DNA of 64,000 bases from a virus. The notes beneath the pieces are model-generated. The model worked only from the letters and a program-made list of their open reading frames with translations. It made no database searches and was not told the DNA's origin. Shown here piece by piece: positions 1 to 64,000 of this stretch; position 1 is the first letter of the stretch; every line of letters begins with the position of its first letter. The translations under genes were made by a program, and so were the position numbers. The stretch lies in IMG/VR virus record IMGVR_UViG_3300036792_000176, positions 23,998 through 87,997 of that record; one strand, 5' to 3'.

Positions 1-117
1 AACGGGACGGTGTTCCTGACGATCTGCAACACCAAGCCGATCACCATTTTCGGCATCAACTACCCCGGCAGAGCAATCTACAGCCTGCCCTGCGCTCCGA
101 TCAGGAGGAAGCGGTGA
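1..117 (+). CDS. C-terminal end of an unidentified protein (partial)
   Basis: The window opens inside a reading frame that ends at the TGA at 115-117. The last 38 residues are visible: a short hydrophobic strand-rich stretch, then a basic tail ending RRKR. Too little is present to recognise a family. The next gene starts at a GTG overlapping this stop (GTGA), so the two are translationally coupled. Confidence 0.6.
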   Translation, partial: NGTVFLTICNTKPITIFGINYPGRAIYSLPCAPIRRKR

Positions 118-272
118 AGTACCGCACGATGGGCGTGGACGGCATCTACGGCAGTGATGTCGAGGCCGACACGGACGAGGAGGCCATCAGCAAGGCGACC
201 GCCATGGGCTACGATGTGCTGGACGTCACGGACAGCATGCAGGGCCCGCTACTGATAATCGAGGGAGACTAG
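114..272 (+). CDS. Small acidic protein of unknown function, 52 aa
   Basis: It starts at GTG 114 in a GTGA overlap with the preceding stop. An AGGAGG-like ribosome site lies about ten bases upstream, inside the preceding gene. The product is acidic in the middle (DVEADTDEEA) and ends in a short hydrophobic strand. It stops one base before the next ATG, so it belongs to one operon with its neighbours. No family recognised. Confidence 0.6.
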   Translation: MKYRTMGVDGIYGSDVEADTDEEAISKATAMGYDVLDVTDSMQGPLLIIEGD

Positions 273-273
273 C

Positions 274-708
274 ATGAACTACACCCAGGACCTGATCAAC
301 ATGATGCAGGGCAAGGTGACGCGAGGAGAGATGTCCAAGGAGGAGGTCGTAAAAATCCTCCAGTTCGCGCTCACCAACCTGCCGCATGAGGACGTCATCG
401 ACGCCATCAACGCCGAGTGGTACCTGCCCGAGCGGCAGGCGATCGCGGCCGGAATCACAGCCGAGAATGTCGAGACGCACCCCGTGATGCGCAAGGCGAT
501 CAAGGCGGCCGAGGAGGCTTTCCAGGACGATATGACGCCTGCGAGTGCGTACATGGCGATGTTCAAGGCTGCGTTCATCGTCGCCAAACAGCACGATCTC
601 TCGGACGAAGATGCGACCGTGATAGCAACCTCGGCTGCCACTGACGGGCAGTCTGACTCCGGTGAGGGCTACAAGAACTTCATCGCGCCCCGCAAGAAGC
701 GGTCATAA
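274..708 (+). CDS. Hypothetical protein, 144 aa
   Basis: ATG at 274 follows the preceding TAG by one base, with GAGGGAGA as ribosome site. The protein looks largely helical, with mixed-charge amphipathic segments across residues 5-115, and ends in a flexible tail with a basic KKR terminus. There are no cysteines or membrane segments. It is the last gene before a non-coding stretch with a hairpin and a long inverted repeat, so it probably ends this operon. Function unknown. Confidence 0.75.
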   Translation: MNYTQDLINMMQGKVTRGEMSKEEVVKILQFALTNLPHEDVIDAINAEWYLPERQAIAAGITAENVETHPVMRKAIKAAEEAFQDDMTPASAYMAMFKAAFIVAKQHDLSDEDATVIATSAATDGQSDSGEGYKNFIAPRKKRS

Positions 709-739
709 GCGGATCGTATAACCGCAGGTCAGAGGCACA

Positions 740-778
740 CTGCAGGGATCGTCGGCACTCCGTCGGCGGTCCCTGCAG
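740..778 (+). terminator. Hairpin, probable terminator
   Basis: CTGCAGGGA (740-748) is repeated in inverse at 770-778, giving a 9-bp stem 30 bases after the stop of the preceding gene. No T-run follows, which is common for high-GC actinobacterial terminators. Confidence 0.5.
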
Positions 779-801
779 CACGTGTGCACCCGCGGAATCC
801 T

Positions 802-940
802 TTAGCGCCGCTAATTACCTAGGCTAACGATCTCGACGACTGCTGACTCCGATGCATCTGGCTCTGAGATCAGCCCGTCCTCTGCTCCACTCGGGACTCC
901 AGTGCACGGAATCGTTAGCCGAGGTAATTATCCGCCCTAA
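802..940. repeat. 30-bp imperfect inverted repeat, operator-like
   Basis: Bases 802-831 and 911-940 are inverted copies of each other at 26 of 30 positions. The 20-base core (812-831 against 911-930) has a single mismatch. The arms are 79 bp apart and contain the smaller palindromes TAGCGCCGCTA and CCTAGG. The repeat lies directly upstream of the promoter of the winged-helix-like gene at 993, so it is a good candidate operator or replication-protein site. Confidence 0.7.
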
Positions 941-958
941 CGAATGCCTGGGCCAGGT

Positions 959-986
959 TTGTACCTCCCACGAGGTAAGGTATACT
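959..986 (+). promoter_or_regulatory. Promoter giving a leaderless transcript
   Basis: A TATACT -10 box at 981-986 lies six bases before the ATG at 993. A weak -35-like TTGTAC at 959-964 is 16 bp upstream. No Shine-Dalgarno sequence fits between the -10 box and the ATG, so transcription should start at or next to the start codon. Leaderless messages are common in actinobacteria. Confidence 0.65.
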
Positions 987-992
987 AGTTTC

Positions 993-1313
993 ATGGACAA
1001 CGAACTCATGTCATTCGAGCAGAGCACCGATCTCAACACCGGCTATGTCGAGCAGACAGAAGAGCCGCGCGCTGCCGGTACGAGGGGCCCGCTCGCTGTC
1101 AGACAGGCCGAGATACGTGGAGCACTCAAGGCTATGTTCTACATGAAGAGCGTCTGGAGGGCAAATGAGGCCCATGAAACGCTCCAGAACATCGGAATAG
1201 TCGCAAGTCCGAGGGTGATAAACATGGTAAAACGGGAGCTTGGCGTGAAAAGCGTAGCCGTTCACGTCCTTGGAGAACCAGGTGCAAAGCACTGGAATTG
1301 GGTAATGGACTAG
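993..1313 (+). CDS. Small winged-helix-like protein, paralogue of the primase-helicase C-terminal domain, 106 aa
   Basis: The last 65 residues align without gaps to the C-terminal domain of the primase-helicase encoded at 12282-14423, with 24 identities. These include VW, GI, VK, GxPG and the shared ending WNWVMD. In the big protein this domain sits where replication initiators carry a DNA-binding winged helix. The N-terminal 40 residues are polar and probably disordered. The start at 993 was chosen because the -10 box six bases upstream gives a leaderless message; the frame is open further upstream but lies in the inverted repeat. The gene is flanked by two long inverted repeats and by iterons. 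Inference: a replication-control protein, initiator accessory or autoregulator. DNA binding is predicted, not shown. Confidence 0.75.
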   Translation: MDNELMSFEQSTDLNTGYVEQTEEPRAAGTRGPLAVRQAEIRGALKAMFYMKSVWRANEAHETLQNIGIVASPRVINMVKRELGVKSVAVHVLGEPGAKHWNWVMD

Positions 1314-1360
1314 TGAGAATTTCTTCTGCGTGAGTTAGAAGGTAAAGTTTCCGGACTGTG

Positions 1361-1528
1361 TCCTTATATACCTACTACTCCCACTACTATAGTTACTGTA
1401 TATCCTTACTTATGATACGCGGGAGGGCCTGCGGCGATACCACTTCACCCAGCCCCCGAAATCATATATGACACCCCAAACATGAGATTTCAGTAGTGGT
1501 AGTAGTGGCGGTAGTAGAGATATAAGGA
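1361..1528. repeat. 30-bp imperfect inverted repeat flanking an AT-rich stretch
   Basis: Bases 1361-1390 and 1499-1528 are inverted copies at 25 of 30 positions. They are built from TAGTAG-type triplets and end in TATAAGGA on the right arm. The 108 bases between them include an AT-rich run around 1390-1415. The repeat forms the left part of the origin-like region. Confidence 0.65.
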
Positions 1529-1571
1529 CATCACCCCGAAACTCGTACTCCTTACCCCGCCATACGCCCCC

Positions 1572-1701
1572 CAACCGGAAGCAATCACGCCCAACCGGAA
1601 CCAACCCGTATCAACCGGAACGAGCACAAATCCACCAGCGATCAACCCTCAGCCATCCGCGCCGACCCGAACAGCCGTACCCGAACTGAACAGCCGTACC
1701 C
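1572..1701. other. Iteron-like direct repeats, candidate replication origin
   Basis: CAACCGGAA occurs three times at 1572, 1592 and 1612, exactly 20 bp apart, about two turns of the helix. GAACAGCCGTACCC then occurs twice, at 1669 and 1688. Together with the AT-rich stretch and inverted repeat to the left, this is the usual layout of an origin or partition site: phased protein sites beside an unwinding element. Nothing in 1314-1942 looks coding. Promoter-operator function cannot be excluded. Confidence 0.5.
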
Positions 1702-1795
1702 CGCTACTGCACGTAGGCACCCGCCCCCGAATGCTAACTCAAAGTAGTCGACGGAAAGGCTCCTATACGGGTAGCCATACCGGGTAGCACTACGG

Positions 1796-1844
1796 TATAC
1801 TGTTCATATCGGCCTCCCCCGCCGGTAAGCGGTACGGCGGGGGA
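1796..1844 (+). promoter_or_regulatory. Promoter and leader hairpin of the acidic-tail protein gene
   Basis: TATACT at 1796-1801 is a good -10 box; no clear -35 box is visible. The transcript would begin with a perfect 10-bp stem (TCCCCCGCCG at 1815-1824, complement at 1835-1844, 10-base loop) and leave a leader of roughly 135 bases. The hairpin may stabilise the message or act in attenuation. Confidence 0.45.
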
Positions 1845-1942
1845 AGCTGAGCCAACGGGAAACCGACAGGACACCCCGGCCCCGACAGACCAAACCGCAA
1901 CACCCCAGCCCCACAATGGGCACCAAGAGGAAGAAGAACAAA

Positions 1943-2935
1943 ATGTCCACTGTCATCGAGTGCGAGGGCGCAGGCCAGGCCTGGTCCTACCTCCTCCAGG
2001 ACTCCAACGGCAACTCCGTCGACCCCCGGACCGACAACGACACCAAGACCAAGACCACCACCCAGCTCCCCGGCTGCCCGGTCTGCCTGCTCACGGCCAA
2101 GGACCTCAAGATCAAGGTCAGCCGCAAGAACGGCAAGCTCTCCCCCATCCACATCCCCGAGCACATGGTCGAGGTCCCAGGCGACGAGCTGCTGTTCATG
2201 CTCATCAACGGCGAGTTCGATGTCCACGTCAAGGGCTGCAACCGGATCAAGGCCCAGCTCAAGAAGAGCGACTACGAGCGCCCCGGCACCGTCCTGGCCA
2301 CCGACCCCCACGACCTGGTCACGCAGCTGTGGGATGACATCATCCCCGAGGCCTGGGTTCAGGAAGAGGACCCGGAGGGCACCCCCGAGGTGCGCGACCC
2401 CGAGACCGACGAGCTGCTCAGCCCGATCAACCCCACCGACGAGTGGCTCGAGAAGCACAACTACTACAGCGCCACCGGCATCCACACCTGCGTCGCCAAG
2501 CTCGGCGGCGAGTGGGCCAACGGCACCGGCGCCAAGGGCAAGGCCAAGTCCAACGGCGGCGCGTCCCGTCAGGCCAAGCGGGACCTGGCGCTGGTCCTCG
2601 TCGAGGCCATGGCGCAGGCGATCAAGGAGCTCCAGGACGACCCGGCCAACGACCCGAACAAGATCATCCCCACCCTGGGATACGAGGAGGCTCGCCAGGT
2701 CGTCGCTCAGTGGATCCACCACTTCCCCGCCAACCGCGACGAGTGGATCAACCACCTCCCCCGCCCCAACCGCTCCGACTGGATCACCGAGTCGGAGGCT
2801 GCCGGCACCCAGACCAGCGACGAGACGGACGACGACACGAACAGCGACGCCGACGCCACCGACGAGGACGAGCTGGACGAGAACCAGAACGACGAGGACA
2901 CGGACCAGGAGGACGAGGACGACGCCGAGGAGTGA
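1943..2935 (+). CDS. Abundant-type protein with long acidic tail, 330 aa
   Basis: The frame is open from an ATG at 1916, but ATG 1943 is preferred because AGGAAG lies 8 bases upstream. The protein has a CPVC pair near residue 45, a globular region to about residue 290 and a tail of some 45 residues almost entirely Asp, Glu, Asn and Thr. Codon choice is strongly C/G-ending, unlike the ATA/AGG-rich neighbours, which suggests high expression. It has its own promoter, leader hairpin and strong terminator. Acidic tails are common on phage SSB-like and DNA-mimic proteins, but no domain is recognised, so function is open. Confidence 0.8.
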   Translation: MSTVIECEGAGQAWSYLLQDSNGNSVDPRTDNDTKTKTTTQLPGCPVCLLTAKDLKIKVSRKNGKLSPIHIPEHMVEVPGDELLFMLINGEFDVHVKGCNRIKAQLKKSDYERPGTVLATDPHDLVTQLWDDIIPEAWVQEEDPEGTPEVRDPETDELLSPINPTDEWLEKHNYYSATGIHTCVAKLGGEWANGTGAKGKAKSNGGASRQAKRDLALVLVEAMAQAIKELQDDPANDPNKIIPTLGYEEARQVVAQWIHHFPANRDEWINHLPRPNRSDWITESEAAGTQTSDETDDDTNSDADATDEDELDENQNDEDTDQEDEDDAEE

Positions 2936-2970
2936 CCGGCCAGCTCCACAGCCCATCACCCGCAAGGCAC

Positions 2971-3010
2971 GAGAGCCCGGTACGGCCAGAACACTGGCCG
3001 CCGGGCTCTC
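2971..3010 (+). terminator. Strong hairpin terminator
   Basis: GAGAGCCCGG and CGGCCAG (2971-2989) pair with CTGGCCG and CCGGGCTCTC (2994-3010). This is a 17-bp GC-rich stem with a two-base bulge and a four-base loop, 35 bases after the stop codon. No T-run follows. Confidence 0.8.
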
Positions 3011-3275
3011 CGGCGTTCAGACGGACGCCAAAACCCGATATCTCACAGACTGCTGAATGGTGGAGCTCCGAAATAAGGCCGATTAGCCGTCCGCCCCTAC
3101 CGGTACCCGGTAGGCTAGCCGCGCGGTCCGTACGGCGGAGCTCCCAAAGGATTCAGGGGTATCCACGGGGACCGCCCCGGTAAGCTACCCTACCCGGTAC
3201 CCTAGCTTTACCACTCCGGCTGTAGTACCCTACCCCTTAGACCCCCGCCCCTACCCGAGAATAGGGCAGCAGGTT
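3011..3275. other. Gene-free stretch with paired GAGCTCC element and GGTACCCTAG-type repeats
   Basis: No credible gene is present. GAGCTCC occurs at 3063 and again at 3138, 75 bp apart; the first copy is part of a 16-base sequence (3064-3079) repeated exactly at 45759-45774. Further right are several GGTACC and CCCTAG words that recur upstream of the genes at 5787 and 8808. The stretch probably holds the promoter for 3276, but no clear -10 box was found. Confidence 0.5.
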
Positions 3276-3518
3276 ATGAAACTGACAATCAGCATACCGA
3301 TTACTGAGGACATGCCGGCCCTCACAGAAACAGACCGCATCACCTACCCATCCCTCACCGCAACAATGATCCCCACCCAGTCTAACGCTGGCGGCCACCC
3401 GCTGTACGAGTTCACCGGCGAGGAGGCAGAACTCCGCGCATGGCTGGTGAACGAGTACGGCCTGACGAACGCAGAGGCCACAGCGGTCATGTGGCACACT
3501 GAGACTGACAGGAACTGA
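3276..3518 (+). CDS. Hypothetical protein, 80 aa
   Basis: It begins at ATG 3276 with a weak AGCAGG site and opens a rightward operon. The protein is mixed alpha/beta and acidic, ending in a helical stretch. No cysteines, no membrane segment and no recognisable family. The next gene follows after six bases. Confidence 0.65.
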   Translation: MKLTISIPITEDMPALTETDRITYPSLTATMIPTQSNAGGHPLYEFTGEEAELRAWLVNEYGLTNAEATAVMWHTETDRN

Positions 3519-3524
3519 ACGATC

Positions 3525-3899
3525 ATGAACGTAACCAGCGACGTCAGCTATGACGACCCGGTATTCACCAGTACAACGTACGTCAACCCGAGCAGCGACA
3601 TCTTTGGCCGCAGGGTGAGGGCCGACCTGATCGCAGCCACCGTCGTCAAAGACGGGACCATTAAACCCCGATACAACCGATACATCTGGGGAGTCACGTC
3701 CAGCGGCCTCCTGCGGTGCTACCTTGACTGGGACGGGTCCCGGAGCTGGTGTAGCATTGCGCCACAGTCACTCGATGATCACCACATCCCCCTCCCCATC
3801 ACCTATCGCAATGCCGCCCAGCGCATCGTTCAGGTGCTCCACCCCCGTACCATGCGCATCCGCGCAATCGACCCCGCCATGATCATCGAGACGCTGTGA
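3525..3899 (+). CDS. Hypothetical protein, 124 aa
   Basis: ATG at 3525 is six bases after the previous stop. The product is rich in beta-type residues with several aromatic positions (RYIWG, YLDWDG) and has no catalytic motif that I recognise. It overlaps or abuts only small genes, so it is part of the 3276-5715 operon. Function unknown. Confidence 0.65.
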   Translation: MNVTSDVSYDDPVFTSTTYVNPSSDIFGRRVRADLIAATVVKDGTIKPRYNRYIWGVTSSGLLRCYLDWDGSRSWCSIAPQSLDDHHIPLPITYRNAAQRIVQVLHPRTMRIRAIDPAMIIETL

Positions 3900-3933
3900 T
3901 GAACACCCATACACACACTAACAAGAGGACACA

Positions 3934-4152
3934 GTGCCCGAGATAGAGTATGACCGAATCTACGGCTATCACGTCGGCGGCATCAGCATCACATTCGGGA
4001 GGGCCAGGCAGGATGAGAAGCACGGCCCGAGATTCTACGGTGCTGCCCTCAGCGAGGAGCAGCTCAAGCGAGGGCTCGAGACAGGGTTCGGCGCTACCGA
4101 GTCTGAGGCGGTCGCCGACATGTTCAGGCACATCCGCCCGATACACTTCTGA
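3934..4152 (+). CDS. Hypothetical protein, 72 aa
   Basis: GTG at 3934 is preceded by AAGAGGAC at a good distance. The small protein carries a central glycine-containing strand region and a helical C-terminus with the pattern ATESEAVADMFRHI, like short phage domains that process prefixed residues of unknown substrates. No function assigned. Confidence 0.6.
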   Translation: MPEIEYDRIYGYHVGGISITFGRARQDEKHGPRFYGAALSEEQLKRGLETGFGATESEAVADMFRHIRPIHF

Positions 4153-4190
4153 CACACAACACACGCAGCACAAGAAAGAAAAGGAGCATC

Positions 4191-5084
4191 ATGGAAAGAG
4201 ACCAGATCCCCCACACCGCTGATCGTATCATCCTCACGAACGGGCGGGAGATCGTTCACACCCACCACGCTACAAAGAGCACATGGCACATCGTGCTCGA
4301 GCGGGTAGAGCGCCTGGGCAGGGCACTCACCGACACCGAGATATCCGAGTTCATGCAGAGCGCCCCGGTCGCCCGCATCGAGCACACGGACAGCACATCC
4401 CCCACCGAGTACTGGCGCGAGCTGGACGAGGACGCCAATACGCCGGACGTCATGGCTCTGCCCACAGACGCAATCAACGACGTCGACGAGGAGCTGGGCC
4501 TGAACATCAGGAAGCTCACGCCGGAGGAGCTGGAGGCAGACCGCCTAACCTTCGAAGAGTGGCTAGGGCGCACTGGCCGAGGGTCTATGCAGGAGTTCAT
4601 TGACCGGGCCGTGAAGAAGGCCAATGACCGCTGGCGCAGGACCTGGTACCTAGAGACCGGCGGCTGCCCGTGCGAGCAGGGCCCCGAGTGCGGCTGCAGG
4701 CTATGCCCCCAGTGCGGCCCCAACGGTACCATCGCGCGCAAAGACGCGGGTGAGATCGACAACGAGGCCGAGACGCTAGGAGCCCAGGCAGCCCACGAGG
4801 AAGCAATCCAGACAGGCCACCCCAGCGGCGATGTGTATCTGGAGGACATGCTGGATGACATGGCCCCGACCGCACAGAAGACGACCTACCCCGACTGGGT
4901 GGGCCAGATAGAGGAGGGAATGGCCCGCCCCGGGCCAGGACAGGCCGAGGACAACTACGTCTACCCCATGGAGTGCGGGCACGAGACGGACAGCCCGAAG
5001 CCACTTGTAACTGGCGCCATCGTACACTGCTCAGTTCACGGACAGACGTACATAGCAAAGGGCGAGGGTGATGGCGACGTGTAG
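4191..5084 (+). CDS. Hypothetical protein with cysteine cluster, 297 aa
   Basis: ATG 4191 has an AAGGAG site. The N-terminal half (1-150) is helical and acidic. Around residues 160-182 lies a dense cluster (CPCEQGPECGCRLCPQC) with six cysteines, probably binding zinc. The C-terminus has two further Cys/His pairs (ECGHET, CSVHG), like a split zinc ribbon. Such layouts are seen in nucleic-acid-binding phage proteins, but no named family fits. The next gene starts inside its last 14 bases. Confidence 0.7.
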   Translation: MERDQIPHTADRIILTNGREIVHTHHATKSTWHIVLERVERLGRALTDTEISEFMQSAPVARIEHTDSTSPTEYWRELDEDANTPDVMALPTDAINDVDEELGLNIRKLTPEELEADRLTFEEWLGRTGRGSMQEFIDRAVKKANDRWRRTWYLETGGCPCEQGPECGCRLCPQCGPNGTIARKDAGEIDNEAETLGAQAAHEEAIQTGHPSGDVYLEDMLDDMAPTAQKTTYPDWVGQIEEGMARPGPGQAEDNYVYPMECGHETDSPKPLVTGAIVHCSVHGQTYIAKGEGDGDV

Positions 5085-5715
5085 GCACTGGCCGTACTGC
5101 GTGGGCAACGGCCGTTACTGCTGGAAAGAATGCCCGCCCAATCCAATGCTGGACTCAGACAGGTATCCGGATGAAGTGCAGAGCAGAACAACGGAAGGGT
5201 TCGTGATGGCAGACAACGCATTCATCCTCCTCAGGATGATCCAGTCCTACGCCAAGACGCCAGACCAGAAGGCAAAGGCGAACGACTACTACGGCTACGT
5301 CCAGAGACAGGGGTACAACGCAGACAGACAGGTCGCGGAGCTGGCCAAGGTCCTGCTGACCGGCCTCGTGGACAGCAACTGGCCCTGGTCCCCGACCACA
5401 GACCGCACAGCCAGGTACGGCGGCCCGCAGGGCGTCAACAGCCCCATCTCCCGTATCGACTGGGGTGCTAAGCCAGAGGAAGAGCAAGACAATGAGACGG
5501 TTCAGCCCGCGCACGACATTCCTGAGCTACGCCGGCAGTACCTGGAGATCATCTCGAGGAACATCACAAACGAGCAGATGTCCCAGGCCAACAAGTACTG
5601 GGACAATACCATGCCGATACTCATGTCTGAGCTGTACAACATGACAAGGAACGTGTCAAGAAGAGCGGACCTACGTCAGCAGACGACTACCGAGAATACC
5701 GAGACTACCGGGTAA
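5071..5715 (+). CDS. Hypothetical protein with N-terminal cysteine motif, 214 aa
   Basis: Tandem GTG-ATG codons at 5068/5071 follow a purine-rich stretch and overlap the preceding gene. The N-terminus has four cysteines (CRHWPYC...CWKEC) typical of a small metal site. A later ATG at 5206 with GGAAGGG would give a 169-residue form without it. The rest is helical, with a Thr/Glu-rich end. Function unknown; the choice of start is the main doubt. Confidence 0.6.
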   Translation: MATCRHWPYCVGNGRYCWKECPPNPMLDSDRYPDEVQSRTTEGFVMADNAFILLRMIQSYAKTPDQKAKANDYYGYVQRQGYNADRQVAELAKVLLTGLVDSNWPWSPTTDRTARYGGPQGVNSPISRIDWGAKPEEEQDNETVQPAHDIPELRRQYLEIISRNITNEQMSQANKYWDNTMPILMSELYNMTRNVSRRADLRQQTTTENTETTG

Positions 5716-5786
5716 GCGGGTACCTAGCCGCGCCTAGCCCTAGCCGTACCCTAGCCCTAGGGCCGTGCATACGGTAGGATATACCT
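5716..5786 (+). promoter_or_regulatory. Promoter region with CCTAGCCCTAG repeats
   Basis: Three CTAGCC-type repeats end at 5760. Fourteen bases later comes TAGGAT (5775-5780), a typical actinobacterial -10 box, six bases before the ATG at 5787. The 3' half (TGCATACGG, then ATATACCTA) is nearly identical to the region at 8727-8757, so this is a recurrent phage promoter type. AGGA within it could alternatively serve as ribosome site. Confidence 0.6.
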
Positions 5787-6089
5787 ATGAACACCCCTAA
5801 CGGGCCGAGCCCCGATAACAGCAGGATCGCCCCGACCACTCCAAAGGTACACCTGACGGTGGTCGGGGCGTACGGACGCCACTACGACGACAAGAACGCA
5901 GCCCTCGATGACTGGCAGAACGGGAAGGACTTCCGCATCGCGAGCGTCGGCCCTGACATGGGCCGGTACATGTCTAAGCGAGACACCGAGACCCGCCCCG
6001 AGCTGCACGTCTCGATCCGCTACAAGAGCATGGTGTACATCGTCGACACGGTCACCGGCCAGAGCACCGAAGACGACCACGAGTTCTAG
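5787..6089 (+). CDS. Hypothetical protein, 100 aa
   Basis: First gene after the TAGGAT promoter; its ATG sits where a leaderless transcript would begin. The product has a proline-rich N-terminus and a beta-rich core (residues 20-90) with no recognisable active site. It is followed by a tightly spaced small acidic gene. Confidence 0.65.
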   Translation: MNTPNGPSPDNSRIAPTTPKVHLTVVGAYGRHYDDKNAALDDWQNGKDFRIASVGPDMGRYMSKRDTETRPELHVSIRYKSMVYIVDTVTGQSTEDDHEF

Positions 6090-6099
6090 GAAGGACAGC

Positions 6100-6339
6100 A
6101 TGGCGGGAACGCAGGATGGCGACGAGAGCATCTGGGAAGAGGCGACTCTGAACCAGATGCTCTCTGACCCTGACTTTGAGGCCGAGTTCGGACGCGAGCG
6201 AACCGAGGAAGAGCAGATCGAGCACGAGATGTTCAAGGCTGCCACTATCCTCTCCGAGCCGAGCACACAGATGAGCGTGGGCCGCGATGAGCCCACGGAC
6301 CCCGACGACCCAGACCCCGATATCTGCGAAGAGATTTAG
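6100..6339 (+). CDS. Acidic small protein, 79 aa
   Basis: ATG 6100 is chosen because AGGAAGGAC precedes it; the frame is open further upstream but overlaps the preceding gene there. The protein is strongly acidic, with a helical centre (EEEQIEHEMFKAA) and a DPDDPDPD tail. It may bind or mimic nucleic acid through charge, but nothing specific supports that. Confidence 0.6.
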   Translation: MAGTQDGDESIWEEATLNQMLSDPDFEAEFGRERTEEEQIEHEMFKAATILSEPSTQMSVGRDEPTDPDDPDPDICEEI

Positions 6340-6376
6340 CACACAAAATCCCGAGGGGATAAGCAAGGAGAGCCCG

Positions 6377-7525
6377 ATGGGCAAGCAGGTGATAGCCTGT
6401 CCGCTAGACAGGATTGCGGAGCTAGCGGACAGGACGGTGTATGCGACCGAGGAAGCCAAGACGGTCGCCATTCTGGCAAGCGCATCCAGCCACGCGCTGG
6501 ACGCTAGCCAGACACAGCCGCGCGTGCTGGTTACCGGGAAGACCGGCCAGTGCGGCAAGAGCACACTGCTGTACTTCGCAGAAAACATATGCCTCAACGG
6601 ATGGTCATCAAACCCCACATCCTTTGCCCTCAGGGCAAAGTTCATCGAGGGGCCTGTGACAATTTTCATCCATGAGCTGAGCAAGATATTCGGCGAGAAC
6701 GGACTGCGTGGCGCGACGCACCCGGTGTACCAGATAGCCTGCGACGGCTACTCGGTGAAGGGCAAGCTGAGCCTGTCAAATGGCACAGCTCAGGACATCA
6801 GCTGCTACGGCGTCGCCTTCTTCGCGGGCATCAAGAAGGCCGCTCCAGACGACCTGCGTTCCCGCTGTATCATAATCGAGATGGCCCCGAAGCCGGAGAG
6901 CATGTATCTCGAGGACATACTGGACGAGGACGTTGAGGCCGAGGCGCTGGAGCTACAAGATGTGCTGCACGCCTGGGTACGCTCCGAGATCAAGAACCTG
7001 AAGGCGTACAACAAGGCGCTGAGGGGAGTTCACCCCCGGCTTACAAGCCGCAAGGCCCAGATATGGGGTCCGCTGTACGCCATAGCTAAGGCCGCCGGTC
7101 CCGTGTGGGTAGCACGCTGGCGGCGCGCGTTCGAGATGCTGGCTCTGGACGACGCGAGCCGCGCGCCGCTTATGCCGGAGCAGAAGATAGTCCGGGACGC
7201 CGGAGCGCTCATCCGCAGTAGGCCGGAGGATTCCGTCGAGCCGTACCTGACTAGCCGCGAGCTGCTGGAGTTCTGCCGCAACGTGGACGAGCGACTCTAT
7301 CCCCGGCTCAGCGACTACAAGATGGCCGTGCTGATGGCCCGGGGCCTCGGCAAGACCAACACGCTCACATTCCCCGACCGGCACACGCAGAAGGGCTGGT
7401 ATGTCTGCGAGGTCATGGAGATCGTTAAGGAGCAGGAAGCCGCACTCGAGCCCGACGAGGAGGAGATCCCCGAGCCAGACGAGTACGACACATTCTTCGA
7501 CGATGTGGACGAGGAGGTGGCGTGA
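6377..7525 (+). CDS. DUF3631-type P-loop ATPase, 382 aa
   Basis: The arrangement matches the actinobacterial DUF3631 family of putative helicase-related ATPases. Walker A is GKTGQCGKS (residues 54-62). The Walker B position reads TIFIHE around residue 95, with His where most members have Asp. The later segment GVAFFAGI...LRSRCIII resembles the family's sensor and arginine-finger region. The C-terminus is acidic. ATG 6377 has GGAGAGCC upstream. Such ATPases are found in phages and plasmids near replication genes; the actual substrate is unknown. It is followed with a one-base overlap by a small gene. Confidence 0.8.
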   Translation: MGKQVIACPLDRIAELADRTVYATEEAKTVAILASASSHALDASQTQPRVLVTGKTGQCGKSTLLYFAENICLNGWSSNPTSFALRAKFIEGPVTIFIHELSKIFGENGLRGATHPVYQIACDGYSVKGKLSLSNGTAQDISCYGVAFFAGIKKAAPDDLRSRCIIIEMAPKPESMYLEDILDEDVEAEALELQDVLHAWVRSEIKNLKAYNKALRGVHPRLTSRKAQIWGPLYAIAKAAGPVWVARWRRAFEMLALDDASRAPLMPEQKIVRDAGALIRSRPEDSVEPYLTSRELLEFCRNVDERLYPRLSDYKMAVLMARGLGKTNTLTFPDRHTQKGWYVCEVMEIVKEQEAALEPDEEEIPEPDEYDTFFDDVDEEVA

Positions 7526-7695
7526 TGCCGGATGATGGAGACAATAACACAGTCGGAGAACTGATAAGGGCTCTGCGCAAGATCGACAGGAGTAAGATCG
7601 TAGTCTTGCAGGGGTGCGACTGCCTTAATGAGTGGGACGGTCGGGTAACAGAGAACGACAAGCCGAACGAGATAGTGCTGAGGATCGACGGATAG
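7525..7695 (+). CDS. Small protein, 56 aa
   Basis: ATG 7525 shares its A with the TGA of the ATPase gene (TGATG), so it is coupled to it. The product is short, acidic at both ends, with a basic helix in the middle and a CDC pair. No family recognised. Confidence 0.6.
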   Translation: MPDDGDNNTVGELIRALRKIDRSKIVVLQGCDCLNEWDGRVTENDKPNEIVLRIDG

Positions 7696-7703
7696 GAGAA
7701 GCT

Positions 7704-7958
7704 GTGCCAACACCGACTGGCCTGCCAAAGGTGGGCGAGGTCTGGGAGAGCACCAGGAAACTCCCAGGTCAGAAGACAAACGTCCAGCGGTTCGTCGTGC
7801 TAGAGCGCGGGCGTGGCGACTACTGGTCTATGCGCGTGTACATTCCTGGGAAGGGCGTTAGCCTATGGGTCGATCCGGCTTACCAGATGAAGATGGGCGA
7901 GCTGAAGTACATCGGCCCGGCGAATGCTGAGATCAAGAAGAAGCTGGGTCTGAAATGA
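7704..7958 (+). CDS. Hypothetical protein, 84 aa
   Basis: GTG 7704 follows GGAG by six bases. The sequence GEVWES...VVLERGRGDYWSMRVY looks like a small beta-barrel, resembling phage proteins in which a GxVW opening strand starts an SH3-like fold. A similar opening occurs in the protein at 21807. The C-terminus is lysine-rich. Function unknown. Confidence 0.65.
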   Translation: MPTPTGLPKVGEVWESTRKLPGQKTNVQRFVVLERGRGDYWSMRVYIPGKGVSLWVDPAYQMKMGELKYIGPANAEIKKKLGLK

Positions 7959-8458
7959 GAGTGATCCTCGACTTCTACTTCGACGACCTGGAGCAGCGCT
8001 GCCTGAATCCGAAGTGCGACTTCAGAGTCGGGCCGTACAGCGAGGAGTGGCGCGGTGGCTGCCCCAACTACCTGGCCGAGGAGCGGAGGACATGCAACAG
8101 TGCGCTCGGATTCTTCCGGGCGTTCGGGAACGAGGCACAGCGCAGCGTTCAGGTGAGGCGGGAAGACGCCCGCCTCCCTGGATCGAACTGCAGGCCAGAC
8201 GTTATCTACGGGGAGAGGTTATGGGGTACAACAACGAGGCGATGCACACTGCGATGTCCATTCTCGAGGCCATCGCCATTCCGGAGCTGCCGGCCATGCT
8301 CAAGAAGATGGTGCTGGATGGCACAGCCGAGGTCATCTGGGACCCGCATGTTAGCGGTGTCGTCGGCTTCATCTACCCAGGCACCAACAGGGCCATGTGC
8401 GTGGTGTACGTTAACCGCAATGACTTCGAGCTTGAGGACGAGTTCGAGAACAAGGTAA
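7955..8458 (+). CDS. Cysteine-containing protein with unclear 3' end
   Basis: ATG 7955 overlaps the preceding stop by four bases. The first 65 residues look real: CLNPKC, GGCPN and a TCNSALGFFRAFG segment suggest a zinc ribbon. After about base 8150 the translation turns into Arg/Ser/Pro-rich text typical of an out-of-phase reading, yet no stop comes until 8458, far inside the next gene. Either a frameshift lies near 8100-8160 (real or a sequencing error) or the protein ends in a long out-of-frame overlap. A +1 shift would end at the TGA at 8154. Confidence 0.4.
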   Translation: MRVILDFYFDDLEQRCLNPKCDFRVGPYSEEWRGGCPNYLAEERRTCNSALGFFRAFGNEAQRSVQVRREDARLPGSNCRPDVIYGERLWGTTTRRCTLRCPFSRPSPFRSCRPCSRRWCWMAQPRSSGTRMLAVSSASSTQAPTGPCAWCTLTAMTSSLRTSSRTR

Positions 8459-8502
8459 TGCGGTCCGGTACCGACGTCACAATCAAGGAGGATGGCTCGT
8501 GA
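8221..8502 (+). CDS. Hypothetical protein, 93 aa
   Basis: ATG 8221 has a strong GGGGAGAGG site immediately upstream. The protein has an amphipathic N-terminal helix and a beta-rich centre (VIWDPHVSGVVGFIYPG). The same frame is open upstream and reads PPPWIELQARRYLRGEV before the ATG, which could mean it was once joined to the upstream cysteine protein. No family recognised. Confidence 0.65.
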   Translation: MGYNNEAMHTAMSILEAIAIPELPAMLKKMVLDGTAEVIWDPHVSGVVGFIYPGTNRAMCVVYVNRNDFELEDEFENKVMRSGTDVTIKEDGS

Positions 8503-8696
8503 ATGAAGGATGCAATCACAGCAAGATAGGGTCGATCGCGTCCATCGAGGAGGGCAGGCACTGTGCATTCATGACGTGCCCGAACTACCGCGAGAAGTGC
8601 CCGTTGCACGCTATCGCGAAGACAGGGGAGGAATGCAACCTGACGATGCGGACCGACGTTACCCTAGCCGACCCGCCGGTACCGCCGGTACCCTAG
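8499..8696 (+). CDS. Small cysteine-rich protein, 65 aa
   Basis: GTG 8499 sits in a GTGA overlap with the preceding stop. Five cysteines (CNHSK, HCAFMTC, KCPLH, ECNL) suggest one metal site. The last ten codons run into the GGTACC/CCCTAG repeats of the following promoter region, so the true end may simply reflect this repeat. Confidence 0.55.
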   Translation: MNEGCNHSKIGSIASIEEGRHCAFMTCPNYREKCPLHAIAKTGEECNLTMRTDVTLADPPVPPVP

Positions 8697-8720
8697 CCGT
8701 ACCGCGTACGCCCCGGTACC

Positions 8721-8757
8721 CTAGCCCTAGCGGTATGCATACGGGTACGATATACCT
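8721..8757 (+). promoter_or_regulatory. Promoter with CTAGCCCTAG and TGCATACGGG elements
   Basis: The sequence repeats the arrangement at 5751-5786: CTAGCCCTAG, about 15 bases, TACGAT (8746-8751), then ATACCTA. Here the ATG of the next gene is 50 bases further on, behind an AGGAGG site, so the message has a leader. Confidence 0.55.
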
Positions 8758-8807
8758 ACCGGGCCCCGGGCGATAGGCCAGAGGCCGTCAGGCAAACAGG
8801 AGGAATC

Positions 8808-9287
8808 ATGAGCTACGGAAGATCAAGGCACGTCTTTGGATTCGGCAACAATGCCGACGAGATCGATGACAGCGCGCTAGCTGAGGCAGCGAAGGCATTC
8901 AGGCCTGGCACTAAGCTGCGTGTCCATCCCACGTACACCATCACGGATGTAGGAGGTGCGGCATCTCCTACTCGCTCAATGATGGAAGAGATGGGCGTTG
9001 ACCCTACTAAGGTGGCATTCGCGGCGTCCGTCACGGTAAATGAGGTTCTACCCGAGGACGGCCGGTACGTCACGATGTTCATCGGCAGGAAAGAAGAGCC
9101 GACACGCCTGATCGGGATCACTGACACAGAGCAGGAGGGCAGGGAGCTGGCGCGCGAGGACTACGTATGGCCCGAGCAGCCTGCGATCAAGTGGGTCAGG
9201 CAGAGGGGGCAGGAGCCGACCCTGGTCACTACAGGAGAGACCGGCGACAGCACCGGTGAGTACCAGATCCACAGGGAGTTTGGGTGA
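8808..9287 (+). CDS. Hypothetical protein, 159 aa
   Basis: ATG 8808 has AGGAGGAATC upstream and is the first gene after the 8721 promoter. The central region (residues 35-120) is beta-rich, and the C-terminus is polar and disordered. It carries no visible catalytic motif. Overlaps the next GTG by four bases. Confidence 0.65.
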   Translation: MSYGRSRHVFGFGNNADEIDDSALAEAAKAFRPGTKLRVHPTYTITDVGGAASPTRSMMEEMGVDPTKVAFAASVTVNEVLPEDGRYVTMFIGRKEEPTRLIGITDTEQEGRELAREDYVWPEQPAIKWVRQRGQEPTLVTTGETGDSTGEYQIHREFG

Positions 9288-9490
9288 AGGTACTGATCAC
9301 GATAAAAGACACCATCGAGGACGCACGTGAGGTGCGGATGATGGTGAACACAACGAGCGAAGTGTTCATGCACACATTCGCCGATGATGGCGTGATCATC
9401 CAGGACATGGAGATCATCGAGGACGGTCCGCCTGAACCTCCAAAGCCAAAGCGCAGTAAGCGCAAGATCTGTAAGGAGCCGTGGCAGTAG
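9284..9490 (+). CDS. Hypothetical protein, 68 aa
   Basis: GTG 9284 in a GTGA overlap. The product is a small alpha/beta protein with a proline- and lysine-rich C-terminal tail (PPEPPKPKRSKRK) that could bind nucleic acid by charge. No family recognised. Confidence 0.55.
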   Translation: MKVLITIKDTIEDAREVRMMVNTTSEVFMHTFADDGVIIQDMEIIEDGPPEPPKPKRSKRKICKEPWQ

Positions 9491-9491
9491 C

Positions 9492-9920
9492 ATGAGCATC
9501 CACATAGGCTTCACCGGCACGCGCAAGGGCATGACAAGCGAGCAGAATGAGAAGATTCGCTTCACGCTGCAGAGCTTCAGAGACTACCACTTCGGGATGG
9601 ACCTGGTATTCCATCACGGAGACGAGCCGCACTCTGACCGCGAGGCCGCCGAGATAGCGCAGAAGATCGGGTATCGGATAAAGCCGCATCCGCCAGCGGC
9701 CATGACATCAGAGGACCTGCTAAAGAGGAATCGCGAGATCGTGGCCGCTGTCGAGAATCTATTCGCAGCGCCAGGCGGATTTAAAGAGGAGCTGCGGTCT
9801 GGTACCTGGGCCACTGTTCGCTACGGTAGGCAGGCTGGCCTGGAAGGGCTGATCATTTGGCCAGATGGCTGCCGCTGCCCTCTGTCGGCCAAGGAGCACG
9901 TCCACGGCGTACGATTCTAG
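9492..9920 (+). CDS. SLOG-like nucleotide-binding protein, 142 aa
   Basis: The N-terminal GFTGTRKGMT, the HHGDEPHSD segment near residue 40, the RNREIV motif and the SGTWATVRYGRQAG segment near residue 105 match the SLOG/YpsA-type Rossmann fold (related to DprA and the LOG proteins). The fold binds nucleotides or ADP-ribose derivatives and often appears in phage-host conflict or signalling systems. The protein has only this domain. Substrate and role are unknown. ATG 9492 follows the preceding stop directly. Confidence 0.75.
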   Translation: MSIHIGFTGTRKGMTSEQNEKIRFTLQSFRDYHFGMDLVFHHGDEPHSDREAAEIAQKIGYRIKPHPPAAMTSEDLLKRNREIVAAVENLFAAPGGFKEELRSGTWATVRYGRQAGLEGLIIWPDGCRCPLSAKEHVHGVRF

Positions 9921-9928
9921 GAGTAAGC

Positions 9929-10081
9929 ATGCAAAAGGAAGCTTCTGATACACCCCGGTATGTCATATACGATATGCCCGAAGACATTCCGCTGGGAGCA
10001 TTCGTGACCCTCCGAAGGATGTCGAAGCAGGAGATCGACGGCGAGGACACCGTCGTCTACGAGTATCTGGGGCACGAATAG
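9929..10081 (+). CDS. Small protein, 50 aa
   Basis: ATG 9929 with AGGAGTAAGC upstream. The small acidic product probably forms a short beta-type domain (RYVIYDMP...VTLRRMS). It ends one base into the next GTG. No family recognised. Confidence 0.6.
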   Translation: MQKEASDTPRYVIYDMPEDIPLGAFVTLRRMSKQEIDGEDTVVYEYLGHE

Positions 10082-10764
10082 TGAAAGACACCTATTACGA
10101 GAGAGAGACATGGGCGACTGTCGACATGATCAACCCGCCGTTGCCCGGCATATCATTCTCCGTAGTGTCAAGAGTGCGAGTCCGTCGCCGTGGGCGAGGC
10201 GCGGCTAAACGACTAATGGCGCAGGTACTCGAAGACGCCGACAGAGAGGGAGTGCCGCTCATCCTCGCGGTCGATCCGGATTACCAAGCCAACCCGGATA
10301 TGGATATCGACCGGCTACGCGCGTGGTACGAGAGGCTTGGCTTCCGCAGAATTATCAGCAACGAGCCTGACTTCCTCCTGCGCAACCCCAAGGTGTACGA
10401 GGGAACCGGCTGGCCACAGAAGCTGGAGTCAAAGCGGGCATACTGCACCAATCCGGCGCATGGCTACGGTGAGCACGACAGGATGTGCGTGCCCCCGGCA
10501 GATCCTACCAATCCCAACATACGCATGATCCGTGTCCTGTGGGGCCTGTGCGGATACTGCAACGACACGGACGATCACACACACAGTCTTGCCGATTTTG
10601 CCAGGTGGCATCATCAGCGGATGAGGGTCGGCTACTCAGAGAGGAACAAGTGGGCCAACCCGGATGAGGATGGATCCATAGTTATCCACGGAGACATGGA
10701 GATAATGCTGCTGTCCGATGGCTACCGGAAGGAGCGGAAGGATGGACGCCGAGAGGGAGCGTAG
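10081..10764 (+). CDS. GNAT-family acetyltransferase with C-terminal extension, 227 aa
   Basis: Residues 25-105 carry the GNAT pattern: VRVRRRGRGAAKRLM is the acetyl-CoA pyrophosphate-binding motif, followed by LILAVDPD and RLRAWYERLGFRR. The C-terminal 110 residues hold a separate part with CTNPAHGYGEHDRMC and LCGYC motifs, plausibly a zinc site. Phage GNAT proteins may modify host or phage proteins; the target is unknown. Start GTG 10081 overlaps the previous stop by one base. Confidence 0.8.
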   Translation: MKDTYYERETWATVDMINPPLPGISFSVVSRVRVRRRGRGAAKRLMAQVLEDADREGVPLILAVDPDYQANPDMDIDRLRAWYERLGFRRIISNEPDFLLRNPKVYEGTGWPQKLESKRAYCTNPAHGYGEHDRMCVPPADPTNPNIRMIRVLWGLCGYCNDTDDHTHSLADFARWHHQRMRVGYSERNKWANPDEDGSIVIHGDMEIMLLSDGYRKERKDGRREGA

Positions 10765-11038
10765 GTACGCCGATAGGCTCAGGAAGCATAACGATATGCT
10801 AATCATCCTGTCTGGAATGGGCAAAGCCGAGCGCGCCGTAAGATGGATCGTATTCATAACAGCGGCTGTATCGACAACCGTCGGTATATACCTTGCGTTT
10901 GACCACACCCCGAACATTGGCTACGGCTGGCCTATGATCGTGACCGGCGTAATCATGCTCATCCTGTTCGGGCCGCTCTACGACCAGTTCATGTATCTGT
11001 GCATAAGAGTGAACGACTGCTGGCCACCGAGAGGCTGA
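10742..11038 (+). CDS. Two-span membrane protein, 98 aa
   Basis: ATG 10742 lies within the end of the GNAT gene and has AAGGAGCGG upstream. After a charged N-terminal helix, two hydrophobic segments (residues 35-55 and 62-82) predict an inner-membrane protein with both ends cytoplasmic. It is the last gene of the 8808-11038 operon and is followed by a strong terminator. Confidence 0.65.
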   Translation: MDAERERRYADRLRKHNDMLIILSGMGKAERAVRWIVFITAAVSTTVGIYLAFDHTPNIGYGWPMIVTGVIMLILFGPLYDQFMYLCIRVNDCWPPRG

Positions 11039-11067
11039 GCCCTGGAGCTCCGAGATACGGACGTAAG

Positions 11068-11099
11068 AGGGCCCGGTAGCCGTACGGCTACCGGGCCCT
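11068..11099. terminator. Bidirectional terminator between converging operons
   Basis: A perfect 15-bp stem (AGGGCCCGGTAGCCG at 11068-11082, complement at 11085-11099) with a two-base spacer lies between the end of the rightward operon (11038) and the end of the leftward island (11142). It is embedded in a paired GAGCTCC element (copies at 11045 and 11119). Confidence 0.85.
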
Positions 11100-11141
11100 A
11101 GGCGCGCGGCGTAGGGGCGAGCTCCGCCCCGTTTACGCGAG

Positions 11142-11672
11142 CTAGAGGATCATAGGGTTCCATAGGCGGTCGCGTAGGCGGGCTGACTTACGGGCACGAC
11201 GTAGCATGGTGATGAGGTGACGGGCAGCATCACGCTTATGCATACTGCCTACAGTATCCTGGTACAGACCCCAGGCCCTGAGACGATCGTCCGTAGCGGT
11301 GCTCTTCGCCATACCGCGCGTCTGCTGCACGATACGCGCGTCATTCAGGAATCTACGATGCCTGGCATACTCGAGCATGGCATTTATGCGAACCGGAGAG
11401 AACACGTCATCGTCTGTGAAGGGGTTGTCATTATCGAACTTCTCGGTGACGACGGCCGGTCCTATTCCGTAGTCCAGGCTCTGTACCTCACGGACGGTTC
11501 GGGCGATAATGTCAACCTGGGCACATTCATCGCCGGTAACCTCTCGGCACTCGAAGCGCAGCCATCTTCCGGGGGCATCGCCGTAGATCGACATCCGAGG
11601 TACCTGTGCTATGCATATCCCAGTAGTTCCGCCAGGATCAAGTGCGACCATGTTCAGATGCGGGGGTGTCAC
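11142..11672 (-). CDS. RuvC-like Holliday-junction resolvase, 176 aa
   Basis: The sequence opens with the RNase H-like strand VALDPGGTTG (first catalytic Asp near residue 12). It continues with VVTEKFD (Glu near 77) and ends with a KRDAARH helix supplying the late acidic residue, the layout of RuvC-type phage resolvases. These cut branched replication and recombination intermediates before packaging. GTG 11672 was chosen because it overlaps the upstream stop (GTGA); the frame is open 17 codons further. Last gene of a four-gene minus-strand island ending at the bidirectional terminator. Confidence 0.85.
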   Translation of the reverse strand: MTPPHLNMVALDPGGTTGICIAQVPRMSIYGDAPGRWLRFECREVTGDECAQVDIIARTVREVQSLDYGIGPAVVTEKFDNDNPFTDDDVFSPVRINAMLEYARHRRFLNDARIVQQTRGMAKSTATDDRLRAWGLYQDTVGSMHKRDAARHLITMLRRARKSARLRDRLWNPMIL

Positions 11673-11833
11673 ACAGTCACCACGATTACTGCTATCACTG
11701 CCGCTAGTGCGACGACCATGCATGTCATGACGATGCCTAGCATGAAGCCAGCTACAGCAGGAGGGAAGTCCACTCCTGTAGCCATGAATGTAATTGTACG
11801 AATTCTCTCGTCCAGATCTGCGAGCCGTGTCAT
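11669..11833 (-). CDS. Single-span membrane protein, 54 aa
   Basis: ATG 11833 shares a base with the upstream TGA. A charged N-terminal helix (LADLDERIRTITF) is followed by a long hydrophobic segment of about 25 residues (FMLGIVM...VIVVTV) reaching the C-terminus. Probable small inner-membrane protein. Coupled at both ends by overlaps. Function unknown. Confidence 0.65.
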   Translation of the reverse strand: MTRLADLDERIRTITFMATGVDFPPAVAGFMLGIVMTCMVVALAAVIAVIVVTV

Positions 11834-11985
11834 CACCGGATCACTTCCTTCCATTCTTCCCATTTCATATTGGGGTGGTCTTGCTCCCAGCGTCTTCGCT
11901 TCTCGAGCTTGCGGTACCGTTTGGCCGTGTAGAGCATGAAGCCACATATTGCAACTAGTAGGTACGGAATCATTTCCGTTATCAT
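11833..11985 (-). CDS. Single-span membrane protein, 50 aa
   Basis: ATG 11985 in an ATGA overlap. An N-terminal hydrophobic segment (residues 5-20) is followed by a strongly basic then acidic helix (KRYRKLEKRRRWEQD), as in small membrane anchors with a cytoplasmic tail. Function unknown. Confidence 0.65.
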   Translation of the reverse strand: MITEMIPYLLVAICGFMLYTAKRYRKLEKRRRWEQDHPNMKWEEWKEVIR

Positions 11986-12182
11986 ATCCGAATACCTCCG
12001 GCTAGTGTCTGTGATGAGAGGGTAAGGTAGCCAATTGCATGAGAAGCCATCGCCAGAATCTCGGGTAGTGGCAATGCCCTGCACGAGATATCTACCGGGC
12101 AGTGAAGGTCACCGGAGTACTCGTCATACTGCATATAAACACCGTGAATTCCGCAGAACGGCGATGAAGAGGAGTCGGGCAA
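11982..12182 (-). CDS. Small protein with Cys/His pattern, 66 aa
   Basis: TTG 12182 is preceded by AAAGGGAAA. The product has CGIHG and HCPVDISC segments that could bind one metal, then a weakly hydrophobic C-terminal half. First gene of the leftward island; its promoter should lie in 12183-12281, facing the primase-helicase gene. Start codon uncertain. Confidence 0.5.
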   Translation of the reverse strand: MPDSSSSPFCGIHGVYMQYDEYSGDLHCPVDISCRALPLPEILAMASHAIGYLTLSSQTLAGGIRI

Positions 12183-12281
12183 AGTTTCCCTTTCTGCGTA
12201 TTAAGGTTTCTCGGGCGGACCCCCGATCGGTACGGTAAGGTAACCGCTAGCTAAGCCCGAGCCCGGAGGTCCTGCCCGATA
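12183..12281. promoter_or_regulatory. Divergent promoter region
   Basis: This 99-base gap separates the leftward resolvase island from the rightward primase-helicase gene and must hold at least one promoter in each direction. It contains a CGCTAGCTAAGC palindromic stretch near 12247-12256 and the GGAGG ribosome site (12265-12269) of the helicase gene. No unambiguous -10 box was found. Confidence 0.4.
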
Positions 12282-14423
12282 ATGAGTATAGCCGATCGTA
12301 CCCGAAACCGCGCGGTTTCGGGCGATTCGGAGGAGCGCCGTGACGCTGCGCTTCTCACTGCAAGGAGGCTAGTTCGCTATGGAATGCCCGTATTTCCAGC
12401 AAGGGTTGATGAAGATGGAAATCCCGACAGAGACGATAGACGATGGGCACGGTGGCAGAGGTACCCTGCAGATATGGATGTACTTGCAGGATACCGCCCC
12501 GGCGACGCACTGGCGGCAGTATGCGGCATCACATTCGATGTCATTGACATCGACCCGAGGAACGGCGGCAAGTTCTCATTCAACAGGATGTCGGATGAGC
12601 TCGGCGACTCGGCTCCAAAAGTGTACGGAATGTCTAAGACGCCGAGTGGCGGAACTCACCTCTACATCGCAGCTCTGGGCATAGGTAGCCATAACGGCTT
12701 TATGCCGGGAATTGACCTAAAGGGTGGATTCCCAGACGGTAGTGGACGTGGCTTTGTATTCATCCCTCCAACCATCCGTCCGGTCAAAGGACACGATGGC
12801 GAAAACGGTGTCATAACAGGCGGATACGCCGAACAGGGCGTACGCATGGGTACGTACAAATGGCTCGAGCAGATGTCGCCCCCAGGAGGAGACTCATCCT
12901 CAGAGGAGATCTCATCCTACATACTGGCAGCCGTAGAAGGATCGCGAACACAGAGACCTACTGGTCAGCATGGTGCGAGGATAACCGCTAATCGGCTACG
13001 GTCTGACTGTATCAAGGCCGAGGCCGGGGGACAGCGCGCAGCCATGCTCCGTTATGTTCACGAGCTAGAGCGCAAGGGCTACGACAAGAATGACATCCTG
13101 GTTCTACTTCGCAGTCTATGCGCAGATATGCCCGTTTACGATGAGCGTCGCCCTTGGTGGCCTGTAAAAGGTCGCAACCCGGACCGAGAGCTGCTGACGC
13201 TGTTCCATCGTAGCGGGACAGTGATACCGGACGCCACCGATGAAGAGCTAAGCATTCTTGAGGGTCCCAGCGTGGCACAGGTTGTGCCGATGGGACTGAC
13301 GCCATTCTCTGAGATAGACCGCGGTCTCAGCAGCTGGCTCTGGAAAAGATACATCGCTGTCGGTGACATAACCATACTGGACGGAGACGCTGGTAATGGT
13401 AAGTCACTGATAACGCTAGACATCGGCGCTCGCGCAACTCGAGGGCGTGAGATGCCGGATGACTCGGACGGGCCTGATTGCTGCTCTGTCCTGCTGCTAG
13501 CGCCAGAGGACAGCGACAAGGTGACGGCTGGACGTCTAGAGGCCGCGAGCGCGGATATGACGCGGATCTTCAGGCCAGCGCTCACCCTGAGGAAGAAGAA
13601 GGGCAACGATGATCCGAAGGCGTACTCTGGGGATGAGCTAGTAACATTCCCAAAGAGCGTCAATAGGCTCAGAAGATGGATCGTAGCCTACGGCATCAAG
13701 CTGATCATAGTTGACCCCATCTCTGCGTTTCTGGGCGAGAAGGTCAACAGCAACAACGACGCGAGCGTCCGCCAGGCCCTGGCCCCTCTGAGCGCAATGC
13801 TATCAGAGGTAGGGTGTAGCGCCATATTCATCCGGCACTACAACAAGGACTCTACCCTCAAGGCGGCGCACCGTGGCGGTGGCTCGGTAGCGTTCGGTGC
13901 GGTATCCCGCGTACAGCTGATCAGTGGCGAGGTACCGGCCGATAAGGCCGAGAAGTTCCAGTGTGAGGGCAAGGTCTTCGGTATAACGCAGGTGAAGAAC
14001 AACCACCTGAACCGTAGGCCAGGATACACGCTAGCGTATACCATTCAGGACAGTGACGTTGTCGCTGACACCGATGGCAACATGGCCCCTATGGTGCGCT
14101 GGCTCGGAGAGCTCACGCTGAGTGCGGACGAGCTAGCTGGCTCCGAGGTTAAGCCGAGACGCGGGCCAGAGCCGATGGTTCAGGATGAGATATCTGAAGT
14201 CATCCAGTCCATGTTCGAGCATCAGGAGGTATGGGACGCCAAGGATGCCGTGAACGAGATAAAGGCGGCGGGTATCTCTGCCAACATGAGTACGGTGAAC
14301 AAGGTGAAGAAGAAGATGGGTATCCGCAGCGTTCCGAGGCGCACGCGGGGTAAGCCTGGAACAACAGGCTGGAACTGGGTAATGGACGTAAAAATGAAGG
14401 TATCTGAAGAGGAAGAAGAATAG
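12282..14423 (+). CDS. Bifunctional primase-polymerase / RepA-like helicase, 713 aa
   Basis: Residues 24-195 form a Prim-Pol domain: the metal-binding Asp pair is in VIDIDP (89/91), and the family SGGTH motif is at 122-126. Residues 335-600 are a RecA-like replicative helicase of the RepA/AAA_25 type: Walker A GDAGNGKS (368-375), LLLAPEDS (about 404-411), Walker B LIIVDP (474-479), and the IFIRHYNKDS segment. A linker leads to a 65-residue winged-helix-like C-terminal domain that recurs as the separate protein at 993. Primase and helicase in one chain would synthesise primers and unwind the phage origin. Start ATG 12282 with GGAGG 12 bases upstream. Confidence 0.9.
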   Translation: MSIADRTRNRAVSGDSEERRDAALLTARRLVRYGMPVFPARVDEDGNPDRDDRRWARWQRYPADMDVLAGYRPGDALAAVCGITFDVIDIDPRNGGKFSFNRMSDELGDSAPKVYGMSKTPSGGTHLYIAALGIGSHNGFMPGIDLKGGFPDGSGRGFVFIPPTIRPVKGHDGENGVITGGYAEQGVRMGTYKWLEQMSPPGGDSSSEEISSYILAAVEGSRTQRPTGQHGARITANRLRSDCIKAEAGGQRAAMLRYVHELERKGYDKNDILVLLRSLCADMPVYDERRPWWPVKGRNPDRELLTLFHRSGTVIPDATDEELSILEGPSVAQVVPMGLTPFSEIDRGLSSWLWKRYIAVGDITILDGDAGNGKSLITLDIGARATRGREMPDDSDGPDCCSVLLLAPEDSDKVTAGRLEAASADMTRIFRPALTLRKKKGNDDPKAYSGDELVTFPKSVNRLRRWIVAYGIKLIIVDPISAFLGEKVNSNNDASVRQALAPLSAMLSEVGCSAIFIRHYNKDSTLKAAHRGGGSVAFGAVSRVQLISGEVPADKAEKFQCEGKVFGITQVKNNHLNRRPGYTLAYTIQDSDVVADTDGNMAPMVRWLGELTLSADELAGSEVKPRRGPEPMVQDEISEVIQSMFEHQEVWDAKDAVNEIKAAGISANMSTVNKVKKKMGIRSVPRRTRGKPGTTGWNWVMDVKMKVSEEEEE

Positions 14424-14430
14424 GTAAACC

Positions 14431-14461
14431 CTAGCCTGCAGTCGCCGAGATAGGGTAGGAT
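14431..14461 (+). promoter_or_regulatory. Promoter with TAGGAT -10 box
   Basis: TAGGAT at 14456-14461 is followed after six bases by ATG 14468, as at 5775. A CCCTAGCC word lies 21 bases upstream of it. This fits a leaderless transcript starting at the ATG of a 24-codon reading frame. Confidence 0.55.
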
Positions 14462-14467
14462 AGGGGT

Positions 14468-14542
14468 ATGACGTACCGTACCGGGGCGACCCCCGAATAC
14501 TGGTGCGACCCCGGTAGGCCGAGAACAGAGGAATACCCATGA
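14468..14542 (+). CDS. Putative leaderless 24-residue leader peptide
   Basis: ATG 14468 lies at the position expected for a transcript start from the TAGGAT box. The frame reads 24 codons and its TGA (14540-14542) overlaps the next ATG as ATGA, the same coupling used by genuine genes here. The peptide carries one Cys and ends TEEYP. It could serve only to load ribosomes onto the next gene, which has just a weak AGAGGAA site of its own. Too short to prove by sequence alone. Confidence 0.45.
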   Translation: MTYRTGATPEYWCDPGRPRTEEYP

Positions 14543-14673
14543 ACTGGCCGTATGAGGAGTGCGAGGTTTGCGGAGGCGCTCTGATGTTCAACGGCGATGA
14601 CTGGATGCACATCAACTCCGGGAAAGACGACACCCTTCACATCCCTTCACCAGACAGGAAGACGAATGCCTAA
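14539..14673 (+). CDS. Small zinc-ribbon-like protein, 44 aa
   Basis: ATG 14539. CEVCGG near residue 8 and two histidines (WMHINSG, LHIP) suggest a half zinc ribbon. It overlaps the next gene by eight bases. Function unknown. Confidence 0.55.
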   Translation: MNWPYEECEVCGGALMFNGDDWMHINSGKDDTLHIPSPDRKTNA

Positions 14674-14902
14674 GATCGAAATCAAGACGCAGATGACTGC
14701 CCAGCAGCTGATCGATCTCATAATGGCGAGCGGGGCTGACCTGAGCAAGCCTGCACAGATCTTCATCGACCTGGGGAACGACGGTGCCGAGTACTATGGC
14801 ATCGGAAAGGTCGAGACCTGCTTCCATCCGGCCAGCAAGGACGACGAGCCCAATCCGTACACGAGCCTCGTTATCGGGCTCGGCGAATTCCACTGCGGGT
14901 GA
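14666..14902 (+). CDS. Hypothetical protein, 78 aa
   Basis: ATG 14666 with GGAAGACG upstream. An amphipathic helix (MTAQQLIDLIMASG) leads into a beta-rich region with FIDLGNDGAEYYGIG. It resembles small phage proteins in which an N-terminal helix packs on a three-strand sheet. No named family. Confidence 0.65.
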   Translation: MPKIEIKTQMTAQQLIDLIMASGADLSKPAQIFIDLGNDGAEYYGIGKVETCFHPASKDDEPNPYTSLVIGLGEFHCG

Positions 14903-14906
14903 TGAC

Positions 14907-15362
14907 ATGCCTCGATCAAGCGAGTTCGCCAGGAAAGACCGGCAGCTCACGGGTGCCATCAAGAAGGTGCGCTCCGAGCTGCGCAACATCGTTCTGGACT
15001 GGAATTCTGGTAGCTATCACGACAAGACTGCCAAGGACAGGAACAACACCCTAGCCACAATGTACGCCGCTGCCGAGCGAGCCCAGTTTGAGGCGTTCGA
15101 GGTTAAGCAGCTGATCGCTAGTTGGAAGGACCTGGAATCCGGCATGCCGGTTACCGCTCCTACGCAGCCCCAGCGAGTCATCCCTCACGCTCCGGAGTGC
15201 GAGGAGTTCGCGCTTACTACCAGGATCGGCAAGCAGCTGGACGAAGAGTTCAATAGCGGAAAGCTCGACGAGGGCACCTACTACCACAGCCTAAACGCTC
15301 TCGTCGCAACGCTACACGAGGCCGAAGAGTGCCCTGGCCGTCACGAGAAGCCTAGGGGCTAA
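14907..15362 (+). CDS. Helical hypothetical protein, 151 aa
   Basis: ATG 14907 follows the preceding stop by four bases. The frame is open upstream, but that part lies in the previous gene. The protein is mainly helical and basic at the N-terminus (SSEFARKDRQLTGAIKKVRSEL). Residues 20-75 could form a coiled coil. Function unknown. Confidence 0.65.
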   Translation: MPRSSEFARKDRQLTGAIKKVRSELRNIVLDWNSGSYHDKTAKDRNNTLATMYAAAERAQFEAFEVKQLIASWKDLESGMPVTAPTQPQRVIPHAPECEEFALTTRIGKQLDEEFNSGKLDEGTYYHSLNALVATLHEAEECPGRHEKPRG

Positions 15363-15364
15363 TT

Positions 15365-15808
15365 ATGCCCGATACACTCAAGAGCCGGAAGGCTGAAATC
15401 AGCCGCGATCTCCGCGCCCGAATAAATCGAGGTGAGGAGATTGCCGGCAGTATCCTCCCTAAGAATCCATTCACCATACAAGTCGTCGGCAAGTCTTTCA
15501 GCAATCTGCAGGCGAGGATCATCTACTCTGATCAGGCACCGTACTACATAACGGTTACCGAGGGTGATACATTCGCGGTCGATGGATCCGGAAGGACCGA
15601 GCCTGCTGTCAAGACCGAGCCTGCTGTCAGGCCCGACTTCTCGGTCGACATAAGCGAGGCTAAGTTCAGCAACCGTAACGGACTGGACCTAACGTTCTAC
15701 CCGCATGGCCCTAGCCATGGCTTTACGATATCAGATATGACGACGGCCGAGCTGGCCGTAGTTCACCGCTACATCGGTGAGTTTCTAGAGGGGCAAAAGA
15801 ATGGTTAG
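15365..15808 (+). CDS. Hypothetical protein with TEPAV tandem repeat, 147 aa
   Basis: ATG 15365 follows the previous stop by two bases. A helical basic N-terminus is followed by a beta-rich part; residues 79-89 contain a short tandem repeat (TEPAVKTEPAVR) acting as a linker, also visible as a DNA repeat near 15600-15625. The last eight bases overlap the next gene. Confidence 0.65.
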   Translation: MPDTLKSRKAEISRDLRARINRGEEIAGSILPKNPFTIQVVGKSFSNLQARIIYSDQAPYYITVTEGDTFAVDGSGRTEPAVKTEPAVRPDFSVDISEAKFSNRNGLDLTFYPHGPSHGFTISDMTTAELAVVHRYIGEFLEGQKNG

Positions 15809-16808
15809 TCTGGACAGCCGCAATTTCCATGCGGATGAGATGGACCTGGACGCGGCACTCAACAAGGTGCGCAAGCTCATCGAGCGGTCGAGCTACCATC
15901 AGGATCACGGCGAGCAGGATAGGGCTAACGACCTGCTCACACAGGCCGATGCCCTCATGTTCAAGTACTCCATCGACAAGGCGATGGCAGAAGCGGCGAA
16001 GCCCTCTGCCGAGCAGGCAAAGCCCAAGAGGATCAAGGTCGAGATGTGCGGCCCTGGCGACCCGCTGGCATTCGAGATCTCATGCCTGGTCAACGTGGTA
16101 GCCAGGCACTGCCGTTGCATGGCCATCTGGCTCCCCTCAGACTACAGGCCACATGTCTCGGAGATCTTCGGGTACGAGTCAGACGTACGCTACGCCGAGA
16201 TGCTTTACACCCAGCTCCTCATGCACATGACTTCGGTCCTCTTCCCCAAGATGGACCCAAGCAAGACGCTCGGCGAGAACTGTTACACCCTTCACAACCA
16301 GGGACTCAACTGGCTGGACATGGCCGAGCTTGATGGCTGGAAGAAGCTTCCGGCTGCTGACTATCCGGGCGTCAAGGTTCCGTTCACCAAGGACTTTGAT
16401 TTCAGCGTATCGCCGTCCACGAAGGTGGGCGGCATCTACAAGCGCGCGTACTACGCTGAGTGCAAGCGCCTTGGCGAGCAGCCTAAGATCGTGCCCGCCT
16501 CGGCAAGCAGGCAGGCGCGTACCGACGCATTCCGAAAGAGTGTGGCCAAGGGGTACGTCAATCGTATCGCAGAGCGTCTCTTCAGGGTCGAGAAGGCCCA
16601 GAACAAGGTCGGCACAGCACTGGTCCTGGCAGGCCAGAAGGACACGATCGAGGCTATGTTCGCTGAGGCATATCCGCACAGCAAGTCTTCGGTGGACGAG
16701 TTCAAGGCCAAGAGCAACCCCGAGGCGATGCTCAGGGGTATGAGGCGCGCGGACGAGGCCGACCTGAGCGTCGGCGTCGGTGGCGGCAGGGCGAGGGCCA
16801 TCGGGTGA
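15801..16808 (+). CDS. DUF2786-domain protein, 335 aa
   Basis: Residues 17-62 (LNKVRKLIERSSYH...ALMFKYSID) match the DUF2786 helical domain, and the following 180 residues match the region that usually accompanies it in actinobacteria and their phages. The C-terminal part is basic and ends GVGGGRARAIG. Molecular role unknown; these proteins occur next to replication or nucleotide genes. Start ATG 15801 overlaps the preceding gene by eight bases. Confidence 0.75.
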   Translation: MVSLDSRNFHADEMDLDAALNKVRKLIERSSYHQDHGEQDRANDLLTQADALMFKYSIDKAMAEAAKPSAEQAKPKRIKVEMCGPGDPLAFEISCLVNVVARHCRCMAIWLPSDYRPHVSEIFGYESDVRYAEMLYTQLLMHMTSVLFPKMDPSKTLGENCYTLHNQGLNWLDMAELDGWKKLPAADYPGVKVPFTKDFDFSVSPSTKVGGIYKRAYYAECKRLGEQPKIVPASASRQARTDAFRKSVAKGYVNRIAERLFRVEKAQNKVGTALVLAGQKDTIEAMFAEAYPHSKSSVDEFKAKSNPEAMLRGMRRADEADLSVGVGGGRARAIG

Positions 16809-17053
16809 CAGTAGAAGAGGTGAGGCGTGTCCAGAAGGTACTCGGCCTCCTAGACACGCACTTGGTATACGTGGATGCGGAAGAGGGATTCTGGATGGCG
16901 CACACTCAGCAGGAGCGCGAGAGTGTGCCAGATCTGCATGAGTGCCGCATCCACAGATACCTATGCCGCGAGCCTATCGTGGTTACCGGCTGGTACATAA
17001 TCGAGGAAGACGGATCGATCGGAAGGATTGACATGAGAATGGAATCGCCGTGA
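16805..17053 (+). CDS. Hypothetical protein, 82 aa
   Basis: GTG 16805 in a GTGA overlap. An N-terminal helix is followed by a small mixed domain with HECRIHRYLC. A metal site is possible but weak. Coupled to the next gene by another GTGA. Confidence 0.6.
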   Translation: MTVEEVRRVQKVLGLLDTHLVYVDAEEGFWMAHTQQERESVPDLHECRIHRYLCREPIVVTGWYIIEEDGSIGRIDMRMESP

Positions 17054-17214
17054 TACGCGAGGGATTCGAGCGCCTGTACGCCACATGGGTGTATAACTTC
17101 GACAGATGGGCGTGGAAGCGGCGCTGGCGCATGATCAAGATGCGCCACAGGGAGTTCACCGATAGGTTCGAGCACTGGTACGAGACTGGCAACTGGTGGT
17201 ACGACCGTGGGTGA
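17050..17214 (+). CDS. Tryptophan- and arginine-rich small protein, 54 aa
   Basis: GTG 17050 in a GTGA overlap. The product has seven Trp and many Arg/Lys (DRWAWKRRWRMIKMRHREF), a composition typical of membrane-surface or nucleic-acid-binding peptides. No family recognised. The next gene starts eight bases before its end. Confidence 0.6.
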   Translation: MIREGFERLYATWVYNFDRWAWKRRWRMIKMRHREFTDRFEHWYETGNWWYDRG

Positions 17215-17461
17215 ATTCATAGTGGCCATGGCGAAGGAGATTGCATTCATCGTCATGGCCACGACGGTGATCCTTGCCGTCCAGTACCTGATAGTACGAT
17301 ACATCCTGAACGGGATCATGGACGTGGTAGACCACACGCACCCCCTGGCTCTATGGCGTCTGCGTCTTCTGTTCTTCCGGCTCAGCGGTCGATGCCGTGA
17401 GTGTCATCTCAGGAACGGCATCCACAGGTTCGGGTGCACCAGAAGACAAGGCGAGGAGTGA
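17207..17461 (+). CDS. Membrane protein with C-terminal cysteine motif, 84 aa
   Basis: GTG 17207. One strong hydrophobic segment (residues 10-32) is followed by a basic stretch and a CRECHLRNGIHRFGC motif that may bind zinc on the cytoplasmic side. Function unknown. Confidence 0.65.
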   Translation: MGEFIVAMAKEIAFIVMATTVILAVQYLIVRYILNGIMDVVDHTHPLALWRLRLLFFRLSGRCRECHLRNGIHRFGCTRRQGEE

Positions 17462-17463
17462 CT

Positions 17464-17658
17464 ATGTATTTCTGGCCATGGCTTGCAGCACTTCTGTCAT
17501 CGCTAGTTGCATGCTTCGTTTTCCTGGCGGCTGCGATGCTGTCGAACCCTGGGTCTAAGAGGGAGAAGTTCATGGCTTACATGTGCGTGAGCTCTTTCCT
17601 TGTATTCCTGCTGCTGGTGTACATGTCCGCATCTATACACGGGGTAACCTCCAAGTAG
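17464..17658 (+). CDS. Two-span membrane protein, 64 aa
   Basis: ATG 17464 with GGCGAGGAG upstream. Two hydrophobic segments (residues 4-24 and 36-56) flank a short charged loop (GSKREKF). Together with the preceding gene it forms a small membrane pair at the end of the 14539-17658 operon. Function unknown. Confidence 0.65.
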   Translation: MYFWPWLAALLSSLVACFVFLAAAMLSNPGSKREKFMAYMCVSSFLVFLLLVYMSASIHGVTSK

Positions 17659-17757
17659 ACTGCGCGGCCGGTAGGAGGGTTTCTAGCCGAAACGGTAGCG
17701 GGCTCCGGCCCGGTACGGTACGCTTTACCTAGCGCCCGAATAGAGTAGGAGAGCCGA

Positions 17758-18531
17758 GTGTTTACCTGCGGCAACTGTCACGAACAGCACGAAACCGCCG
17801 ACGAAGGCAGGCGTTGTTACGCATCGGCCCCAGCGCGCGAGATGACGCCCGAGCAGCTGGAATTCATCAACACCCTCCTCGTGGAACGTGACATGACTCC
17901 GCTTCCGCTGGTTCCGAGGCCGAACCTGACGCTGTCGGAGGCTACGGCAGAGATCAAACGCCTGCTGCTGATCAAGGTGCGTGTTGCCGATACCGGCATA
18001 CCAGAAGGCTACTACGCAGTCGCATCCATCACCGGGAACAATGACTTTGACTTCTTCCGGATCGATCGCCCAGACAAGGGCAAGTGGGCTGGCTACACAT
18101 TCGTCAAGCGCGTCATCGGAGGCCACCCCGACGTAAATGTTAGCAAGGTAGAGGCTCGCAAGGCGATCGCGGCAATACGGCAGGCCGGGATTGATGAGTC
18201 CGGCGAGCTGTACGGCGAGAAGATGAAAGCCTGCTACAAGTGCAACACATCCCTAACCAAACACGCGAGCACCGTGCTTAAGGTCGGCCGCACCTGCGCC
18301 GGCAGAGTCGGCAAGGGCGCGCTCTGGGATTCCATCCAGGCAGAGTTCGAGAAGGAGGGTAAGAATGGCGACGAAGATAGTGCTGCTAGCGGTAGAGGTA
18401 GAAGACCCGACCCCCGCGGAGCAGATCCAGAGCGCAAACCCCGGGCTGTCGGAAGAGACGATCCAGATGTACCAAAGAGTCGCCGACCTTCTCGGCCCCG
18501 TGGGCGAGCCCGCGCTGCGAGAGCTGTGTAA
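17758..18531 (+). CDS. Zinc-ribbon protein with DUF6011-like part, 257 aa as read
   Basis: GTG 17758 has TAGGAGA at the right distance. An N-terminal CGNCHEQHETADEGRRC zinc knuckle is followed by an alpha/beta region (residues 75-140, YYAVASITGNNDFDFFRI) and then ACYKCNTSLT...GRTCAGRVG, which matches the actinophage DUF6011-type cysteine domain. Beyond base 18360 the frame becomes Arg/Pro-rich and runs out of phase across the gene at 18365. The last 55 residues may therefore be a by-product of overlap or of a lost stop. Confidence 0.65.
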   Translation: MFTCGNCHEQHETADEGRRCYASAPAREMTPEQLEFINTLLVERDMTPLPLVPRPNLTLSEATAEIKRLLLIKVRVADTGIPEGYYAVASITGNNDFDFFRIDRPDKGKWAGYTFVKRVIGGHPDVNVSKVEARKAIAAIRQAGIDESGELYGEKMKACYKCNTSLTKHASTVLKVGRTCAGRVGKGALWDSIQAEFEKEGKNGDEDSAASGRGRRPDPRGADPERKPRAVGRDDPDVPKSRRPSRPRGRARAARAV

Positions 18532-18577
18532 CAGTATGTGCAGCGAAAGCAGGAACGAAGGGTACTACAACGGGTAG
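18365..18577 (+). CDS. Hypothetical helical protein, 70 aa
   Basis: ATG 18365 has a strong AAGGAGGGTAAG site. The acidic helical product looks like a normal coding sequence with phage codon use. It lies out of frame inside the 3' end of the preceding gene over 167 bases. Function unknown. Confidence 0.65.
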   Translation: MATKIVLLAVEVEDPTPAEQIQSANPGLSEETIQMYQRVADLLGPVGEPALRELCNSMCSESRNEGYYNG

Positions 18578-18603
18578 CATCCGTCGATAACGAGGAGAAC
18601 GGC

Positions 18604-18738
18604 ATGAACGACAAAAGCCAGTACGTCGGCAACACGATGGGGGCGTCCAACTCTCAGGGTCCCTCGACGCCGAAGTGGTCGAAGGACTGGCAGTTTCAGC
18701 TGGCCAAGCAGTTTGAAGGAACCCGCTGGGACATCTAG
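18604..18738 (+). CDS. Small polar protein, 44 aa
   Basis: ATG 18604 with GAGGAGAACGGC upstream, a strong site. The product is polar with a Ser/Gly/Pro stretch in the middle and three Trp in the second half. It ends three bases before the structured leader at 18741. No family recognised. Confidence 0.6.
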   Translation: MNDKSQYVGNTMGASNSQGPSTPKWSKDWQFQLAKQFEGTRWDI

Positions 18739-18740
18739 CG

Positions 18741-18848
18741 TCCCCTGAATGTCCTGCTCGTGCGAAAGCCAACGAGTCCCGATGTAGTGGGTACTGCCAA
18801 GGCGAGCAGGGCCTTGAGGGGATGATCCCTCTGGGAGGAGGTGAATGT
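18741..18848 (+). ncRNA. Structured leader RNA, candidate riboswitch or translation switch
   Basis: Bases 18741-18760 pair with 18803-18822 in a long closing stem: TCCCCT with AGGGGA, an internal loop with two A-T pairs, then GTCCTGCTCG with the matching strand. The enclosed 42 bases hold a short GC-GAAA-GC hairpin and an AGTCCC/GGGTACT arm. The 3' strand of the closing stem can instead form GAGGG (18816-18820) with CCCTC (18827-18831). That same CCCTC can weakly pair with the GGGAGGAGG ribosome site of the gene at 18850. Mutually exclusive pairings of this type are the usual design of translational riboswitches. Ligand unknown; no known class recognised. Confidence 0.45.
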
Positions 18849-18849
18849 A

Positions 18850-18972
18850 ATGGAAACTAGCGTCGTCGAGAAGAACAACGTCACGATGCAGCAAACGGTG
18901 CACGGCACGTTCCAGCCCAAGGGCTGGGAGCTGGCCCTGGGCTGGGAGCTGATCCGCAACATGCAGCCGTAG
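18850..18972 (+). CDS. 40-residue peptide with GWEL repeat
   Basis: ATG 18850 lies eight bases behind a very strong GGGAGGAGG site and the structured leader. The peptide has a polar N-terminal half and the pattern PKGWELALGWELIRN, two GWEL words five residues apart, suggesting an amphipathic helix. A strong terminator follows after 27 bases, so leader, peptide and terminator form one compact cassette. Too short to name. It could be a regulatory, toxic or host-targeting peptide. Confidence 0.6.
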   Translation: METSVVEKNNVTMQQTVHGTFQPKGWELALGWELIRNMQP

Positions 18973-18999
18973 TACCCGATCCCGAGTAGTCCTGTTGTG

Positions 19000-19030
19000 G
19001 ACCGGCCGGAGCTTCCCCCTCCGGCCGGTC
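19000..19030 (+). terminator. Strong hairpin terminator
   Basis: GACCGGCCGGAG (19000-19011) pairs perfectly with CTCCGGCCGGTC (19019-19030) around a seven-base loop. It closes the leader-peptide cassette and lies just before the ribosome site of the next gene. Confidence 0.85.
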
Positions 19031-19049
19031 AGTTAATGGAGGAATAATA

Positions 19050-19292
19050 ATGCTGCTTGAGCAGCGTATCGCTTACTACAACAAGCAGACCGGCCGAGAT
19101 GATTGCAGGCCAGGTCCGCAGGCAAGGAGGGCAAGGCACAAGAGGAAAGGAGGCAGGGCTCACAGCCATGATGGCAACCGCTGCCCGATCTGCCAGCCTC
19201 TTCCGCAGGTCAAGGTGCAGATGCAGAACCAAGAGACGGGAGATCCCAGGAATTGGGTTCAGAACTTGCTGTTGTCGCAGCGGCCGCGATAG
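19050..19292 (+). CDS. Basic protein with CPIC motif, 80 aa
   Basis: ATG 19050 has a GGAGGAAT site. The protein is highly basic in the middle (ARRARHKRKGGRAHSH) and has CRPG and CPIC cysteines, suggesting RNA or DNA binding with a possible metal. Its promoter is unclear because a terminator lies directly upstream; the gene may depend on read-through. Confidence 0.65.
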   Translation: MLLEQRIAYYNKQTGRDDCRPGPQARRARHKRKGGRAHSHDGNRCPICQPLPQVKVQMQNQETGDPRNWVQNLLLSQRPR

Positions 19293-19429
19293 TATTTGGC
19301 GGCGGCAGCATCTGGATCGGATGTCTATGGTTCAGGAACCATCTTCACGAGAGGTGGCTACGGAAAGAGCAGAACTCTTACGAGAGACAGAGAGTAACGG
19401 GAGACAGGAAACAGGAATGGCTACAATAA
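19253..19429 (+). CDS. Putative small membrane protein, 58 aa, TTG start
   Basis: A frame overlapping the end of the 19050 gene and the start of the 19417 gene encodes a hydrophobic segment (AVVAAAAIVFGGGSIWIGCLWF), then a basic tail (NHLHERWLRKEQ). This is a convincing one-span topology and fills an otherwise empty 124-base gap. No ATG or GTG is available; TTG 19253 with GGGAG ten bases upstream is the best start. Holin-like size, but no lysis context. Confidence 0.5.
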   Translation: MGSELAVVAAAAIVFGGGSIWIGCLWFRNHLHERWLRKEQNSYERQRVTGDRKQEWLQ

Positions 19430-19668
19430 CCAATCGAGAGGACGTCGACAAGCTTATCGACAATGCCGGGGTGTACCCTGGCGACGAGGACAGTTTCACC
19501 GGTCCTGTCGTAAGGATCGTCGAGTACAAGAACCAAGCCGGAGAGACCATATTCGGAGTGGTGTACGAGATCGAGGCTGCCAAGAACATGCTGGACCGGT
19601 ACGATCACCCTTCGCAGTACATTCGTAACCCGAAGGTGATCTGGCGACACGCGGAATGGATCTCATGA
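19417..19668 (+). CDS. Hypothetical protein, 83 aa
   Basis: ATG 19417 with GGAAACAGGA upstream. An alpha/beta acidic product with the pattern VRIVEYKNQAGETIFGVVYEIE in the centre. Ends in an ATGA overlap with the next gene. No family recognised. Confidence 0.65.
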   Translation: MATITNREDVDKLIDNAGVYPGDEDSFTGPVVRIVEYKNQAGETIFGVVYEIEAAKNMLDRYDHPSQYIRNPKVIWRHAEWIS

Positions 19669-19856
19669 GTCGCACATTCGTAATCTCTCTCGACGTGAGC
19701 GAGGGGACGGCTCTGGGGTTTCTACGGGCAACCCAGAAAAGGAAATCCCTCCGGGCCAAGACGGACGACGGCACGGCATTCGACGTGCCGGTCCTGTTCA
19801 TCTACCCGACCGACGATACCGGTCACTGCAGTCAGCATACGGAACAAGAGAAATAA
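19665..19856 (+). CDS. Hypothetical protein, 63 aa
   Basis: ATG 19665 overlaps the preceding stop. It opens with a beta strand (TFVISLDV) and contains a basic helix (ATQKRKSLRAK). No recognised domain. A weak CCTAC/GTAGG hairpin follows at about 19869-19886, possibly a terminator before the ParB-like gene. Confidence 0.6.
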   Translation: MSRTFVISLDVSEGTALGFLRATQKRKSLRAKTDDGTAFDVPVLFIYPTDDTGHCSQHTEQEK

Positions 19857-19959
19857 CCCCTCAATCCTACCGTAACAGTAGGGTTTCCGGCAAAACACCC
19901 CGCCCCCGTTTTCAGGGAATGGGCACCCCCAGAAAAATCTCCGAGGGAGATAGATTCAC

Positions 19960-20811
19960 ATGACAGCTAGTACCCAGCGAATGATCCTGGTCTCGAACAT
20001 CCACCCCAACCCGAACAACCCTCGTAAAGAGGCCGGGAACGTCACCGAGCTCGCCCGCCAGATCAAGGACCGGGTCGACCAGGGTCTGCCCGCTCTCGTC
20101 CAGCCCATCATGGTGATCCCGGCACCACAGTACGGCGGAGACCACGTCATGATCGAGGACGGGTATCGCCGCTGGGTGGCCGGTAAGAGTGTGGTGCGCG
20201 CTCTTGAGTGCACAGTCAACTACCCGCGTCCGGACGAGGACCTTACCCGGAGGGCTCTGTCAATCGGCCTGGTCACGGCCCTCCACAAGATGGATCTCAC
20301 CCCGCTCGAGAAGGCGGATGCGTTCGGTCGTCTGCACAAAGAATTCGGCATGACGCAGGATGCCATCGGGAAACAGTTCGGTATCACCGGTAGCTCTGTC
20401 GGCTACTACATGGCTCTCCTCGATCTGTCCGATAAGTCCAGGGGTGACGTCGCATCCGGGAAGCTGTCGGCGGATCGAGCGATCTCTGCCGTCAGAGAGC
20501 ACAGGTCCAAGAATCGCAAGAAGAGCGGCAAGAAGCCTATCGATGTCGGCTGGGAGCCGGATCACTTCAGCGATAGCCATTACCTGGCGAAGAACGCCAA
20601 GGTAATGTGCGACGCTCGCGGGCACGGTAGCCGTCGGCGCTTCGCGGGTGCCTGTCACGCCTGCTGGGAGACGGTCATCCGTCGTGACGAGAATCAGGTC
20701 ACTAAGGTGGACTTCCTTACCGCCGGATCGAAGGAGCTCCAGTTCATGCCACCCGCCCCTCTCGAGAACGGCGTCGCTGGCGTGAACGGAACTACGGGCA
20801 ATCACAAGTGA
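19960..20811 (+). CDS. ParB-like nuclease/HTH domain protein, 283 aa
   Basis: The N-terminal 95 residues match the ParB/Srx fold: NPNNPRKE near residue 16, then GYRRWVAGK near residue 67, the ParB box region. A helix-turn-helix follows (MTQDAIGKQFGITGSSVGYYM, residues 130-150), as in ParB/KorB proteins. The C-terminal third adds a zinc site (CDARGHG...CHACWE). Phage ParB-like proteins act in partition, plasmid-like maintenance or transcription control. No ParA partner is visible, so regulation or nuclease action is as likely as partition. ATG 19960 with GAGGGAGA upstream. Confidence 0.85.
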   Translation: MTASTQRMILVSNIHPNPNNPRKEAGNVTELARQIKDRVDQGLPALVQPIMVIPAPQYGGDHVMIEDGYRRWVAGKSVVRALECTVNYPRPDEDLTRRALSIGLVTALHKMDLTPLEKADAFGRLHKEFGMTQDAIGKQFGITGSSVGYYMALLDLSDKSRGDVASGKLSADRAISAVREHRSKNRKKSGKKPIDVGWEPDHFSDSHYLAKNAKVMCDARGHGSRRRFAGACHACWETVIRRDENQVTKVDFLTAGSKELQFMPPAPLENGVAGVNGTTGNHK

Positions 20812-20981
20812 AGCGACTTCGGTACAAGTACTCCCCTGTATACCGCCGGATATACCTATTGTACGGCGAGAAGAATGGGCATGCCGTACTCAAGGGGAAG
20901 CGAGCATGGCGCAAGGTTAACGGCGTTGGATTTAACACCAGGAAGTTCGGTAATCGCATCATCCTATTCCGGCGCTACTAG
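20808..20981 (+). CDS. Very basic small protein, 57 aa
   Basis: GTG 20808 in a GTGA overlap with the ParB-like gene, hence coupled to it. Composition is dominated by Arg, Lys and Tyr (VKRLRYKYSPVYRRIYL, KGKRAWRKVN), suggesting nucleic-acid binding. No family recognised. Confidence 0.6.
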   Translation: MKRLRYKYSPVYRRIYLLYGEKNGHAVLKGKRAWRKVNGVGFNTRKFGNRIILFRRY

Positions 20982-21006
20982 GCTAGCGCGCTAGGCCGGT
21001 ATGGAG

Positions 21007-21012
21007 TAGAAT
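21007..21012 (+). promoter_or_regulatory. -10 box of a leaderless promoter
   Basis: TAGAAT at 21007-21012 lies seven bases before the ATG at 21020, leaving no room for a separate leader. A CTAGG word lies upstream, as in the other promoters of this type. AAGGGG between box and ATG is too close to act as a normal ribosome site. Confidence 0.55.
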
Positions 21013-21019
21013 AAGGGGT

Positions 21020-21247
21020 ATGGACGTTAATGGCACGCCGCCGGTAATCATCCGGCACGGGATGGGGTCCTGCAGCAGGTGTGGGGCCCCATTCAAGGCT
21101 GGCGACAGGCGCGAGTCTGACCCCTGCTGCTCCGCTCCTGACTGCGAGGCGATCAATGACGTCTCGCACTACGGGTGCCTCCCTCCGGCGCTCAAGAAAA
21201 TTGCCGACGAAGAAGCCATGTACACAAACTGGGGCGATCATGCCTAG
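21020..21247 (+). CDS. Zinc-ribbon-like protein, 75 aa
   Basis: CSRCGAPF at residues 18-25 and CCSAPDCEA near residue 36 give four to five cysteines in zinc-ribbon spacing. Expressed from the leaderless promoter. Small nucleic-acid-binding role likely but not shown. Confidence 0.65.
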   Translation: MDVNGTPPVIIRHGMGSCSRCGAPFKAGDRRESDPCCSAPDCEAINDVSHYGCLPPALKKIADEEAMYTNWGDHA

Positions 21248-21668
21248 GTATCACTGGGCCAACGTTATAGACGAAGAGTCCAAGAAGGTACGCATCCTCT
21301 CCGAGCAGTGCAAGACATGCATATTCCTGCCCGGCGACAAGATGCTACTCGGGTCACGCCGCATGCACGAAGTGGTCCAGAAAAACCTGGAATCCAACTC
21401 CCTCCTGACATGTCACGCAACCCTTCCGGGCATGCCGGATGACGAGAATTACCAGCCAGCAGTTTGCAGAGGATTCTGGAATCTGCACGGGCTCAAGACA
21501 GCTGCCGGCGCTCTCGCGAAGTCAGTTATCGGAATCATATTCGTAAACCCTCCAGAGAACGGTAAGAAAGATGACGATGCTGGCGCTGCCAATTCCGAGG
21601 TACGGCGTCCTGCTGTCGAGCGGCAATCTGATGAAGGATCTACGGGGCAAGGTAGCCTGGGGCACTGA
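21240..21668 (+). CDS. Cysteine-motif protein of actinophage type, 142 aa
   Basis: ATG 21240 overlaps the previous gene by eight bases. The pattern CKTCIFLPGDKM...LLTCHATLPG...PAVCRGFWNLHG carries four conserved cysteines and a late histidine, a combination I know from uncharacterised actinophage proteins that may bind zinc or an Fe-S cluster. The last 33 residues are polar and overlap the next gene by 98 bases in another frame. Confidence 0.7.
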   Translation: MPRYHWANVIDEESKKVRILSEQCKTCIFLPGDKMLLGSRRMHEVVQKNLESNSLLTCHATLPGMPDDENYQPAVCRGFWNLHGLKTAAGALAKSVIGIIFVNPPENGKKDDDAGAANSEVRRPAVERQSDEGSTGQGSLGH

Positions 21669-21810
21669 CTTCAAGGGCATATCGTCTGCCAGGATAGTTC
21701 TCGGAGGCAATGTGGTGCTGCTTCGCTACTGCCTATGGTGCGACGACTACCACCAGGACAGCCAGGATGGCTGCGTTAAGTTCCCGGCGCTGATCGGAGA
21801 CGACATATGA
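21571..21810 (+). CDS. Hypothetical protein, 79 aa
   Basis: Translation from ATG 21571 gives a plausible beta-rich protein (VAWGTDFKGISSARIVLGGNVVLLRY) followed by CLWCDDYHQDSQDGC, a possible metal site. ATG 21631 would shorten the overlap with the preceding gene from 98 to 38 bases. The start is therefore uncertain. Confidence 0.55.
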   Translation: MTMLALPIPRYGVLLSSGNLMKDLRGKVAWGTDFKGISSARIVLGGNVVLLRYCLWCDDYHQDSQDGCVKFPALIGDDI

Positions 21811-22250
21811 GCAACAGCCCAGACTTCCCGGTCATAAAGGGCCAGGTATGGCGCTGGAAGGGTATGAAGTGCCTGGTACAGAGGGTGGCCATTGACGGCT
21901 CCTGGGCCGACCTCCGGGTGTTCCCGCTGGACTATCCAAGGTCAAAGTACTGGCCGAAGAGGATGGACATTCCATTCCCGGACGAGTTTGTATTCGAACG
22001 AGAGAGCAAGGGGGCCATGCACACATTCCTGGTTACAGTAAAGACGCCAAAAGTACACAGTCACGATCCGTCCAACAAGAAGGTTGGTAAGTGCCCATTC
22101 TCCGATGAGTGCACCGATAGCACAGGCCAGCATCACACCGGCGTTCTCCGGGCCACTGACGACGATATATCTCTCATAAAGAATGGCTCAGGATCCATCA
22201 ACGGTGTCGAGTACAGCCACATCACGCGCATAGAGAAGATGCGCCCGTGA
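21807..22250 (+). CDS. Hypothetical protein with GxVW opening, 147 aa
   Basis: ATG 21807 in an ATGA overlap. The N-terminal IKGQVWRWKGMKCLVQRV resembles the start of the 7704 protein and suggests a small beta barrel. A later KCPFSDECTDSTGQHH segment could hold zinc. Function unknown. Confidence 0.65.
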   Translation: MSNSPDFPVIKGQVWRWKGMKCLVQRVAIDGSWADLRVFPLDYPRSKYWPKRMDIPFPDEFVFERESKGAMHTFLVTVKTPKVHSHDPSNKKVGKCPFSDECTDSTGQHHTGVLRATDDDISLIKNGSGSINGVEYSHITRIEKMRP

Positions 22251-22483
22251 AGGCGTCGCTAGACCCGAATGCCCAGAAGCTGATGGATGCCGCCAATGAG
22301 GCGAGGAACATCTCTGATCTACTCAGGATAGCTTCCAGGACGATGGAATTCGACTCTGGCATGAGTCCCACCAAGGAGCATATAGACGCCGCGTACGCAT
22401 CACTGTACAGCATCAGGAAGAGGCTGAGCAAGCTGGTTGCAAATATGGGCGTAGGGATCCCGGGGAGAACGAGTGCGAGCTGA
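22247..22483 (+). CDS. Helical hypothetical protein, 78 aa
   Basis: GTG 22247 in a GTGA overlap. The product is almost entirely helical and could form a small bundle. It overlaps the SNF2-type helicase gene by 11 bases, so the two are likely made together. Confidence 0.65.
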   Translation: MKASLDPNAQKLMDAANEARNISDLLRIASRTMEFDSGMSPTKEHIDAAYASLYSIRKRLSKLVANMGVGIPGRTSAS

Positions 22484-24452
22484 CATCACCACGGACGGTA
22501 GGCATGTCATCGCGCATATCCCGTACGCTCGCGGAGAGGGGACAGAGTGGGCCAAGAAGGTACCCGGCGCTAAACCGGTGTACGAGAAGGTAGATGGTCT
22601 GGACAAGGATAAATTCAAGCACTGGTCTTATCCTCTCACCATGGAGACGTGCCGCACCTTCCGGCGCATATTCGGATCAGAGCTTACCGTTCGTAATGCC
22701 CTGTCAGATTGGGCTCGTGCCGCCATAGCTGCAGGCGAGCAGCTTGAGCAGCTACGCGACGGAGCTAGCGCCGCGCTCCCTCGTGTTGAGTCCGAGTCGC
22801 CATTCCTTCATGCCGCAATGATGGACAGGCCGTACCAGCCTGCCGGCACGGCGTTCATGGTTCTGGCCGGACAGTGCATCCTCGGTGATGAGCCGGGTCT
22901 TGGCAAGACGCTACAGACACTCGGCGCTCTGATCGAGTCTGACAGCAAGGACATCCTCGTCGGCTGCCCGCGCACAGCTACCCGTAACGTATGGGAGCGA
23001 GAGACGCGGCGCTGGGCACCTAACATCCAGGTGTTCGTTGCCCAGGGTACCCGGGCAGAGCGCGAGGCGGCTATGGACGGCTACGCCGCGTTCCGCAAGA
23101 ACTGGCCTGACATACAGTGCATGCTCGTTATCAACAACGAGATGATCAGGGCAAAGCGTTACCAGCAGTGCAAGCTCACCAAGGACTGGAAGAAAGATGG
23201 CAACCCCTACGCCGCCTGGTCAAAGATAAAGAGGCCATACGGATCCTGCAAGAAAGACCATCCGCACCGCACTGTTGCTGAATATGAGTGGCCGTTCCTA
23301 TTCAAGCGTAAATGGGACGCTATCGTCATCGACGAGTCTCACAATCTTCTTGCGTCTACATATAATGTTGGCAGTAAGAGCATCACCCAGGGACGTTACG
23401 GTGCAATGAAGTTGCGCAGACGTCTACGGCCGGAAGGGCTGGCTCTAGCCCTGAGCGGCACGCCATTCCGATCGAAGCTGACGAAGGGCTGGGGTACACT
23501 AAACTGGTGCCGCCCAGATGTATTCAGATCATACTGGAACTTTGCCGGACATCACTTCGGCGTAGAGCAGGGCAAATACGGACAGGTCGTAGCCGGAGGA
23601 GCCAAGGTACCCAAGCCGGTAGATCAGGAAGCATTCGATGCAATGCTACGACCATACTACCTAGCCCGGACAAAGGAGCTAGCAGCTCCTGACCTGCCAC
23701 CAGTGCTGTTCGTCGGCAATCCTCCTGAAAGTGATCCAGAGGGAATGCACGGCATATGGCTTGACATGGACCCGAAGCAGAAGAAGTCGTACCAGAGCAT
23801 GGCCGCTCTTGCCGAGGCTAGGCTGAGAGGTGGGCTACTCACGGCTAACGGCACCCTCGCGGAGATAACGCGCCTTAGGCAGTTCGCTACGGCGCACGGC
23901 AGGATGGAAGGGAACACATTCGTCCCAGACCTGCCCTCCAATAAGGTTGACTGGATTCTTGAGTTCCTGATGGAGCGGGAGGGACACGAGGAGAAAGTCC
24001 TTATCGCATCCAGCTTCACTCAGATCGTTCACCTTGTGTCTGAATGCATAGAGAAGGAATTCAAGGGAGAGGTGCTACGCCTTACCGGAGCGACAACAGA
24101 CCGCGGTCGTGTGGAGATCAAGGATAGGTTCAATGATCCAGATGATGATGCGCGGGTGCTTGTAGTTCAGTCCAAGACGGGCGGAGAAGCCATCACCCTG
24201 GACGGATGCTGCAGCGACCTTGTGATCATAGACCTACCCTGGACTTCTGACGAGGAGAATCAGCTTGTCGCTCGTATCCATAGGGTGAGCAGAGTACACC
24301 AGGTGATGGTGCATAGACTGTTCAGCCTTGGCTCTGTCGACGGCTGGATGGCAGCATACTCTGACGAGCAGAGGGCTGTCATCGAGTCGAACAAGCCAAA
24401 GGCAAGAAAGAGGACAGCCCTGGAAGCCATAACATGGCACAAAAATTCGTAA
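22473..24452 (+). CDS. SNF2-type DEAD/DEAH helicase, 659 aa
   Basis: All superfamily-2 motifs are visible: GDEPGLGKT (residues 138-146, Walker A), DESH (287-290), SGTP (328-331), and in the second lobe a SSFTQIV segment, QSKTGGEAITL and the arginine-finger region LVARIHRVSR near residue 610. The N-terminal 110 residues are specific. The insert at 225-275 with CKKDHPH is unusual. Such phage helicases act in replication restart or recombination. GTG 22473 overlaps the preceding gene. Confidence 0.85.
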   Translation: MRADITTDGRHVIAHIPYARGEGTEWAKKVPGAKPVYEKVDGLDKDKFKHWSYPLTMETCRTFRRIFGSELTVRNALSDWARAAIAAGEQLEQLRDGASAALPRVESESPFLHAAMMDRPYQPAGTAFMVLAGQCILGDEPGLGKTLQTLGALIESDSKDILVGCPRTATRNVWERETRRWAPNIQVFVAQGTRAEREAAMDGYAAFRKNWPDIQCMLVINNEMIRAKRYQQCKLTKDWKKDGNPYAAWSKIKRPYGSCKKDHPHRTVAEYEWPFLFKRKWDAIVIDESHNLLASTYNVGSKSITQGRYGAMKLRRRLRPEGLALALSGTPFRSKLTKGWGTLNWCRPDVFRSYWNFAGHHFGVEQGKYGQVVAGGAKVPKPVDQEAFDAMLRPYYLARTKELAAPDLPPVLFVGNPPESDPEGMHGIWLDMDPKQKKSYQSMAALAEARLRGGLLTANGTLAEITRLRQFATAHGRMEGNTFVPDLPSNKVDWILEFLMEREGHEEKVLIASSFTQIVHLVSECIEKEFKGEVLRLTGATTDRGRVEIKDRFNDPDDDARVLVVQSKTGGEAITLDGCCSDLVIIDLPWTSDEENQLVARIHRVSRVHQVMVHRLFSLGSVDGWMAAYSDEQRAVIESNKPKARKRTALEAITWHKNS

Positions 24453-25663
24453 GGCAGGTAAGGTACCTTGGGCCTAGTCTGACATTCGTCTCTAGCTCGT
24501 ATAATTTCAGTTCATGGTACTGCGACGCATTGAGGGTGGACGGCTTGCATATAAAAACAGAGTTGATGACAGGCGAGGACACCCTGACCTACCTCGCCAA
24601 GAATTATGGCGAGCCAGAGCTAGCGGGGCTGGGCACAGGCGATCCGGCCGCGACCGCGCGGCGTAATCTGGAGATTGCATGCCAGTACGGCATATCTGGA
24701 CAGCCTGTTGCTGGCGGCCATTACCACGTTCTTTGCTACCGTCCTAAGCGCGGAAAGAACAAAGTTATGTACCGGGTAGAGGATCACACCTCGAGATCAG
24801 ATAGAATCGGAAAAGAAAATCTAGCTGATCCCGTGATTAAGGTAGCGCCCCCGACTAAGAGCCGGTATAGTAGGGGTCTCGAGGTAAATGTACGAGAGAC
24901 CCGTTCGAATAAGGAGCAGTTTATGCCTACCCGTGGAGCTACCAAGGCCAAGCCCGCAAAGGCCAAGGTCGTCGAGCCGGAGCCGGAGGAGCTTGAGGAG
25001 GAGCTCGACGAGGACGAGGAGCTGGAAGACGAGCTGGACGAGGACGAGGACGAGGACGAGTCCGAAGAGGACGAGGACGAGTCTGAGGACGACGAGGACG
25101 ACGAGGACCTGGACGACGAGGCGGACGAGGGCGACGAGGAGGAGGAAGAGGAGGAGGAAGAGGACGACGAGGACGAGGACGAGTCTGCCGTCGACTACAC
25201 CCCCTACGCCACCAAGCCGATCACGGACACGATGGCGGACTTCGCCACCTGGATCAACCAGGAGATCTTCGTGCCCGTCGGTTCCTCGATCGAGGAAGTC
25301 GGCGCTGAGGACCCGGTTCGCCTGATCGCCATCGCCGGCACGGCCCGCATGGAGTTCCAGCGCTCGCCGTTCAACATCTCGCAGCGCGAGGCTCGCAAGC
25401 AGGCCAAGCTGGACGCGGCGGCTGCCAAGGCCAAGCCGGTCAAGGAGACCCCGGCCAAGGGCAAGCCCGCAGCCAAGACCGCTCCGCCTGCGAAGGGCAA
25501 GCCGGTCGCCAAGGCCGCTCCCGCCAAGGCTGCCCCGGCCAAGGCCGCTCCCGCCAAGGCGACGGCTGCGAAGCCAGCCGCCAAGGCGACGGCTGCGAAG
25601 CCAGCCGCCAAGACCGGCGGCCGTGCCGTCACCCGCAAGAAGGGCGCTGCGGCTCCCTACTAG
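24434..25663 (+). CDS. Two-part protein: globular N-terminus, acidic tract, histone-H1-like tail, 409 aa
   Basis: The frame is continuous from ATG 24434. Residues 1-160 are a globular part with ordinary phage codon use. A second strong start, ATG 24923 (residue 164) with AAGGAG, is preceded by an internal -10 box and a hairpin, and codon use becomes strongly G/C-ending from there on. Residues 180-255 are almost pure Glu/Asp. A folded part follows (260-325, DTMADFATWINQEIFVPVG), then a tail of PAK/AAK repeats like eukaryotic histone H1 or bacterial AlgP-type tails. Both a long and a 246-residue short form may be made. Probable DNA-binding or DNA-organising protein; unproven. Confidence 0.7.
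   Translation: MAQKFVRQVRYLGPSLTFVSSSYNFSSWYCDALRVDGLHIKTELMTGEDTLTYLAKNYGEPELAGLGTGDPAATARRNLEIACQYGISGQPVAGGHYHVLCYRPKRGKNKVMYRVEDHTSRSDRIGKENLADPVIKVAPPTKSRYSRGLEVNVRETRSNKEQFMPTRGATKAKPAKAKVVEPEPEELEEELDEDEELEDELDEDEDEDESEEDEDESEDDEDDEDLDDEADEGDEEEEEEEEEDDEDEDESAVDYTPYATKPITDTMADFATWINQEIFVPVGSSIEEVGAEDPVRLIAIAGTARMEFQRSPFNISQREARKQAKLDAAAAKAKPVKETPAKGKPAAKTAPPAKGKPVAKAAPAKAAPAKAAPAKATAAKPAAKATAAKPAAKTGGRAVTRKKGAAAPY
24866..24922 (+). promoter_or_regulatory. Internal promoter and hairpin within the 24434 reading frame
   Basis: TATAGT (24866-24871) is followed by a GGGTCTC/GAGACCC stem (24874-24880 with 24896-24902) and AAGGAG before ATG 24923. These fit an independent start for the acidic/basic half of the protein. 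Confidence 0.5.
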
Positions 25664-25670
25664 AAGATGT

Positions 25671-25702
25671 ATCGGCAAGTATCGCCTCCCCGTCTTGCCG
25701 AT
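25671..25702 (+). terminator. Hairpin terminator
   Basis: ATCGGCAAG (25671-25679) pairs perfectly with CTTGCCGAT (25694-25702), seven bases after the stop of the acidic/basic protein gene. No T-run. Confidence 0.65.
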
Positions 25703-25704
25703 GC

Positions 25705-26108
25705 GGCTCCGGAAGGATGTAGCCAACCGGAGCGATAGATCCTGTCCCAACCCCCACCCGGGACAGGAGACCCCCAGCCCGTATGCAACGCCACCGCCAC
25801 TGGACAGTCCGGGGATCCCTCTTCCTCTGGAGAGCCGGACAGTGCGAGCGGGGCCCGGTGCATACGGGCTGGGCCTGGTCCGCCAAACCCCTCAGCCCAA
25901 AAGGACATACCTTGCACGCTCCATCACAGCGTCAGACGGAAGAGCTACCGTCCGCAGTAAGCGTACCGCGCTACTACATACCTAAGCATGCCAATCAGCT
26001 TGTCACATTGGAATTGGAACGTCGAGCAGAAATCAGACGCCGGTCTCCCGGCAGGGTGCAGCGCTTCCTCCAATACTTCGCTGCATTCCGCCGGAGGACC
26101 AGTCCTCC
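25705..26108 (+). ncRNA. Highly structured non-coding stretch, candidate large RNA or long leader
   Basis: No coding frame fits 25664-26157, yet it is full of complementary segments: GCTCCGG/CCGGAGC (25706-25733), CCTGTCCC/GGGACAGG (25741-25767), a perfect 15-bp stem 25773-25787 with 25859-25873, and inside it a 10-bp stem with one bulge (25798-25844). Later stems are GACGG/CCGTC (25935-25952), GCCGG/CCGGC (26039-26052), TGCAGCG/CGCTGCA (26057-26085) and GGAGGA/TCCTCC (26093-26108). It could be a free structured RNA, as other phages have (for example GOLLD or ROOL), or the leader of the lectin gene. I do not recognise a known class. Confidence 0.45.
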
Positions 26109-26157
26109 TCCTACCGCCACCAGGCGCTAGGGTCTCAACCGAGAAGGACAAGCAAGT

Positions 26158-27096
26158 ATGCGTACGACAATCCGCCGAGCACTGCTCGGCATCAGCGCTG
26201 CGGCGCTGTGCGCGGTTGGCCTGGCTATCCCGGCCGTCGCGAATGCTTCTGCGAGTGTTGCGGCTACGCCGCTCAGTGTCGCTCTGTACCACAACGGTGA
26301 CAGCAAGGCGACATGGGACGCCAGCGGCAACCCGGTTCTTACTGCCGGGACGGACGCCGGAACGTCCGCCCAGGTGCAGATCAAGAATGTGCACGGAACG
26401 CAGCTGCCCACCACCGAGCCGTCGTTCACCGCGTCGGCGTCCGGCGGTGGTGACCCGCGCTGGGTGATCGAGCTGCACAACGGCCAGTACCTGTTCGGCT
26501 ACCCGTACCAGCCTGCGGCCACGCGCTGGTCGGTCAACCCGGGTGGCAACCAGAACACTGACTACGCAACAGCTGTCGCGGCTGCCGAGGCTGGCGGGTC
26601 TGATAACTACATCACCGCCGCGTTCATCGTGGACGATCAGGGCGGCAACAGCCTGGGAGCGGTCACCCTGACCGGCGTCCAGTACAACGGGGAGACCCTG
26701 GCTGCTCCTGTCGTGTTCAGCGGCGGGATCGTGAACAAGAACAGCGGCAAGTGCCTGGACGTGACCGGGGCGTTCGGGACGTTTGCGGCCGGACAGGGCC
26801 TGCAGCAGTGGACGTGCGGCGCGGCGGGCGGCGAGGACCAGCACTTCACGCTGACCACTGAGCCGGACAACTCGTCGTACCTAACCATTGGCGGCCTGTA
26901 CGTCACCACGAGCACCCAAGGTGCGCAGATGACCCTGGTGACGGCCCCGACCACAATGGTCAAGTCGGGCCCGTACTACAAGTGGACCTCACTGGTCATG
27001 GATGTGCGGGCGCGCTCGCTCTCCAACGGCGCGGTCGTTCAGGGCTACGCCCAGCAGGCGACTAACAACAACAACCAGCAGTGGTCGCTCCCGTAA
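26158..27096 (+). CDS. Secreted protein with ricin-type lectin domain, 312 aa
   Basis: A classical signal peptide is visible: basic TIRR start, hydrophobic LLGISAAALCAVGLAIPAV, cleavage likely after ANA near residue 30. Residues 30-185 form an unassigned beta-rich domain. From about residue 187 the pattern GGIVNKNSGKCLDV, QQWTC and the closing QQWSLP marks a ricin B-type beta-trefoil, which binds sugars. Codon use is host-like and G/C-ending. The protein would be exported by the infected cell and could coat sugars of the host wall or of neighbouring mycelium, affect adsorption, or aid release. ATG 26158 with AAGGA eight bases upstream; a terminator follows. Confidence 0.8.
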   Translation: MRTTIRRALLGISAAALCAVGLAIPAVANASASVAATPLSVALYHNGDSKATWDASGNPVLTAGTDAGTSAQVQIKNVHGTQLPTTEPSFTASASGGGDPRWVIELHNGQYLFGYPYQPAATRWSVNPGGNQNTDYATAVAAAEAGGSDNYITAAFIVDDQGGNSLGAVTLTGVQYNGETLAAPVVFSGGIVNKNSGKCLDVTGAFGTFAAGQGLQQWTCGAAGGEDQHFTLTTEPDNSSYLTIGGLYVTTSTQGAQMTLVTAPTTMVKSGPYYKWTSLVMDVRARSLSNGAVVQGYAQQATNNNNQQWSLP

Positions 27097-27110
27097 CACC
27101 TGAAGAACCC

Positions 27111-27148
27111 GCCCCGGTCCCTGGCGCTCGAGAGTCAGGGGCCGGGGC
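27111..27148 (+). terminator. Strong hairpin terminator
   Basis: GCCCCGG-T-CCCTG (27111-27123) pairs with CAGGG-G-CCGGGGC (27136-27148), a 13-bp stem including one T-G pair, 15 bases after the lectin stop. The following 190 bases to 27339 show no gene; a TTGACA word lies at about 27167, with no matching -10 box seen. Confidence 0.8.
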
Positions 27149-27339
27149 AGCCCCGAAAGATTTTGATTGACAATTGAATAGTGGTGGTCGAGTCGCAGGG
27201 TAACACCTGGATCCTTGGAGGCGCTCTCTGGGCGAGCGGCGCATGACCGACAGTCCTTTCTGAGGGGTGGGGACTGGCTAGAGCGACTACGGACCAGGGC
27301 CATCACACTAAATCTTGGGTAGCGATCGAAAGGATTGAA

Positions 27340-27885
27340 GTGACAGAAGTTCTGATGACGGAGGGTGTTCAGCCAGGAGACGTCCTGGCCGTTCACACAG
27401 CTAGTTTCACATCCGGGGCAATCAGGCTCGGGGCAGCCCTCATCGATGAGGAGACGGCTGCTAACCATATCGCTGTCCTTGACCACCAGGACGCGAAGGG
27501 CACATGGTGGTGCATCGAGGGCAGGCCGGGCGGCGTCGGGTGGCGGGACGCGACGGGGTATCTGGGCAGCGTGTTCACGATAACCAACCGCAATCAGCCG
27601 AAGACTCCTGTGCAGCGCACGGCCATAACGTTGGCCATGCGCTCCCTGCTAGGTGTGGGGTATGACTGGGAGGCCATCTTTCAGGATGGCGTGCGTGACC
27701 TGCACATCCCGGACCCGTGGGCCGAGAAGTGGAAGGGCGAGGTGGCCGGACACGTCGTATGTTCAAGTGCCGCGACAATCGGCTACTACCGGGCAGCGCC
27801 CCTCGAGTACCCCAAGAATGTTGCCCAGCCCCTCGTGCAGCCTGCCGACTGGGTGCAGTTCATCGTTGAGAATCAGTTCCAGTAA
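27340..27885 (+). CDS. Permuted NlpC/P60-like cysteine hydrolase, 181 aa
   Basis: GDVLAVHT near residue 13, NHIAVLDHQ (His 43) and GHVVCSSAATIGYY (Cys 141) give the His-before-Cys order of permuted papain-like enzymes such as the YiiX/LRAT-like group of NlpC/P60. Members cleave peptidoglycan peptides or amide and ester bonds. No signal peptide or wall-binding domain is visible, so it acts in the cytoplasm or needs a holin. A lysis or wall role is possible but not certain. GTG 27340 with AAAGGA upstream. Confidence 0.7.
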   Translation: MTEVLMTEGVQPGDVLAVHTASFTSGAIRLGAALIDEETAANHIAVLDHQDAKGTWWCIEGRPGGVGWRDATGYLGSVFTITNRNQPKTPVQRTAITLAMRSLLGVGYDWEAIFQDGVRDLHIPDPWAEKWKGEVAGHVVCSSAATIGYYRAAPLEYPKNVAQPLVQPADWVQFIVENQFQ

Positions 27886-27893
27886 GGGGAGTA

Positions 27894-28319
27894 ATGAGCT
27901 ATACCGTAGGATTCAAGGTCACTAACGGACAGGTCCACGAGGTGACCGTGTCTGGCGGCCTTCCTGATGGAGAGTACCTCATCGGAGGGCACGAGGACCA
28001 GCTCGGTAACAGCATCAACGTCACCCGGAAGCTCCCGACCGGTATGCACGTCGTCGAGGCCCAGCACTACCAGTCCTACCACAACTACGACCCCGACAAG
28101 TTCCAGGTTCCGGTCGAGCCTGTTCGCAGGCCGTACGTAGAGGATGTCAGTCTTCCGGATGCTCCCGTCGTGAGTCCAGCCCGGCGAAAGACGGCCGAGC
28201 AGCCGGTCACTCCGCAGGACCCGAGTGAGGCCGAGCTGTACAACCCTGTGGCCAGCGTCAAGGCTCTGATGGACGATGACGATGACGAGCACGACGGTCC
28301 GGACAACGCCTGGCGGTAA
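27894..28319 (+). CDS. Hypothetical protein, 141 aa
   Basis: ATG 27894 with AAGGGGAG upstream, eight bases after the preceding stop. A beta-rich N-terminal half (TVGFKVTNGQVHEVTVSGGL) is followed by a proline-rich linker and an acidic MDDDDDEHD tail. Codon use is G/C-ending, as in the better expressed genes. Followed by a strong hairpin. Function unknown. Confidence 0.7.
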   Translation: MSYTVGFKVTNGQVHEVTVSGGLPDGEYLIGGHEDQLGNSINVTRKLPTGMHVVEAQHYQSYHNYDPDKFQVPVEPVRRPYVEDVSLPDAPVVSPARRKTAEQPVTPQDPSEAELYNPVASVKALMDDDDDEHDGPDNAWR

Positions 28320-28329
28320 ACAAGCTCCT

Positions 28330-28372
28330 CGGCTGGCCGTAAGTACAACGCGGACGTAAGTATGGCCAGCCG
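28330..28372 (+). terminator. Hairpin terminator before tRNA gene
   Basis: CGGCTGGCC (28330-28338) pairs with GGCCAGCCG (28364-28372) around a 25-base loop, ending eight bases before the tRNA. Confidence 0.65.
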
Positions 28373-28379
28373 GGGTCAT

Positions 28380-28453
28380 GGCGGGGTGGAGCAGTTTGGT
28401 AGCTCGCCGGACTCATAATCCGTAGGTCGTCAGTTCGAATCTGGCCCCCGCTA
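28380..28453 (+). tRNA. tRNA with CAT anticodon (Met or lysidine-type Ile)
   Basis: A full cloverleaf is visible: acceptor 28380-28386 with 28446-28452 (one G-T pair), D arm GAGC/GCTC, anticodon loop CTCATAA (28412-28418) on a CGGA/TCCG stem, T arm GTCAG-TTCGAAT-CTGGC, discriminator A. CCA is not encoded. CAT can be elongator Met or, with lysidine, Ile reading ATA, a codon used often in this phage. Confidence 0.9.
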
Positions 28454-28490
28454 CGTGCATCCGCACAATTCCACCCGAGATTGGAATAGA

Positions 28491-29273
28491 ATGGAAGCTA
28501 CACTCAAGGAAGTCATCGAGAAGCCGGTTACCGGCCTCGCTGGCCGTACGCCCAGGGCGCAGTTCGAGATGCCGAGGACCAGCAAGAACAAGAAGGGCAA
28601 GGAGGTGCGCCTGTTCCTGGACGTCTCCGGCTCTGAGCAGGAGCTGGCCTCGCCCGACCTGGACCTCACCAAGGCGCAGGTGATCGAGAACAGCCTGCCC
28701 ATCATCGTCGGCAGGATCGCCAAGTACGACTCCAAGATGGTCGACGAGCAGTCCGGCGGATCTCCCGCCAAGGGAGGCGTGCTCACCTTCGCGTTCAGCT
28801 ACGAGGGCGCGTACGAGGGATTCAACAAGGACGAGGCCAAGTTCGAGGACGAGCGCTTCCTGGGTGACATCAGCGAGGCGAACAGCCCCGAGAAGATGGC
28901 GCGCATCCACGCACTCATCGAGATGGGATGCACCACCAACATCGTCCCGGCCCTGGACGCCGCCAAGCTGGCGTACGAAACCGAGTTCCCCAATGGCGAT
29001 GAGGACACCGCCATCGTCGACCTGGTGATCACCGACGGCAAGGTCAGTGACCACAAGAAGTTCGAGAACTGGCTCGATGACAACGCCGGTCCGTCGCACG
29101 TCATCGTCGTGGTCATCATCGGCTATGGCCCCGGGGCGCAGGACGCCAAGAAGCACTACGACCAGATCGCCGACGACAACCGGTACCTCACGGTCGTGTG
29201 GCTCCCGGGCGTCGTCAACCCCGATGAGATCGCCACGGACGTCGAGCTCGCCTGCGGCCTTATCGCCGCCTAG
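28491..29273 (+). CDS. von Willebrand factor A-domain protein, 260 aa
   Basis: The metal-ion-dependent adhesion site of vWA domains is complete: DVSGS (residues 44-48), the Thr of MGCTTN (148/149) and the Asp of VITDGKVSD (182). The sheet-helix pattern around these matches a free-standing cytoplasmic vWA domain, without signal or membrane segment. Such domains form metal-dependent protein contacts; in bacteria they often partner with MoxR or Ter systems, neither of which is present here. Codon use indicates good expression. ATG 28491 lies just behind the tRNA; the ribosome site (GGAATAG) is weak. A terminator hairpin follows. Confidence 0.8.
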   Translation: MEATLKEVIEKPVTGLAGRTPRAQFEMPRTSKNKKGKEVRLFLDVSGSEQELASPDLDLTKAQVIENSLPIIVGRIAKYDSKMVDEQSGGSPAKGGVLTFAFSYEGAYEGFNKDEAKFEDERFLGDISEANSPEKMARIHALIEMGCTTNIVPALDAAKLAYETEFPNGDEDTAIVDLVITDGKVSDHKKFENWLDDNAGPSHVIVVVIIGYGPGAQDAKKHYDQIADDNRYLTVVWLPGVVNPDEIATDVELACGLIAA

Positions 29274-29309
29274 TACTCCTGCCGCGCTAACGACACCGTG
29301 AGATCGACG

Positions 29310-29349
29310 GGGCAGGACACAACTGAATAAACAACTGAACGTCCTGCCC
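29310..29349 (+). terminator. Hairpin terminator
   Basis: GGGCAGGAC (29310-29318) pairs with GTCCTGCCC (29341-29349) around an A-rich 22-base loop, 37 bases after the vWA gene. Confidence 0.65.
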
Positions 29350-29384
29350 GCACCGTGTGGATCACAAGGCCGAGCAGGACACGG

Positions 29385-29453
29385 GGAGAGCTACCTCAGT
29401 GGAAAGAGGACCGGGTTGCCGGGAAGTGACGGGTTCGAGTCCCGTGCTCTCCA
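29385..29453 (+). tRNA. tRNA-like element lacking a normal anticodon arm
   Basis: Acceptor stem GGAGAGC/GCTCTCC (29385-29391 with 29446-29452), D arm CCTC/GAGG with AGTGG loop, T arm ACGGG-TTCGAGT-CCCGT and discriminator A are all perfect. The 18 bases between D and T arm are about four short of normal and cannot form a 5-bp stem with a 7-base loop; they fold only as CCGG-GTTG-CCGG. The trace TTGCCGG suggests descent from tRNA-Gly(GCC). Either a decayed tRNA or a deliberate tRNA mimic. Confidence 0.5.
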
Positions 29454-29508
29454 CGGCAGGCCAGGGCCTGAAAATCCCTGAATCCTGCAACCGGATGCTA
29501 GTCTGGGG

Positions 29509-29551
29509 CCGGGTGCGCCGTCGCTCGCTAGCACGATCGGCGGGCACCCGG
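29509..29551 (+). terminator. Hairpin after the tRNA-like element
   Basis: CCGGGTGC (29509-29516) pairs with GCACCCGG (29544-29551). It lies between the tRNA-like element and the ribosome site of the gene at 29570, and may end the tRNA transcript or fold in the gene's leader. Confidence 0.45.
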
Positions 29552-29569
29552 TTGACTAAGGAGGAATTG

Positions 29570-29920
29570 ATGAGTGACGTACGCGACTCCGCTACCGATC
29601 AGCCCCTGCCTAAGCCTGGCAAGAAGCTTGTCCAGGAGAGGCTTATTGGATTCATACGTGGAGAGCATTTTAGCAACGATGTCTCGTTTGAGATAACAAG
29701 CGGCATAGAGCAGCGCCGAGAGCTGGGGATCAAGAAGTACGGCACTCCCGTTCAGACGTTCAATGGCAGGGATGCGCTTCTTGATGCATGGCAGGAATCT
29801 CTTGACCTGTTGACGTACATTTATCAGCTAGACCTTGAAGAAGGAGGATGGGAGGAAACCCTTCACAGAGTTATAGTGGTAGTAGAGGATCTTGCATATG
29901 CAAGGATACGCAGATCCTGA
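29570..29920 (+). CDS. Helical phage protein, possible MazG-like pyrophosphohydrolase, 116 aa
   Basis: ATG 29570 has AAGGAGGAATTG, a strong site. The centre reads RRELGIKKYG...NGRDALLDAWQESLDLLTYIYQL, close to the pattern of all-alpha NTP pyrophosphohydrolase-like phage proteins, where R..KYG precedes an acidic helix with E..LD. The second acidic helix of a complete MazG site is weak (LEEGGWEETLHRVIVVVEDL), so activity is uncertain. Confidence 0.6.
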   Translation: MSDVRDSATDQPLPKPGKKLVQERLIGFIRGEHFSNDVSFEITSGIEQRRELGIKKYGTPVQTFNGRDALLDAWQESLDLLTYIYQLDLEEGGWEETLHRVIVVVEDLAYARIRRS

Positions 29921-30126
29921 TGCCAGTTCCAGAGCGCGTGACGGCATCCGTCCGCCCAGAGATATTCGAGGACCTCCGCAAGAGTGTAGAGAGGAATGGG
30001 GTCTCGCAGACGTATATCATAAACCAGGCTATTAAATTGTACGAGTTTGTTGACTCCGAGATCGCTGCTGGTGCAGACATGATACTGCGCCGAGATGGTG
30101 TAGAGAAGCTTATAGAACTGTTCTAG
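29920..30126 (+). CDS. Ribbon-helix-helix DNA-binding protein, 68 aa
   Basis: RVTASVRPEIFEDLRKSVERNG...TYIINQAIKLYEFVD is the Arc/CopG pattern: a strand contacting the major groove, then two helices forming the dimer. Such proteins are repressors or antitoxins; no toxin partner is adjacent, so a regulator is more likely. ATG 29920 overlaps the preceding stop (TGATG), and its own stop overlaps the first base of the next tRNA. Confidence 0.75.
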   Translation: MPVPERVTASVRPEIFEDLRKSVERNGVSQTYIINQAIKLYEFVDSEIAAGADMILRRDGVEKLIELF

Positions 30127-30199
30127 GGGTGTTAGCTCAGCCGGTCAGAGCAGCGGACTCATAATCCGCCGGTCGTGGGTTCGAGCCCCACACACCCCA
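30126..30199 (+). tRNA. tRNA with CAT anticodon (Met or lysidine-type Ile)
   Basis: Complete cloverleaf: acceptor GGGGTGT/ACACCCC, D arm GCTC/GAGC, anticodon stem GCGGA/TCCGC with loop CTCATAA, T arm GTGGG-TTCGAGC-CCCAC, discriminator A at 30199. CCA not encoded. Second CAT tRNA in 2 kb; its GAGCAGCGGACTCATAATC stretch resembles known Ile2 tRNAs as much as Met. Confidence 0.92.
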
Positions 30200-30315
30200 C
30201 AGGGAAGGAGGAAGCCGTATGTGAGCACCTAGATCACACGCCGTGCCTTGCGTGTCGTGCACCACAGCGACGGCAGCGGCATCCTTCTTCCCGCAAGGTT
30301 GCCACGGGATCCCAC
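30200..30315 (+). other. Spacer with an open frame lacking a start codon
   Basis: One frame reads CEHLDHTPCLACRAPQRRQRH, which resembles small actinophage zinc proteins, behind a GGAGGAAG site, but no ATG, GTG or TTG is in place (GTA occupies the expected position). Possibly a decayed gene. Not annotated as coding. Confidence 0.3.
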
Positions 30316-30369
30316 GGGGTAGGCGAGAGTGGCAGGGCATGTCGGTTCGAATCCGGCCCGCCTACCCCA
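30316..30369 (+). ncRNA. tRNA-like minihelix (acceptor plus T arm)
   Basis: GGGGTAGGCG (30316-30325) pairs with CGCCTACCCC (30359-30368), an extended 10-bp acceptor-type stem with discriminator A. It encloses a perfect T arm GTCGG-TTCGAAT-CCGGC. Only 15 bases replace the D and anticodon arms. The 54-base element cannot be a decoding tRNA but could be recognised by tRNA-processing or CCA-adding enzymes. Confidence 0.45.
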
Positions 30370-30389
30370 CCTAAGTAAGGAGAGGTTAA

Positions 30390-30767
30390 TTGACTGATCA
30401 GGTCCCAGAGAAGATCCCCGCTCCGGAATACGACCCCACAGCCGGTCGGCCTAATCCAGTGCCGGAAACGGTAACCCCTGAGTCGAGGGCGGACGAGGCG
30501 GGCCAGGAGACAATCGCTCCCGAAGTCAAGCACGTCAGCATTCAGGGTGTGGGCGCTACGGCCGGAACCGCTGTGCCAGCAGTCACCCCGGAGAAGCTAC
30601 AGGCTGACGTGCAGGACGTCGAGGCGAAGGCAAAGCCGGTCGTAATCAAGCTGGAGCACGCCATCGCGGCCATCGACAAGTTCCAGGTCGAGAACCCCGG
30701 CATCAGGTCCTGGGTTGTCGAGGGACTCAAGGACGCGCTGACCGCCATCGAGCATCACGAGAGCTAG
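30390..30767 (+). CDS. Hypothetical protein with disordered N-terminus, 125 aa
   Basis: TTG 30390 with a strong AAGGAGAGG site. The first 60 residues are Pro/Glu/Ala-rich and disordered; residues 63-123 form a helical part with a long amphipathic segment (VKHVSI precedes LQADVQDVEAKAKPVVIKLEH). Similar layouts occur in phage structural accessory proteins, but no family is clear. Confidence 0.7.
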   Translation: MTDQVPEKIPAPEYDPTAGRPNPVPETVTPESRADEAGQETIAPEVKHVSIQGVGATAGTAVPAVTPEKLQADVQDVEAKAKPVVIKLEHAIAAIDKFQVENPGIRSWVVEGLKDALTAIEHHES

Positions 30768-30773
30768 CCGATC

Positions 30774-30801
30774 GCCCCGCCTGGGATATCCTGGGCGGGG
30801 C
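30774..30801 (+). terminator. Hairpin terminator
   Basis: GCCCCGCC (30774-30781) pairs with GGCGGGGC (30794-30801), seven bases after the preceding stop. Confidence 0.75.
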
Positions 30802-30822
30802 AGCACTCGTTAAGGAGCGGAT

Positions 30823-30999
30823 ATGTATTCAAGTCACGAGCTAGCCAGGCGCTTGCTAGAGCTGCCCGACATCGATGTCGTCCTGACGGAAGACGGAGAA
30901 GCCATAACCGGAGCACACGAGAGCACATACGACGATGGCCAGGCAATAGACGTCGAGTGCATCACTCTCGAGACAGGATCCGAAGAAGAGTCTGAGTAA
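30823..30999 (+). CDS. Acidic small protein, 58 aa
   Basis: ATG 30823 with AAGGAGCGG upstream. N-terminal helix (SHELARRLLELPDIDVVLTED), then an acidic tail ending EEESE. It abuts the nuclease gene with one base between, so it may belong to the recombination module. No family recognised. Confidence 0.6.
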   Translation: MYSSHELARRLLELPDIDVVLTEDGEAITGAHESTYDDGQAIDVECITLETGSEEESE

Positions 31000-31000
31000 C

Positions 31001-31999
31001 ATGGCACCGATCATCCTCCCTATCGTAACCACTAGCGAGCGAACGTGCTTCCGTCGCTGCCCACAGAAGTGGTACTGGCGCTACGTTGATGGCATGGTGC
31101 CCAAGGGAGACGTACCGGATGCTCTCTGGTTCGGCATAGGAGTTCACGAGGCGCTCGCTGCATGGTATCTGAAGGGGAAGAAGCGTGGCCCGCATCCCGC
31201 TGACACCTTCCTGGAGTGGATCGGTGACGAGCAGCGCCACATTCTCGTGTCCCCGGCCGACCACGAGCGCGCCGACGACGAGCGTGCCAAGTTCGACGAT
31301 GCCAGGGAACTCGGTGTGTCCATGCTAGAGGGGTATGTCGAGGAGTGGGGCGAGGATAGCCACTGGCAGGTGCTAGCGATCGAGCGCCCATTCAAGGTGC
31401 TGGTCAAGCACAATGGCGTATCTATCGCTCGCTTCTGGAGTACATGGGACGGCGTGTACCGCGATCTGCGTGACGGCCGCATATACCTCATGGAGCACAA
31501 GACCGCCTCTCAGATACAGACGTCCTACCTCGAGCTCGATGACCAAGCGGGTATCTACTGGGCGCTAGCCGGTGCTATCCTCCGTAAGGAGGGTGTGCTG
31601 AAGGATCGCGAGGAGATCGCTGGCATACAGTACAACTTCCTGCGCAAGAGCAAGCCTGATGAGCGCCCACGGGACGCGAGCGGCGCGTACCTGAATCAGA
31701 ATGGCTCTGTGAGCAAGCGTCAGCCGCCTGAGCGCTACGTCCGGCCGGATCCTATCGAGCGCAGCCCCAGAGAGCGCAAGACTCAGCTCGAGCGTCTCGA
31801 GGGTGAGGTGGTCTGGATGAATGCTATGCGTTGGGGCGATATGCCTGTCATCAAGAGCACCCAGAAGGACTGCACATTCTGCGAGTTCTTCATCATGTGC
31901 AAGGCCCACGAGCGCGGTGGTGAGAACTGGAAGCAGATAGCCAATTCTCAGTTCGCCATTGGCGAAGACCCCTACGACCGATACCGAAAGGCCGCCTGA
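31001..31999 (+). CDS. Cas4/RecB-like Fe-S nuclease, 332 aa
   Basis: The PD-(D/E)XK nuclease core is clear: GIGVHEALAAWY (His 49), WDGV (Asp 150) and MEHKTA (Glu 165, Lys 167). Cys 20 (RRCPQKWYWRY) plus Cys 291, 294 and 300 (DCTFCEFFIMC) form the four-cysteine Fe-S set of Cas4/AddB-type exonucleases. In phages this enzyme resects double-strand ends for single-strand annealing, fitting the recombinase-like gene directly downstream. ATG 31001 one base after the preceding stop. Confidence 0.85.
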   Translation: MAPIILPIVTTSERTCFRRCPQKWYWRYVDGMVPKGDVPDALWFGIGVHEALAAWYLKGKKRGPHPADTFLEWIGDEQRHILVSPADHERADDERAKFDDARELGVSMLEGYVEEWGEDSHWQVLAIERPFKVLVKHNGVSIARFWSTWDGVYRDLRDGRIYLMEHKTASQIQTSYLELDDQAGIYWALAGAILRKEGVLKDREEIAGIQYNFLRKSKPDERPRDASGAYLNQNGSVSKRQPPERYVRPDPIERSPRERKTQLERLEGEVVWMNAMRWGDMPVIKSTQKDCTFCEFFIMCKAHERGGENWKQIANSQFAIGEDPYDRYRKAA

Positions 32000-32003
32000 C
32001 AAT

Positions 32004-32032
32004 TTTGCATTACGCTCCGGATACGGTATAAT
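32004..32032 (+). promoter_or_regulatory. Promoter of the recombinase gene
   Basis: TTTGCA (32004-32009), 17 bp, TATAAT (32027-32032): the best consensus-like promoter in the window. The start point would fall near 32039, leaving a 14-base leader with GAAAGG before ATG 32054. Confidence 0.7.
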
Positions 32033-32053
32033 AGTAGTGATGAAAGGATGCAG

Positions 32054-32956
32054 ATGGCACCAGTCAAGCGGGGCGCTCGTCGTGGCCGGCCAACCGCTAA
32101 GTCACAGCGTGAAGAGCCAGAGAGCATGGAGGTTGATGAGGTCGAGGTCGATATTGAGGATCTCGGCTCATTCGCTGAGAGCATCAACATACTGCTCTAT
32201 GGCCCTAGTGGTGTGGGGAAGACCGTACTTGCCGGTGGTGCCCCGAACGCTACTTTCTTCTCGACAGAAAAGGGTGTCATTGCGGCTCGCCGAGCAGGCC
32301 ACAAGGCTGGGCTGATCCGTGTGCCTACCTGGGAGCACGTCGTGGCAGGCCTCAAGGTGGCAGACGCCAGACTGGGCCCTGAAGACTGGCTTATCGTCGA
32401 CAGCATCACGAAGATGCAGATGCTGTACATTCGATGGATCCTCAAGGTCAACAATCAGCGCAACGGCTCTCGTGACCTTGACATCCCTGCCATCCAGGAT
32501 CACCAGAAGTGGCAGAACGGGTACATGCGCTTCATCGACCATATCGTCGATGCGCAGTACAACTCCATACTGATCGCCACGCAGATGATGAAGGAGGACG
32601 AGGAGGGGGAGGACATGATCCTCCCGGCTATCACCGGCAAGGGATACGCGATAGCCGAGTATGTCTGCGCCCAGACAGACGTGAATCTGTACTACAACGT
32701 CTCGGCCACTGCCAGCACCGACGATATGACCATCCGGAGAGCCCTCGCACAACCATATCCCCCTTACCACGCCAAGGACCGGTACAACTGCCTCGGGAAG
32801 TTCGTGGACGTGGAAGAGAACGATTTCGGAGCGATGAATGGAATCATCGGCAGTATCCAGTCAAGCCTCGACGAGCCCGCAAACGACGAGGTACATCAAG
32901 TGCAGCCAGCACAACTCAATCGTCGCACGCGGAAGCGGAATAAGGCTAGTGCATAA
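32054..32956 (+). CDS. Sak4-like RecA-type ATPase (single-strand annealing), 300 aa
   Basis: Walker A is YGPSGVGKT (residues 49-57) and Walker B LIVDS (113-117), within the single RecA-like domain of phage Sak4/AAA_24 proteins. The basic N-terminus (KRGARRGRPTAK) and C-terminus (NRRTRKRNKA) would bind DNA. Sak4 proteins anneal single strands with the help of an SSB, and here a Cas4-like nuclease precedes and an SSB-like gene follows. ATG 32054 preferred over 32048 because GAAAGG then has normal spacing. Confidence 0.85.
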   Translation: MAPVKRGARRGRPTAKSQREEPESMEVDEVEVDIEDLGSFAESINILLYGPSGVGKTVLAGGAPNATFFSTEKGVIAARRAGHKAGLIRVPTWEHVVAGLKVADARLGPEDWLIVDSITKMQMLYIRWILKVNNQRNGSRDLDIPAIQDHQKWQNGYMRFIDHIVDAQYNSILIATQMMKEDEEGEDMILPAITGKGYAIAEYVCAQTDVNLYYNVSATASTDDMTIRRALAQPYPPYHAKDRYNCLGKFVDVEENDFGAMNGIIGSIQSSLDEPANDEVHQVQPAQLNRRTRKRNKASA

Positions 32957-33092
32957 GAAGTCTGGCGTGATTTGCACCAGCCAAATGTTCCAGGTCGTCG
33001 AGGTTCCCAAGGTGAACCGAGAGACGGCATTCGCTGAATTTATGGGATGGGATGGCGATGGGCCCGAGCAGCGATCGTCCTCTGCACCCTGA
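32949..33092 (+). CDS. Small protein, 47 aa
   Basis: GTG 32949 overlaps the end of the recombinase gene by eight bases. The small product has a central VVEVPKVNRETAF strand-helix. No family recognised; it may be a minor partner of the recombination genes. Overlaps the next gene by 41 bases. Confidence 0.5.
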   Translation: MHKKSGVICTSQMFQVVEVPKVNRETAFAEFMGWDGDGPEQRSSSAP

Positions 33093-33358
33093 TGAGAAGC
33101 TCGGGATCACCGAGCATAAGCCCGAGACATTCTTCATCGTGACAAATGGAGGTCCGCATCCAGGAACCAGGGTGACGGATGAGGGCCAGATGCCATGGCC
33201 ACTACCCGGCATCCTAGGCGACTCGGGCGGACGGTACATCAAGATCTCCGAGAGCAATCTCGGTCCGCAGGGCGCTGGCAGCCGTATCGTGCGAAGCGCT
33301 CTGTACAAATGGGAGTCGGATACCCCATCCGGCGTCGTAGAAGGAGAGGCAGGCCAAG

Positions 33359-33366
<8 letters not shown>
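33052..33366 (+). CDS. Hypothetical protein, 104 aa
   Basis: ATG 33052 (or 33058). Proline- and glycine-rich, with NGGPHPGTRVTDEGQMPWPLPG, suggesting a compact beta-type fold. Eight-base overlap with the SSB-like gene. Function unknown. Confidence 0.65.
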
Positions 33367-34228
<862 letters not shown>

Positions 34229-34247
34229 CAATCCCCCTCAAATAGAC

Positions 34248-34282
34248 GTCCGGCCTGGGCTCTCGCGGGGTCCAGGCCGGAC
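34248..34282 (+). terminator. Strong hairpin terminator
   Basis: GTCCGGCCTGG (34248-34258) pairs perfectly with CCAGGCCGGAC (34272-34282), closing the recombination operon. Confidence 0.85.
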
Positions 34283-34294
34283 CCAGGAGCAGTT

Positions 34295-34618
34295 GTGAAT
34301 GATCTAGTCTTCAGGGAAATACAGCTCAACGGCAAGATTACGGTAGAGCTTCCGGCGCATGTATGGATCGGATTCCTCTACGAGTACTCCTCCTGTGAAT
34401 GGAACGGCATATGCGCCAATAGCATAGTTGGCGCTATCCAGGACGGCATGCTTAGCCCTCTGTACGTCAAGGAGAGGGAGGCGGCCATACAAGAGCATTC
34501 GGCCAAGCACAATTCGATCTTCGCGTCATTCCTTGGCATGCCCCCTGGCGTTCCGCCGAACATCTCCGGGATAACCGACGTCGAGCCGAACGAGGAAAAC
34601 GGAGAATCGACAAGTTGA
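34295..34618 (+). CDS. Hypothetical protein, 107 aa
   Basis: GTG 34295 with CCAGGAGCAG upstream. Alpha/beta N-terminal half with ELPAHVWIGFLYEYSSCEWNG; the C-terminus is proline-rich then acidic. Coupled to the next gene by a TTGA overlap. Function unknown. Confidence 0.65.
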   Translation: MNDLVFREIQLNGKITVELPAHVWIGFLYEYSSCEWNGICANSIVGAIQDGMLSPLYVKEREAAIQEHSAKHNSIFASFLGMPPGVPPNISGITDVEPNEENGESTS

Positions 34619-35445
34619 TAGTCGAGGTGATTGGGTGCGGACCGGCCGGTCTGGCAGCAGCTCACGCCGCTAAGGGTCTGGGCGCAGACGTCGTCATATA
34701 CGCCCCAAAGGCGATGACACCCCAGCGCGGGCCGCTCCTTATGCAGCGTCCAATACCGGGCATCAACACAGGACACCCCGATGGCACGATACACCAGGTC
34801 GTTATCAACGGAAGCATCCTTGACTACCGATACAAGCTATACGGTGACATCAACATCGGTATCAACGGGGACATCCTGAAGCCGCACTACCATGCCTGGA
34901 AGCATAACGAGACGTACGAGACACTATGGGGGATGTACGAGCATCTTGTGGTAGACCGTCGAATCAGGGCTACCGAGCTTGCGTCCATGCATCGCCAATC
35001 TGATCTCGTTGTGAGCACAGCGAATGCGGAGAGCATGTGTATGCGTGGACATACATTCGTCAGCAAGAGTGTTGCGGTAACGACTAGGGCATCGTTTCTC
35101 GATCAACCTGATAACACGATCATATTCAATGCCGGGGACAGCCCAGACTGGGTTCGTAGCTCACTTGTCTTCGGCGTAGGATCAACAGAGTGGCCGACAG
35201 ACAGAGCGCCATCCGGGTCGCACATCATCCGGAAGCCGGTCAGTACGGACTGCGACTGCTATCCTCATGTTCTCCGTACCGGCCGCTTCGGGAAGTGGCA
35301 GAACGAGACCTGGGTAGATACCGCTTACTGGGACGCGTACAATGCCGTGTACAGCATAAAGCACAAAGAAGAAAGGTACCTTATCGATGGCATCTCAGGC
35401 GGGTTCACAGGAGCAGGACTGCTCGATCTGTCTACTGATAGCTAA
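34615..35445 (+). CDS. FAD/NAD-binding Rossmann protein, oxidoreductase-like, 276 aa
   Basis: TTG 34615. The first 28 residues (VIGCGPAGLAAAHAAKGLGADVVIY) are a textbook dinucleotide-binding GxGxxG fold. At 276 residues it is shorter than ordinary flavin oxidoreductases and the substrate part (HAWKHNETYETLWGMY) is phage-specific. Similar proteins occur in actinophages near nucleotide genes; tRNA or nucleotide modification is possible. It precedes the HIT-like and ThyX genes. Confidence 0.7.
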   Translation: MIVEVIGCGPAGLAAAHAAKGLGADVVIYAPKAMTPQRGPLLMQRPIPGINTGHPDGTIHQVVINGSILDYRYKLYGDINIGINGDILKPHYHAWKHNETYETLWGMYEHLVVDRRIRATELASMHRQSDLVVSTANAESMCMRGHTFVSKSVAVTTRASFLDQPDNTIIFNAGDSPDWVRSSLVFGVGSTEWPTDRAPSGSHIIRKPVSTDCDCYPHVLRTGRFGKWQNETWVDTAYWDAYNAVYSIKHKEERYLIDGISGGFTGAGLLDLSTDS

Positions 35446-35755
35446 CAGGAGGTACATCGAGCTCCACGAACACGGCGTACTCTTCATACCGAACAATGCG
35501 GTCAAGGAAGGGCATATATGTATCGCCCCTCGCATACATGTCCGTAACGTAATCACCAACCCGGTGATAACCGCCCAGGTGTTCCGGCTCGCTGCCATGC
35601 GAGCGGCGGTACTAGCTCCGGTATGTACCATGAGCACAACGGCCGGTAGTGAGTCGGCAAAGATAATCCCCCATTTCTACATTCACGTGATCCCCTCGAC
35701 GGACGAGGAGATAGCCGAGCAGCTTAAGAAGAGGATCAATGAGTCAGGATCGTAA
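35387..35755 (+). CDS. HIT-family-like protein with altered histidine triad, 122 aa
   Basis: CSIC near residue 12, VLFIPNNAVKEGHICIAPRIHV and the ending PHFYIHVIP follow the HIT fold of nucleotide hydrolases and transferases. The triad HxHxH reads H96-F-Y98-I-H100: the middle histidine, which is the nucleophile in the family, is replaced by tyrosine. The protein may bind nucleotides without hydrolysis, or use another mechanism. It overlaps the flavoprotein-like gene by 59 bases and ThyX by 17. Confidence 0.7.
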   Translation: MASQAGSQEQDCSICLLIANRRYIELHEHGVLFIPNNAVKEGHICIAPRIHVRNVITNPVITAQVFRLAAMRAAVLAPVCTMSTTAGSESAKIIPHFYIHVIPSTDEEIAEQLKKRINESGS

Positions 35756-36656
35756 CACAGGCAAAGAAGTCGCCCGCTTCGCTGATGTGGCGATGTACCG
35801 CGCGCAGCACAACGAGATGGCAGACCGTGGAGAGGAGGTCGTGCCCAGGGTATACCTCGTTGCCATGACGCCCAACCCCCTTCGCGTAATGGCGGCCGCT
35901 GCGGAGCTGTACGCTGGACGAGTGGTGACCGACCCGGAGGACATCAGCCGAGAGACAGCGCTCAAATGGTTCGGCGACATGACGCGAACCGCTCTGCAGG
36001 CCCCTCTGGAATTCATCGATCTCCACTTCATGTTCGAGGGCGTGACCCGCGCCTTTACCCACCAGCTCGTGCGGCAGCGTACCGCTGTGTACGTTCAGGA
36101 GAGCCAGCGCTTCGCTGTCAAGGACAACGCTATGCTCGAGGTGTCATACCCTCCGTCCATAGCTAAGCTGAACGATGACCACCCAATGCGCGTCGTCTGG
36201 GACAAGGCCGTAAGCGAAAACTCCTGGGCGTACAACGCCATGGTCGAGGGCGGAATACCGGCTGAGGATGCCCGCGGTCTTCTGCCCACGAACATCACGA
36301 CAAGGGTCCACTACAAGACCAACCTGCGCAACCTCGCTGAGCACGCTGGCATGCGCCTATGCTCGCAGGCCCAGTACGAGTGGAAGCAGGTCTGGTTCGG
36401 GATTCTCGAGGCCATCAACGAGTACGGTCCAGACGATCAGCGGTGGCAGCAGAAGCGTATCGCAAGCCTGTTCCGTCCAATCTGCTATCGCACCGGTAAC
36501 TGCGAGTTCCGGGCAGAGACGGACCGGTTCTGCGCAATCCGCGAGCGCGTTATGGCGCATCACGCCCGTGGCGAGGGGCCACAGACGTGGGTCGACATCG
36601 ACTCCAGGGAAGCTCTGCGAGAGGGCGCGGCGCGGCTAGCGCCCGACATGACGTGA
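35739..36656 (+). CDS. thyX: Flavin-dependent thymidylate synthase ThyX, 305 aa
   Basis: The ThyX signature RQR-X7-S is present at residues 112-122 (RQRTAVYVQES), preceded by EFIDLHFMFEGVTRAFTHQLV. C-terminal helices and the FRPICYRTGNC segment match the family. The enzyme converts dUMP to dTMP with methylenetetrahydrofolate and FAD, raising the thymidylate supply for phage DNA. ATG 35739. Coupled to the HIT-like gene in front and to the next gene by GTGA. Confidence 0.93.
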   Translation: MSQDRNTGKEVARFADVAMYRAQHNEMADRGEEVVPRVYLVAMTPNPLRVMAAAAELYAGRVVTDPEDISRETALKWFGDMTRTALQAPLEFIDLHFMFEGVTRAFTHQLVRQRTAVYVQESQRFAVKDNAMLEVSYPPSIAKLNDDHPMRVVWDKAVSENSWAYNAMVEGGIPAEDARGLLPTNITTRVHYKTNLRNLAEHAGMRLCSQAQYEWKQVWFGILEAINEYGPDDQRWQQKRIASLFRPICYRTGNCEFRAETDRFCAIRERVMAHHARGEGPQTWVDIDSREALREGAARLAPDMT

Positions 36657-37030
36657 GCAGCAACTACCGACTCATATGCATGTCGCATCACCCCGCAATA
36701 ACTGTAGGCGACGACATGGTTATAGATACAGCCATCAGGTCGTGGGAGAAAGGTGACGACCGGATAGTCGGCCACGAGAATTGCGATCTCATGGTGGGAC
36801 AGTTCTCGTACCCTCTCGTGAGCGTAGGCTGCTTCGGTATGAGCATGCCGAACTCAGGTTGCAAGGGGCATCATCCGAACATAGCATGGATGGACACGGA
36901 GTGGCTGCGAGTCCTCTCTTATGTGATGGTTATCGATGACGAGACCGAGGGTATGCTACGCCCATTCGTGAATGGCTGCTGGACGCCAAGAAGAATGGAT
37001 AGGCTTCAAAATCTCCTCAAGAGGCAGTGA
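36653..37030 (+). CDS. Hypothetical protein, 125 aa
   Basis: GTG 36653 in a GTGA overlap with thyX. The sequence MSHHPAITVGDDMVIDTAIRSW and NSGCKGHHPNIAWMDTEW has several conserved-looking His and Cys, possibly a metal site. This type of protein appears in other actinophages without known function. Confidence 0.65.
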   Translation: MSSNYRLICMSHHPAITVGDDMVIDTAIRSWEKGDDRIVGHENCDLMVGQFSYPLVSVGCFGMSMPNSGCKGHHPNIAWMDTEWLRVLSYVMVIDDETEGMLRPFVNGCWTPRRMDRLQNLLKRQ

Positions 37031-37317
37031 TGGCAAAGCTTACCAGGTGGGGATTTGCAGATGCACTGGTAAGGGCTGGCGTGTTCTCGAAAGATCAGAT
37101 TAATGACATAAGAAGGGTGGTGATAGACTGCCCTTTTAATGACAACCCGGTCATGTACGTAGAGATGTCCACATCCCCGAAGGTTATGGACGTATTCCTG
37201 TCCCTAGATGGCATCAAGATAGTCGGTATCCCAACGGAGGACATTCCGGGTGAGCCAGAAGGAATCGACATACGAGCCGCACGGCCTGAGCAGGGTGCTG
37301 AGGCACCTTCTGAATAA
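37030..37317 (+). CDS. Hypothetical protein, 95 aa
   Basis: ATG 37030 overlaps the previous stop (TGATG). Alpha/beta product with a helical start (LTRWGFADALVRAGVFSKDQINDIRR). The last 68 bases are shared, out of frame, with the next gene. Function unknown. Confidence 0.6.
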   Translation: MAKLTRWGFADALVRAGVFSKDQINDIRRVVIDCPFNDNPVMYVEMSTSPKVMDVFLSLDGIKIVGIPTEDIPGEPEGIDIRAARPEQGAEAPSE

Positions 37318-37492
37318 GCACGGGTATGAGGGCATAATCAGTTGTCTGAATAACCTGATGGACAATCCGACGGAACGTTACCTATCGCTATGGCCAGAGG
37401 AGGCGAAAACATATGCCGCAGCTAGAACCAGAAGAGAAGGCTTCAAAGCAATCAATGCCAGCTGGCGGAAAGATCGAACACTTCGCTCTTGA
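37250..37492 (+). CDS. Hypothetical protein, 80 aa
   Basis: GTG 37250. Helical product (HGLSRVLRHLLNKHGYEGIISCL) with phage-like codon use. It overlaps genes on both sides by 68 and 80 bases, which is unusually much; an ATG-initiated core is lacking, so the assignment is tentative. Confidence 0.5.
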   Translation: MSQKESTYEPHGLSRVLRHLLNKHGYEGIISCLNNLMDNPTERYLSLWPEEAKTYAAARTRREGFKAINASWRKDRTLRS

Positions 37493-37655
37493 GGCCCGTC
37501 TGTATGTCGAGCTAGATGGTCCGGGCTCACACTCTGATGCAGTCAGGCAAGTAGAGGACAGGCTGTCTCTGGTCATGTATAAGGACGACCCCTCGGTAAG
37601 CGGCCCAAAGATACGTGTCATAAAAATCGAAGAGGTAAGGACCAGAAGGACTTGA
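37413..37655 (+). CDS. Hypothetical protein, 80 aa
   Basis: ATG 37413 with AGAGGAGG upstream. Alpha/beta product (HFALEARLYVELDG...VEDRLSLVMYKDD) coupled to the exonuclease gene by a TTGA overlap. No family recognised. Confidence 0.6.
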   Translation: MPQLEPEEKASKQSMPAGGKIEHFALEARLYVELDGPGSHSDAVRQVEDRLSLVMYKDDPSVSGPKIRVIKIEEVRTRRT

Positions 37656-38317
37656 GCAAGATGGACGAGAAAGAACTGTTCATATCGATTGACATCGAGA
37701 CTGATGGCCCCTCCCCCGGGCTGAACAGCATGCTATCCCTCGGGGCAGTAGCATTCACGATGGACACCATCGTGGTGGACAGGTTGTATTCATTCTCGAG
37801 GAACATCCTACCGATAGATGGAGCATTCGAGGACGCCGATACCATGGACTGGTGGGACACCCAGGGAGATGCCTGGGAAATGTGCCACAAGGACCAGGTA
37901 GATGCCGTCGACGCAATCGGAGAATTCGCTGGGTGGCTCGAGGACCTATCCGCGTACGGTAAGCTAGTAGCGGTAGCGTGGCCAGCTGGCTTCGACTTCA
38001 CATTCGTTAACTGGTACATGCACCAGTTCTACGGAAAGAACCCCCTCGGATTCGCATGCATGGACATCCGCAGCTACGCGAACGGCCTGTTCGCTGTATC
38101 CGGGTACTACGAGAAGATACCGGAAGGTGATCTGTACAAGATATTCAGCGTCAAGCTGGATGACATAAAGCCACACGTAGCAGTAGACGATGCTCTGCGA
38201 CAGGGTCGCCTCCTCCACTCTCTCCTCCAGTACGCCGAGGACCTCAGGCGTAACCCGACAGAGGCTAGGGCCTGGCTGAACACAATGGCACGGGCTAACG
38301 GAACAGGCTTGGAGTAA
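37652..38317 (+). CDS. DnaQ-like 3'-5' exonuclease, 221 aa
   Basis: The DEDD-type exonuclease motifs are visible: SIDIETDG (Asp 14, Glu 16), PAGFDFTFVNWY near residue 110, and HVAVDDALRQ near residue 175. It probably acts as proofreading or processing exonuclease for the phage polymerase encoded 1.7 kb downstream. TTG 37652 overlaps the previous stop. Free-standing, as DnaE enzymes need a separate proofreader. Confidence 0.85.
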   Translation: MSKMDEKELFISIDIETDGPSPGLNSMLSLGAVAFTMDTIVVDRLYSFSRNILPIDGAFEDADTMDWWDTQGDAWEMCHKDQVDAVDAIGEFAGWLEDLSAYGKLVAVAWPAGFDFTFVNWYMHQFYGKNPLGFACMDIRSYANGLFAVSGYYEKIPEGDLYKIFSVKLDDIKPHVAVDDALRQGRLLHSLLQYAEDLRRNPTEARAWLNTMARANGTGLE

Positions 38318-39036
38318 TGGCCGAGCCATGCTGTGCCGAGGGTGCATGCTGTTGCATGTCCAACAATAGCGAAAAGGCATGCTTCTGCGTACACAGGAGG
38401 ATAGTTACCTCGCAGAGGATCTTCGGCCTGCAGGATATATCAGTAGACATCCCGCTAACCCTGTACCCGGGCGCATTCACGAGATTGTCAGCAATGGGAG
38501 AACGAGTGACCGAGCACAGCCACCCCCAAACCCTGGAAGCGCATTTCCAGATTGCAATGCTAAAGAACATGGAGTTCGGGAACACCGCTCCGGTTCGTGA
38601 CGGCCGATATGTTCAGCTGGGTGCTGGCAAGAAGTTCATCAGGAACTGGGTGAACCTGGACTACCCCGAGTGGGACGCCGAGAAGATGCCGCTGCCGTTC
38701 GCTGACGAGGAAGTAGACGGCATCGCTAGCTACCACACCCTCGACCATATCAAGGCGGTCATCCCTCTCCTCGCGGAGATCCAGCGGGTGCTAGTGCCGG
38801 GCGGATGGTTCGTAAACATCGTGCCGCACTACGACTCGGAGCTATGGCACTCCGACCTTACCCACGTCAGCCAGTTTGGCACCGAGACGTGGCGCAGTAT
38901 CTTCAGCACGAGGCACTACAACCACGATGCCGTCGAGGGCCACACAGACTGGCACATGAAGATCAAGTTCAACATGGTGATGGCGGTGACCGAGCGGAAC
39001 GCCGTTCTGGTTACAAAGCTAGTCAAGGAGGATTAG
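38317..39036 (+). CDS. SAM-dependent methyltransferase with cysteine-rich N-terminus, 239 aa
   Basis: Residues 97-239 form a class I methyltransferase: VQLGAGKKFIRNWVNLD (SAM-binding loop), PLPFADEEVDGI, and LAEIQRVLVPGGWF. Residues 1-25 (EPCCAEGACCC...ACFC) carry eight cysteines, unusual for the family and suggesting a metal centre or a fused small domain. Target unknown (DNA, RNA, protein or small molecule). ATG 38317 overlaps the exonuclease stop by one base. Confidence 0.75.
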   Translation: MAEPCCAEGACCCMSNNSEKACFCVHRRIVTSQRIFGLQDISVDIPLTLYPGAFTRLSAMGERVTEHSHPQTLEAHFQIAMLKNMEFGNTAPVRDGRYVQLGAGKKFIRNWVNLDYPEWDAEKMPLPFADEEVDGIASYHTLDHIKAVIPLLAEIQRVLVPGGWFVNIVPHYDSELWHSDLTHVSQFGTETWRSIFSTRHYNHDAVEGHTDWHMKIKFNMVMAVTERNAVLVTKLVKED

Positions 39037-39037
39037 A

Positions 39038-39544
39038 GTGACTGAGATGGATGACCGAACGATGCAACCAGGACAGCACGAAAGAGGAGGTATCCTGGCA
39101 AACTTCCATAACGAGGGAAGAAGGAGAGAGGCGGAAAGAGTCGCTCACGACCCGCTATCGGGCGGCAATGTAGGTGTTCCTGCTTTCGAGGACAGCATTG
39201 CCATTCGCGCCGCCAAACAGTTCATGGATGAGTGCGGCCTAGTGCCAACACCGGATGCCACGGGACAACTGGTGGAGGTGTTCCTCCCGTGCCTTGCGAT
39301 CATGTGCCAGCGTGGCTACGACCCTAACGGAGGCACCTGGCGAAAGTCTGGCCGTCTCGGCGCGCTATCAGACGTCAGGAAGAAGTTCGAGCGTCTGTGG
39401 GAGCGTATGTGGATCAATGGAAAGCGTCACGATGACTCGGCGTTCGATCTCATCAACTTCACCGGCTTTCTTCTGCGCTCTGAAAGGGAAGGGTTCGGGG
39501 AATGGGGAACCCCTAACCTGGACGGCCTTATGCTCGAGGAGTAA
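39038..39544 (+). CDS. Helical phage protein, 168 aa
   Basis: GTG 39038 with CAAGGAGG upstream. After a polar N-terminus, residues 105-160 read KKFERLWERMWINGKRHDDSAFDLINFTGFLLRSE, resembling helical domains associated with nucleotide modification proteins (Nmad/DUF1599-like), where D..DLINY is typical. Assignment tentative. Confidence 0.6.
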   Translation: MTEMDDRTMQPGQHERGGILANFHNEGRRREAERVAHDPLSGGNVGVPAFEDSIAIRAAKQFMDECGLVPTPDATGQLVEVFLPCLAIMCQRGYDPNGGTWRKSGRLGALSDVRKKFERLWERMWINGKRHDDSAFDLINFTGFLLRSEREGFGEWGTPNLDGLMLEE

Positions 39545-39546
39545 CT

Positions 39547-39813
39547 ATGTCTCATATCATTCTGGCGGCAGCGATACTCGTTGTCCTGGGGGTATTCTTG
39601 TTCGCTACCCTCACGCGAGCGATGTCGCGCTCTGGTCTAACTGTCATTACGAGCGGGGACCCGGACTACAAGATGGTCCTGTGTACCGCAAAGGGGTGCA
39701 AGGACGGGTACATAGTCCTCCGCGGAAGCCATGACATGGTCAGCGCCAATCTGTTCCCGTGCGCGATATGCCATGGAACAGGCCATGTCATGAGGAAGGT
39801 GACGAATGCCTAG
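39547..39813 (+). CDS. Membrane-anchored zinc-ribbon protein, 88 aa
   Basis: ATG 39547. One N-terminal hydrophobic segment (residues 3-24) is followed by CTAKGCKDGYIV and CAICHGTGHV, a DnaJ-like CxxCxGxG zinc motif. Probably inner-membrane with a cytoplasmic zinc domain. Function unknown. Confidence 0.65.
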   Translation: MSHIILAAAILVVLGVFLFATLTRAMSRSGLTVITSGDPDYKMVLCTAKGCKDGYIVLRGSHDMVSANLFPCAICHGTGHVMRKVTNA

Positions 39814-40027
39814 TAGTCCTGAGGACGAGCTGAGGGAAGCTACGATCGGACTCGCCAACTCGTACAACTACGTGTGCTCGTTCGGCAATGCGGACGATTA
39901 CGTGAATGAGGAGAACATAACAACCAACACATTCAAGTTCACTCACGATGGCAAGATGTTCAGGGCTACCGTAGTGAAGGAGGGGGATGGTAAAGAAGAA
40001 GAAGTTCTGCAACATGCATCACCATAA
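39806..40027 (+). CDS. Hypothetical protein, 73 aa
   Basis: ATG 39806. Small mixed acidic protein (ATIGLANSYNYVCSFGNADDYVNEENI). It overlaps the polymerase gene by 41 bases. No family recognised. Confidence 0.6.
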   Translation: MPSSPEDELREATIGLANSYNYVCSFGNADDYVNEENITTNTFKFTHDGKMFRATVVKEGDGKEEEVLQHASP

Positions 40028-40925
40028 CACGATGTCATTCGGTGATGGATTCGGAACTGCGAAACAGCATGCAGAGCGCGCCGCTGAGCTAGGGTACCAG
40101 ATCATAGCCGCAACAGACCATGGGAATGTAAGCTCTCATTTCCAGCTAGAGAAGGCAGCCAACAAGGTAGGTCTGAAGGCGGTCTTCGGAGTGGAGGCAT
40201 ACTGTGGGTCTGTGGACCCGGATACGAGGACGCAGTTCAAGAATCACCTCACAATTCTCGCCATGGATGCCGGAGGGTACCGAAGTCTCAACCGAATCGT
40301 CACACAGTCATGGCGGGACTATTACTATCACCCAACGGTCAGCGAGACCTCGCTACGTGATAACAATGACGGTCTCATCGTCCTATCTGGATGCTCTGGA
40401 AGCAGGCTGGCTTGCGCAATGCTTGGAGGAAAGGGCACAGAAGAACATAACGACACTCCTGACCTTGAGGCGGCGGCATTCGTCGTCGAGCAGTACCAGG
40501 CAATCTTTGGGGAGAGATATTATCTAGAGATTCAGCCGTTCTATGAGCTTGAGCGTAGCTGTACCATGAATCAGTCATACGTTCAGCTTAGCCAGTGGTT
40601 CGATATCCCCCTCGTGGTTACGCACGACGTCCATTACCCGCGGATGGAAGACGCCGAGATGCAGGCAGTCCTCCATGCCGCGAGGCGCGGCGGTGATAGC
40701 GTTGACGACGCTATGCGCAAGTGGAATTACGACGTGCCGCTAACCCTACCGTCCAAGGACAGCCACCTAGCATCTCGCCTGATGAAGACCGGCCTGAGCC
40801 GCGAGGACGCATGGCAGGCCATAGAGAACAGCGAGTACGTAGCCAGCCTATGCAACGTAACGCTGCCTAAGGCTGAGCGCCTACGCTACCCCGTCGCCGA
40901 GAAGGACCTGGAGCCATGGACATAG
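39987..40925 (+). CDS. DNA polymerase III alpha subunit, N-terminal PHP part of a split enzyme, 312 aa
   Basis: MHHHNTMSFGDGFGTAKQHAERAAELGYQIIAATDHGN and GLKAVFGVEAY match the PHP domain that opens DnaE. Later segments (VTHDVHY, AWQAIENSEYVASLCNVTLPKAERLRYPV) continue the normal DnaE order up to the FPVP region. The frame then stops at 40925, and the polymerase continues in a separate gene at 41601. ATG 39987 with GAAGGAGGGGG. The two parts would have to assemble as a complex. Confidence 0.85.
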   Translation: MVKKKKFCNMHHHNTMSFGDGFGTAKQHAERAAELGYQIIAATDHGNVSSHFQLEKAANKVGLKAVFGVEAYCGSVDPDTRTQFKNHLTILAMDAGGYRSLNRIVTQSWRDYYYHPTVSETSLRDNNDGLIVLSGCSGSRLACAMLGGKGTEEHNDTPDLEAAAFVVEQYQAIFGERYYLEIQPFYELERSCTMNQSYVQLSQWFDIPLVVTHDVHYPRMEDAEMQAVLHAARRGGDSVDDAMRKWNYDVPLTLPSKDSHLASRLMKTGLSREDAWQAIENSEYVASLCNVTLPKAERLRYPVAEKDLEPWT

Positions 40926-41050
40926 AGGAGGCGCTAGATCTTCTGGAGAGCGTGGTGATTCGTCCGGAGCCTAAGCCGATTCTATTCACTCTGTTCTACG
41001 ACCCCAACATCCCTCTGAAGGACCAGATATGGCCGAAGCACAACTCGTAA
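40916..41050 (+). CDS. Small protein inside the split polymerase locus, 44 aa
   Basis: ATG 40916 overlaps the end of the PHP gene. An acidic helix (DIEEALDLLESVVIRPEPKP) is followed by a strand and a basic end. No homing endonuclease or intein motif. May help join the polymerase halves, but this is speculation. Confidence 0.5.
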   Translation: MDIEEALDLLESVVIRPEPKPILFTLFYDPNIPLKDQIWPKHNS

Positions 41051-41352
41051 GGTGCCGATGCGAGTCATGCTGTCCATGGCAGCCTCCATGCCCAAATGCC
41101 GCCACCCAGGAAGACTGGCTGTGTGATGTATGTAGGGTAGCGGTAAACGGAAATCAGGAAGACGATCAGCACTGTCACACCGAGATGATAGATGAAAGGA
41201 ACAAGGGAATAGACGGCGATATTGATGCGAAAATAGAAGAGCATCTTCGCAATACTCTTGGTGCCCGTAGGATTCCGTACATACCCGCAAACGAGCTAGA
41301 AGGAAGCCAAGACGGTACGGCAGCTTACACTTGGCCGGACGATGCCGCGTAG
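41029..41352 (+). CDS. Cysteine-rich protein inside the split polymerase locus, 107 aa
   Basis: ATG 41029. CRCESCCPW, PPCPN and CDVCR give eight cysteines in 45 residues, likely one or two zinc sites. The C-terminal half is acidic and helical. No endonuclease motif (no LAGLIDADG, GIY-YIG or HNH). Confidence 0.6.
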   Translation: MAEAQLVRCRCESCCPWQPPCPNAATQEDWLCDVCRVAVNGNQEDDQHCHTEMIDERNKGIDGDIDAKIEEHLRNTLGARRIPYIPANELEGSQDGTAAYTWPDDAA

Positions 41353-41650
41353 GGTAGCGCCGGGAAAATCTGGCAAAGTCGGCATAACAGATGAAGAGCT
41401 AGAGATCTTCATGCCTCAACTAGATGCTGCATGGAAGGTGATTGATAGCTGGCCACTAGGACAGCCGATGAAGGACATGGCTGCGCTCATAGTTCTCAAG
41501 GTTATTGCAGTCACATCGAAGCAGCTCGACGATGTCGGTGTGTACGGTAGGCTAGAGCGTAGAGCTACCGGTGTTCGGGACGAAATGATGGAGAAAGCGT
41601 ATGCCGACAAAGCAGCTATCGAGTTCACTGACGACTGCGGTTTCTTCTGA
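41342..41650 (+). CDS. Helical protein inside the split polymerase locus, 102 aa
   Basis: ATG 41342. Helical product (LEIFMPQLDAAWKVIDSWPLGQPMKDMAALIVLKVIAVTSKQ) with no catalytic motif. It ends 50 bases inside the second polymerase gene. Function unknown. Confidence 0.6.
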   Translation: MPRRVAPGKSGKVGITDEELEIFMPQLDAAWKVIDSWPLGQPMKDMAALIVLKVIAVTSKQLDDVGVYGRLERRATGVRDEMMEKAYADKAAIEFTDDCGFF

Positions 41651-43979
41651 AGACCTGATATGGCAATGGTGCCGATTCGGCTGGACATTCCGTGGCATCG
41701 GCAAGCGCCCCCAAGAGCAAAAGGACTGGTATGTCTCCCGTCTGAAGTACGAGATGGGTCTCATCATCAGCAAGGGTTTTGCAGACTTCTTCCTGGTCAC
41801 AAGTGACATGGTTCGCTGGGCTAAGGATTACCGGGGCCCGGAGGCTCCGCACGGTATACCCGTAGGGCCCGGACGCGGTAGCGTCGCGGCTAGCGTCGTC
41901 GCCTGGATGCTGAGGATAACGGAGGTCGATCCTGTACGGTACCCCAACCTCCTATTCGAGAGGTTCCTTGATATCACCAGGTCCGATCTTCCTGATATCG
42001 ACCTGGACATATCTGACGAGCATAGGTATCTCGTCCGTGACTATATGGCAAAGAGGTACGGGCAAGATTGCGTTGGGAGCGTCGCAAACTTCGTCCGGTA
42101 TCGAGGTAAGAATAGCCTGGCCGACGTAGCACGGGTGTATGAAGTCCCCAGCTACGCGAAGGAGGTAGTGAGCAACCTGATCATTGAGCGATCAGGCGGA
42201 GACTCACGATTCGACTCCGGGCTAGAGGATACTGTGAATATGTTCCCGGCCGCCAAAGAGATATTCGACGCTTACCCCAAGCTCTGGCAGGCTACGCGCC
42301 TCGAGGGCAACGTACGCGGCATGAGCGTTCACGCCGCCGGGCTGATCGTTACCCAGACCCCTCTCACAGACATATGCGCCGTGTACGAGCGCGAGGCCGC
42401 CGGTGAGATCCGGCAGGTGCTTAGCATCGACAAGTATGACGTTGAGTACGCCGAGATGATCAAGATGGACCTTCTCGGGCTTAGCACTATGGGAGTTATA
42501 GCTAACTGCCTTGAGATGACAGGACTAACCCTGGAGGATCTTTATGGTATACCAGATGATGACCCTAAAGCGCTGGCGGTATTTCGCAACGGTGACGTCA
42601 CAGGGATATTTCAGTTTGAGGGCCGGGCGACCAGGCTGGTCAACAGGGATGTACATCCTGATAATTTCTCCGAGGTCACCGATATCAACGCGCTATCACG
42701 TCCGGGTCCGCTTTTCTCCGGTACCACCGCAGAATATTGCGACGTCAAGCACGGCCGTCGTGAGCCCGAACGATACCACCCCCTCGTCACTGATATCACA
42801 GCTCACACAAAGGGCCAGATCATATACCAGGAACAGATCCTGCAAATTGTACGTGATGTGGGAGGATTCGACTGGACCCACGCAGTCGAGATACGACGAA
42901 TCATCAGCAAGAAGATGGGTGAGGCCGCATTCGGCGTTTCGATGGGAGCGTTCGTAGAGGGGGCAGCAAGGCTACATGGAATCGATGAACACACCGCAGA
43001 CAGAATCTGGAAGCGTCTCGTCACTAGCGGCACTTATGCTTTTGTCTATGCTCACTCCGTCAGTTACTCTATCCTTGGACTATGGTGCGCCTGGCTCAAG
43101 GCACACTATCCTCTTGAGTTCTATGCCGCCCACCTCGCGAAGACGGAAGACGCCGAGCAGCGATTCAAGCTGATGAGAGACGCCCAGGCTCACGGCATAA
43201 CGATAATGCCGCCCGTTCTCAATTGGAGCGGCAAGAGCTGGAAGCCAGTCCGAAAGATGAATAGCCTAGTAGCGGGCTGGCGCGAGATACCGGGCATAGG
43301 CGAGAAGACTGCCGACAACATAGCCAAGTTCAGAGAGGAGAACGGTAAGTTCCGTAGCTGGGGTCAGCTTCAGGAGATCAAGGGAATTGGCCCAAAGACT
43401 GTAGATAAGATGTACGCATTTTCCACATCAAATGATCCATTCGGACTTAAGATCACCGGTCAGCGCCTAGAGCGAGTGCGCAAGTTCATAGAGACCAATA
43501 ATAAATTCGCAGAGGAGATGTTCGCCGAAGGATCATTCAAGCAGCAGACGGCAAGGGTCCCGGTTCCTACGCATAATGGAGCTGAGGTAGCGGCGATACA
43601 CATCAAGGAGGAATATGGAGCCAACGCCAAGAAGAACTATGGCAAGGGACCACGCGTTGTTTATATGGGTATTGTACGCGAGAGAAACATGCAGGATGCC
43701 GTCGAGAACCGACGATCGCGTACTGGCGAGGAAGCAGAAGATATTCTCGCCAGCCTATACCGACCGGATCTCCTCAGCTATTGCTCGCTACGCTGTATCG
43801 ATACCACGGAAGAGGAGGTCTACATACGAGTCAATCGTTTCGTATTCCCTCGCGTCAAGAAGAAGATCCAGTCAATCGTAGAGGGCCGCGACGTTATCAT
43901 ATGTGTGGGCCAGCGTATAGCCGGTTTCGGCACCCCGGTAATGGCCGACGAGATATACATAATCGATCCAGACGATTAG
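41601..43979 (+). CDS. DNA polymerase III alpha subunit, catalytic part of a split enzyme, 792 aa
   Basis: The chain resumes where the PHP gene stops: KYEMGLIISKGFADFFLVTSDMVRWAK, GPGRGS (89-94) and the catalytic PDIDLDI (131-137) of the C-family palm. The fingers and thumb regions follow, with YQEQILQI and YAFVYAHSVSYSILG. A helix-hairpin-helix tandem (IPGIGEKTADNI...IKGIGPKTVDKM) and an OB-like C-terminus complete it. It is the phage's replicative polymerase, presumably paired with the PHP protein at 39987 and the DnaQ-like exonuclease. ATG 41601 with GGAG upstream. Confidence 0.9.
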   Translation: MPTKQLSSSLTTAVSSEDLIWQWCRFGWTFRGIGKRPQEQKDWYVSRLKYEMGLIISKGFADFFLVTSDMVRWAKDYRGPEAPHGIPVGPGRGSVAASVVAWMLRITEVDPVRYPNLLFERFLDITRSDLPDIDLDISDEHRYLVRDYMAKRYGQDCVGSVANFVRYRGKNSLADVARVYEVPSYAKEVVSNLIIERSGGDSRFDSGLEDTVNMFPAAKEIFDAYPKLWQATRLEGNVRGMSVHAAGLIVTQTPLTDICAVYEREAAGEIRQVLSIDKYDVEYAEMIKMDLLGLSTMGVIANCLEMTGLTLEDLYGIPDDDPKALAVFRNGDVTGIFQFEGRATRLVNRDVHPDNFSEVTDINALSRPGPLFSGTTAEYCDVKHGRREPERYHPLVTDITAHTKGQIIYQEQILQIVRDVGGFDWTHAVEIRRIISKKMGEAAFGVSMGAFVEGAARLHGIDEHTADRIWKRLVTSGTYAFVYAHSVSYSILGLWCAWLKAHYPLEFYAAHLAKTEDAEQRFKLMRDAQAHGITIMPPVLNWSGKSWKPVRKMNSLVAGWREIPGIGEKTADNIAKFREENGKFRSWGQLQEIKGIGPKTVDKMYAFSTSNDPFGLKITGQRLERVRKFIETNNKFAEEMFAEGSFKQQTARVPVPTHNGAEVAAIHIKEEYGANAKKNYGKGPRVVYMGIVRERNMQDAVENRRSRTGEEAEDILASLYRPDLLSYCSLRCIDTTEEEVYIRVNRFVFPRVKKKIQSIVEGRDVIICVGQRIAGFGTPVMADEIYIIDPDD

Positions 43980-43987
43980 GAGGGGTG

Positions 43988-44215
43988 ATGGCATACTCTA
44001 GTAACAAGGCCCTGATAGTCGAGGTTGAGTCAGAATTCGAAGACTCGTATGACGGCACAGAGGTGTACCTGAACGGCTGCAAGATAGGGTACCGCGCCTG
44101 GGACGGGAAAAGCAGGGAAGAGATAAGCGAAGAAGTGTCTCAGGCGCTAGCAGAGCTGCTTCGCGAGAAGCTAGGGTGGCCAGAGAACAGCTACGATCCG
44201 ATATCAGAGGAATAG
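43988..44215 (+). CDS. Hypothetical protein, 75 aa
   Basis: ATG 43988 with TTAGGAGGGG upstream. Alpha/beta acidic product (IVEVESEFEDSYDGTEVYLNGCKIGY). No family recognised. Confidence 0.65.
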   Translation: MAYSSNKALIVEVESEFEDSYDGTEVYLNGCKIGYRAWDGKSREEISEEVSQALAELLREKLGWPENSYDPISEE

Positions 44216-44228
44216 TTAGATACCGTAC

Positions 44229-44408
44229 ATGGTGAAGGATTCGTACAAAGGATGGCCATATCGTGGAGATCGTTACGACCAGAAATAGATATGGTATCAC
44301 ATAGCTCGTCTCCGCGAGGCCGCCGGTGATCTGGATGGTGCAGCGCGGGCCAGACAGACGGCTCGTATCCTCCCGAATATGAAACTCAGAAGAAAGTTCT
44401 GGTACTGA
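44229..44408 (+). pseudogene. Small reading frame interrupted by one in-frame TAG
   Basis: From ATG 44229 the frame reads 19 codons, then TAG at 44286, then 39 further codons of convincing protein (YHIARLREAAGDLDGAARAR...KLRRKFWY) ending in a TGATG overlap with the next gene. The second part has no start codon of its own before an ATG near its end. Either a nonsense mutation or a TAG read-through site. TAG serves as normal stop in many neighbouring genes. Confidence 0.5.
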
Positions 44409-44761
44409 TGGCAATTCAGGTACACATAACAGATAGCTTTATGGTTGATGGTGTCGCCATATACATCACAGAGAAATTCGATCGCAGCAACAGGCGTCTG
44501 CTCCAGATCAACGGTGACACAAGGGAGTGGAAGGAAATCGTCGATCCTGGCATAATCGAAAAGCCCACATTCTCATTCAACGGGGAAGAGGCGCGAGCGC
44601 TTCACGAGGCGCTCGCAGGATTCTATCAGGGCTCTCCTGATCTGCATATGGTTAGAGCTGATCTAATCCACGAGCGCGGCCGCGTCGACAGGATGATGGA
44701 AACGATGATGCGGCTGGCCGAGACGCCACAGACTGTTCGTCTGATAACCGGTGGTGACTGA
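44408..44761 (+). CDS. Hypothetical protein, 117 aa
   Basis: ATG 44408 overlaps the preceding TGA. Beta-rich N-terminal half, helical C-terminal half with RADLIHERGRVDRMMETMMRLAE (possible coiled coil). TGATG overlap with the next gene. Function unknown. Confidence 0.65.
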   Translation: MAIQVHITDSFMVDGVAIYITEKFDRSNRRLLQINGDTREWKEIVDPGIIEKPTFSFNGEEARALHEALAGFYQGSPDLHMVRADLIHERGRVDRMMETMMRLAETPQTVRLITGGD

Positions 44762-45003
44762 TGGGGACGTCTAGGCTTAATCCACGCAACACCAGGAAGA
44801 TAGCCCGTGCCACCGGCCTGAACGTAATCATGGCATGGAGTGGCGGCGGATACGACCTGGGCTTCGTGACATCGGATCATGTGCACGGAGTGTTCCACAA
44901 GAAGGACGAAACGTGGGAGGTATTCGATAAAGACCCTGACAAACTAGGAAACCACATGACATCATGCCGTGAGCTATTTCCTGATGATTTCGATGATGTC
45001 TGA
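44761..45003 (+). CDS. Hypothetical protein, 80 aa
   Basis: ATG 44761. Basic N-terminus (TSRLNPRNTRKIARATG), then a small beta domain and an acidic end (FPDDFDDV). No family recognised. Confidence 0.6.
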   Translation: MGTSRLNPRNTRKIARATGLNVIMAWSGGGYDLGFVTSDHVHGVFHKKDETWEVFDKDPDKLGNHMTSCRELFPDDFDDV

Positions 45004-45115
45004 CTACTGGTTCTGGCAAAGGTACGATGCCATCCTACTCCAGAAGCATGAGAAGGAACATGTTGAAGCAGATACCAGGGACGATAATTGTCCGCACTGT
45101 GCCTCTGGTCGTTAG
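44996..45115 (+). CDS. Small protein with CPHC motif, 39 aa
   Basis: ATG 44996 (or 44993) overlaps the preceding gene. The N-terminus is aromatic (SDYWFWQRYDAILLQKHEKEH) and the end carries CPHC. Too small to classify; no good ribosome site, so translation would rely on coupling. Confidence 0.45.
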   Translation: MSDYWFWQRYDAILLQKHEKEHVEADTRDDNCPHCASGR

Positions 45116-45125
45116 CTCGGAGAGC

Positions 45126-45287
45126 ATGGATGACGATGACTTCGTGATGCATATGAACAGGAGGCACAGGGATAGTTTTGGCGGCGGTTATGTAAAGTAC
45201 GAGACCCCGGCCCACATGGCGGATCTTAGGCACTTCCATGACCAGCTACATACCCTGAGGCTGAACGTAGCCCACGAGCACGAGTAG
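45126..45287 (+). CDS. Small histidine-rich protein, 53 aa
   Basis: ATG 45126 is chosen because it avoids a long overlap with the CPHC gene; the frame is open from 45027. The acidic start DDDDF is followed by many His (HMNRRHRD, HMADLRHFHDQLH). Metal binding is conceivable. Function unknown. Confidence 0.5.
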   Translation: MDDDDFVMHMNRRHRDSFGGGYVKYETPAHMADLRHFHDQLHTLRLNVAHEHE

Positions 45288-45292
45288 GGGAT

Positions 45293-45502
45293 ATGCGAAG
45301 AGAAGTCATCAGAACGAGCACAAGAAATATGCAGACAGGGGTAACGAGCACATATGACCAGACCACATACACTATGCCCGAGAAAGAGTTCCTAGAGAGA
45401 CTGGGGATAGAGTCTTCAGAAGGGGTTCTGGGTATCAGACATGACTTCATAACATCTGAGAAGAATATCACGATAACCATGAGGAAGAAGGCTGCAGAGT
45501 GA
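45293..45502 (+). CDS. Hypothetical protein, 69 aa
   Basis: ATG 45293 with GTAGGGG upstream. Mixed alpha/beta, Thr-rich in the middle (RTSTRNMQTGVTSTYDQTTYT), basic at the end. Coupled to the next gene by a GTGA overlap. No family recognised. Confidence 0.6.
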   Translation: MRREVIRTSTRNMQTGVTSTYDQTTYTMPEKEFLERLGIESSEGVLGIRHDFITSEKNITITMRKKAAE

Positions 45503-45771
45503 AGATATTCAGGCACAGGCACAGGTGGCGCGCTACCGGCGTAGAGCATGTCATCAGCCCCTTCTCATTCACGTCTATCAATGATCACGCCACAACCGTT
45601 CTATGGCACTGTAGGTGTAGTCTCGTATGCTCGACAGAGGTTCGCGGGTACTGGACGCTGGACCAGATACATGGAAATTCCGTGATATCGGATGGCCTGA
45701 TGATCTATGCAGCTATGAGCGACGTTATGGCGAGAGCTGCGGTTCGTACGGAGCCCGTAGCTCCGAAATAA
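45499..45771 (+). CDS. Hypothetical protein with CRC...C motif, 90 aa
   Basis: GTG 45499. RHRHRWRATGVEHV, WHCRCSLVCSTEVRGYW gives three cysteines and several His typical of a small actinophage protein family of unknown function. Its last codons and stop fall inside the repeated sequence shared with 3064-3079. Confidence 0.6.
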   Translation: MKIFRHRHRWRATGVEHVISPFSFTSINDHATTVLWHCRCSLVCSTEVRGYWTLDQIHGNSVISDGLMIYAAMSDVMARAAVRTEPVAPK

Positions 45772-46033
45772 GGCGTCCGAACCCGGGCCCTAGCCGTTCC
45801 GCCGCCCGGCGATTTACTCTCCGTACGTGCGAGCTCCATAGGGTTTCCAGAGGGTCCCCGTCCGGCCGCGCTACCCCTCCGCCCGGCCGAATTATAACGA
45901 TTCTATTACGGGGTAACGAAACGATATACTGCACCCCTACCTAGCGGAGTAGCGTCACGTCTTGCAAGACGCGCTGCAGTGGCACCCAGCCCCGGTAACG
46001 AGTCGGCGCGTTCCTTCTTAGAATGGACAGGAA
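45772..46033 (+). promoter_or_regulatory. Promoter and leader of the LysM/Rpf-like gene
   Basis: No gene is present. TATACT at 45925-45930 is the likely -10 box, giving a leader of about 97 bases that contains the small hairpin CGTCTTGCAAGACG (45958-45971). The second GAGCTCC copy of the third paired element lies at 45831. Confidence 0.5.
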
Positions 46034-46912
46034 ATGTTCGGGAACATCTTTACCAGGAGTGTCCGTAGCATGCTCGGCATGCTCGGGATCGTCGGTGTGA
46101 CGATCGTGACCATGGTGATGCTAGCAACGTCAGCCATGGGCAGCCTCGCAATGAATGGTCCGTCTTCGTACAACGAGGAACAGGTGCAGGTTGCTGTGGC
46201 TCCGGCCTCCCACAGCACACTGGCCAAGACGGTCGCATTCCAGATGTCAGCTCTGGCAAGGGCCGCTCACAGCATGTCGGCGGCTACAGCTCCCGTCCTC
46301 GTTCACCTGCCGAGCATCTACCGTGTGAAATCCGGCCAGAGCCTATCGAGCATAGCAGCCGCGGTGTACGGCAACAGCAAGGCATGGACGGCCATCTACT
46401 GGGCCAACAAGAACACCATCAAGTACGCGAACATCGTCTACGTCGGGCAGGCCCTCAGCATTCCGGCGATGCCCGCGTCAATCCCCGCCCCTCCCTCGCA
46501 GCTCTCACCACCGGCTCCCCCGGCTCCCCCGGCTCCCCCGGCTCCGCCCCAGCCCAAGGTTATCCTGGCGTCGGACAACGACAGCGACAGCACCCCCTCG
46601 CACACCTCGTCGTACGTGCCGCCGCAGCCGGCACAGGCTCCCGCCCCTGCTCCAGTCACGTCCAGTAACTACAGCGTTAACTCCTCGTTCCAGGCATGCG
46701 TGATACGCGCTGAGTCCGGCGGCAACGCCCAGATCTGGAATGCCAGCGGGCACTACGGACTGTACCAGTTCAGCGAGCAGACCTGGGTCGCGTACGGCGG
46801 TAACGCCGGAGACTTCGGTCACGCCTCGGCGGCCGAGCAGACGCAGGTGTTCGACAACGCGATGGCGACGGCCGGTGGTGCGAACAATTGGGCACCGTAC
46901 GACGGCTGCTAG
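46034..46912 (+). CDS. Membrane-anchored or secreted LysM / Rpf-like transglycosylase, 292 aa
   Basis: An N-terminal hydrophobic segment (residues 13-38, LGMLGIVGVTIVTMVMLA) works as signal or anchor. Residues 95-145 are a LysM peptidoglycan-binding domain (YRVKSGQSLSSIAAAVYG...YVGQALSIP). A Pro/Ala linker of about 75 residues follows. Residues 222-292 match the transglycosylase-like domain of resuscitation-promoting factors: CVIRAESGGNAQIWN (Glu in ESGGN catalytic), GHYGLYQFSEQTWVAYGG and a closing Cys. It would cut wall glycan from outside. Possible roles are release, exclusion or waking dormant host cells. Own promoter, strong terminator. Confidence 0.85.
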   Translation: MFGNIFTRSVRSMLGMLGIVGVTIVTMVMLATSAMGSLAMNGPSSYNEEQVQVAVAPASHSTLAKTVAFQMSALARAAHSMSAATAPVLVHLPSIYRVKSGQSLSSIAAAVYGNSKAWTAIYWANKNTIKYANIVYVGQALSIPAMPASIPAPPSQLSPPAPPAPPAPPAPPQPKVILASDNDSDSTPSHTSSYVPPQPAQAPAPAPVTSSNYSVNSSFQACVIRAESGGNAQIWNASGHYGLYQFSEQTWVAYGGNAGDFGHASAAEQTQVFDNAMATAGGANNWAPYDGC

Positions 46913-46930
46913 TCAGCAGCCCAAACGCTG

Positions 46931-46964
46931 AAGGCCGGCCACCCAGCCCCGGGTGGTCGGCCTT
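46931..46964. terminator. Bidirectional terminator between the two halves of the window
   Basis: AAGGCCGGCCACCC (46931-46944) pairs with GGGTGGTCGGCCTT (46951-46964) with one mismatch. It ends the rightward genes and, 15 bases from the last codon of the leftward endolysin-like gene, also the leftward transcript. Confidence 0.9.
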
Positions 46965-46979
46965 CTCTATGCCCTAAAT

Positions 46980-47738
46980 TCAGGCGGTTGTCTTGCCTGC
47001 TATCTTGTACGGCGGAGTCCAGTCCGCAGTCTCCGAGCTGACCCGCTTCGACTCGCAAAGCTCGCCGGACGAGTCGGTGCCTACCGCGTAGAGGTTGCCA
47101 GCCTTATCGGTATACACCCCGCACACCTTGATCGGGATGGCCGAGAATGTCATGGCGGGCTTCGGGGCCGGGGCCGGGGCCGGGGTGACCGTCGCCTTCT
47201 TCGACACGTTCTCCGCCCACGGGGTAGAGAACACATTGACATCGTACGTGCCTTCGTCCCCAAACTGCCACCCGACTATCGGGAACGGGCCGCCGCTGTT
47301 CTCCACCATCGCGGTAGCCTGGGCCTGCGTCACGCCCCACTTCGCTACCACGAGGCCGACGCCCGAGGTAACCCCGCCACTCACCAGTGCGTTGCACACC
47401 GGTGTGAGGTTGCTGTAGCTCGCGTAGATGGCCGGTGATCGCTGCCCGGGGCGTACGGCCTTTTCGAAGTTTGCCTTGGCAGCCTGGGCCCATTTGGCGA
47501 GATCCGCCAGGGTAGCCGCGCCAGCCTCATAGTCGAGGTAGTCAGCCGTCTCATCGATATTCGTTAGGACGGGACTCTGGTCGATGCGCAGACAGTTGGG
47601 GTTGGCGTCGAGCTGCGCGGCGGTGGCGATGATGTCAGAGCTGCCGGTTACGTAAAGGGCTCTGATGCGACCGTCGTTTGGCACGAGATGTAGATTGGCG
47701 CTTATGGCGTCGTAACCGACCTGGGTTGCTACTGACAT
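46980..47738 (-). CDS. GH25-like (DUF1906) glycoside hydrolase, endolysin candidate, 252 aa
   Basis: GYDAISANL near residue 8, LRIDQSP near 50, YLDYEAG, PAIYASYSNL and IVGWQFGDEGTYDVNVF match the TIM-barrel pattern of GH25-like/DUF1906 proteins, with acidic residues at strand ends. The C-terminal 75 residues follow an Ala/Pro-rich linker and form a small separate domain, possibly wall-binding. Position next to holin-like membrane proteins supports a lysis role, cleaving host peptidoglycan. It is the last gene of the leftward transcript. Confidence 0.7.
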   Translation of the reverse strand: MSVATQVGYDAISANLHLVPNDGRIRALYVTGSSDIIATAAQLDANPNCLRIDQSPVLTNIDETADYLDYEAGAATLADLAKWAQAAKANFEKAVRPGQRSPAIYASYSNLTPVCNALVSGGVTSGVGLVVAKWGVTQAQATAMVENSGGPFPIVGWQFGDEGTYDVNVFSTPWAENVSKKATVTPAPAPAPKPAMTFSAIPIKVCGVYTDKAGNLYAVGTDSSGELCESKRVSSETADWTPPYKIAGKTTA

Positions 47739-48175
47739 GCTGTCTCCTGAGTTTGCTCGGGCACTGTGTACTGCATTGTTTGTCCAGTCGCCAGTAAGCA
47801 GCGGTACTCTTTGCCAAGAGTAACGAATGCCTCATAGAACTGGTATGAGGAAACCCTTGACGGGTTCGCTCCAGGATTCGGGGGCTTAGGTACCGGTGCC
47901 GATGTGACCAGACTTACAACGCCACATAGCTGGTGATTGGACTGTGCTATGGATGCTGCTATCGCCTCCTGCTCTGCTCTTTGTATTGCGGCCAGAGCCT
48001 GCCTCTGTGCCTTCGCCGTGGTTGCCGCTGACTTTGACACAGCTTGATCAGCACGCCATCCAGACACGAAGTAGTCACCGATGAGGGCCGCGAGGATGGT
48101 GATCACGATGATCATCGATGCAACTATTACTACTGTTCCCCTGGACATCCTCTCTGATATGGACGTCCTATTCAA
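47729..48175 (-). CDS. Membrane protein of the lysis region, 148 aa
   Basis: TTG 48175. One N-terminal membrane segment (GTVVIVASMIIVITILAALIG), then a helical stretch rich in Ala and Gln and a cysteine-bearing C-terminal part (CGVVSLV...YRC). One membrane span with a long outer domain suits a spanin-like or holin-accessory protein. Overlaps the endolysin candidate by ten bases. Confidence 0.65.
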   Translation of the reverse strand: MNRTSISERMSRGTVVIVASMIIVITILAALIGDYFVSGWRADQAVSKSAATTAKAQRQALAAIQRAEQEAIAASIAQSNHQLCGVVSLVTSAPVPKPPNPGANPSRVSSYQFYEAFVTLGKEYRCLLATGQTMQYTVPEQTQETACQ

Positions 48176-48405
48176 GGTCTGGCTCCATTTCGACGATCCT
48201 TGTCATGGTCTTCCAGGATGAGGACACGGCTATCGAGATTGCTGAATTTGGTAGACAGGTCCTTGATGTCTTTGCTGAGCTGAATAGTCGCATTCGTATT
48301 GCTATCTGTACTGCTAATCCAACGGAATATTGCGCGAGCGACTATCACAACCGCAGTACAGAACGCAACAACTCCGCCCAAGCTGCCAAGTACGGCAAAT
48401 ATCAC
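48172..48405 (-). CDS. Holin-like protein, 77 aa
   Basis: GTG 48405 with GGGAGAAGGGG upstream; the frame is open further but without a ribosome site. A single strong membrane segment (residues 4-28) is followed by a polar helix that can form a coiled coil (LSKDIKDLSTKFSNLDSRVLILEDH) and a basic end. Size, topology and position beside the endolysin candidate fit a holin or holin-associated protein. Confidence 0.65.
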   Translation of the reverse strand: MIFAVLGSLGGVVAFCTAVVIVARAIFRWISSTDSNTNATIQLSKDIKDLSTKFSNLDSRVLILEDHDKDRRNGARP

Positions 48406-48442
48406 TTCCCCTTCTCCCTGCTCGGTTAATCTGCGGATATTG

Positions 48443-48736
48443 TCACTGTCCAGCCCAGTACTGCGATAGCTCCTGGTTGAAGTCGAAGTCGGTAGGCTGT
48501 GATGCACTACCGAAGTACACTTGTGCTACAGTGTTGAGGTAGCTTATGGCAGCCAGAGCGGTGGTCGCGTCCTCGGCGCTATACCCGATCGCCTCCAGCG
48601 ATGCTTGTCCACCACCTTGCCCATTGATCTGAATCGACAGATTGATGCACTTCTGCATGATATTGCGCATTGATACCGAGAGGTCGGTTATCGAGCTGTT
48701 GATTGTCGCCGTACTTGCCTGTGATCCTACGGTCAC
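48443..48736 (-). CDS. Small structural-type protein, 97 aa
   Basis: GTG or ATG start at 48736 overlapping the large tail gene by four bases. Helical product (SSITDLSVSMRNIMQKCINLSIQINGQG...AAISYLNTVAQVYFG) of a type repeatedly found behind actinophage tail genes. Likely a minor virion or tail-tip component; exact role unknown. Confidence 0.7.
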   Translation of the reverse strand: MTVGSQASTATINSSITDLSVSMRNIMQKCINLSIQINGQGGGQASLEAIGYSAEDATTALAAISYLNTVAQVYFGSASQPTDFDFNQELSQYWAGQ

Positions 48737-51700
48737 GGACCTGTCCTTTCGAGGGATGAGAAGACCCCGGTTATAGACGGGCTTCCTGCTGTATTGCCCC
48801 AGCCAGCCTGAAGGGTTATATTGGATGCAGTTGTCGTGTCTATGCTGACAGGAGAGTTACCGCCTATGAAAGCGCTAGAGGCATTCGGACTATTGGAAGA
48901 TACCGGTAGCTGAGTGGTTCCGGTGAGTGGTGATCCACAGTACACGCCCATCTGTACCTTGCCAGATACAGAGCATGTTCCCGATGACCCTGTCGTCTTT
49001 ATAGCAATAGTGAATTCTGCGCTCCATTCGAATTGATCACTATTGGCCATGAATGTGGCGCCAATATTAATGGCTGCTGCCTGGCCCGTAATCCCATTGA
49101 TGCAGAACGAAAGCACGCTGGATACGGATCCCGTAGAGCCAAATCCGTTAGCCCGGAGTGTGTATGTCGTATTGATCTGGCCATCGAATGCAGAGTACGG
49201 CCATGCGATGGATACCGCAGACATCGTGCTCCCGGTCACGACCTTGGTCGTGGTATCATTCTGTCGTACCGGGAGGGAGCCTACGAATCCGCTCGGAAGG
49301 ATAGCCGCAGGAGTTCCGGATGTGTTCGCGTACAGCGAAGACATACCGGCCGCCGGTACCGGCGGCGTGCCGCTCGCGGTGAGGGTGAGTAGCCCTGCCA
49401 GAACCCCGAGAGGATAATTGTTGGAGTAGGGGTCGGTTCCCGCGACGGCGGATATCGCGGCAATTAGCTGCCGTCTGACAGCAGTGACGATTATCTTACC
49501 ATTGTTTCCGGTTCCACCGGTGCCCGTTGCAGAGCCAGTACCGCCGCCACCGCCGCCAGGAGGGTTACCGTTACTACCATTGCCTGTACCGTAGGCGCTA
49601 CCAGCACCACCTGCAGCTCCTCCGGCAGGAGCGGGCCCTCCTGCTCCGCCCGCATTGGATGTTGTGCTAGCTCCATCATTACCGGATGATGCAGGGCCAG
49701 CGCTAGATCCGCCACCACCGCCACCTCCTCCGAGCGAACCGTGGGTGGAGCTGGCACCGCCATTGCCGCCTGGATAGTGGATCGTATTGTTCGATCCGTT
49801 GCCACCCCAGCCCGGGCCATACGTCTGGTACGGCACAGATGGCGCACCATTTGCCAGAACGGTGGTATTGTCACCCGCGAATGCTGTGTTCTGTCCTGCG
49901 GTGCTAGCATTAGGCGCAGTAGCGCCAGCGCCCCCAGCGCCCACGGTATACGAGTAGCTATTCCCCGGGGTAACCGCGAGCTGCGGCTCTTCCGCATACT
50001 CACCACCACCGCCGCCAGACGTCTCGTGAGCGCCGCCACCTGCAGCGCCGGACCAGCACTGAACACGGGCGAATTGCGTGCCTGATGGGCACAGCCAGAC
50101 GCTAGACCCTCCGTTGTATGTGGTGGTTATGTTCGTCTGGGCGTACACCAGGATCGCGCCGTCTGATATGTCGTCTATGACGAACGATGACGATTCTACC
50201 GTGCAGCCGTTGAGGGTACTGGCCGTTAGTGAAGTGGTGCCAATTGACGCTGCCGTAATAGACTGGCCATTGATCGCACCAGCAGCTATCAGTGCCGCGG
50301 TGATCGAGTTGGCCACGAGCAGGTCGGTCGTTATCGTCCCAGAGCCAAGGACCTGGAATCCTGCCCATACTATTGGGATCCAGTTATTCCCGTCCCAGTT
50401 GTTTAGCTGGTAGTAGTTTGCACTGTCAATCCATATGTTGCCGACTGCCGGGTTGCCAGGAGGACTAGCGGCTACCGTGACAACCGTTGTGCCGATATTG
50501 TATGTAACAGAGCTGCTGACGGATGAAGCTGTTACGGAGGCAGGGCCGATCTGCGCACCGGTTAGCGCTGCCGCCCCAGACTGACCGCCGGTAACCGCCG
50601 TACCGGTACTCTGGCCACCCACGGTAGTACCGGGATTGAATCCTGACTGGTATGGTGCCTCGGGTACCGTATTGAAGCTGAATGTCCAACTGAAGTTGTT
50701 TATGGTTTCGGTGTAACCCCAGGCTAGACTATTTGCCTGTGAACCTACCAGCCATGCCGGAGGGTTAGATATGGCTAGATAGTCGCCGATCCTCATGGAC
50801 GGTACCGCAGAGAAGATGCTCTGTGCTTCTGCCGTGGCTAGGTTTACGCTGACAGACGGTATCCTCAGAGCGCTAGCTACGCCTGGGAACAGCACCCTCT
50901 GGGCGACAGTAGAGACATCAGAGTCATTCTTGAGAACAACGCTTACCGGATTTCCTGGGTAGTCCCCGACACCATTTGGCGGCGCAAGGATAGATCGGAC
51001 CCCAGTAACCAGCTGCAACTTGTACGTGTACCCGTCGTAGTTCTGTACCGTTACATCATTGTTTATATACTGGTCATCGTAAGACGGCACAAGCGGCGCT
51101 GACAGGACGTTCCCGGCATAGTTTATGGTGAGGGCTGCAGACTGATTGATCAGCGAAGAGTATGTGCGATATCCAAGACCAAGCTGGTCGCGGGTCTCGT
51201 ACAGAATACCCTGGTCTGTGCTCTCTATCGTCTGTAGTACTGCCGCGAGCGTCCCGTCGTACTGCGGACCCATCGCTAGAGAGGTGGTACCTATCACCTC
51301 GTATGCTATGCCCATCTCTGTGCATATGCGCTCGAAGCGGGCTATCGCAGTCTCTCCGCTGTTACCGCCCAGGGCCATAGCGGCAGCGGTTATGCTCGGT
51401 ATGTTGTAGTGTACGCTGAGCTGGCCGCCAGCAGTATTCGTAAGGACGCCTGCGCGGCTAACGAGAATCGCGGTAACCGCGCCTATGCTTCCGGTTGTCG
51501 ATGCCGTTATAGACTCTATTACCGATGTTCCGCCGGGAGCAATAGTTCTCAGGGCAGCATTTACCGTAGAACCGGATGGCGTTAGCTCAACAGATAGTAG
51601 AACCGGCACACCCTGGTAATTATTGGTACCGGTCGAGATGAACAGGGAACCGCCGGAAGAGTTCAGACCCTGTAGTTCAAGATCACCGTTAGGTTTGAGA

Positions 51701-54180
51701 TAAACGTCGATCGATGCTACGGTACCGGCAGTCTCTATGTGGAGAAGATTCCAGTCAGATCCGCCCTGAGTGCTGTCCCCACCCTTCGGAACAGCCAGCG
51801 CAAACCTGATGCAGTTATCGGTAGGCGTACCGCCGCCATAGAATCCCGAGAATGTGAATGCAGCCAGGTTGAACTGCGTTATTGCATCCGACCCAGGGAA
51901 GTCAGTTCCGTCGGCCGCGAGGGATGGCGTGCCCGTCCATGTTCCTGCGGTACCGCTACCTGCGCTGCCCATCCACTGCGGAAATACCGTGGCTCCAGAA
52001 CCATCTTCCATCGGATAGTACACGACGGGCTGGCTAGCACCGGTAAGCATTGTCATGTAGCGGTAGTAGGCGCTACCGATATTCGTCTGCGAACGAGACA
52101 GGCGACGCCATATGCCTGATACGGTTATCGAGGAGTAGACGTCGTTGCCGCTCTGGTCAGATGTAGGCGGCCACTCGCTTACCTCGCCGTAGAATCTGTA
52201 TCCGGCGTACGAGACGCTGCTGAGCGACTCCCCGTAGACGTATATCCTGAATGGGGTGTTCAGCTGGATATACGGGTAATAGGGTCCTGATGCATTCTCA
52301 GGAGAGAATCTTCCGTCTCGGTTGTTGAGGGTAAGCGTCAGCTGGCCAGGCTGAATTTGGCTGCTTTCATTCGGCCGACCCATGTCTGTTATCTGTATAT
52401 CGTTGCGCTGATAAACATAGGCGGATATGTCCACCCATGTACCGTTGATGTATATCTGTACGACTATCCCGAGAACATTAGTCGGGAAAGGCTTAGGAGC
52501 TCCTGTGGAAGTTACGCTACCAGAGCCACCAGACACACCGACCCGTGCGCCCACGCCAGACACGAAAGCGCCCTGATTCGCGGAAACGGATCCTACGCCG
52601 CCCGCCGTGCTTACGGATGCCCCGACACCCGAGACATTCTTGTTCTGCGTTATGGTGACGGATCCTGCGCCGCCAGCTATACCAACCGATGCGCCAGTTC
52701 CGCTAATGTTTACGTTGCCGCTGTTGGTGGCAGTTACAGAACCGATACCGCCAGCTATACCTACCGACGCTCCGACACCGGTTACGTTAACTGAACTCGT
52801 TGTGGTTACGGATCCGACGCCACCTGCAGCGGTTCTGGCGGCACCAACACCCGTTACATTTACCGTCTTCGTTGCGGTAACGCTACCTACGCCACCGGCA
52901 ATTCCTTCAGACGCACCTACGCCAGTGACATTTATGCTCGTGGTCGGTGGCGTGTTAACGTATGCTACGTAAGATGTGCCAGTTGGATCACTTCCGCCTC
53001 CGTAGTCGCCACCGTATGCATACCCGTACATATTGTTGACGGGCTGCACGTATGTCGACGACCACAGATTCGTCCATGTTGAGCCGTCAGGAGATGCATC
53101 CCAGTATATAGTTCCGGCGGACTCTCGGATTCGCCACCATGCGTGGTTTGTGGCATTGTACGCCATGCTGCCAACGGTGACGCTAGAGAAGTTCTGCGTC
53201 AGCTGTGCGTATAGCGTACCACCGCCATAGTACATCTCCGGACCATTGCTCTTGTCCTGTGTAGGCTGGAGACCAGTCTGTGCAGAAGGAGCTATGTACG
53301 GAAACATCTCTGCGTAGAATGAAGACCCGACTAGCGAAAATACGCCAGTGCTCTGGATCCACGAGTCGTATGCCGTGTCAGCCTGTATGCTGCAGCGTCC
53401 GCCAGAGACCGCTACGGTGCCGCCAGAGTTGCCCCATACAGTTGACAGGTCATTCGTAGAGAAGTTGTCTACGAGCGTGGACATAGCCGGAGCGGCCTGG
53501 GCTACCACGAACGTTAGGCCAGCGCCATATGCGGTAGTGTTAGTCGAGAAGTTGCCGCTATCGACTAGGTTGGCATTGTTGGCAGGATTGGCCTTGTAGT
53601 TGATCTGGGCGTGAACGTTACTGGCCCCGGACACCGGGTATAGCTGGGCGGACGTGTACCCGGATCCAGACTCAGTCCAGGTTACGGTAGCCGAAGTCGC
53701 TTCCTGCACCATGCAGGAAATAGCGAATCCACCAGTGAATGGATAGTATGTTGTTGACTGGGAGAAGACTACGGTAGCGGTACCGGTGCCAGAGCCAGAG
53801 CTGCTGTACGTTCCGTATGTGTACAGAGGATTGACATTAGCGTTGCTCAGCTCGAATATGGTACAGTCAACCGCGAAGGTCGTGCCCATAGAGAATGTGA
53901 AGGTAGGGGCTGCGTCCCCTCCCGCAGCTACCTTGTAGAATGCCTGGACGATAGCCTGGGAGCTACCTGCCCCAGTTGTGTTCTTGACCGGACCGACGAG
54001 AGGGGACCAACCGGTAGCAGTTGTGAATGAGTTGGCCGCGGCTGTGCTGCATCCGCCATCAAGGACGGCTACCAGAACATTGCCTGCAGTTGGTGACTGT
54101 CCGTACACACCGAGGATAGATGTGCCGGACGTTACCCGTGTGGCCTTACCTATGCTGCCAACTAGAGCAACATTAGTCAC
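48733..54180 (-). CDS. Large minor tail protein / tail fibre, 1815 aa
   Basis: The longest gene in the window. The N-terminal 400 residues contain beta-sandwich, lectin-like segments. Around residues 414-560 lie six tandem repeats of about 22 residues (GVGAS..AGG.GSVTAT...NV). A part typical of actinophage tail-tip proteins follows (DISAYVYQRNDIQITDMGRPNE...LTLNNRDGRFSP), then another carbohydrate-module-like segment. Near residues 1370-1560 there is a Gly-rich collagen-like stretch, and a beta-rich C-terminus. Likely host-binding tail-tip or fibre protein. Leftward, directly downstream of the 54220 gene. Confidence 0.85.
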   Translation of the reverse strand: MTNVALVGSIGKATRVTSGTSILGVYGQSPTAGNVLVAVLDGGCSTAAANSFTTATGWSPLVGPVKNTTGAGSSQAIVQAFYKVAAGGDAAPTFTFSMGTTFAVDCTIFELSNANVNPLYTYGTYSSSGSGTGTATVVFSQSTTYYPFTGGFAISCMVQEATSATVTWTESGSGYTSAQLYPVSGASNVHAQINYKANPANNANLVDSGNFSTNTTAYGAGLTFVVAQAAPAMSTLVDNFSTNDLSTVWGNSGGTVAVSGGRCSIQADTAYDSWIQSTGVFSLVGSSFYAEMFPYIAPSAQTGLQPTQDKSNGPEMYYGGGTLYAQLTQNFSSVTVGSMAYNATNHAWWRIRESAGTIYWDASPDGSTWTNLWSSTYVQPVNNMYGYAYGGDYGGGSDPTGTSYVAYVNTPPTTSINVTGVGASEGIAGGVGSVTATKTVNVTGVGAARTAAGGVGSVTTTSSVNVTGVGASVGIAGGIGSVTATNSGNVNISGTGASVGIAGGAGSVTITQNKNVSGVGASVSTAGGVGSVSANQGAFVSGVGARVGVSGGSGSVTSTGAPKPFPTNVLGIVVQIYINGTWVDISAYVYQRNDIQITDMGRPNESSQIQPGQLTLTLNNRDGRFSPENASGPYYPYIQLNTPFRIYVYGESLSSVSYAGYRFYGEVSEWPPTSDQSGNDVYSSITVSGIWRRLSRSQTNIGSAYYRYMTMLTGASQPVVYYPMEDGSGATVFPQWMGSAGSGTAGTWTGTPSLAADGTDFPGSDAITQFNLAAFTFSGFYGGGTPTDNCIRFALAVPKGGDSTQGGSDWNLLHIETAGTVASIDVYLKPNGDLELQGLNSSGGSLFISTGTNNYQGVPVLLSVELTPSGSTVNAALRTIAPGGTSVIESITASTTGSIGAVTAILVSRAGVLTNTAGGQLSVHYNIPSITAAAMALGGNSGETAIARFERICTEMGIAYEVIGTTSLAMGPQYDGTLAAVLQTIESTDQGILYETRDQLGLGYRTYSSLINQSAALTINYAGNVLSAPLVPSYDDQYINNDVTVQNYDGYTYKLQLVTGVRSILAPPNGVGDYPGNPVSVVLKNDSDVSTVAQRVLFPGVASALRIPSVSVNLATAEAQSIFSAVPSMRIGDYLAISNPPAWLVGSQANSLAWGYTETINNFSWTFSFNTVPEAPYQSGFNPGTTVGGQSTGTAVTGGQSGAAALTGAQIGPASVTASSVSSSVTYNIGTTVVTVAASPPGNPAVGNIWIDSANYYQLNNWDGNNWIPIVWAGFQVLGSGTITTDLLVANSITAALIAAGAINGQSITAASIGTTSLTASTLNGCTVESSSFVIDDISDGAILVYAQTNITTTYNGGSSVWLCPSGTQFARVQCWSGAAGGGAHETSGGGGGEYAEEPQLAVTPGNSYSYTVGAGGAGATAPNASTAGQNTAFAGDNTTVLANGAPSVPYQTYGPGWGGNGSNNTIHYPGGNGGASSTHGSLGGGGGGGGSSAGPASSGNDGASTTSNAGGAGGPAPAGGAAGGAGSAYGTGNGSNGNPPGGGGGGTGSATGTGGTGNNGKIIVTAVRRQLIAAISAVAGTDPYSNNYPLGVLAGLLTLTASGTPPVPAAGMSSLYANTSGTPAAILPSGFVGSLPVRQNDTTTKVVTGSTMSAVSIAWPYSAFDGQINTTYTLRANGFGSTGSVSSVLSFCINGITGQAAAINIGATFMANSDQFEWSAEFTIAIKTTGSSGTCSVSGKVQMGVYCGSPLTGTTQLPVSSNSPNASSAFIGGNSPVSIDTTTASNITLQAGWGNTAGSPSITGVFSSLERTGP
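52480..52940 (-). repeat. Six tandem coding repeats in the tail protein
   Basis: About 66-base units encode GVGA-S/A-xx-AGG-x-GSV-T/S-A/T and an NV/NISG joint. Differences at DNA level show the units are old. They make a flexible or beta-helical shaft and could vary in number between relatives. Confidence 0.7.
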
Positions 54181-54219
54181 CTTAACACCTCCGTCATGAC
54201 AATTAGATCAAGCGAAGGA

Positions 54220-54681
54220 TTAGCTGCAAGTGAATGTAGCGAGGCCGAGCGACGGGTCTATGGTGTACTCCCAGGTACCGCTCACGCTAGTCTGCGTTCC
54301 GCCAAAGTCGATGATCGCTATGACCGGGGTGGCAGCGTCAGATCCGGCACCTATGGACGAGTCGAATATGAATGCTGATGCCGCTGCGATGCTTACGGAT
54401 GTACCGTATACGATCGGGCTTGTACACGTCCACTTTATAGTATTCGTAGAAATAGTCAGGGCGAGGCTGGCCAGAGTCACGCGAGCGTACCCGCCGCCGG
54501 TGACCTCGGTGTATGCACCAGTAACCGAAGAAACATACTGGTAGGCTTGCTGAGTGGCACCCCACGTAGCAGCGGAAGCTGTGCACAATCCCATCTTGAT
54601 TGTGTCAGCGTCCATGTCAACGGTTTTGCCCGTGAGGAGCAGCTTCTGGTAAGCGGGGTAGAGGTGGGATGTTACGGCCAT
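54220..54681 (-). CDS. Minor structural protein, 153 aa
   Basis: ATG 54681 with AAGGAGCC upstream. Beta-rich (YQKLLLTGKTVDMDADTIKMGLCTAS...GGYARVTLASLALTIS), a known actinophage type located between tape measure and tail-tip genes. Probably a tail-tip or decoration component. Confidence 0.75.
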   Translation of the reverse strand: MAVTSHLYPAYQKLLLTGKTVDMDADTIKMGLCTASAATWGATQQAYQYVSSVTGAYTEVTGGGYARVTLASLALTISTNTIKWTCTSPIVYGTSVSIAAASAFIFDSSIGAGSDAATPVIAIIDFGGTQTSVSGTWEYTIDPSLGLATFTCS

Positions 54682-54690
54682 GATGGCTCC

Positions 54691-57600
54691 TTACTTGTTT
54701 CTTCCGAATGCTGCCTGGACATTTCCGCCACCCTTGACCCGTACATTATTGCGTATCCACTCGAGCATGAACTGGTCAAATGTCTGGTTACCACTAGAGC
54801 CAATCTCGAAGACAATGGGAACGGAATCATTGGGCCCTATAACCCGCTCTGGCTTGCCTGTCCCGTTGTAGGCCATCGTTAGACCAGGCTTTAGCCAGCC
54901 ACCATTGTCGTACCAGTTGTACTGCTGTTCGTGGGCAGCCGCTCCTATAGGACCGCCGTAGCTGGACGCCATGTAGTCCCACATCCACATGATCTGCGTA
55001 CGCGGGTCGCTAGAGCCACCGGCCCAAGAAGGCCATGCGGCCTTTGGCATCTTGTTGTACGGCAGCGCCTGCGCTATTCCGTACGCACCCGAGGTCGGGT
55101 TGTCCGCGTACTGGTTCCACCCGGACTCTCGCATGGCCACGTAGTTCCATGCGCTCCATATCGAGGGGTCGCTAGTGTACTGCGGGTATATCATCTTGGC
55201 TAGAAGGGCGTTCGCAGAAGGTGACCCGCCGCCGGTTGCTCCGGTAGCGCTACCCGGCCCAGCGGTGCCTGCGTTAACGGCATTCTGCAGAACTTGCTTC
55301 CAGTAATCAACGCTCTGGTGGCCGAATCCTAGAACGGTCTTCTCAGCCCAGTTCTGCGATATGGCAGATGCCCAGTTCTCGGGTCCAGCTAGATTTATCG
55401 GGCCGCCGCTAGCGTACTTTCCGTGGTTGATAGCATCAAGGAATCCGTATCCGTACTTCTTGACAGCGTCGGCTTGTATCATGTATTCGCCGTTGCTGGC
55501 CCATATGAGATTCTTGTCTTCCTTCGGACCGCCCGCACCCCAGATCGGACCGCCACCAGCCTTGAAGTCGATCATGTCGCTGATCTTCTGGTCGGCCGCA
55601 GTACCGCTAGCTGTGATCACGCCGCTACCGGCTACGGCTAGCCTGACGCTTACCGTGGTGCCATGTAGCGCATTTATAGCCGCCTGAAGTTTAGGTAGCG
55701 AATGCTGCCAGAGATAGTCAGTCTGGCTCTTCGTGAGACCAAGGGAGTCTTCGGCGAACGCATAAAACTCACCCTTGGCCAGAGTTACATTTCCGGTAAG
55801 GTGATAGAGGGAGTTGGCAAGGTTGTACGCGCTACCTTGATCCTTCTCAATATTGCTCTTGTTATTCAGGACTGCGGTAGCAAACTGATCGAATACCTTC
55901 TGTCCACCGGTGGCCTGGAATATAGCCGCCGCCATTGCATTATTCAGTGTCGTGCCAAGAGCTGTCGATAGGTTCTGTACGTCTTTGATTAGGTTTGCAG
56001 AGTCGTCTGTCAATTGGGTCGTTATGTTGTCAAGATTCTGCATCGGGTCTTTAGTCTTCCCGACCCACTGTGTCAGGGCCTTGAAACTATCCACGCCCTG
56101 GTATCCCGCTTGCTGCGCAAGACCGTACAGGATATCGGTGAGTGCCTTGCTACCCTTGGCGGCAGGCAGGAGCATCTGCACCATATCCTTGCCGGCCTGG
56201 GTGAGCATATCGGTGCCCTTCTGTCCCAGTCCAGCCGCACCAGCAAGGGTGTACAGATTGTTGTACTCTGTCTGTGCAGCTTGGGCTGCAGATACTATGG
56301 ATCCTCTTAGCGCAATATTGCTCTGCCAGAGCCCTGTGGCGTTGCCCTTAGCAGCCTTGCTGTCTACCGATACTGTCTGCAGTGCCTGCGAGAACGCTAC
56401 AAATCCAGACTCTCCTGACGTTAGCGTTCCGAAGAATGCACTCCATCCTCCGGTGACCCTTGATATGTCAGATGCTGTCTGCAGGCTAGCAAAGTCAATC
56501 GCATTGATGCTGTTTGTGAGAATGCCACCCTGTACACTTATGTTCTTGTACCCGGTTATGAGGTTGTTTACCTTCTGCTTCTGAAGATCGAAGTTATCTC
56601 CGGACTTTACCCCGGCAAGGTCCATGAGAGCCCATGCCTGGGACACAGAGTACCCTTGCTTTACAAGATATCCGGTCTCCTGGAACAAATATGTCTGCGA
56701 CTGAGTGAGATTCTCTATTGCTTTCTTGTAGGTCTGGACATCCTTAGTGGCCTGCCCCATTGCTGCACCGGTTGACAGGTATCCGGGGTCGAAGATGCCC
56801 TTGAATACATCTCCGAGGGCCGCGAGCTGGTGCCCAAGGGATACCGATGTATTGAATGTCATGCCGATGTTGTGCCCAAGGAACTGTACTTCGTTTCCGG
56901 CCTCGTTGAATGCGCTAGACCATCCCTTCCACTGCTGCAGAACATTAGCTGTGCTAACCGTATTGATCTGATTGTTGAGCTGTCCTATCGCGCCGGATAT
57001 TCCAGCTATGGCAGATCCGCCGCTAAGCTGGTTGAGCGCATCATTGATATTCGCTATGTTGGCAACGACAGACCTATCCGCCGCATTCCACGCCTTGACA
57101 AGCTCGTACGTTCCTAGCGCCATCAGGCCTAGTGCAGGATTATGGGCCACCTGGACGATTAGTTCGCCAACTGCCTTTATTGGCCCGCCCATGAGCCCGA
57201 ATCCCCTGCTCATGTTCACGAGAAGGCCACCCAGAACGCTACCCCACACGTACATGGAGTGCATCCCCAGTCCAATCTTGACGATCGGACCGGGAAGCTG
57301 CGAGACAACATCAAGAAGTTTAGCGCCAGCACCAAGTATGTCCAGGAGGAAGTGAGCGGTGCCGGGGTCGTCCTTGACCAAATGGTCTATCGCACCACCA
57401 AGGCTAGCCATTACATGGACCCACTGTCCCAGGAAGCCTATGCTAGCATTCATGAGGCCGTTTATGCCACCCTGCTTGCTCGACCATATGTCAAGCTTTG
57501 CGATCCAGTCATCGAACATGTTGACAACTGTTTTGGCGGCATCGGCATATGCGCCGGTCTTTTGGTTTACCAGGTTGAGCGCTCCGCCGTAAAACTCGAT

Positions 57601-59016
57601 GGTCTGGGGAGCCATAGCCTTGGAGAGGGCATTAAACTGGCCGGTCAGAGGAGGAAGCGACTGGCCCAATGCTAGTGATACATCGTTGGTGGAGGTAAGA
57701 TTGGTGAATAGGTCAGTTGCAGTTTTGACCATAACAGAGATCCCGGCGCCAGCTGCTATCATAGCACCGCCGACTGACAGAAGAGTCTCCATGATGCCAT
57801 CTAGTGCTACATGCCATAGACCGACACCACCGATAGTTCCGCCAAGGATACCGCCGAACCATCCGAAGCCACGCCCCGCGACTATTCCGCCTCTTCCTGC
57901 AGCCCCGCCAGCAGCAGCCAGACCGAATAGGCCGCCGCCTCCACCGCCCGCGCCGCCAGCCGCAGCATTTGCTGCGAACAGAAGACGGTTGAATGCACTA
58001 CCTGCAACGCCAGCGCCGTAAGCCGCGTACGCCCCGAAGTTGCTGAATGCTGTTCGCCCCTTGCCGACCATAAGGTTGAACAGATCATTCATGGGGTTAA
58101 GCAAGTTGAAGTATACCGCATTGCTGATATCGTTGAATGACGGGATGCTAGCGTTGCGAAGATTCCGGTAAGCGCCACCAAGATTAGCGGCCGCATTTAT
58201 CGCAGCACCCTGCATCTCGCCAACAAGAAACTGTAGCACACGATAAGAGCCTGTAGCGCCGTTTATCATGGAGTTCCAGATGTCGGCACCCGCAGGCATA
58301 GCGAAGAAGGCGTTGTACCTTTCCTGCAAATTCTTTAGCGCATCGGCAAGGTTGTTGAAGGAGGAATCTGCCTTGTCTGAGTAAGCCCCGAACCCCTGGA
58401 AATCCTCGCCAAGATTTCTGGTCTCGGTCCCAACCTTGCCCATGGTAAGGCCGAGGGCGTTCATGGCCGCGTCAACATCACGGATCTTATTCATCACATC
58501 TGGGTCTATGGTGAATCCAAACTTCTCGCTCAGATTCTGTGTCGGCCCAAATGTTGGGATATTACCAACATCAAATGTAACCGGGATATGCTCTGTCATA
58601 CCCCCTATCTTCTCAAGCTGGACCCTAAGTGAAGAGTCGTTTACGTTGAAATCAAGGATGTCACTGATTCCAGCCTGATTTATTAGGCGCTTCAGGAGCA
58701 TCAGCTGGGTAGTTATTCTACCGGGCGTGATGTTTATATCTGCTATGTCAGCGATGCCGAGGGACTGTATCTTGGCCTTCATGGCCATGAGGGATGACCC
58801 CATATCGCTTGTGTCTATCTTCCCAAAGGTCATCCCCTTCATCTCATCGTTAAGCTTCTCCATCTTATCTACGGCATCATTGACGCCAGAGCTAAGATTG
58901 TCTGTGTTTATTCCATTAGCCGCCCTCTTCAGCATCTCCATATCAGCTAGGGCACGGGCGAATGCCGGGCCACCGGTATAGTTGGCCTTGATCAGGATCT
59001 CAACTTCATTCGCCAT
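54691..59016 (-). CDS. Tape measure protein with C-terminal lytic transglycosylase domain, 1441 aa
   Basis: Length, long helical stretches, a hydrophobic Gly/Ala part around residues 340-440 and position after the frameshifted chaperones identify the tape measure, which sets tail length. The C-terminal part (LAKMIYPQYTSDPSIWSAWNYVAMRESGWNQY..., GAYGIAQALPYN) is a transglycosylase SLT-type domain for local wall digestion during DNA entry. ATG 59016; an in-frame GTG at 59022 would add two residues. The start overlaps the end of the frameshift product. Confidence 0.93.
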   Translation of the reverse strand: MANEVEILIKANYTGGPAFARALADMEMLKRAANGINTDNLSSGVNDAVDKMEKLNDEMKGMTFGKIDTSDMGSSLMAMKAKIQSLGIADIADINITPGRITTQLMLLKRLINQAGISDILDFNVNDSSLRVQLEKIGGMTEHIPVTFDVGNIPTFGPTQNLSEKFGFTIDPDVMNKIRDVDAAMNALGLTMGKVGTETRNLGEDFQGFGAYSDKADSSFNNLADALKNLQERYNAFFAMPAGADIWNSMINGATGSYRVLQFLVGEMQGAAINAAANLGGAYRNLRNASIPSFNDISNAVYFNLLNPMNDLFNLMVGKGRTAFSNFGAYAAYGAGVAGSAFNRLLFAANAAAGGAGGGGGGLFGLAAAGGAAGRGGIVAGRGFGWFGGILGGTIGGVGLWHVALDGIMETLLSVGGAMIAAGAGISVMVKTATDLFTNLTSTNDVSLALGQSLPPLTGQFNALSKAMAPQTIEFYGGALNLVNQKTGAYADAAKTVVNMFDDWIAKLDIWSSKQGGINGLMNASIGFLGQWVHVMASLGGAIDHLVKDDPGTAHFLLDILGAGAKLLDVVSQLPGPIVKIGLGMHSMYVWGSVLGGLLVNMSRGFGLMGGPIKAVGELIVQVAHNPALGLMALGTYELVKAWNAADRSVVANIANINDALNQLSGGSAIAGISGAIGQLNNQINTVSTANVLQQWKGWSSAFNEAGNEVQFLGHNIGMTFNTSVSLGHQLAALGDVFKGIFDPGYLSTGAAMGQATKDVQTYKKAIENLTQSQTYLFQETGYLVKQGYSVSQAWALMDLAGVKSGDNFDLQKQKVNNLITGYKNISVQGGILTNSINAIDFASLQTASDISRVTGGWSAFFGTLTSGESGFVAFSQALQTVSVDSKAAKGNATGLWQSNIALRGSIVSAAQAAQTEYNNLYTLAGAAGLGQKGTDMLTQAGKDMVQMLLPAAKGSKALTDILYGLAQQAGYQGVDSFKALTQWVGKTKDPMQNLDNITTQLTDDSANLIKDVQNLSTALGTTLNNAMAAAIFQATGGQKVFDQFATAVLNNKSNIEKDQGSAYNLANSLYHLTGNVTLAKGEFYAFAEDSLGLTKSQTDYLWQHSLPKLQAAINALHGTTVSVRLAVAGSGVITASGTAADQKISDMIDFKAGGGPIWGAGGPKEDKNLIWASNGEYMIQADAVKKYGYGFLDAINHGKYASGGPINLAGPENWASAISQNWAEKTVLGFGHQSVDYWKQVLQNAVNAGTAGPGSATGATGGGSPSANALLAKMIYPQYTSDPSIWSAWNYVAMRESGWNQYADNPTSGAYGIAQALPYNKMPKAAWPSWAGGSSDPRTQIMWMWDYMASSYGGPIGAAAHEQQYNWYDNGGWLKPGLTMAYNGTGKPERVIGPNDSVPIVFEIGSSGNQTFDQFMLEWIRNNVRVKGGGNVQAAFGRNK

Positions 59017-59571
59017 CGTCACCCTCCTCTTCGTCTTCTATGTGCCCTAGCTGATGGATCTTCAGCATGCTTATGATGCCGGCTTCCTCTTGCCTTACCT
59101 GACTAGGTAGCGCCTTGAATCTGTCACAAAGCCCTATGATAAGCTCGGCATCCTGGAGCTCTTTCGGCTTTGTTACTACACGCCCAGACCGAGTGATTCT
59201 TCCAGCGAATCGCTTCCATTCGCGGAGTCTTTTCCCAGGTCATCTGAGACCCCGGCCATGGCGCTCTGCCACTGGGATAGAATCTCCCTTATGACAGGCT
59301 GCTCCTGGTCGGCGCATCCCTCGACGGTGTGAGGCGTTGGCGTGCCATCCTTGTTCTCGAGATTCCACTCGACCAGATAGTCGAGGAACCTCTGCAGAAC
59401 CTTGTCATTGTTGTCTGCCACTTCCTGGCCGGTGGACGCCTTCCAGCGAAGCATCTCGTTGAACTCTGATATGGTGCACGAGCCAACCCTGACCTTGAGT
59501 CCATCCAGCCAGGACCCCTTCTCGAACTTGAGGGTGTACACGGTCGGCTCTGGGCGGAATCCCATTCTCAT
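59006..59571 (-). CDS. Tail assembly chaperone GT, -1 frameshift product, 188 aa
   Basis: Reading the chaperone gene from 59571, a -1 shift at GGGAAAA (59236-59230) continues into a frame that stays open for 74 codons and ends at 59006 within the tape measure start. The added part is mainly helical and ends in an acidic tail (ELQDAELIIGLCDRFKALP, then DEEEGDDGE). This is the G/GT arrangement of long-tailed phages, where both forms hold the tape measure during assembly. Confidence 0.88.
59176..59571 (-). CDS. Tail assembly chaperone G, 131 aa
   Basis: The unshifted product from ATG 59571 ends at 59176. It lies between the tail tube and tape measure genes as expected, is acidic at the C-terminus and has a WLDGLKVRVGSCTISEFNEMLRW core. 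It shares the first 114 residues with the frameshift form. Confidence 0.88.
   Translation of the reverse strand: MRMGFRPEPTVYTLKFEKGSWLDGLKVRVGSCTISEFNEMLRWKASTGQEVADNNDKVLQRFLDYLVEWNLENKDGTPTPHTVEGCADQEQPVIREILSQWQSAMAGVSDDLGKDSANGSDSLEESLGLGV
59230..59236 (-). other. -1 frameshift slippery heptamer GGGAAAA
   Basis: In the chaperone frame the codons read G-GGA-AAA, the ideal X-XXY-YYZ arrangement, 52 bases before the zero-frame stop. Both tRNAs can re-pair after slipping back one base. Confidence 0.9.
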
Positions 59572-59604
59572 TCTCCTTGTTGAATTTCCCGGTACCCGGT
59601 TGGA

Positions 59605-59637
59605 CCTCCGCCCGCGACCGGGCAGCGCGGGCGGAGG
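59605..59637 (-). terminator. Hairpin terminator after the tail tube gene
   Basis: CCTCCGCCCGC (59605-59615) pairs perfectly with GCGGGCGGAGG (59627-59637), 17 bases after the stop of the tail tube gene in the direction of transcription. It may reduce expression of the downstream chaperones relative to the tube protein. Confidence 0.8.
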
Positions 59638-59653
59638 CGATAGCAGTGTTAAG

Positions 59654-60082
59654 TTATGCGTGAGTTGTCCAGGTAGGGGCGTTGCCGTCAGCGAGCTGGC
59701 CCGGTACCTGCCAGGTGAGCTCGCCCGTGTTCGCCCGCGTGATCTGGTAGTCGGTCAGGATGTTGTTCACCACCAGGGAAGGAAGCCCTGTGGTGGCACC
59801 GAGCGGGTCGATTTCGACGGACCGCACGACGTTGGTCGACGGGATGGTCGAGAAGACAGCGTGCGACAGGTTGGCCGCGGTGTTGAACACACCGTTCAGC
59901 GTCACCGTGTAGTCAGCCAGAAGAAGAATCGTCTCGTTGGCGAACTTGTCGACGCCGGTGACGTTCTGCGTCGCCCGCGGAGTCGTGAATGCGTAGTTGG
60001 TGACGTCGTTCGTTATCGTGCGCGGCGTGGGTGTGGCGTCGGCCACGATGATCGCGCCGCCAAGGCCGGAAGTCTTTGCCAT
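59654..60082 (-). CDS. Major tail (tube) protein candidate, 142 aa
   Basis: ATG 60082. Small beta-rich protein (ITNDVTNYAFTTPRATQNVTGVDKFANETILLLADYTVTLNGVFNTA) with strongly G/C-ending codons, unlike its neighbours, indicating very high expression. Position just before the G/GT chaperones and its own terminator fit the tail tube subunit. Confidence 0.8.
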   Translation of the reverse strand: MAKTSGLGGAIIVADATPTPRTITNDVTNYAFTTPRATQNVTGVDKFANETILLLADYTVTLNGVFNTAANLSHAVFSTIPSTNVVRSVEIDPLGATTGLPSLVVNNILTDYQITRANTGELTWQVPGQLADGNAPTWTTHA

Positions 60083-60085
60083 GAT

Positions 60086-60565
60086 TTAGCCTCTCTGAAC
60101 TATCGTTGCAATTGCATCCTGGTGAATCGAGAAGTCCTCGACCCAGTCCTCCGGCCGTGTGTGGACACGCCTTGGTATCTGTCGTGGGTTACCGCGCCAG
60201 TCGCCGCCGGTAACCGTGTAAACATGCGGCCTTCCGGTAGGCATCAAGTGATCGTGCTTCTCACCCGCGAAGCCGCGCTGCCCAGGAGGGTACACGAACT
60301 TGAACACGTACATGCTCTCGCGCTGCATGCTGTACTTGCGCGTCTTGTCATGCGTGACATAGTCGTACTGCTTCTTGCCGAGCTCTGTGCTGATGTCCAC
60401 GGTAAGGACGCCACCTTCGAGAAAGAACTCGCACTCGTATTCCTCGCAGCTGACGCGATGCCAGTGCGACCTAAGTGGTAGCGACATGTTGTACGTCTGA
60501 ACGTCCTGCGGCTGAAGCCTAGGCGTTATCCTGTTCAGCGGTCCTGGCATCATGCGAGGCGGCAT
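60086..60565 (-). CDS. Hypothetical virion-region protein, 159 aa
   Basis: Start at 60565 overlaps the preceding stop. Contains CEEYECEFFLEGG and many His/Arg; mixed fold. Known in actinophages at this place between two tail genes, function unknown. May be a regulator or a minor tail part. Confidence 0.65.
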   Translation of the reverse strand: MPPRMMPGPLNRITPRLQPQDVQTYNMSLPLRSHWHRVSCEEYECEFFLEGGVLTVDISTELGKKQYDYVTHDKTRKYSMQRESMYVFKFVYPPGQRGFAGEKHDHLMPTGRPHVYTVTGGDWRGNPRQIPRRVHTRPEDWVEDFSIHQDAIATIVQRG

Positions 60566-61515
60566 TAGAACAATACTCCCGGGGTTAGGTTCTGGTTGAA
60601 TGCGACCACGAAGAGCGCGTACGAGAATGTGCCCGTCGTTGCGACCTTCAGGAACTCATTGACTGTCGTGGTGTTGCTCACGGAGCCACGGACTGCCGCT
60701 GGCGCTGCAGTTAGGCTACCGAAGTCGATGAGCGATGTGTACGTGCCGCCGCTTGTTGTGGAATGTGTTATGGCCACATCGATACTCGAGCCGACAAGCT
60801 CAATCAGCTGCAGGTAAGCCTGAGCGCCGTAGTTAGACGCAGCACCCTGGTCATATACCGAACCGACAGTAGGAGCGGTATCTACCCTTATTCCTGGGGT
60901 TAGTAGCTTGCACCATTCCGTGCCGAATCCGTCGGCGGTTATCTCGGCCTGGAAGGTGAGCGCTCCGGTGTTGTCCCTAGTGCCATCGTAGTTCAGCTGA
61001 ACGCCACGCATGCAAGCAGACGCATTCCCGATGGCCGTTCCACGTGCATATGTGCATATCTCGTCAGCCCTCGGAAGTGGCGCTAGGGCGTTGTGCTCCG
61101 CCCCAAGAGCGAACCAGTTCCACGTAGGAGCTGCCGAGTAGGTGATCGCGATGTTGCCGCCTACCGGCACACTGTACGTACCGGCAGCAGTTCCAACGGT
61201 TACCCCGTTCACAGAGACATTGGATATAGTTCCACCGGTTATTGTCGCATAGACCGGAACGTTGTAAGTGTTTGGAGCAGGAGTAGTGCTAGCAGGGACC
61301 CCTGGTGTTACTATGGCGGGGGCATTCTCGAACAGCGATGTGAACTTCATGGTGCCGGATCTAAGCCCGAACAGCCTAGCCTCCGCGACCTGCTTTATCG
61401 TGGTAGCCTCTATGGCAGCCGGACCACCACTAATCTGGTCAACAGAGGCAATGTCTCCTGAAAGATCATAGCCCCCGATGTAGAAATTGTCTCCTAGCCC
61501 GGACTGCTTAGACAC
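60565..61515 (-). CDS. Tail protein with Ig-like insert, 316 aa
   Basis: Starts like the tail tube protein (SKQSGLGDNFYIGGYDLSGDI compared with AKTSGLGG), rich in Thr/Ala/Gly beta strands. Residues 75-130 (TYNVPVYATITGGTISNVSVNG) look like an inserted Ig-like or Big domain as found on phage surface proteins. Likely a second tail tube-type or decoration protein. Confidence 0.7.
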   Translation of the reverse strand: MSKQSGLGDNFYIGGYDLSGDIASVDQISGGPAAIEATTIKQVAEARLFGLRSGTMKFTSLFENAPAIVTPGVPASTTPAPNTYNVPVYATITGGTISNVSVNGVTVGTAAGTYSVPVGGNIAITYSAAPTWNWFALGAEHNALAPLPRADEICTYARGTAIGNASACMRGVQLNYDGTRDNTGALTFQAEITADGFGTEWCKLLTPGIRVDTAPTVGSVYDQGAASNYGAQAYLQLIELVGSSIDVAITHSTTSGGTYTSLIDFGSLTAAPAAVRGSVSNTTTVNEFLKVATTGTFSYALFVVAFNQNLTPGVLF

Positions 61516-61530
61516 TTTACGCTACCTCCT

Positions 61531-62016
61531 CTAGGGCGTCTGTGCCCATAGATCATTGACGATGACCGGGATATTGACGGTCATAACACGGAACATCTTT
61601 CTGTCTATCTCGACATACCCGGCAGCCGCCGACATAGCAGTTCCGTACATGCCAAGAAGATCGAGGCAACGGACACTGACATCTGCAGCACCGAACGTGA
61701 AACTATTCGTCATAGCGGCCATTATGTCATTAGCCGCAGATGTGACTATTGGGTCTATCATGTCAAATGGCTGAGATATGAATGACATGTAAACTCTGGC
61801 AGCCAGAAGCAGTACGCCGGAGGTAGCGCTCAGCCCTGATCCATCTGCCACCGGCTTTATGGACTGAACCCAAACTGATCCAGTTATGCCGGTATTCGGG
61901 GCCTGCTTGGGCTCGTGCTGGTTTACAGAGTCAAGTGTCCCCAGCCCCTGCATGATGCTGACGATACTATTGATTATGCTATTGATACCATCAGCATCAA
62001 GCTGGGGAGTTGTCAT
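61531..62016 (-). CDS. Tail completion or terminator protein candidate, 161 aa
   Basis: Start near 62016 overlaps the next-upstream gene by four bases. Alpha/beta product (SINSIVSIMQGL..., GVLLLAARVYMSF, VSVRCLDLLGMYG). Size and place just before the tail proteins are those of a tail terminator. No firm family match. Confidence 0.6.
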   Translation of the reverse strand: MTTPQLDADGINSIINSIVSIMQGLGTLDSVNQHEPKQAPNTGITGSVWVQSIKPVADGSGLSATSGVLLLAARVYMSFISQPFDMIDPIVTSAANDIMAAMTNSFTFGAADVSVRCLDLLGMYGTAMSAAAGYVEIDRKMFRVMTVNIPVIVNDLWAQTP

Positions 62017-62312
62017 GACAGTCCTGGCACCGCCAGACCATTAGCCACGGCGCGCTCAAGCGCGGACTTCTCTTCTCGGTTTATATGGCGAAGGCATGTC
62101 GGTGCCATTACGCATGCCATCATCAGGTTGCCCTGGACAAGCTTCTGCTCCCAGGATGGCACGGTGGTAATAGATTCATTCACCATGTTGCTATACTGCG
62201 GCTCCGGCCTCGTGTTCTTGTCGAGCGAAGCATTCCACACAGAGCGTGCCTCGAGGAACTCTGCCACACACGCGAGGCAGGCGTCTCGTTTGCTTTCGTT
62301 CAATTGTCTCAC
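62013..62312 (-). CDS. Hypothetical neck-region protein, 99 aa
   Basis: Starts at 62312. Helical, with four cysteines (CLACVAEF, MACVMAPTC). Sits between two head-tail genes, so likely a neck accessory or a small regulatory protein. Confidence 0.6.
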   Translation of the reverse strand: MRQLNESKRDACLACVAEFLEARSVWNASLDKNTRPEPQYSNMVNESITTVPSWEQKLVQGNLMMACVMAPTCLRHINREEKSALERAVANGLAVPGLS

Positions 62313-62316
62313 TCTC

Positions 62317-62805
62317 TCAGTAATCGTTGATCTCGTGGAGGTATGGCGGTAGCTCTTGCATGGCTATGTCGAATGCCATGTCGTTGAGCACGCCTGTTAT
62401 CTTACGGAAGGTGTGGTATCCCTCGAAGCGCGGGCTCATCCCGCGACTTACGCGCCCGGGCCAGAAGAATGTGTTGCCCACAGCGATGCCCTCTATCCAA
62501 GGACCGTATATCGCCTCGTCCTGAACAACAAGGGTGTGGTTATCGACAGATATGTCCTTGTGTATCGTAGACACAAGGAATCCGGCGTCCCCGGGAATCG
62601 GGTTGTTCTTTGGATTGCCACCATTGTGCCCCAGGTACATGTACTGTGTGGGGAGATAGGCGCGTGTCATGGACGCACCTTTGTTGCCGAGCTCGTCCTC
62701 CAGATGCGATCTGTAACGTTCCATTATCCCGTCGGCAAGACCTTCGGCAATGGCACCGTGGAGGTTTACTTCCATCCATATTGATACCTTGCCCATATCG
62801 GCCAT
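62317..62805 (-). CDS. HK97 gp10-like head-tail connector protein, 162 aa
   Basis: ATG 62805 overlaps the upstream TGA. EDELGNKGASMTRAYL, IYGPWIEGIAVGN and FEGYHTFRKIT follow the gp10/HK97-type neck protein pattern, where the YGPWIEG strand and the FKGY.TFRK segment are characteristic. It connects the head completion ring to the tail. Confidence 0.78.
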   Translation of the reverse strand: MADMGKVSIWMEVNLHGAIAEGLADGIMERYRSHLEDELGNKGASMTRAYLPTQYMYLGHNGGNPKNNPIPGDAGFLVSTIHKDISVDNHTLVVQDEAIYGPWIEGIAVGNTFFWPGRVSRGMSPRFEGYHTFRKITGVLNDMAFDIAMQELPPYLHEINDY

Positions 62806-63137
62806 CACGCACCCCCTCTCGCTACCCGATCGAGATGCTCGGCATGCAAACGGTGTATGAGCTCGTGATGCGGCTTCTGCCCCTTGAGGTCCGGGTGGTG
62901 ATGGCGACATAGCTTGAACATTCCGCCAGCAGCCTCATACTTACCGCGCCGAAGGCATTTCCATGAGTCGTGGCAGGTCTGCCCCATATACCATGTTACG
63001 ATGAACACAAGAGCTCCCACTATGAATGACCCAGATACCCCAGACCAGAAGTCATATGGCACCCACACGCCGTAGGGTGCACCATAGTCGCAGCCGAAGA
63101 AGTGAATCAAGAAGTGCAATATGATTATCGTTATCAT
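62805..63137 (-). CDS. Membrane protein in the virion gene cluster, 110 aa
   Basis: ATG 63137. Two hydrophobic segments (residues 1-16 and 33-52), then a Cys/His-rich cytoplasmic end (CLRRGKYE...LCRHHHPDLKGQKPHHELIHRLH). An unusual membrane protein between structural genes that I know from several actinophages; function unknown, perhaps superinfection exclusion. Confidence 0.7.
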   Translation of the reverse strand: MITIIILHFLIHFFGCDYGAPYGVWVPYDFWSGVSGSFIVGALVFIVTWYMGQTCHDSWKCLRRGKYEAAGGMFKLCRHHHPDLKGQKPHHELIHRLHAEHLDRVARGGA

Positions 63138-64000
63138 ATCACACGACTCCTGGCCTTGCGGACATAGATGCTGTCCTGGAACTGCGATATTAGCGCTGTC
63201 AGGCCGACGCCGGGGGCTGCCTCTTTCTGCGAGCCCTCTGTGCGCTGGTTGGATCCATACCAGCTAGAAGACATCGCCACGGCGTAAGCTGCAGGCTCGT
63301 TGGTGATTCCGACAACTGATAGCGCTACGGCAAGATTTTTCACAAGGCCGGGTACCGTGTTTATGTATGCATTAGTGCCGGTCGTGTGTGTGGCAGCAGT
63401 TGTCCCGAGCACGCCGCGCTGTACGGTAAGTAGCCGATTAGCCCAGAGGGAAGATCCGCTGTGCGTAGCGAGCACAGACCCGCTCCAGGAACGCTTGACG
63501 ATAAGATTGTTCCCCATTATCGTCTGTATAAGCATAAGCTCTGAATCGTACAGGATCGTCTCGTCCGGGCTAAACTTCGTGCCGTCAGCCACGACAATGG
63601 TGTTATCTGCAGCAGACTTGGCCGTCGCTCCTGATATCGGAGCGATTCCGGTATTCACGTACTGGCAGTCAGTCACGAGCATTCGCTCACCGTCAACTAT
63701 CAGCACATCTCCGGTACCAGCGCCGGATAGCGGCCCGTCAGACATCTGGACGGTATTCTGCGAAACGGTAGTGATGCCTGAAGCGATAGTCCCGACCAGT
63801 GACTTCTTGTTCCAGAATCCAAATGTTCCTGTTATCGCAATGTCAAGCTGAGGGGTCGGGTTGTTGCCGAATGATGAGCTGAGGTCCCTCCGTAGTTCAA
63901 TCTCGGTGAAAGGAGGGCCCTCGTTCACGGGCTGCATGATGTAATTGCCGGTCGGGATCACCACAGGGGAAGGGAGTAGTGATCCCGACACACGAGGGTG
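63134..64000 (-). CDS. Virion protein, N-terminus at or beyond the window edge (at least 285 aa)
   Basis: The frame is open to the end of the window; a GTG at 63991 is a possible start, but the coding sequence may continue. Beta-rich with repeated TV..DG.KFSPDETILYDSELMLIQ-type segments (VLIVDGERMLVTD, IVVADGTKFSP), like baseplate or capsid-decoration domains. Overlaps the membrane protein gene by four bases. Probably head-tail joining or decoration. Confidence 0.6.
   Translation of the reverse strand, partial: HPRVSGSLLPSPVVIPTGNYIMQPVNEGPPFTEIELRRDLSSSFGNNPTPQLDIAITGTFGFWNKKSLVGTIASGITTVSQNTVQMSDGPLSGAGTGDVLIVDGERMLVTDCQYVNTGIAPISGATAKSAADNTIVVADGTKFSPDETILYDSELMLIQTIMGNNLIVKRSWSGSVLATHSGSSLWANRLLTVQRGVLGTTAATHTTGTNAYINTVPGLVKNLAVALSVVGITNEPAAYAVAMSSSWYGSNQRTEGSQKEAAPGVGLTALISQFQDSIYVRKARSRVI

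Follow-up and report, generated by a model that had tools for sequence, protein, structure and literature searches.

A standalone winged-helix protein homologous to the C-terminal domain of a phage primase-helicase, and its possible part in replication initiation

Winged-helix domains in described replication systems

In phage P4 the helicase of the alpha protein is SF3-type, and Cnr is a small partner. The alpha primase is Toprim-type and its winged-helix domain binds repeats at the P4 origin (PMC4234260); winged-helix homo- and heterodimers are regulatory in P4 according to the citation of Yeo et al. (2002) in PMC4234260. RSF1010 uses three separate proteins, the iteron binder RepC, the hexameric helicase RepA, and the primase RepB' (PMC4234260). 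ORF904 of pRN1 has a winged-helix DNA-binding domain linked to origin recognition, and an origin behind the replication gene has been proposed for the BIP-1 phages (PMC4234260).

The locus studied here lies in a 64-kb stretch of phage DNA (the window), which encodes a primase-helicase, P0002, and a small protein, P0001, that resembles its C-terminus. P0002 is not of the P4 alpha family, having Prim-Pol and AAA_25 instead of Toprim and SF3. The likeness to RSF1010 lies in a RepA-type helicase, as in P0002, and a primase, and would extend to a separate iteron-binding protein (RepC) if P0001 has that putative role; in the phage, though, one protein combines the primase and the helicase with its own copy of the DNA-binding domain, and the searches made gave no match to RepC in sequence or fold. 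pRN1 ORF904 and Bordetella phage BIP-1/BPP-1 are alike in Prim-Pol, helicase, C-terminal winged helix, and an origin element behind the gene, but their helicase is SF3, their origin is a stem-loop, and no standalone winged-helix copy is reported for them in PMC4234260. Phage Prim-Pol/AAA_25 primase-helicases (phrog_10729, the Kratiovirus DNA primase/polymerase) have a homologous winged helix at the same C-terminal place as P0002, although these enzymes are multidomain and P0001 is the domain alone. The Kratiovirus “DNA binding protein” (phrog_10342; Agent47 gp94, Gengar gp93) is a standalone copy of the primase domain and adjoins a noncoding AT-rich region; it differs from P0001 in having about 60 extra C-terminal residues, and iterons are clear beside it but not in the window phage (G000).

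P0001 and the C-terminal domain of the primase-helicase

P0002 has a Prim-Pol domain at residues 39-167 and a RepA-type AAA_25 helicase at residues 351-524 (E 2e-7 and 3e-24), followed by a C-terminal winged helix, and its residues 360-529 match the structure of RSF1010 RepA (1g8y, E 9e-5). In P0001 the winged-helix domain follows about 30 acidic, poorly structured N-terminal residues. BLASTP aligns residues 31-106 of P0001 with residues 627-702 of P0002 without gaps (30 of 76 identities, 39%, E 9e-18); both aligned stretches end in WNWVMD, beyond which P0002 has 11 residues (VKMKVSEEEEE). A profile built from eight helicase C-termini, with all standalone copies excluded, recovered P0001 (E 6e-12) among 14,018 reading frames, which were drawn from loci fetched by related searches and form an enriched set; the E-values stand. 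P0001 thereby matches the C-termini of AAA_25/Prim-Pol primase-helicases significantly, and the same profile recovered a third copy of the domain in the window phage (3.5e-11), the Kratiovirus standalones (4.5e-12 to 9e-9), and a protein of the related phage G008 (1.6e-4). Chance similarity between P0001 and P0002 is ruled out by the BLASTP and profile E-values, because a profile free of standalones still picks P0001 from so many frames.

In AlphaFold2 models, P0001 and the P0002 C-terminus share one predicted winged-helix fold, H-E-H-H-E-E, with a core pLDDT of about 90-94 for P0001 and 82-90 for P0002, from input alignments that have most of their sequences in common. The models were compared by the positions of elements along the sequence: P0001 has H34-51, E54-56, H57-66, H73-83, E85-91, and E98-105, and the P0002 piece has the corresponding elements at model positions 31-48, 51-53, 54-63, 70-80, 82-88, and 95-102. 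All six coincide, with residue r of P0001 equal to r+596 of P0002, the same offset as in the alignment. The initial annotation had described a gapless C-terminal alignment of 65 residues; the homology is borne out over a slightly longer stretch, and the domain it took to be shared has the same predicted fold in both proteins, every helix and strand falling at matching residues. Alignments, profiles, and models together confirm that P0001 is homologous to the C-terminal winged helix of P0002 and carries this domain in free-standing form.

No Pfam, PHROGs, or NCBIfam family name was obtained for P0001, and the lack of a PHROG match means that the family profile of the Kratiovirus standalone, phrog_10342, was not matched; a profile-profile comparison with phrog_10342 gave E 6e-5 and 66% probability, which supports domain homology only. 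A PDB profile search with P0001 returned only RpoN (E 0.16) and fold searches of the PDB yielded nothing but generic winged helices (best E 0.06), so no specific solved relative was recognised. In a fold search of viral models, rank 28 was a 129-residue protein of Rando14 (Kratiovirus), a length that suits the standalone. The net charge of the wing is 0 in P0001 versus +4 in the primase copy, the basic residues being gone from P0001; the DNA target of its winged helix may therefore have diverged from that of the primase copy.

The domain is present at the C-termini of AAA_25 proteins from gut phages, mycobacteriophages, and IMG/VR phages, and the idea that it is peculiar to the window phage was rejected, since AAA_25 enzymes commonly carry this winged helix at the C-terminus. 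The Microbacterium phage primases of Fransoyer, Lonelysoil, and Marcie have the helicase part in common, and the domain profile found no match in them. When IMG/VR and GTDB genomes were scanned with no more than the domain as query, only G001 was returned, and relatives were found instead with terminase and full primase queries; the sister records come from terminase relatives in IMG/VR.

The P0001 locus and its counterparts in related phages

Positions of the features in the window (table) place P0001 between palindromic sites and an AT-rich noncoding region. The GC minimum is directly behind the P0001 gene, and across the entire record one other place is equally low. The third, separate copy of the domain lies outside the window at record positions 23309-23569 (L005 9310-9570), 1.4 kb before P0001, and encodes an 86-residue protein 33% identical to P0001. 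Both standalone copies of the window phage, at 33-39% identity, have intact frames and keep the domain-invariant residues.

Table. Features of the P0001 locus and of the primase-helicase gene (positions in the window)
Feature	Position	Strand	Remarks
Two abutting palindromic 13-mers	802..827		TTASCNNNGSTAA
Palindromic 13-mer with imperfect neighbour	915..940		Inverted relative to 802-827
TATACT, candidate -10	981..986	+	Six bases before the ATG at 993
Standalone winged-helix protein P0001	993..1313	+	106 aa
Winged-helix domain of P0001	1083..1310	+	Residues 31-106; BLASTP, AlphaFold2
Candidate unwinding region	1301..1420		120-bp GC minimum of the 64-kb window, 39%
Noncoding origin-like region	1314..1915		53-nt imperfect inverted repeat, CAACCGGAA x3, AGTAGTGG x3
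Conserved gene	1916..2935	+	No Pfam or PHROG match; G008 homologue directly follows the standalone there
Primase-helicase P0002	12282..14423	+	713 residues
C-terminal winged-helix domain of P0002	14160..14387	+	Residues 627-702

The 13-mers between 802 and 940 are the only strongly over-represented sites of the locus, and they are part of inverted arms (794-842 and 900-948) that are 76% complementary. The whole record of the window phage has six such 13-mers, versus 0.2 expected from base composition, and five of the six flank its two standalone genes: record positions 23610 and 23623 are just behind the third copy, and 24799, 24812, and 24912 are just before P0001. Three tandem 13-mers (TTAGCGCCGGTAA, TTACCTAAGCTAA, TTAGCGGTGGAAA) start 41 bp after the third copy (L005 9611-9649). 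The arms of the 53-nt repeat in the noncoding region are at 1346-1398 and 1491-1543. The repeats of this region are weak, 21 of 288 windows passing the same repeat test, and their reading as a convincing iteron array is for that reason unsupported. For the TATACT hexamer, a good -35 was not found and a sigma-70 scan did not list it; the P0001 transcript, judging by the position of this box, may be leaderless.

The primase of G001 is 81% identical to that of the window phage, that of G002 62-64%, and that of G005 41-43%, and all three phages have the primase copy of the domain only (for G002 and G005, in the available records). G001 has three of the 13-mer sites (L008 1048, 1394, and 2163), all in the corresponding region, and the standalone is absent. 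The 13-mers of the window phage flank the P0001 gene yet persist in G001 without it, so they cannot depend on P0001, and their reading as its private target was rejected; it could be the primase domain, or another regulator, that recognises them.

G008 (IMGVR_UViG_3300050821_004459) is a relative of the window phage in which an AAA_25 primase-helicase was not recognised in the record. Its standalone domain protein has 210-227 residues, and the gene after it is the homologue of the gene after the noncoding region of P0001. The order at L087 9311-12897 is AT-rich iterons, standalone winged helix, conserved gene, and DUF3631 P-loop protein. The iterons ACCGTTTCTA and GAAACTACCG are private to this place, with 4 of 4 matches each at 83932-84343, just before the standalone, and the site is the GC minimum of the G008 record.

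In mycobacteriophages, 33 records match an Agent47 gp94 query, and 32 of them match in two places, the primase C-terminus (phrog_10729) and the standalone (phrog_10342), identified in Agent47 by profile search and in four others by reading the annotated standalone gene; Boilgate has the primase place only. In every Kratiovirus pair dN is below dS, and by this measure the standalone is under purifying selection. On a tree, the standalone label is forced to change at least two times, counted on starred branches, a result that holds for the groups rather than for single nodes inside them; the Kratiovirus standalone and P0001 probably have separate evolutionary origins. The noncoding gap behind the Kratiovirus standalone gene is 252-610 bp, and 11-bp CAGTYRGGTCA iterons, direct and inverted, surround an AT-rich core in it. 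Across five whole Kratiovirus genomes, all 22 matches to this sequence directly follow the standalone gene, and the primase has none next to it; in Gengar the gap is also the GC minimum of the genome. No description of the Kratiovirus pair or iterons was found in the open-licence literature searched, and an earlier description elsewhere is possible.

Where relatives lack a standalone, the iterons are with the primase. CAGTYRCGTCA in G015 is found at the 3' end of the primase gene and beyond it (6 of 6 matches), and Boilgate (MZ274310) has CAGTYGGTGCA iterons in the gap of 238 bp that follows its primase gene (49.06-49.30 kb). Boilgate has a second iteron array at 55.5 kb (55.4-55.8 kb), inside a 404-bp duplicate, 88% identical, of the primase 3' end and iteron region; the duplicate begins within the last primase codons and takes in no more than some 19 codons of that gene. 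Boilgate may therefore have two origins, and the duplicate is likely a fossil of how standalones arise.

The initial annotation had placed P0001 beside an origin-like region and had suggested a search for the same pair in related phages. The pair does recur, as primase C-terminal domain and standalone, in Kratiovirus. The neighbourhood is upheld in part: the GC minimum is behind the gene, and the layout is found again, with clear iterons, in Kratiovirus and G008, but the repeats of the noncoding region are weak and the 13-mers are kept in G001 without a standalone. The evidence for an origin in the window phage is thus weaker than that in Kratiovirus. In the mycobacteriophage group and G008, iterons adjoin whichever gene encodes the winged helix and are hardly found anywhere else. 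To our knowledge, the replication origins of most actinobacterial phages are unknown; this link points to putative origins in the cultured phages Gengar, Omnicron, Agent47, and Boilgate.

Possible roles of the standalone domain

With a probability of about one half, we propose that P0001 is a detached origin-recognition domain, a separate initiator like RepC that recruits the primase-helicase. The P0001 gene would sit within the origin and early-control region of the phage, and the protein would bind specific sites adjoining its own gene and help replication to start there, marking the putative origin. It would bring in the RepA-type primase-helicase, probably by winged-helix contacts with the C-terminal domain of the enzyme, a split of labour that would resemble RSF1010, where RepC binds iterons and RepA is the helicase. 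Iteron binding by the winged helix, origin function of the Kratiovirus gap and its counterparts, and a positive role of the standalone are all suggested by this arrangement. Such domains probably become detached when the 3' end of a primase gene and the origin that follows it are duplicated together. This would offer a step-by-step route, with Boilgate as an apparent intermediate, from a multidomain replication enzyme to a separate initiator. That domains have repeatedly broken free together with the origin, the 3' end and iterons being duplicated, the old origin lost, and the standalone outliving its parent as in G008, is a tentative extension that we hold with less confidence than the proposed initiator role itself.

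The initial annotation had suggested that the short form could compete with, recruit, or regulate the initiator if the shared domain binds the origin; competition or regulation is one possibility among several. A free domain could limit initiation by occupying origin sites or by forming mixed winged-helix dimers with the primase-helicase. P0001 has the domain but no catalytic parts, its gene lies at an origin-like region, and P4 gives a precedent in its winged-helix homo- and heterodimers, as Yeo et al. (2002) are cited in PMC4234260; by analogy with proposals for P4 Cnr and truncated plasmid Reps, such a protein might serve copy control. We consider negative regulation unlikely, however, since G001 manages without a standalone, and G008 retains the protein with no AAA_25 primase-helicase found, which means that the protein is not solely dominant-negative there and favours a DNA-marking role of its own, as initiator or recruiter, over that of a pure competitor. 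Control of transcription is an improbable reading as well: the protein would bind the 13-mers upstream of leaderless early promoters and control its own gene and neighbours, the resemblance to an origin being incidental. In both G000 and G001, small early genes do have TATACT/TATAAT promoters with 13-mers about 40-90 bp ahead of them, and an iteron-like CTGCAGTCAGATCA is found just upstream of the Agent47 standalone gene, but 13-mers and promoters are kept in G001 without any standalone. The Kratiovirus iterons are behind the gene, symmetric around an AT-rich core, and nowhere else in the genome, a placement more in keeping with an origin than with a promoter operator. It is very doubtful that the standalone is a fragment copied along with the origin and now of little function. 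Boilgate demonstrates that such duplications occur, if with few primase codons, and the standalone is absent in G001 and only the primase copy is seen in G002 and G005; against this are a dN well below dS in Kratiovirus and, in the window phage, two copies that have diverged with frames, domain core, and invariant residues preserved.

Several further observations concern the early regions of these phages. In G000 and G001 the TTASCNNNGSTAA 13-mers scarcely occur outside the early control region, where they precede promoters that look leaderless, with TATACT or TATAAT 5-8 bases before the ATG. G001 encodes two apparently paralogous small proteins (MSTSILYGKHH.. and MSALADYEIHG..) at about L008 1116-1330 (+) and 1840-2076 (-), each preceded by a 13-mer and a TATAAT box; the MSALADYEIHG.. 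protein has a homologue in G000 at L005 9724-9963, without a Pfam or PHROG match. In the gut phage records L013 and L018, TTGCAA-type repeats are directly 3' of the AAA_25 helicase gene, perhaps the same layout with an origin behind the gene.

Follow-up and report, generated by a model that had tools for sequence, protein, structure and literature searches.

Upstream of a gene that a clade of soil actinophages carries between its replication arm and its convergent tail arm, we found a conserved promoter-like element whose repeat fits published binding sites of the actinobacterial regulator MtrA. From the domains, predicted fold, conserved glutamate, synteny, downstream hairpin, promoter element and fit to MtrA sites, we propose that the product is an exported, LysM-anchored, Rpf-type (resuscitation-factor-like) lytic transglycosylase, whose expression is controlled separately, by an MtrA-like regulator of the host, a proposal that we consider evenly balanced between right and wrong. 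The DNA analyzed (the window) is a stretch of 64,000 nucleotides, positions 23998-87997 of the 88-kb virus record IMGVR_UViG_3300036792_000176.

The gene (46034-46912, + strand) encodes 292 aa, and all of its parts given below lie on the same strand. The first-pass annotation had read it as LysM plus a resuscitation-factor-like enzyme, and profile searches confirmed this: the LysM domain (residues 96-144; 46319-46465), modeled at high pLDDT, scored 22.1 bits with PF01476 against a cut-off of 20.9, and the Transglycosylas/Rpf family PF06737 matched residues 223-286 with 39.5 bits against a cut-off of 27, inside a catalytic domain that profile, alignment and fold place at residues 216-292 (46679-46909). 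A Pro/Ala-rich linker, evident from the sequence, lies between the two domains (residues 151-212; 46484-46669). Near the start is a hydrophobic signal-like segment (residues 16-32; 46079-46129), a helix of low pLDDT in the model, and the protein is probably secreted or exported. GC at the three codon positions was 0.57, 0.55 and 0.80 across 46034-46912, which is a coding signal. GC3 was also high in the ORF facing the gene (0.78), compared with 0.52-0.65 in nine other genes measured.

A profile scan of IMG/VR gave 78 distinct loci. Pooled with earlier finds and the window, these made 89 sources, from which eight loci of contigs already present and three (L025, L055 and L102) that have no ORF with the catalytic model were removed, so that the set compared also numbered 78; one locus, L022, was kept by hand, and near-identical contigs (e.g. 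L064-L067) were each counted. Of the 78 viral loci, 22 have an NlpC/P60 ORF, either fused to the gene or located downstream of it in the same orientation; three of these 22 were used to build the model. The only fused case of the 22 is L052:4686-6011, in which LysM, Rpf-type and NlpC/P60 domains form one ORF. In an alignment of 50 viral sequences chosen from the 78 loci, the window included, Glu227 (codon 46712-46714), the Glu of an ESGG motif, was kept in 50/50; from the Rpf literature, we take this residue to be the catalytic one. Cys292 was present in 50/50 sequences and Cys222 in 48/50, and the two form a possible disulfide. The first cysteine is shifted by four residues: it stands five residues before the Glu here, whereas in four aligned phage Rpf domains it directly precedes the Glu. 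Against six relatives, dN/dS of the catalytic domain was 0.15-0.21 at a dS of 0.94-1.70, which is near saturation, and this indicates that the domain is under purifying selection. The N-terminal part and the linker were the least conserved regions of the protein.

In the predicted model (mean pLDDT 73), the LysM and catalytic domains were of high confidence and the remainder was not. Foldseek with the whole model returned no match at or below 0.001, with RpfC, RpfE and RpfB among the best matches listed. VIA-align of the model gave Z 11.1 for the RpfB catalytic domain (2.0 Å over 74 residues), 10.4 for RpfC, 10.3 for RpfE and about 8.5 for C-type lysozymes; RpfB, RpfC and RpfE were the top structural matches of the C-terminal part, which would have an Rpf fold according to the model. 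The NCBIfam equivalogs for Rpf (46.8 of the 180 needed, from residues 49-144) and RpfC (25.1 of 200) both fell below their cut-offs. Because PF06737 passed and the NCBIfam Rpf equivalogs were missed, we use the label 'Rpf-type' and not 'Rpf'. By its domains, the protein would be a lytic transglycosylase.

On the + strand of the window, genes that family and profile searches could name were mostly replication genes, as far as a dnaE-like gene (41601-43979) that served as syntenic anchor, and the stretch running from 64000 down to 46980 on the − strand contains tail genes together with three small lysis-like ORFs. The LysM/Rpf-type ORF sits between these two arms. Profile searches left many of the phage ORFs without a family, and some of the neighboring ORFs, which were chosen by length, may be spurious. 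The tape-measure ORF (54691-59022, − strand) has its own transglycosylase domain (54910-55161; residues 1287-1370 of the stretch searched; phrog_12661, E 4.3e-15), so the phage carries at least two such domains. DNA polymerase III alpha is split into two ORFs (39987-40925 and 41601-43979) with small ORFs between them, and a separate N-terminal ORF ahead of dnaE was also seen in relatives L020, L023, L024, L026, L027 and L052. There are two tRNA-Met genes with anticodon CAT (28380-28454 and 30126-30200), and to the left of the window, in the same record, an ORF on the − strand (L124:2100-2747; record 14100-14747) has a signal-like start and looks ricin-B-lectin-like by eye. No exact overlap was found between the two record ends. 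Integrase profiles (PF00589, PF00239) had no match in seven phage records, possibly incomplete, so lysogenic conversion gained no support from these records.

Gene order among the relatives indicates that the enzyme is a syntenic gene of the clade. A dnaE search returned 20 loci, including 11 close kin (58-88% identity), nine of which reach beyond dnaE; L028 and L029 end inside it and were excluded from the synteny count. In eight of the nine, the + arm ends with a LysM ORF of the same kind, which faces the − arm. The ninth, L025, lacks the gene and has an ORF on the − strand that is amidase-like by eye, and nine more distant dnaE loci (L030-L038) showed no match to either model. In L023, L024 and L027 an NlpC/P60 ORF follows the LysM ORF on the + strand, and in L026 the C-terminal part has diverged. 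The ORF at the same place in L022 (L022:4909-5736) has a hydrophobic start and LysM, and its C-terminal part gave only sub-threshold SLT matches, perhaps a domain swap that would keep the enzyme class. Two further kin with dnaE, L052 and L075, were found via the enzyme itself and stand outside the eight of nine; L046, whose contig starts just before the ORF and which has a member of the Rv2525c-type cluster behind it on the − strand, was counted with the clade.

Facing the gene is a convergent ORF of 252 aa (46980-47738, − strand), at the position where relatives have Rv2525c-like (L021, L022, L024 and L027) or GH25-type (L020 and L023) genes. It had no Pfam lysin family match, and its low-confidence model (mean pLDDT 58) had no significant structural match; the viral scan confirmed no relatives for it, yet L019 carries one at 69%, likewise with no family match. 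Two small ORFs follow on the same strand, one with a hydrophobic N-terminal segment in what by eye is a lysis-like context (47729-48175) and one with a hydrophobic segment that is holin-like by eye (48172-48507; phrog_1009, of unknown function). The earlier claim that the gene lies opposite to the lysis genes holds for these convergent ORFs (46980-48507), but the cassette is putative, its 46980-47738 ORF matching no Pfam lysin family. The gene has a predicted peptidoglycan-cutting domain, as an endolysin would; it is not in an operon with the small membrane ORFs (putative holins) but convergent to them, with a hairpin between. This 15-bp hairpin (46930-46965), which we propose as terminator, lies in a 76-nt stretch that folds at -41.9 kcal/mol (z -5.96), and 0/200 shuffles folded as well. 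No T-run follows it, and a consensus terminator scan missed it, reporting 46981-46999 as its sole + strand site. The first-pass annotation had assigned the gene a terminator of its own.

A promoter of its own had likewise been assigned to the gene. A sigma-70 scan found no site upstream (three sites in 5.1 kb, against a shuffle mean of 3.0), but a conserved promoter-like element is present there. Clade comparison and pattern search revealed an MtrA-like box, the 11-bp-phased direct repeat RTWAC-N6-RTWAC (45894-45909, + strand), with a third half-site GTAAC beside it (45913-45917, + strand), and, 55 bp from the repeat in the window, a conserved GTAGCGT (45949-45955, + strand) as the proposed -10 region (TAGCGT, 45950-45955). 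Short blocks were common to the upstream regions of nine clade members, and longer shared blocks occurred only in the pairs window/L019 and L022/L024. The repeat was found upstream of the gene in 11 of the 12 clade loci (the window and 10 of the 11 others), and so was GTAGCGT; L026 has GTAGCGT and no repeat, and L021 has the repeat with GTAGGTT. From the repeat to GTAG[CG][GT]T the spacing was 53-55 bp in eight loci and 42-44 bp in three, one helical turn apart. The ORF start followed GTAGCGT by 58-98 bp; L020 and L052 were exceptions, the start chosen by the ORF caller there being probably upstream of the true one. A candidate conserved GCTGCA behind the -10 region was rejected, being present in 5/12 clade loci only.

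We then used a loose pattern, RTNAC-N6-RTNAC, made from published MtrA sites, which were read after the repeat had been seen. It occurred upstream in 11/12 clade loci, compared with 0.97% of 4000 random 300-bp windows from the same loci, and half-sites at spacings of 0-15 other than 6 occurred in at most 3/12. The 12 loci are related, so this conservation does not amount to 12 independent events. The repeat is also present in L046, L052 and L075, three of the 12 that were not part of the set from which it was first recognized. The 64-kb window contains the strict pattern once and the loose pattern five times; a further repeat, in the record's left part (L124:5277), has no GTAGCGT at the right distance. 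Across IMG/VR, the strict composite element was found in seven contigs, four clade members and three unrelated. L025 lacks the repeat as well as the gene, but its + strand carries dnaE and its − strand tail-like ORFs. Upstream of the 66 other viral homologs, the loose pattern was present in eight and absent from 58, against about 1.9 expected at 0.029 per 300 bp; because L003, L085 and L088, which share an upstream stretch with GTAAC-N6-ATCAC on the reverse strand and belong to another phage lineage, are alike and may be one lineage, we do not claim this excess. None of five isolated-phage homologs had the loose pattern upstream.

All three published MtrA sites share the 11-bp period of the phage repeat: (A/G)TAACAATttn(A/G)TAACAAT in C. 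glutamicum (PMC3353115), G/T-T-G/A-A-C-C-N5-G-T-G/T-A-C-N in S. coelicolor (PMC5650626), and c-G-T/A-n-A-C/T-c twice with four bases between in M. tuberculosis (PMC6265350). The pattern was drawn from these three species. Passages of three papers report rpfA, rpfB, rpfC, ripA, rpf2, nlpC and mepA as MtrA targets (PMC11215152, PMC6265350, PMC3353115), and one places an S. coelicolor MtrA site, at whiI, at -69 to -53 (PMC5650626), near the place predicted for the phage repeat. We name MtrA as candidate because the repeat matches and the reported targets include wall-enzyme genes. No OmpR-type DNA-binding domain (PF00486) was found in seven phage records (this phage and six relatives, possibly incomplete), which makes a host protein the simplest candidate binder. 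In two actinobacterial genomes (G001 and G002), none of 25 strict-site loci had a LysM, NlpC/P60 or Rpf ORF when profile models were run on ORFs with GC3 above 0.75. A DPBB lytic-transglycosylase gene began 150 bp past one strict site, which itself fell within another predicted ORF, and a sub-threshold M23 match followed a second site at 25 bp. The pattern outnumbered its reversed control in G002 (19 against 3), whereas G001 showed no enrichment (11 against 19). Among the titles listed in a literature search we found none on phage genes controlled by MtrA, and the phage passages of PMC5487470 concern integration sites only; nor did we find a report of a phage Rpf-like gene under such control, phage Rpf-like proteins themselves being known. 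The pattern match suggests that a host MtrA-like regulator may control the phage gene.

In the mechanism we propose, host MtrA, or a related OmpR-type regulator, would occupy the 11-bp-phased repeat, roughly 48-60 bp ahead of the transcription start (predicted near 45962 in the window), and host RNA polymerase, aided by the regulator, would transcribe the gene from its own promoter until stopped at the hairpin, ahead of the convergent tail/lysis arm. The product would leave via the Sec pathway, LysM would hold the enzyme on glycan strands and the Rpf domain would cut glycan, leaving the infected cell with a loosened, growth-type wall that may favor production and later lysis. The first-pass suggestion that a separately controlled enzyme remodels the wall agrees with what domains, fold, synteny and promoter element show. 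A function entirely separate from lysis fits less well with the endolysin annotated near the distant homologs of the isolated phages BRock and GiJojo and with the lack of a match to four canonical lysin families in this record. For the suggested effect on dormancy and spore germination, the MtrA-like control site is the one, indirect, line of support, MtrA being a controller of host rpf genes (PMC11215152, PMC6265350). The timing of wall enzymes in phages usually follows the phage's own early/late programme. That this lytic-looking clade has put an Rpf-type enzyme under host MtrAB, and reads the host's wall and growth state outside such a programme, seems to us a credible idea that falls somewhat short of even.

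The main rival is that the enzyme acts in lysis: as a secreted lysin, in an accessory or even the principal role, it would cut glycan and complete the breakdown of the wall alongside the product of the convergent gene and the small membrane proteins. The 88-kb record had no match to the four canonical lysin families searched (Amidase_2, NlpC/P60, GH25 and Rv2525c-like), the sole close relative without the gene has the amidase-like ORF, the third gene behind the BRock and GiJojo homologs is annotated as endolysin, and the 22 viral loci with an NlpC/P60 partner also agree with a lysis role. We nevertheless think it rather unlikely, given the gene's own promoter-like element and hairpin, its opposite strand in this clade, and the relatives L020 and L023, which keep it beside a GH25-type gene. 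Alternatively, the secreted protein could wake neighboring resting cells or spores and so make them infectable, as the Rpf-type catalytic domain and the MtrA-like control would allow, MtrA being a regulator of host rpf genes in passages of PMC11215152 and PMC6265350. In Rhodococcus infected by phage WC1, expression of four of the six host rpf genes goes up, which the authors suggest prevents dormancy (PMC10986025). A LysM domain, however, suggests retention on the producing cell's wall, and PF06737 membership alone is no proof of resuscitation, the NCBIfam Rpf and RpfC cut-offs having been missed; we consider a dormancy breaker improbable. We give still far less credence to a virion-associated entry enzyme. 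Rpf-like motifs do occur in tape-measure proteins, and another tape-measure hydrolase motif aids infection of stationary cells (both in passages of PMC1796659), but this gene lies outside the structural arm and begins with a signal-like segment, and the tape-measure ORF already has a transglycosylase domain.

A separate question is whether the upstream element belongs to MtrA at all. It could instead be bound by an unrecognized regulator of the phage, or serve replication or packaging where the two arms meet, and we regard this as a substantial possibility, though not the favored one. The protein that binds cannot be read off a repeat pattern by itself, 11-bp repeats serve other regulators as well, and the many phage ORFs without a family match leave room for such a regulator. 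A GlnR-type pattern, however, was found upstream in 0/12 clade loci; the repeat is absent along with the gene in L025, which has both arms; and the distances from the repeat to GTAGCGT and the start codon are nearly constant, all of which argue against this alternative.

Cellular homologs were surveyed in 296 actinobacterial genomes, 65 of which matched the profile at 1e-10, some of them by LysM alone; among the ORFs inspected, LysM preceded an Rpf-type domain in 11. The MtrA-like pattern was found from -300 to +60 in 0/20 cellular ORFs (two pairs being the same gene). The idea that the phage acquired gene and promoter together from cellular LysM-Rpf genes such as these was therefore rejected. 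A full-length tblastn at 1e-5 had no match among 50,697 phage records or in plasmids; with the catalytic domain alone, at 0.01, 22 phage records matched, and five were inspected.

An MtrA-like repeat at the gene's own promoter, shared by nearly all close relatives examined, suggests that wall remodeling by the phage may be tied to host state. If so, the phage would sense host physiology through a borrowed binding site of a host two-component system, sharing the control of host rpf and NlpC/P60 genes and remodeling the wall in step with the host's state, and this would provide a practical way into the question of how phages cope with resting cells of actinobacteria.

Among known systems, M. tuberculosis RpfB, RpfC and RpfE resemble the phage protein in predicted fold (Z 10.3-11.1), the Glu in ESGG and the C-terminal Cys, but the phage protein has an N-terminal LysM and misses the NCBIfam Rpf cut-offs. 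The profile of phrog_4602 'transglycosylase' spans both domains, the LysM part ahead of the catalytic one as in our protein (residues 80-286 to 21-215 of 220, E 2.7e-9); its category, however, is 'other', and the window protein had no full-length tblastn match among phage records. BRock gp43 and GiJojo gp174, from Streptomyces phages, are by eye small signal-led Rpf-type domains with LysM, but their LysM stands behind the Rpf domain, the annotated endolysin is nearby and no MtrA-like pattern lies upstream. Streptomyces phage Patelgo gp18 'hydrolase' also lies outside the lysis genes, on the strand opposite to the endolysin, but shows no LysM in the alignment and has glycosyltransferases and tRNAs as neighbors. 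Mycobacterium phage prophi79-1 gp102 'resuscitation-promoting factor' is another phage-borne Rpf domain, in this case a short RpfC-like protein adjoining terminase, with no LysM in the alignment. Cellular LysM-Rpf proteins of Actinobacteria (L125-L134 and L136) have the same order of LysM, linker and C-terminal Rpf-type domain, but end in GWGAWP-C or similar where the viral proteins end in YDGC, and have no MtrA-like pattern upstream. The MtrA regulon of Actinobacteria, in turn, shares the RTnAC-N6-RTnAC repeat upstream of a wall-enzyme gene, which here is a putative site and lies on a phage. The protein thus adds a member to a kind already known from phages and actinobacteria, and what is new is its conserved MtrA-like control element.
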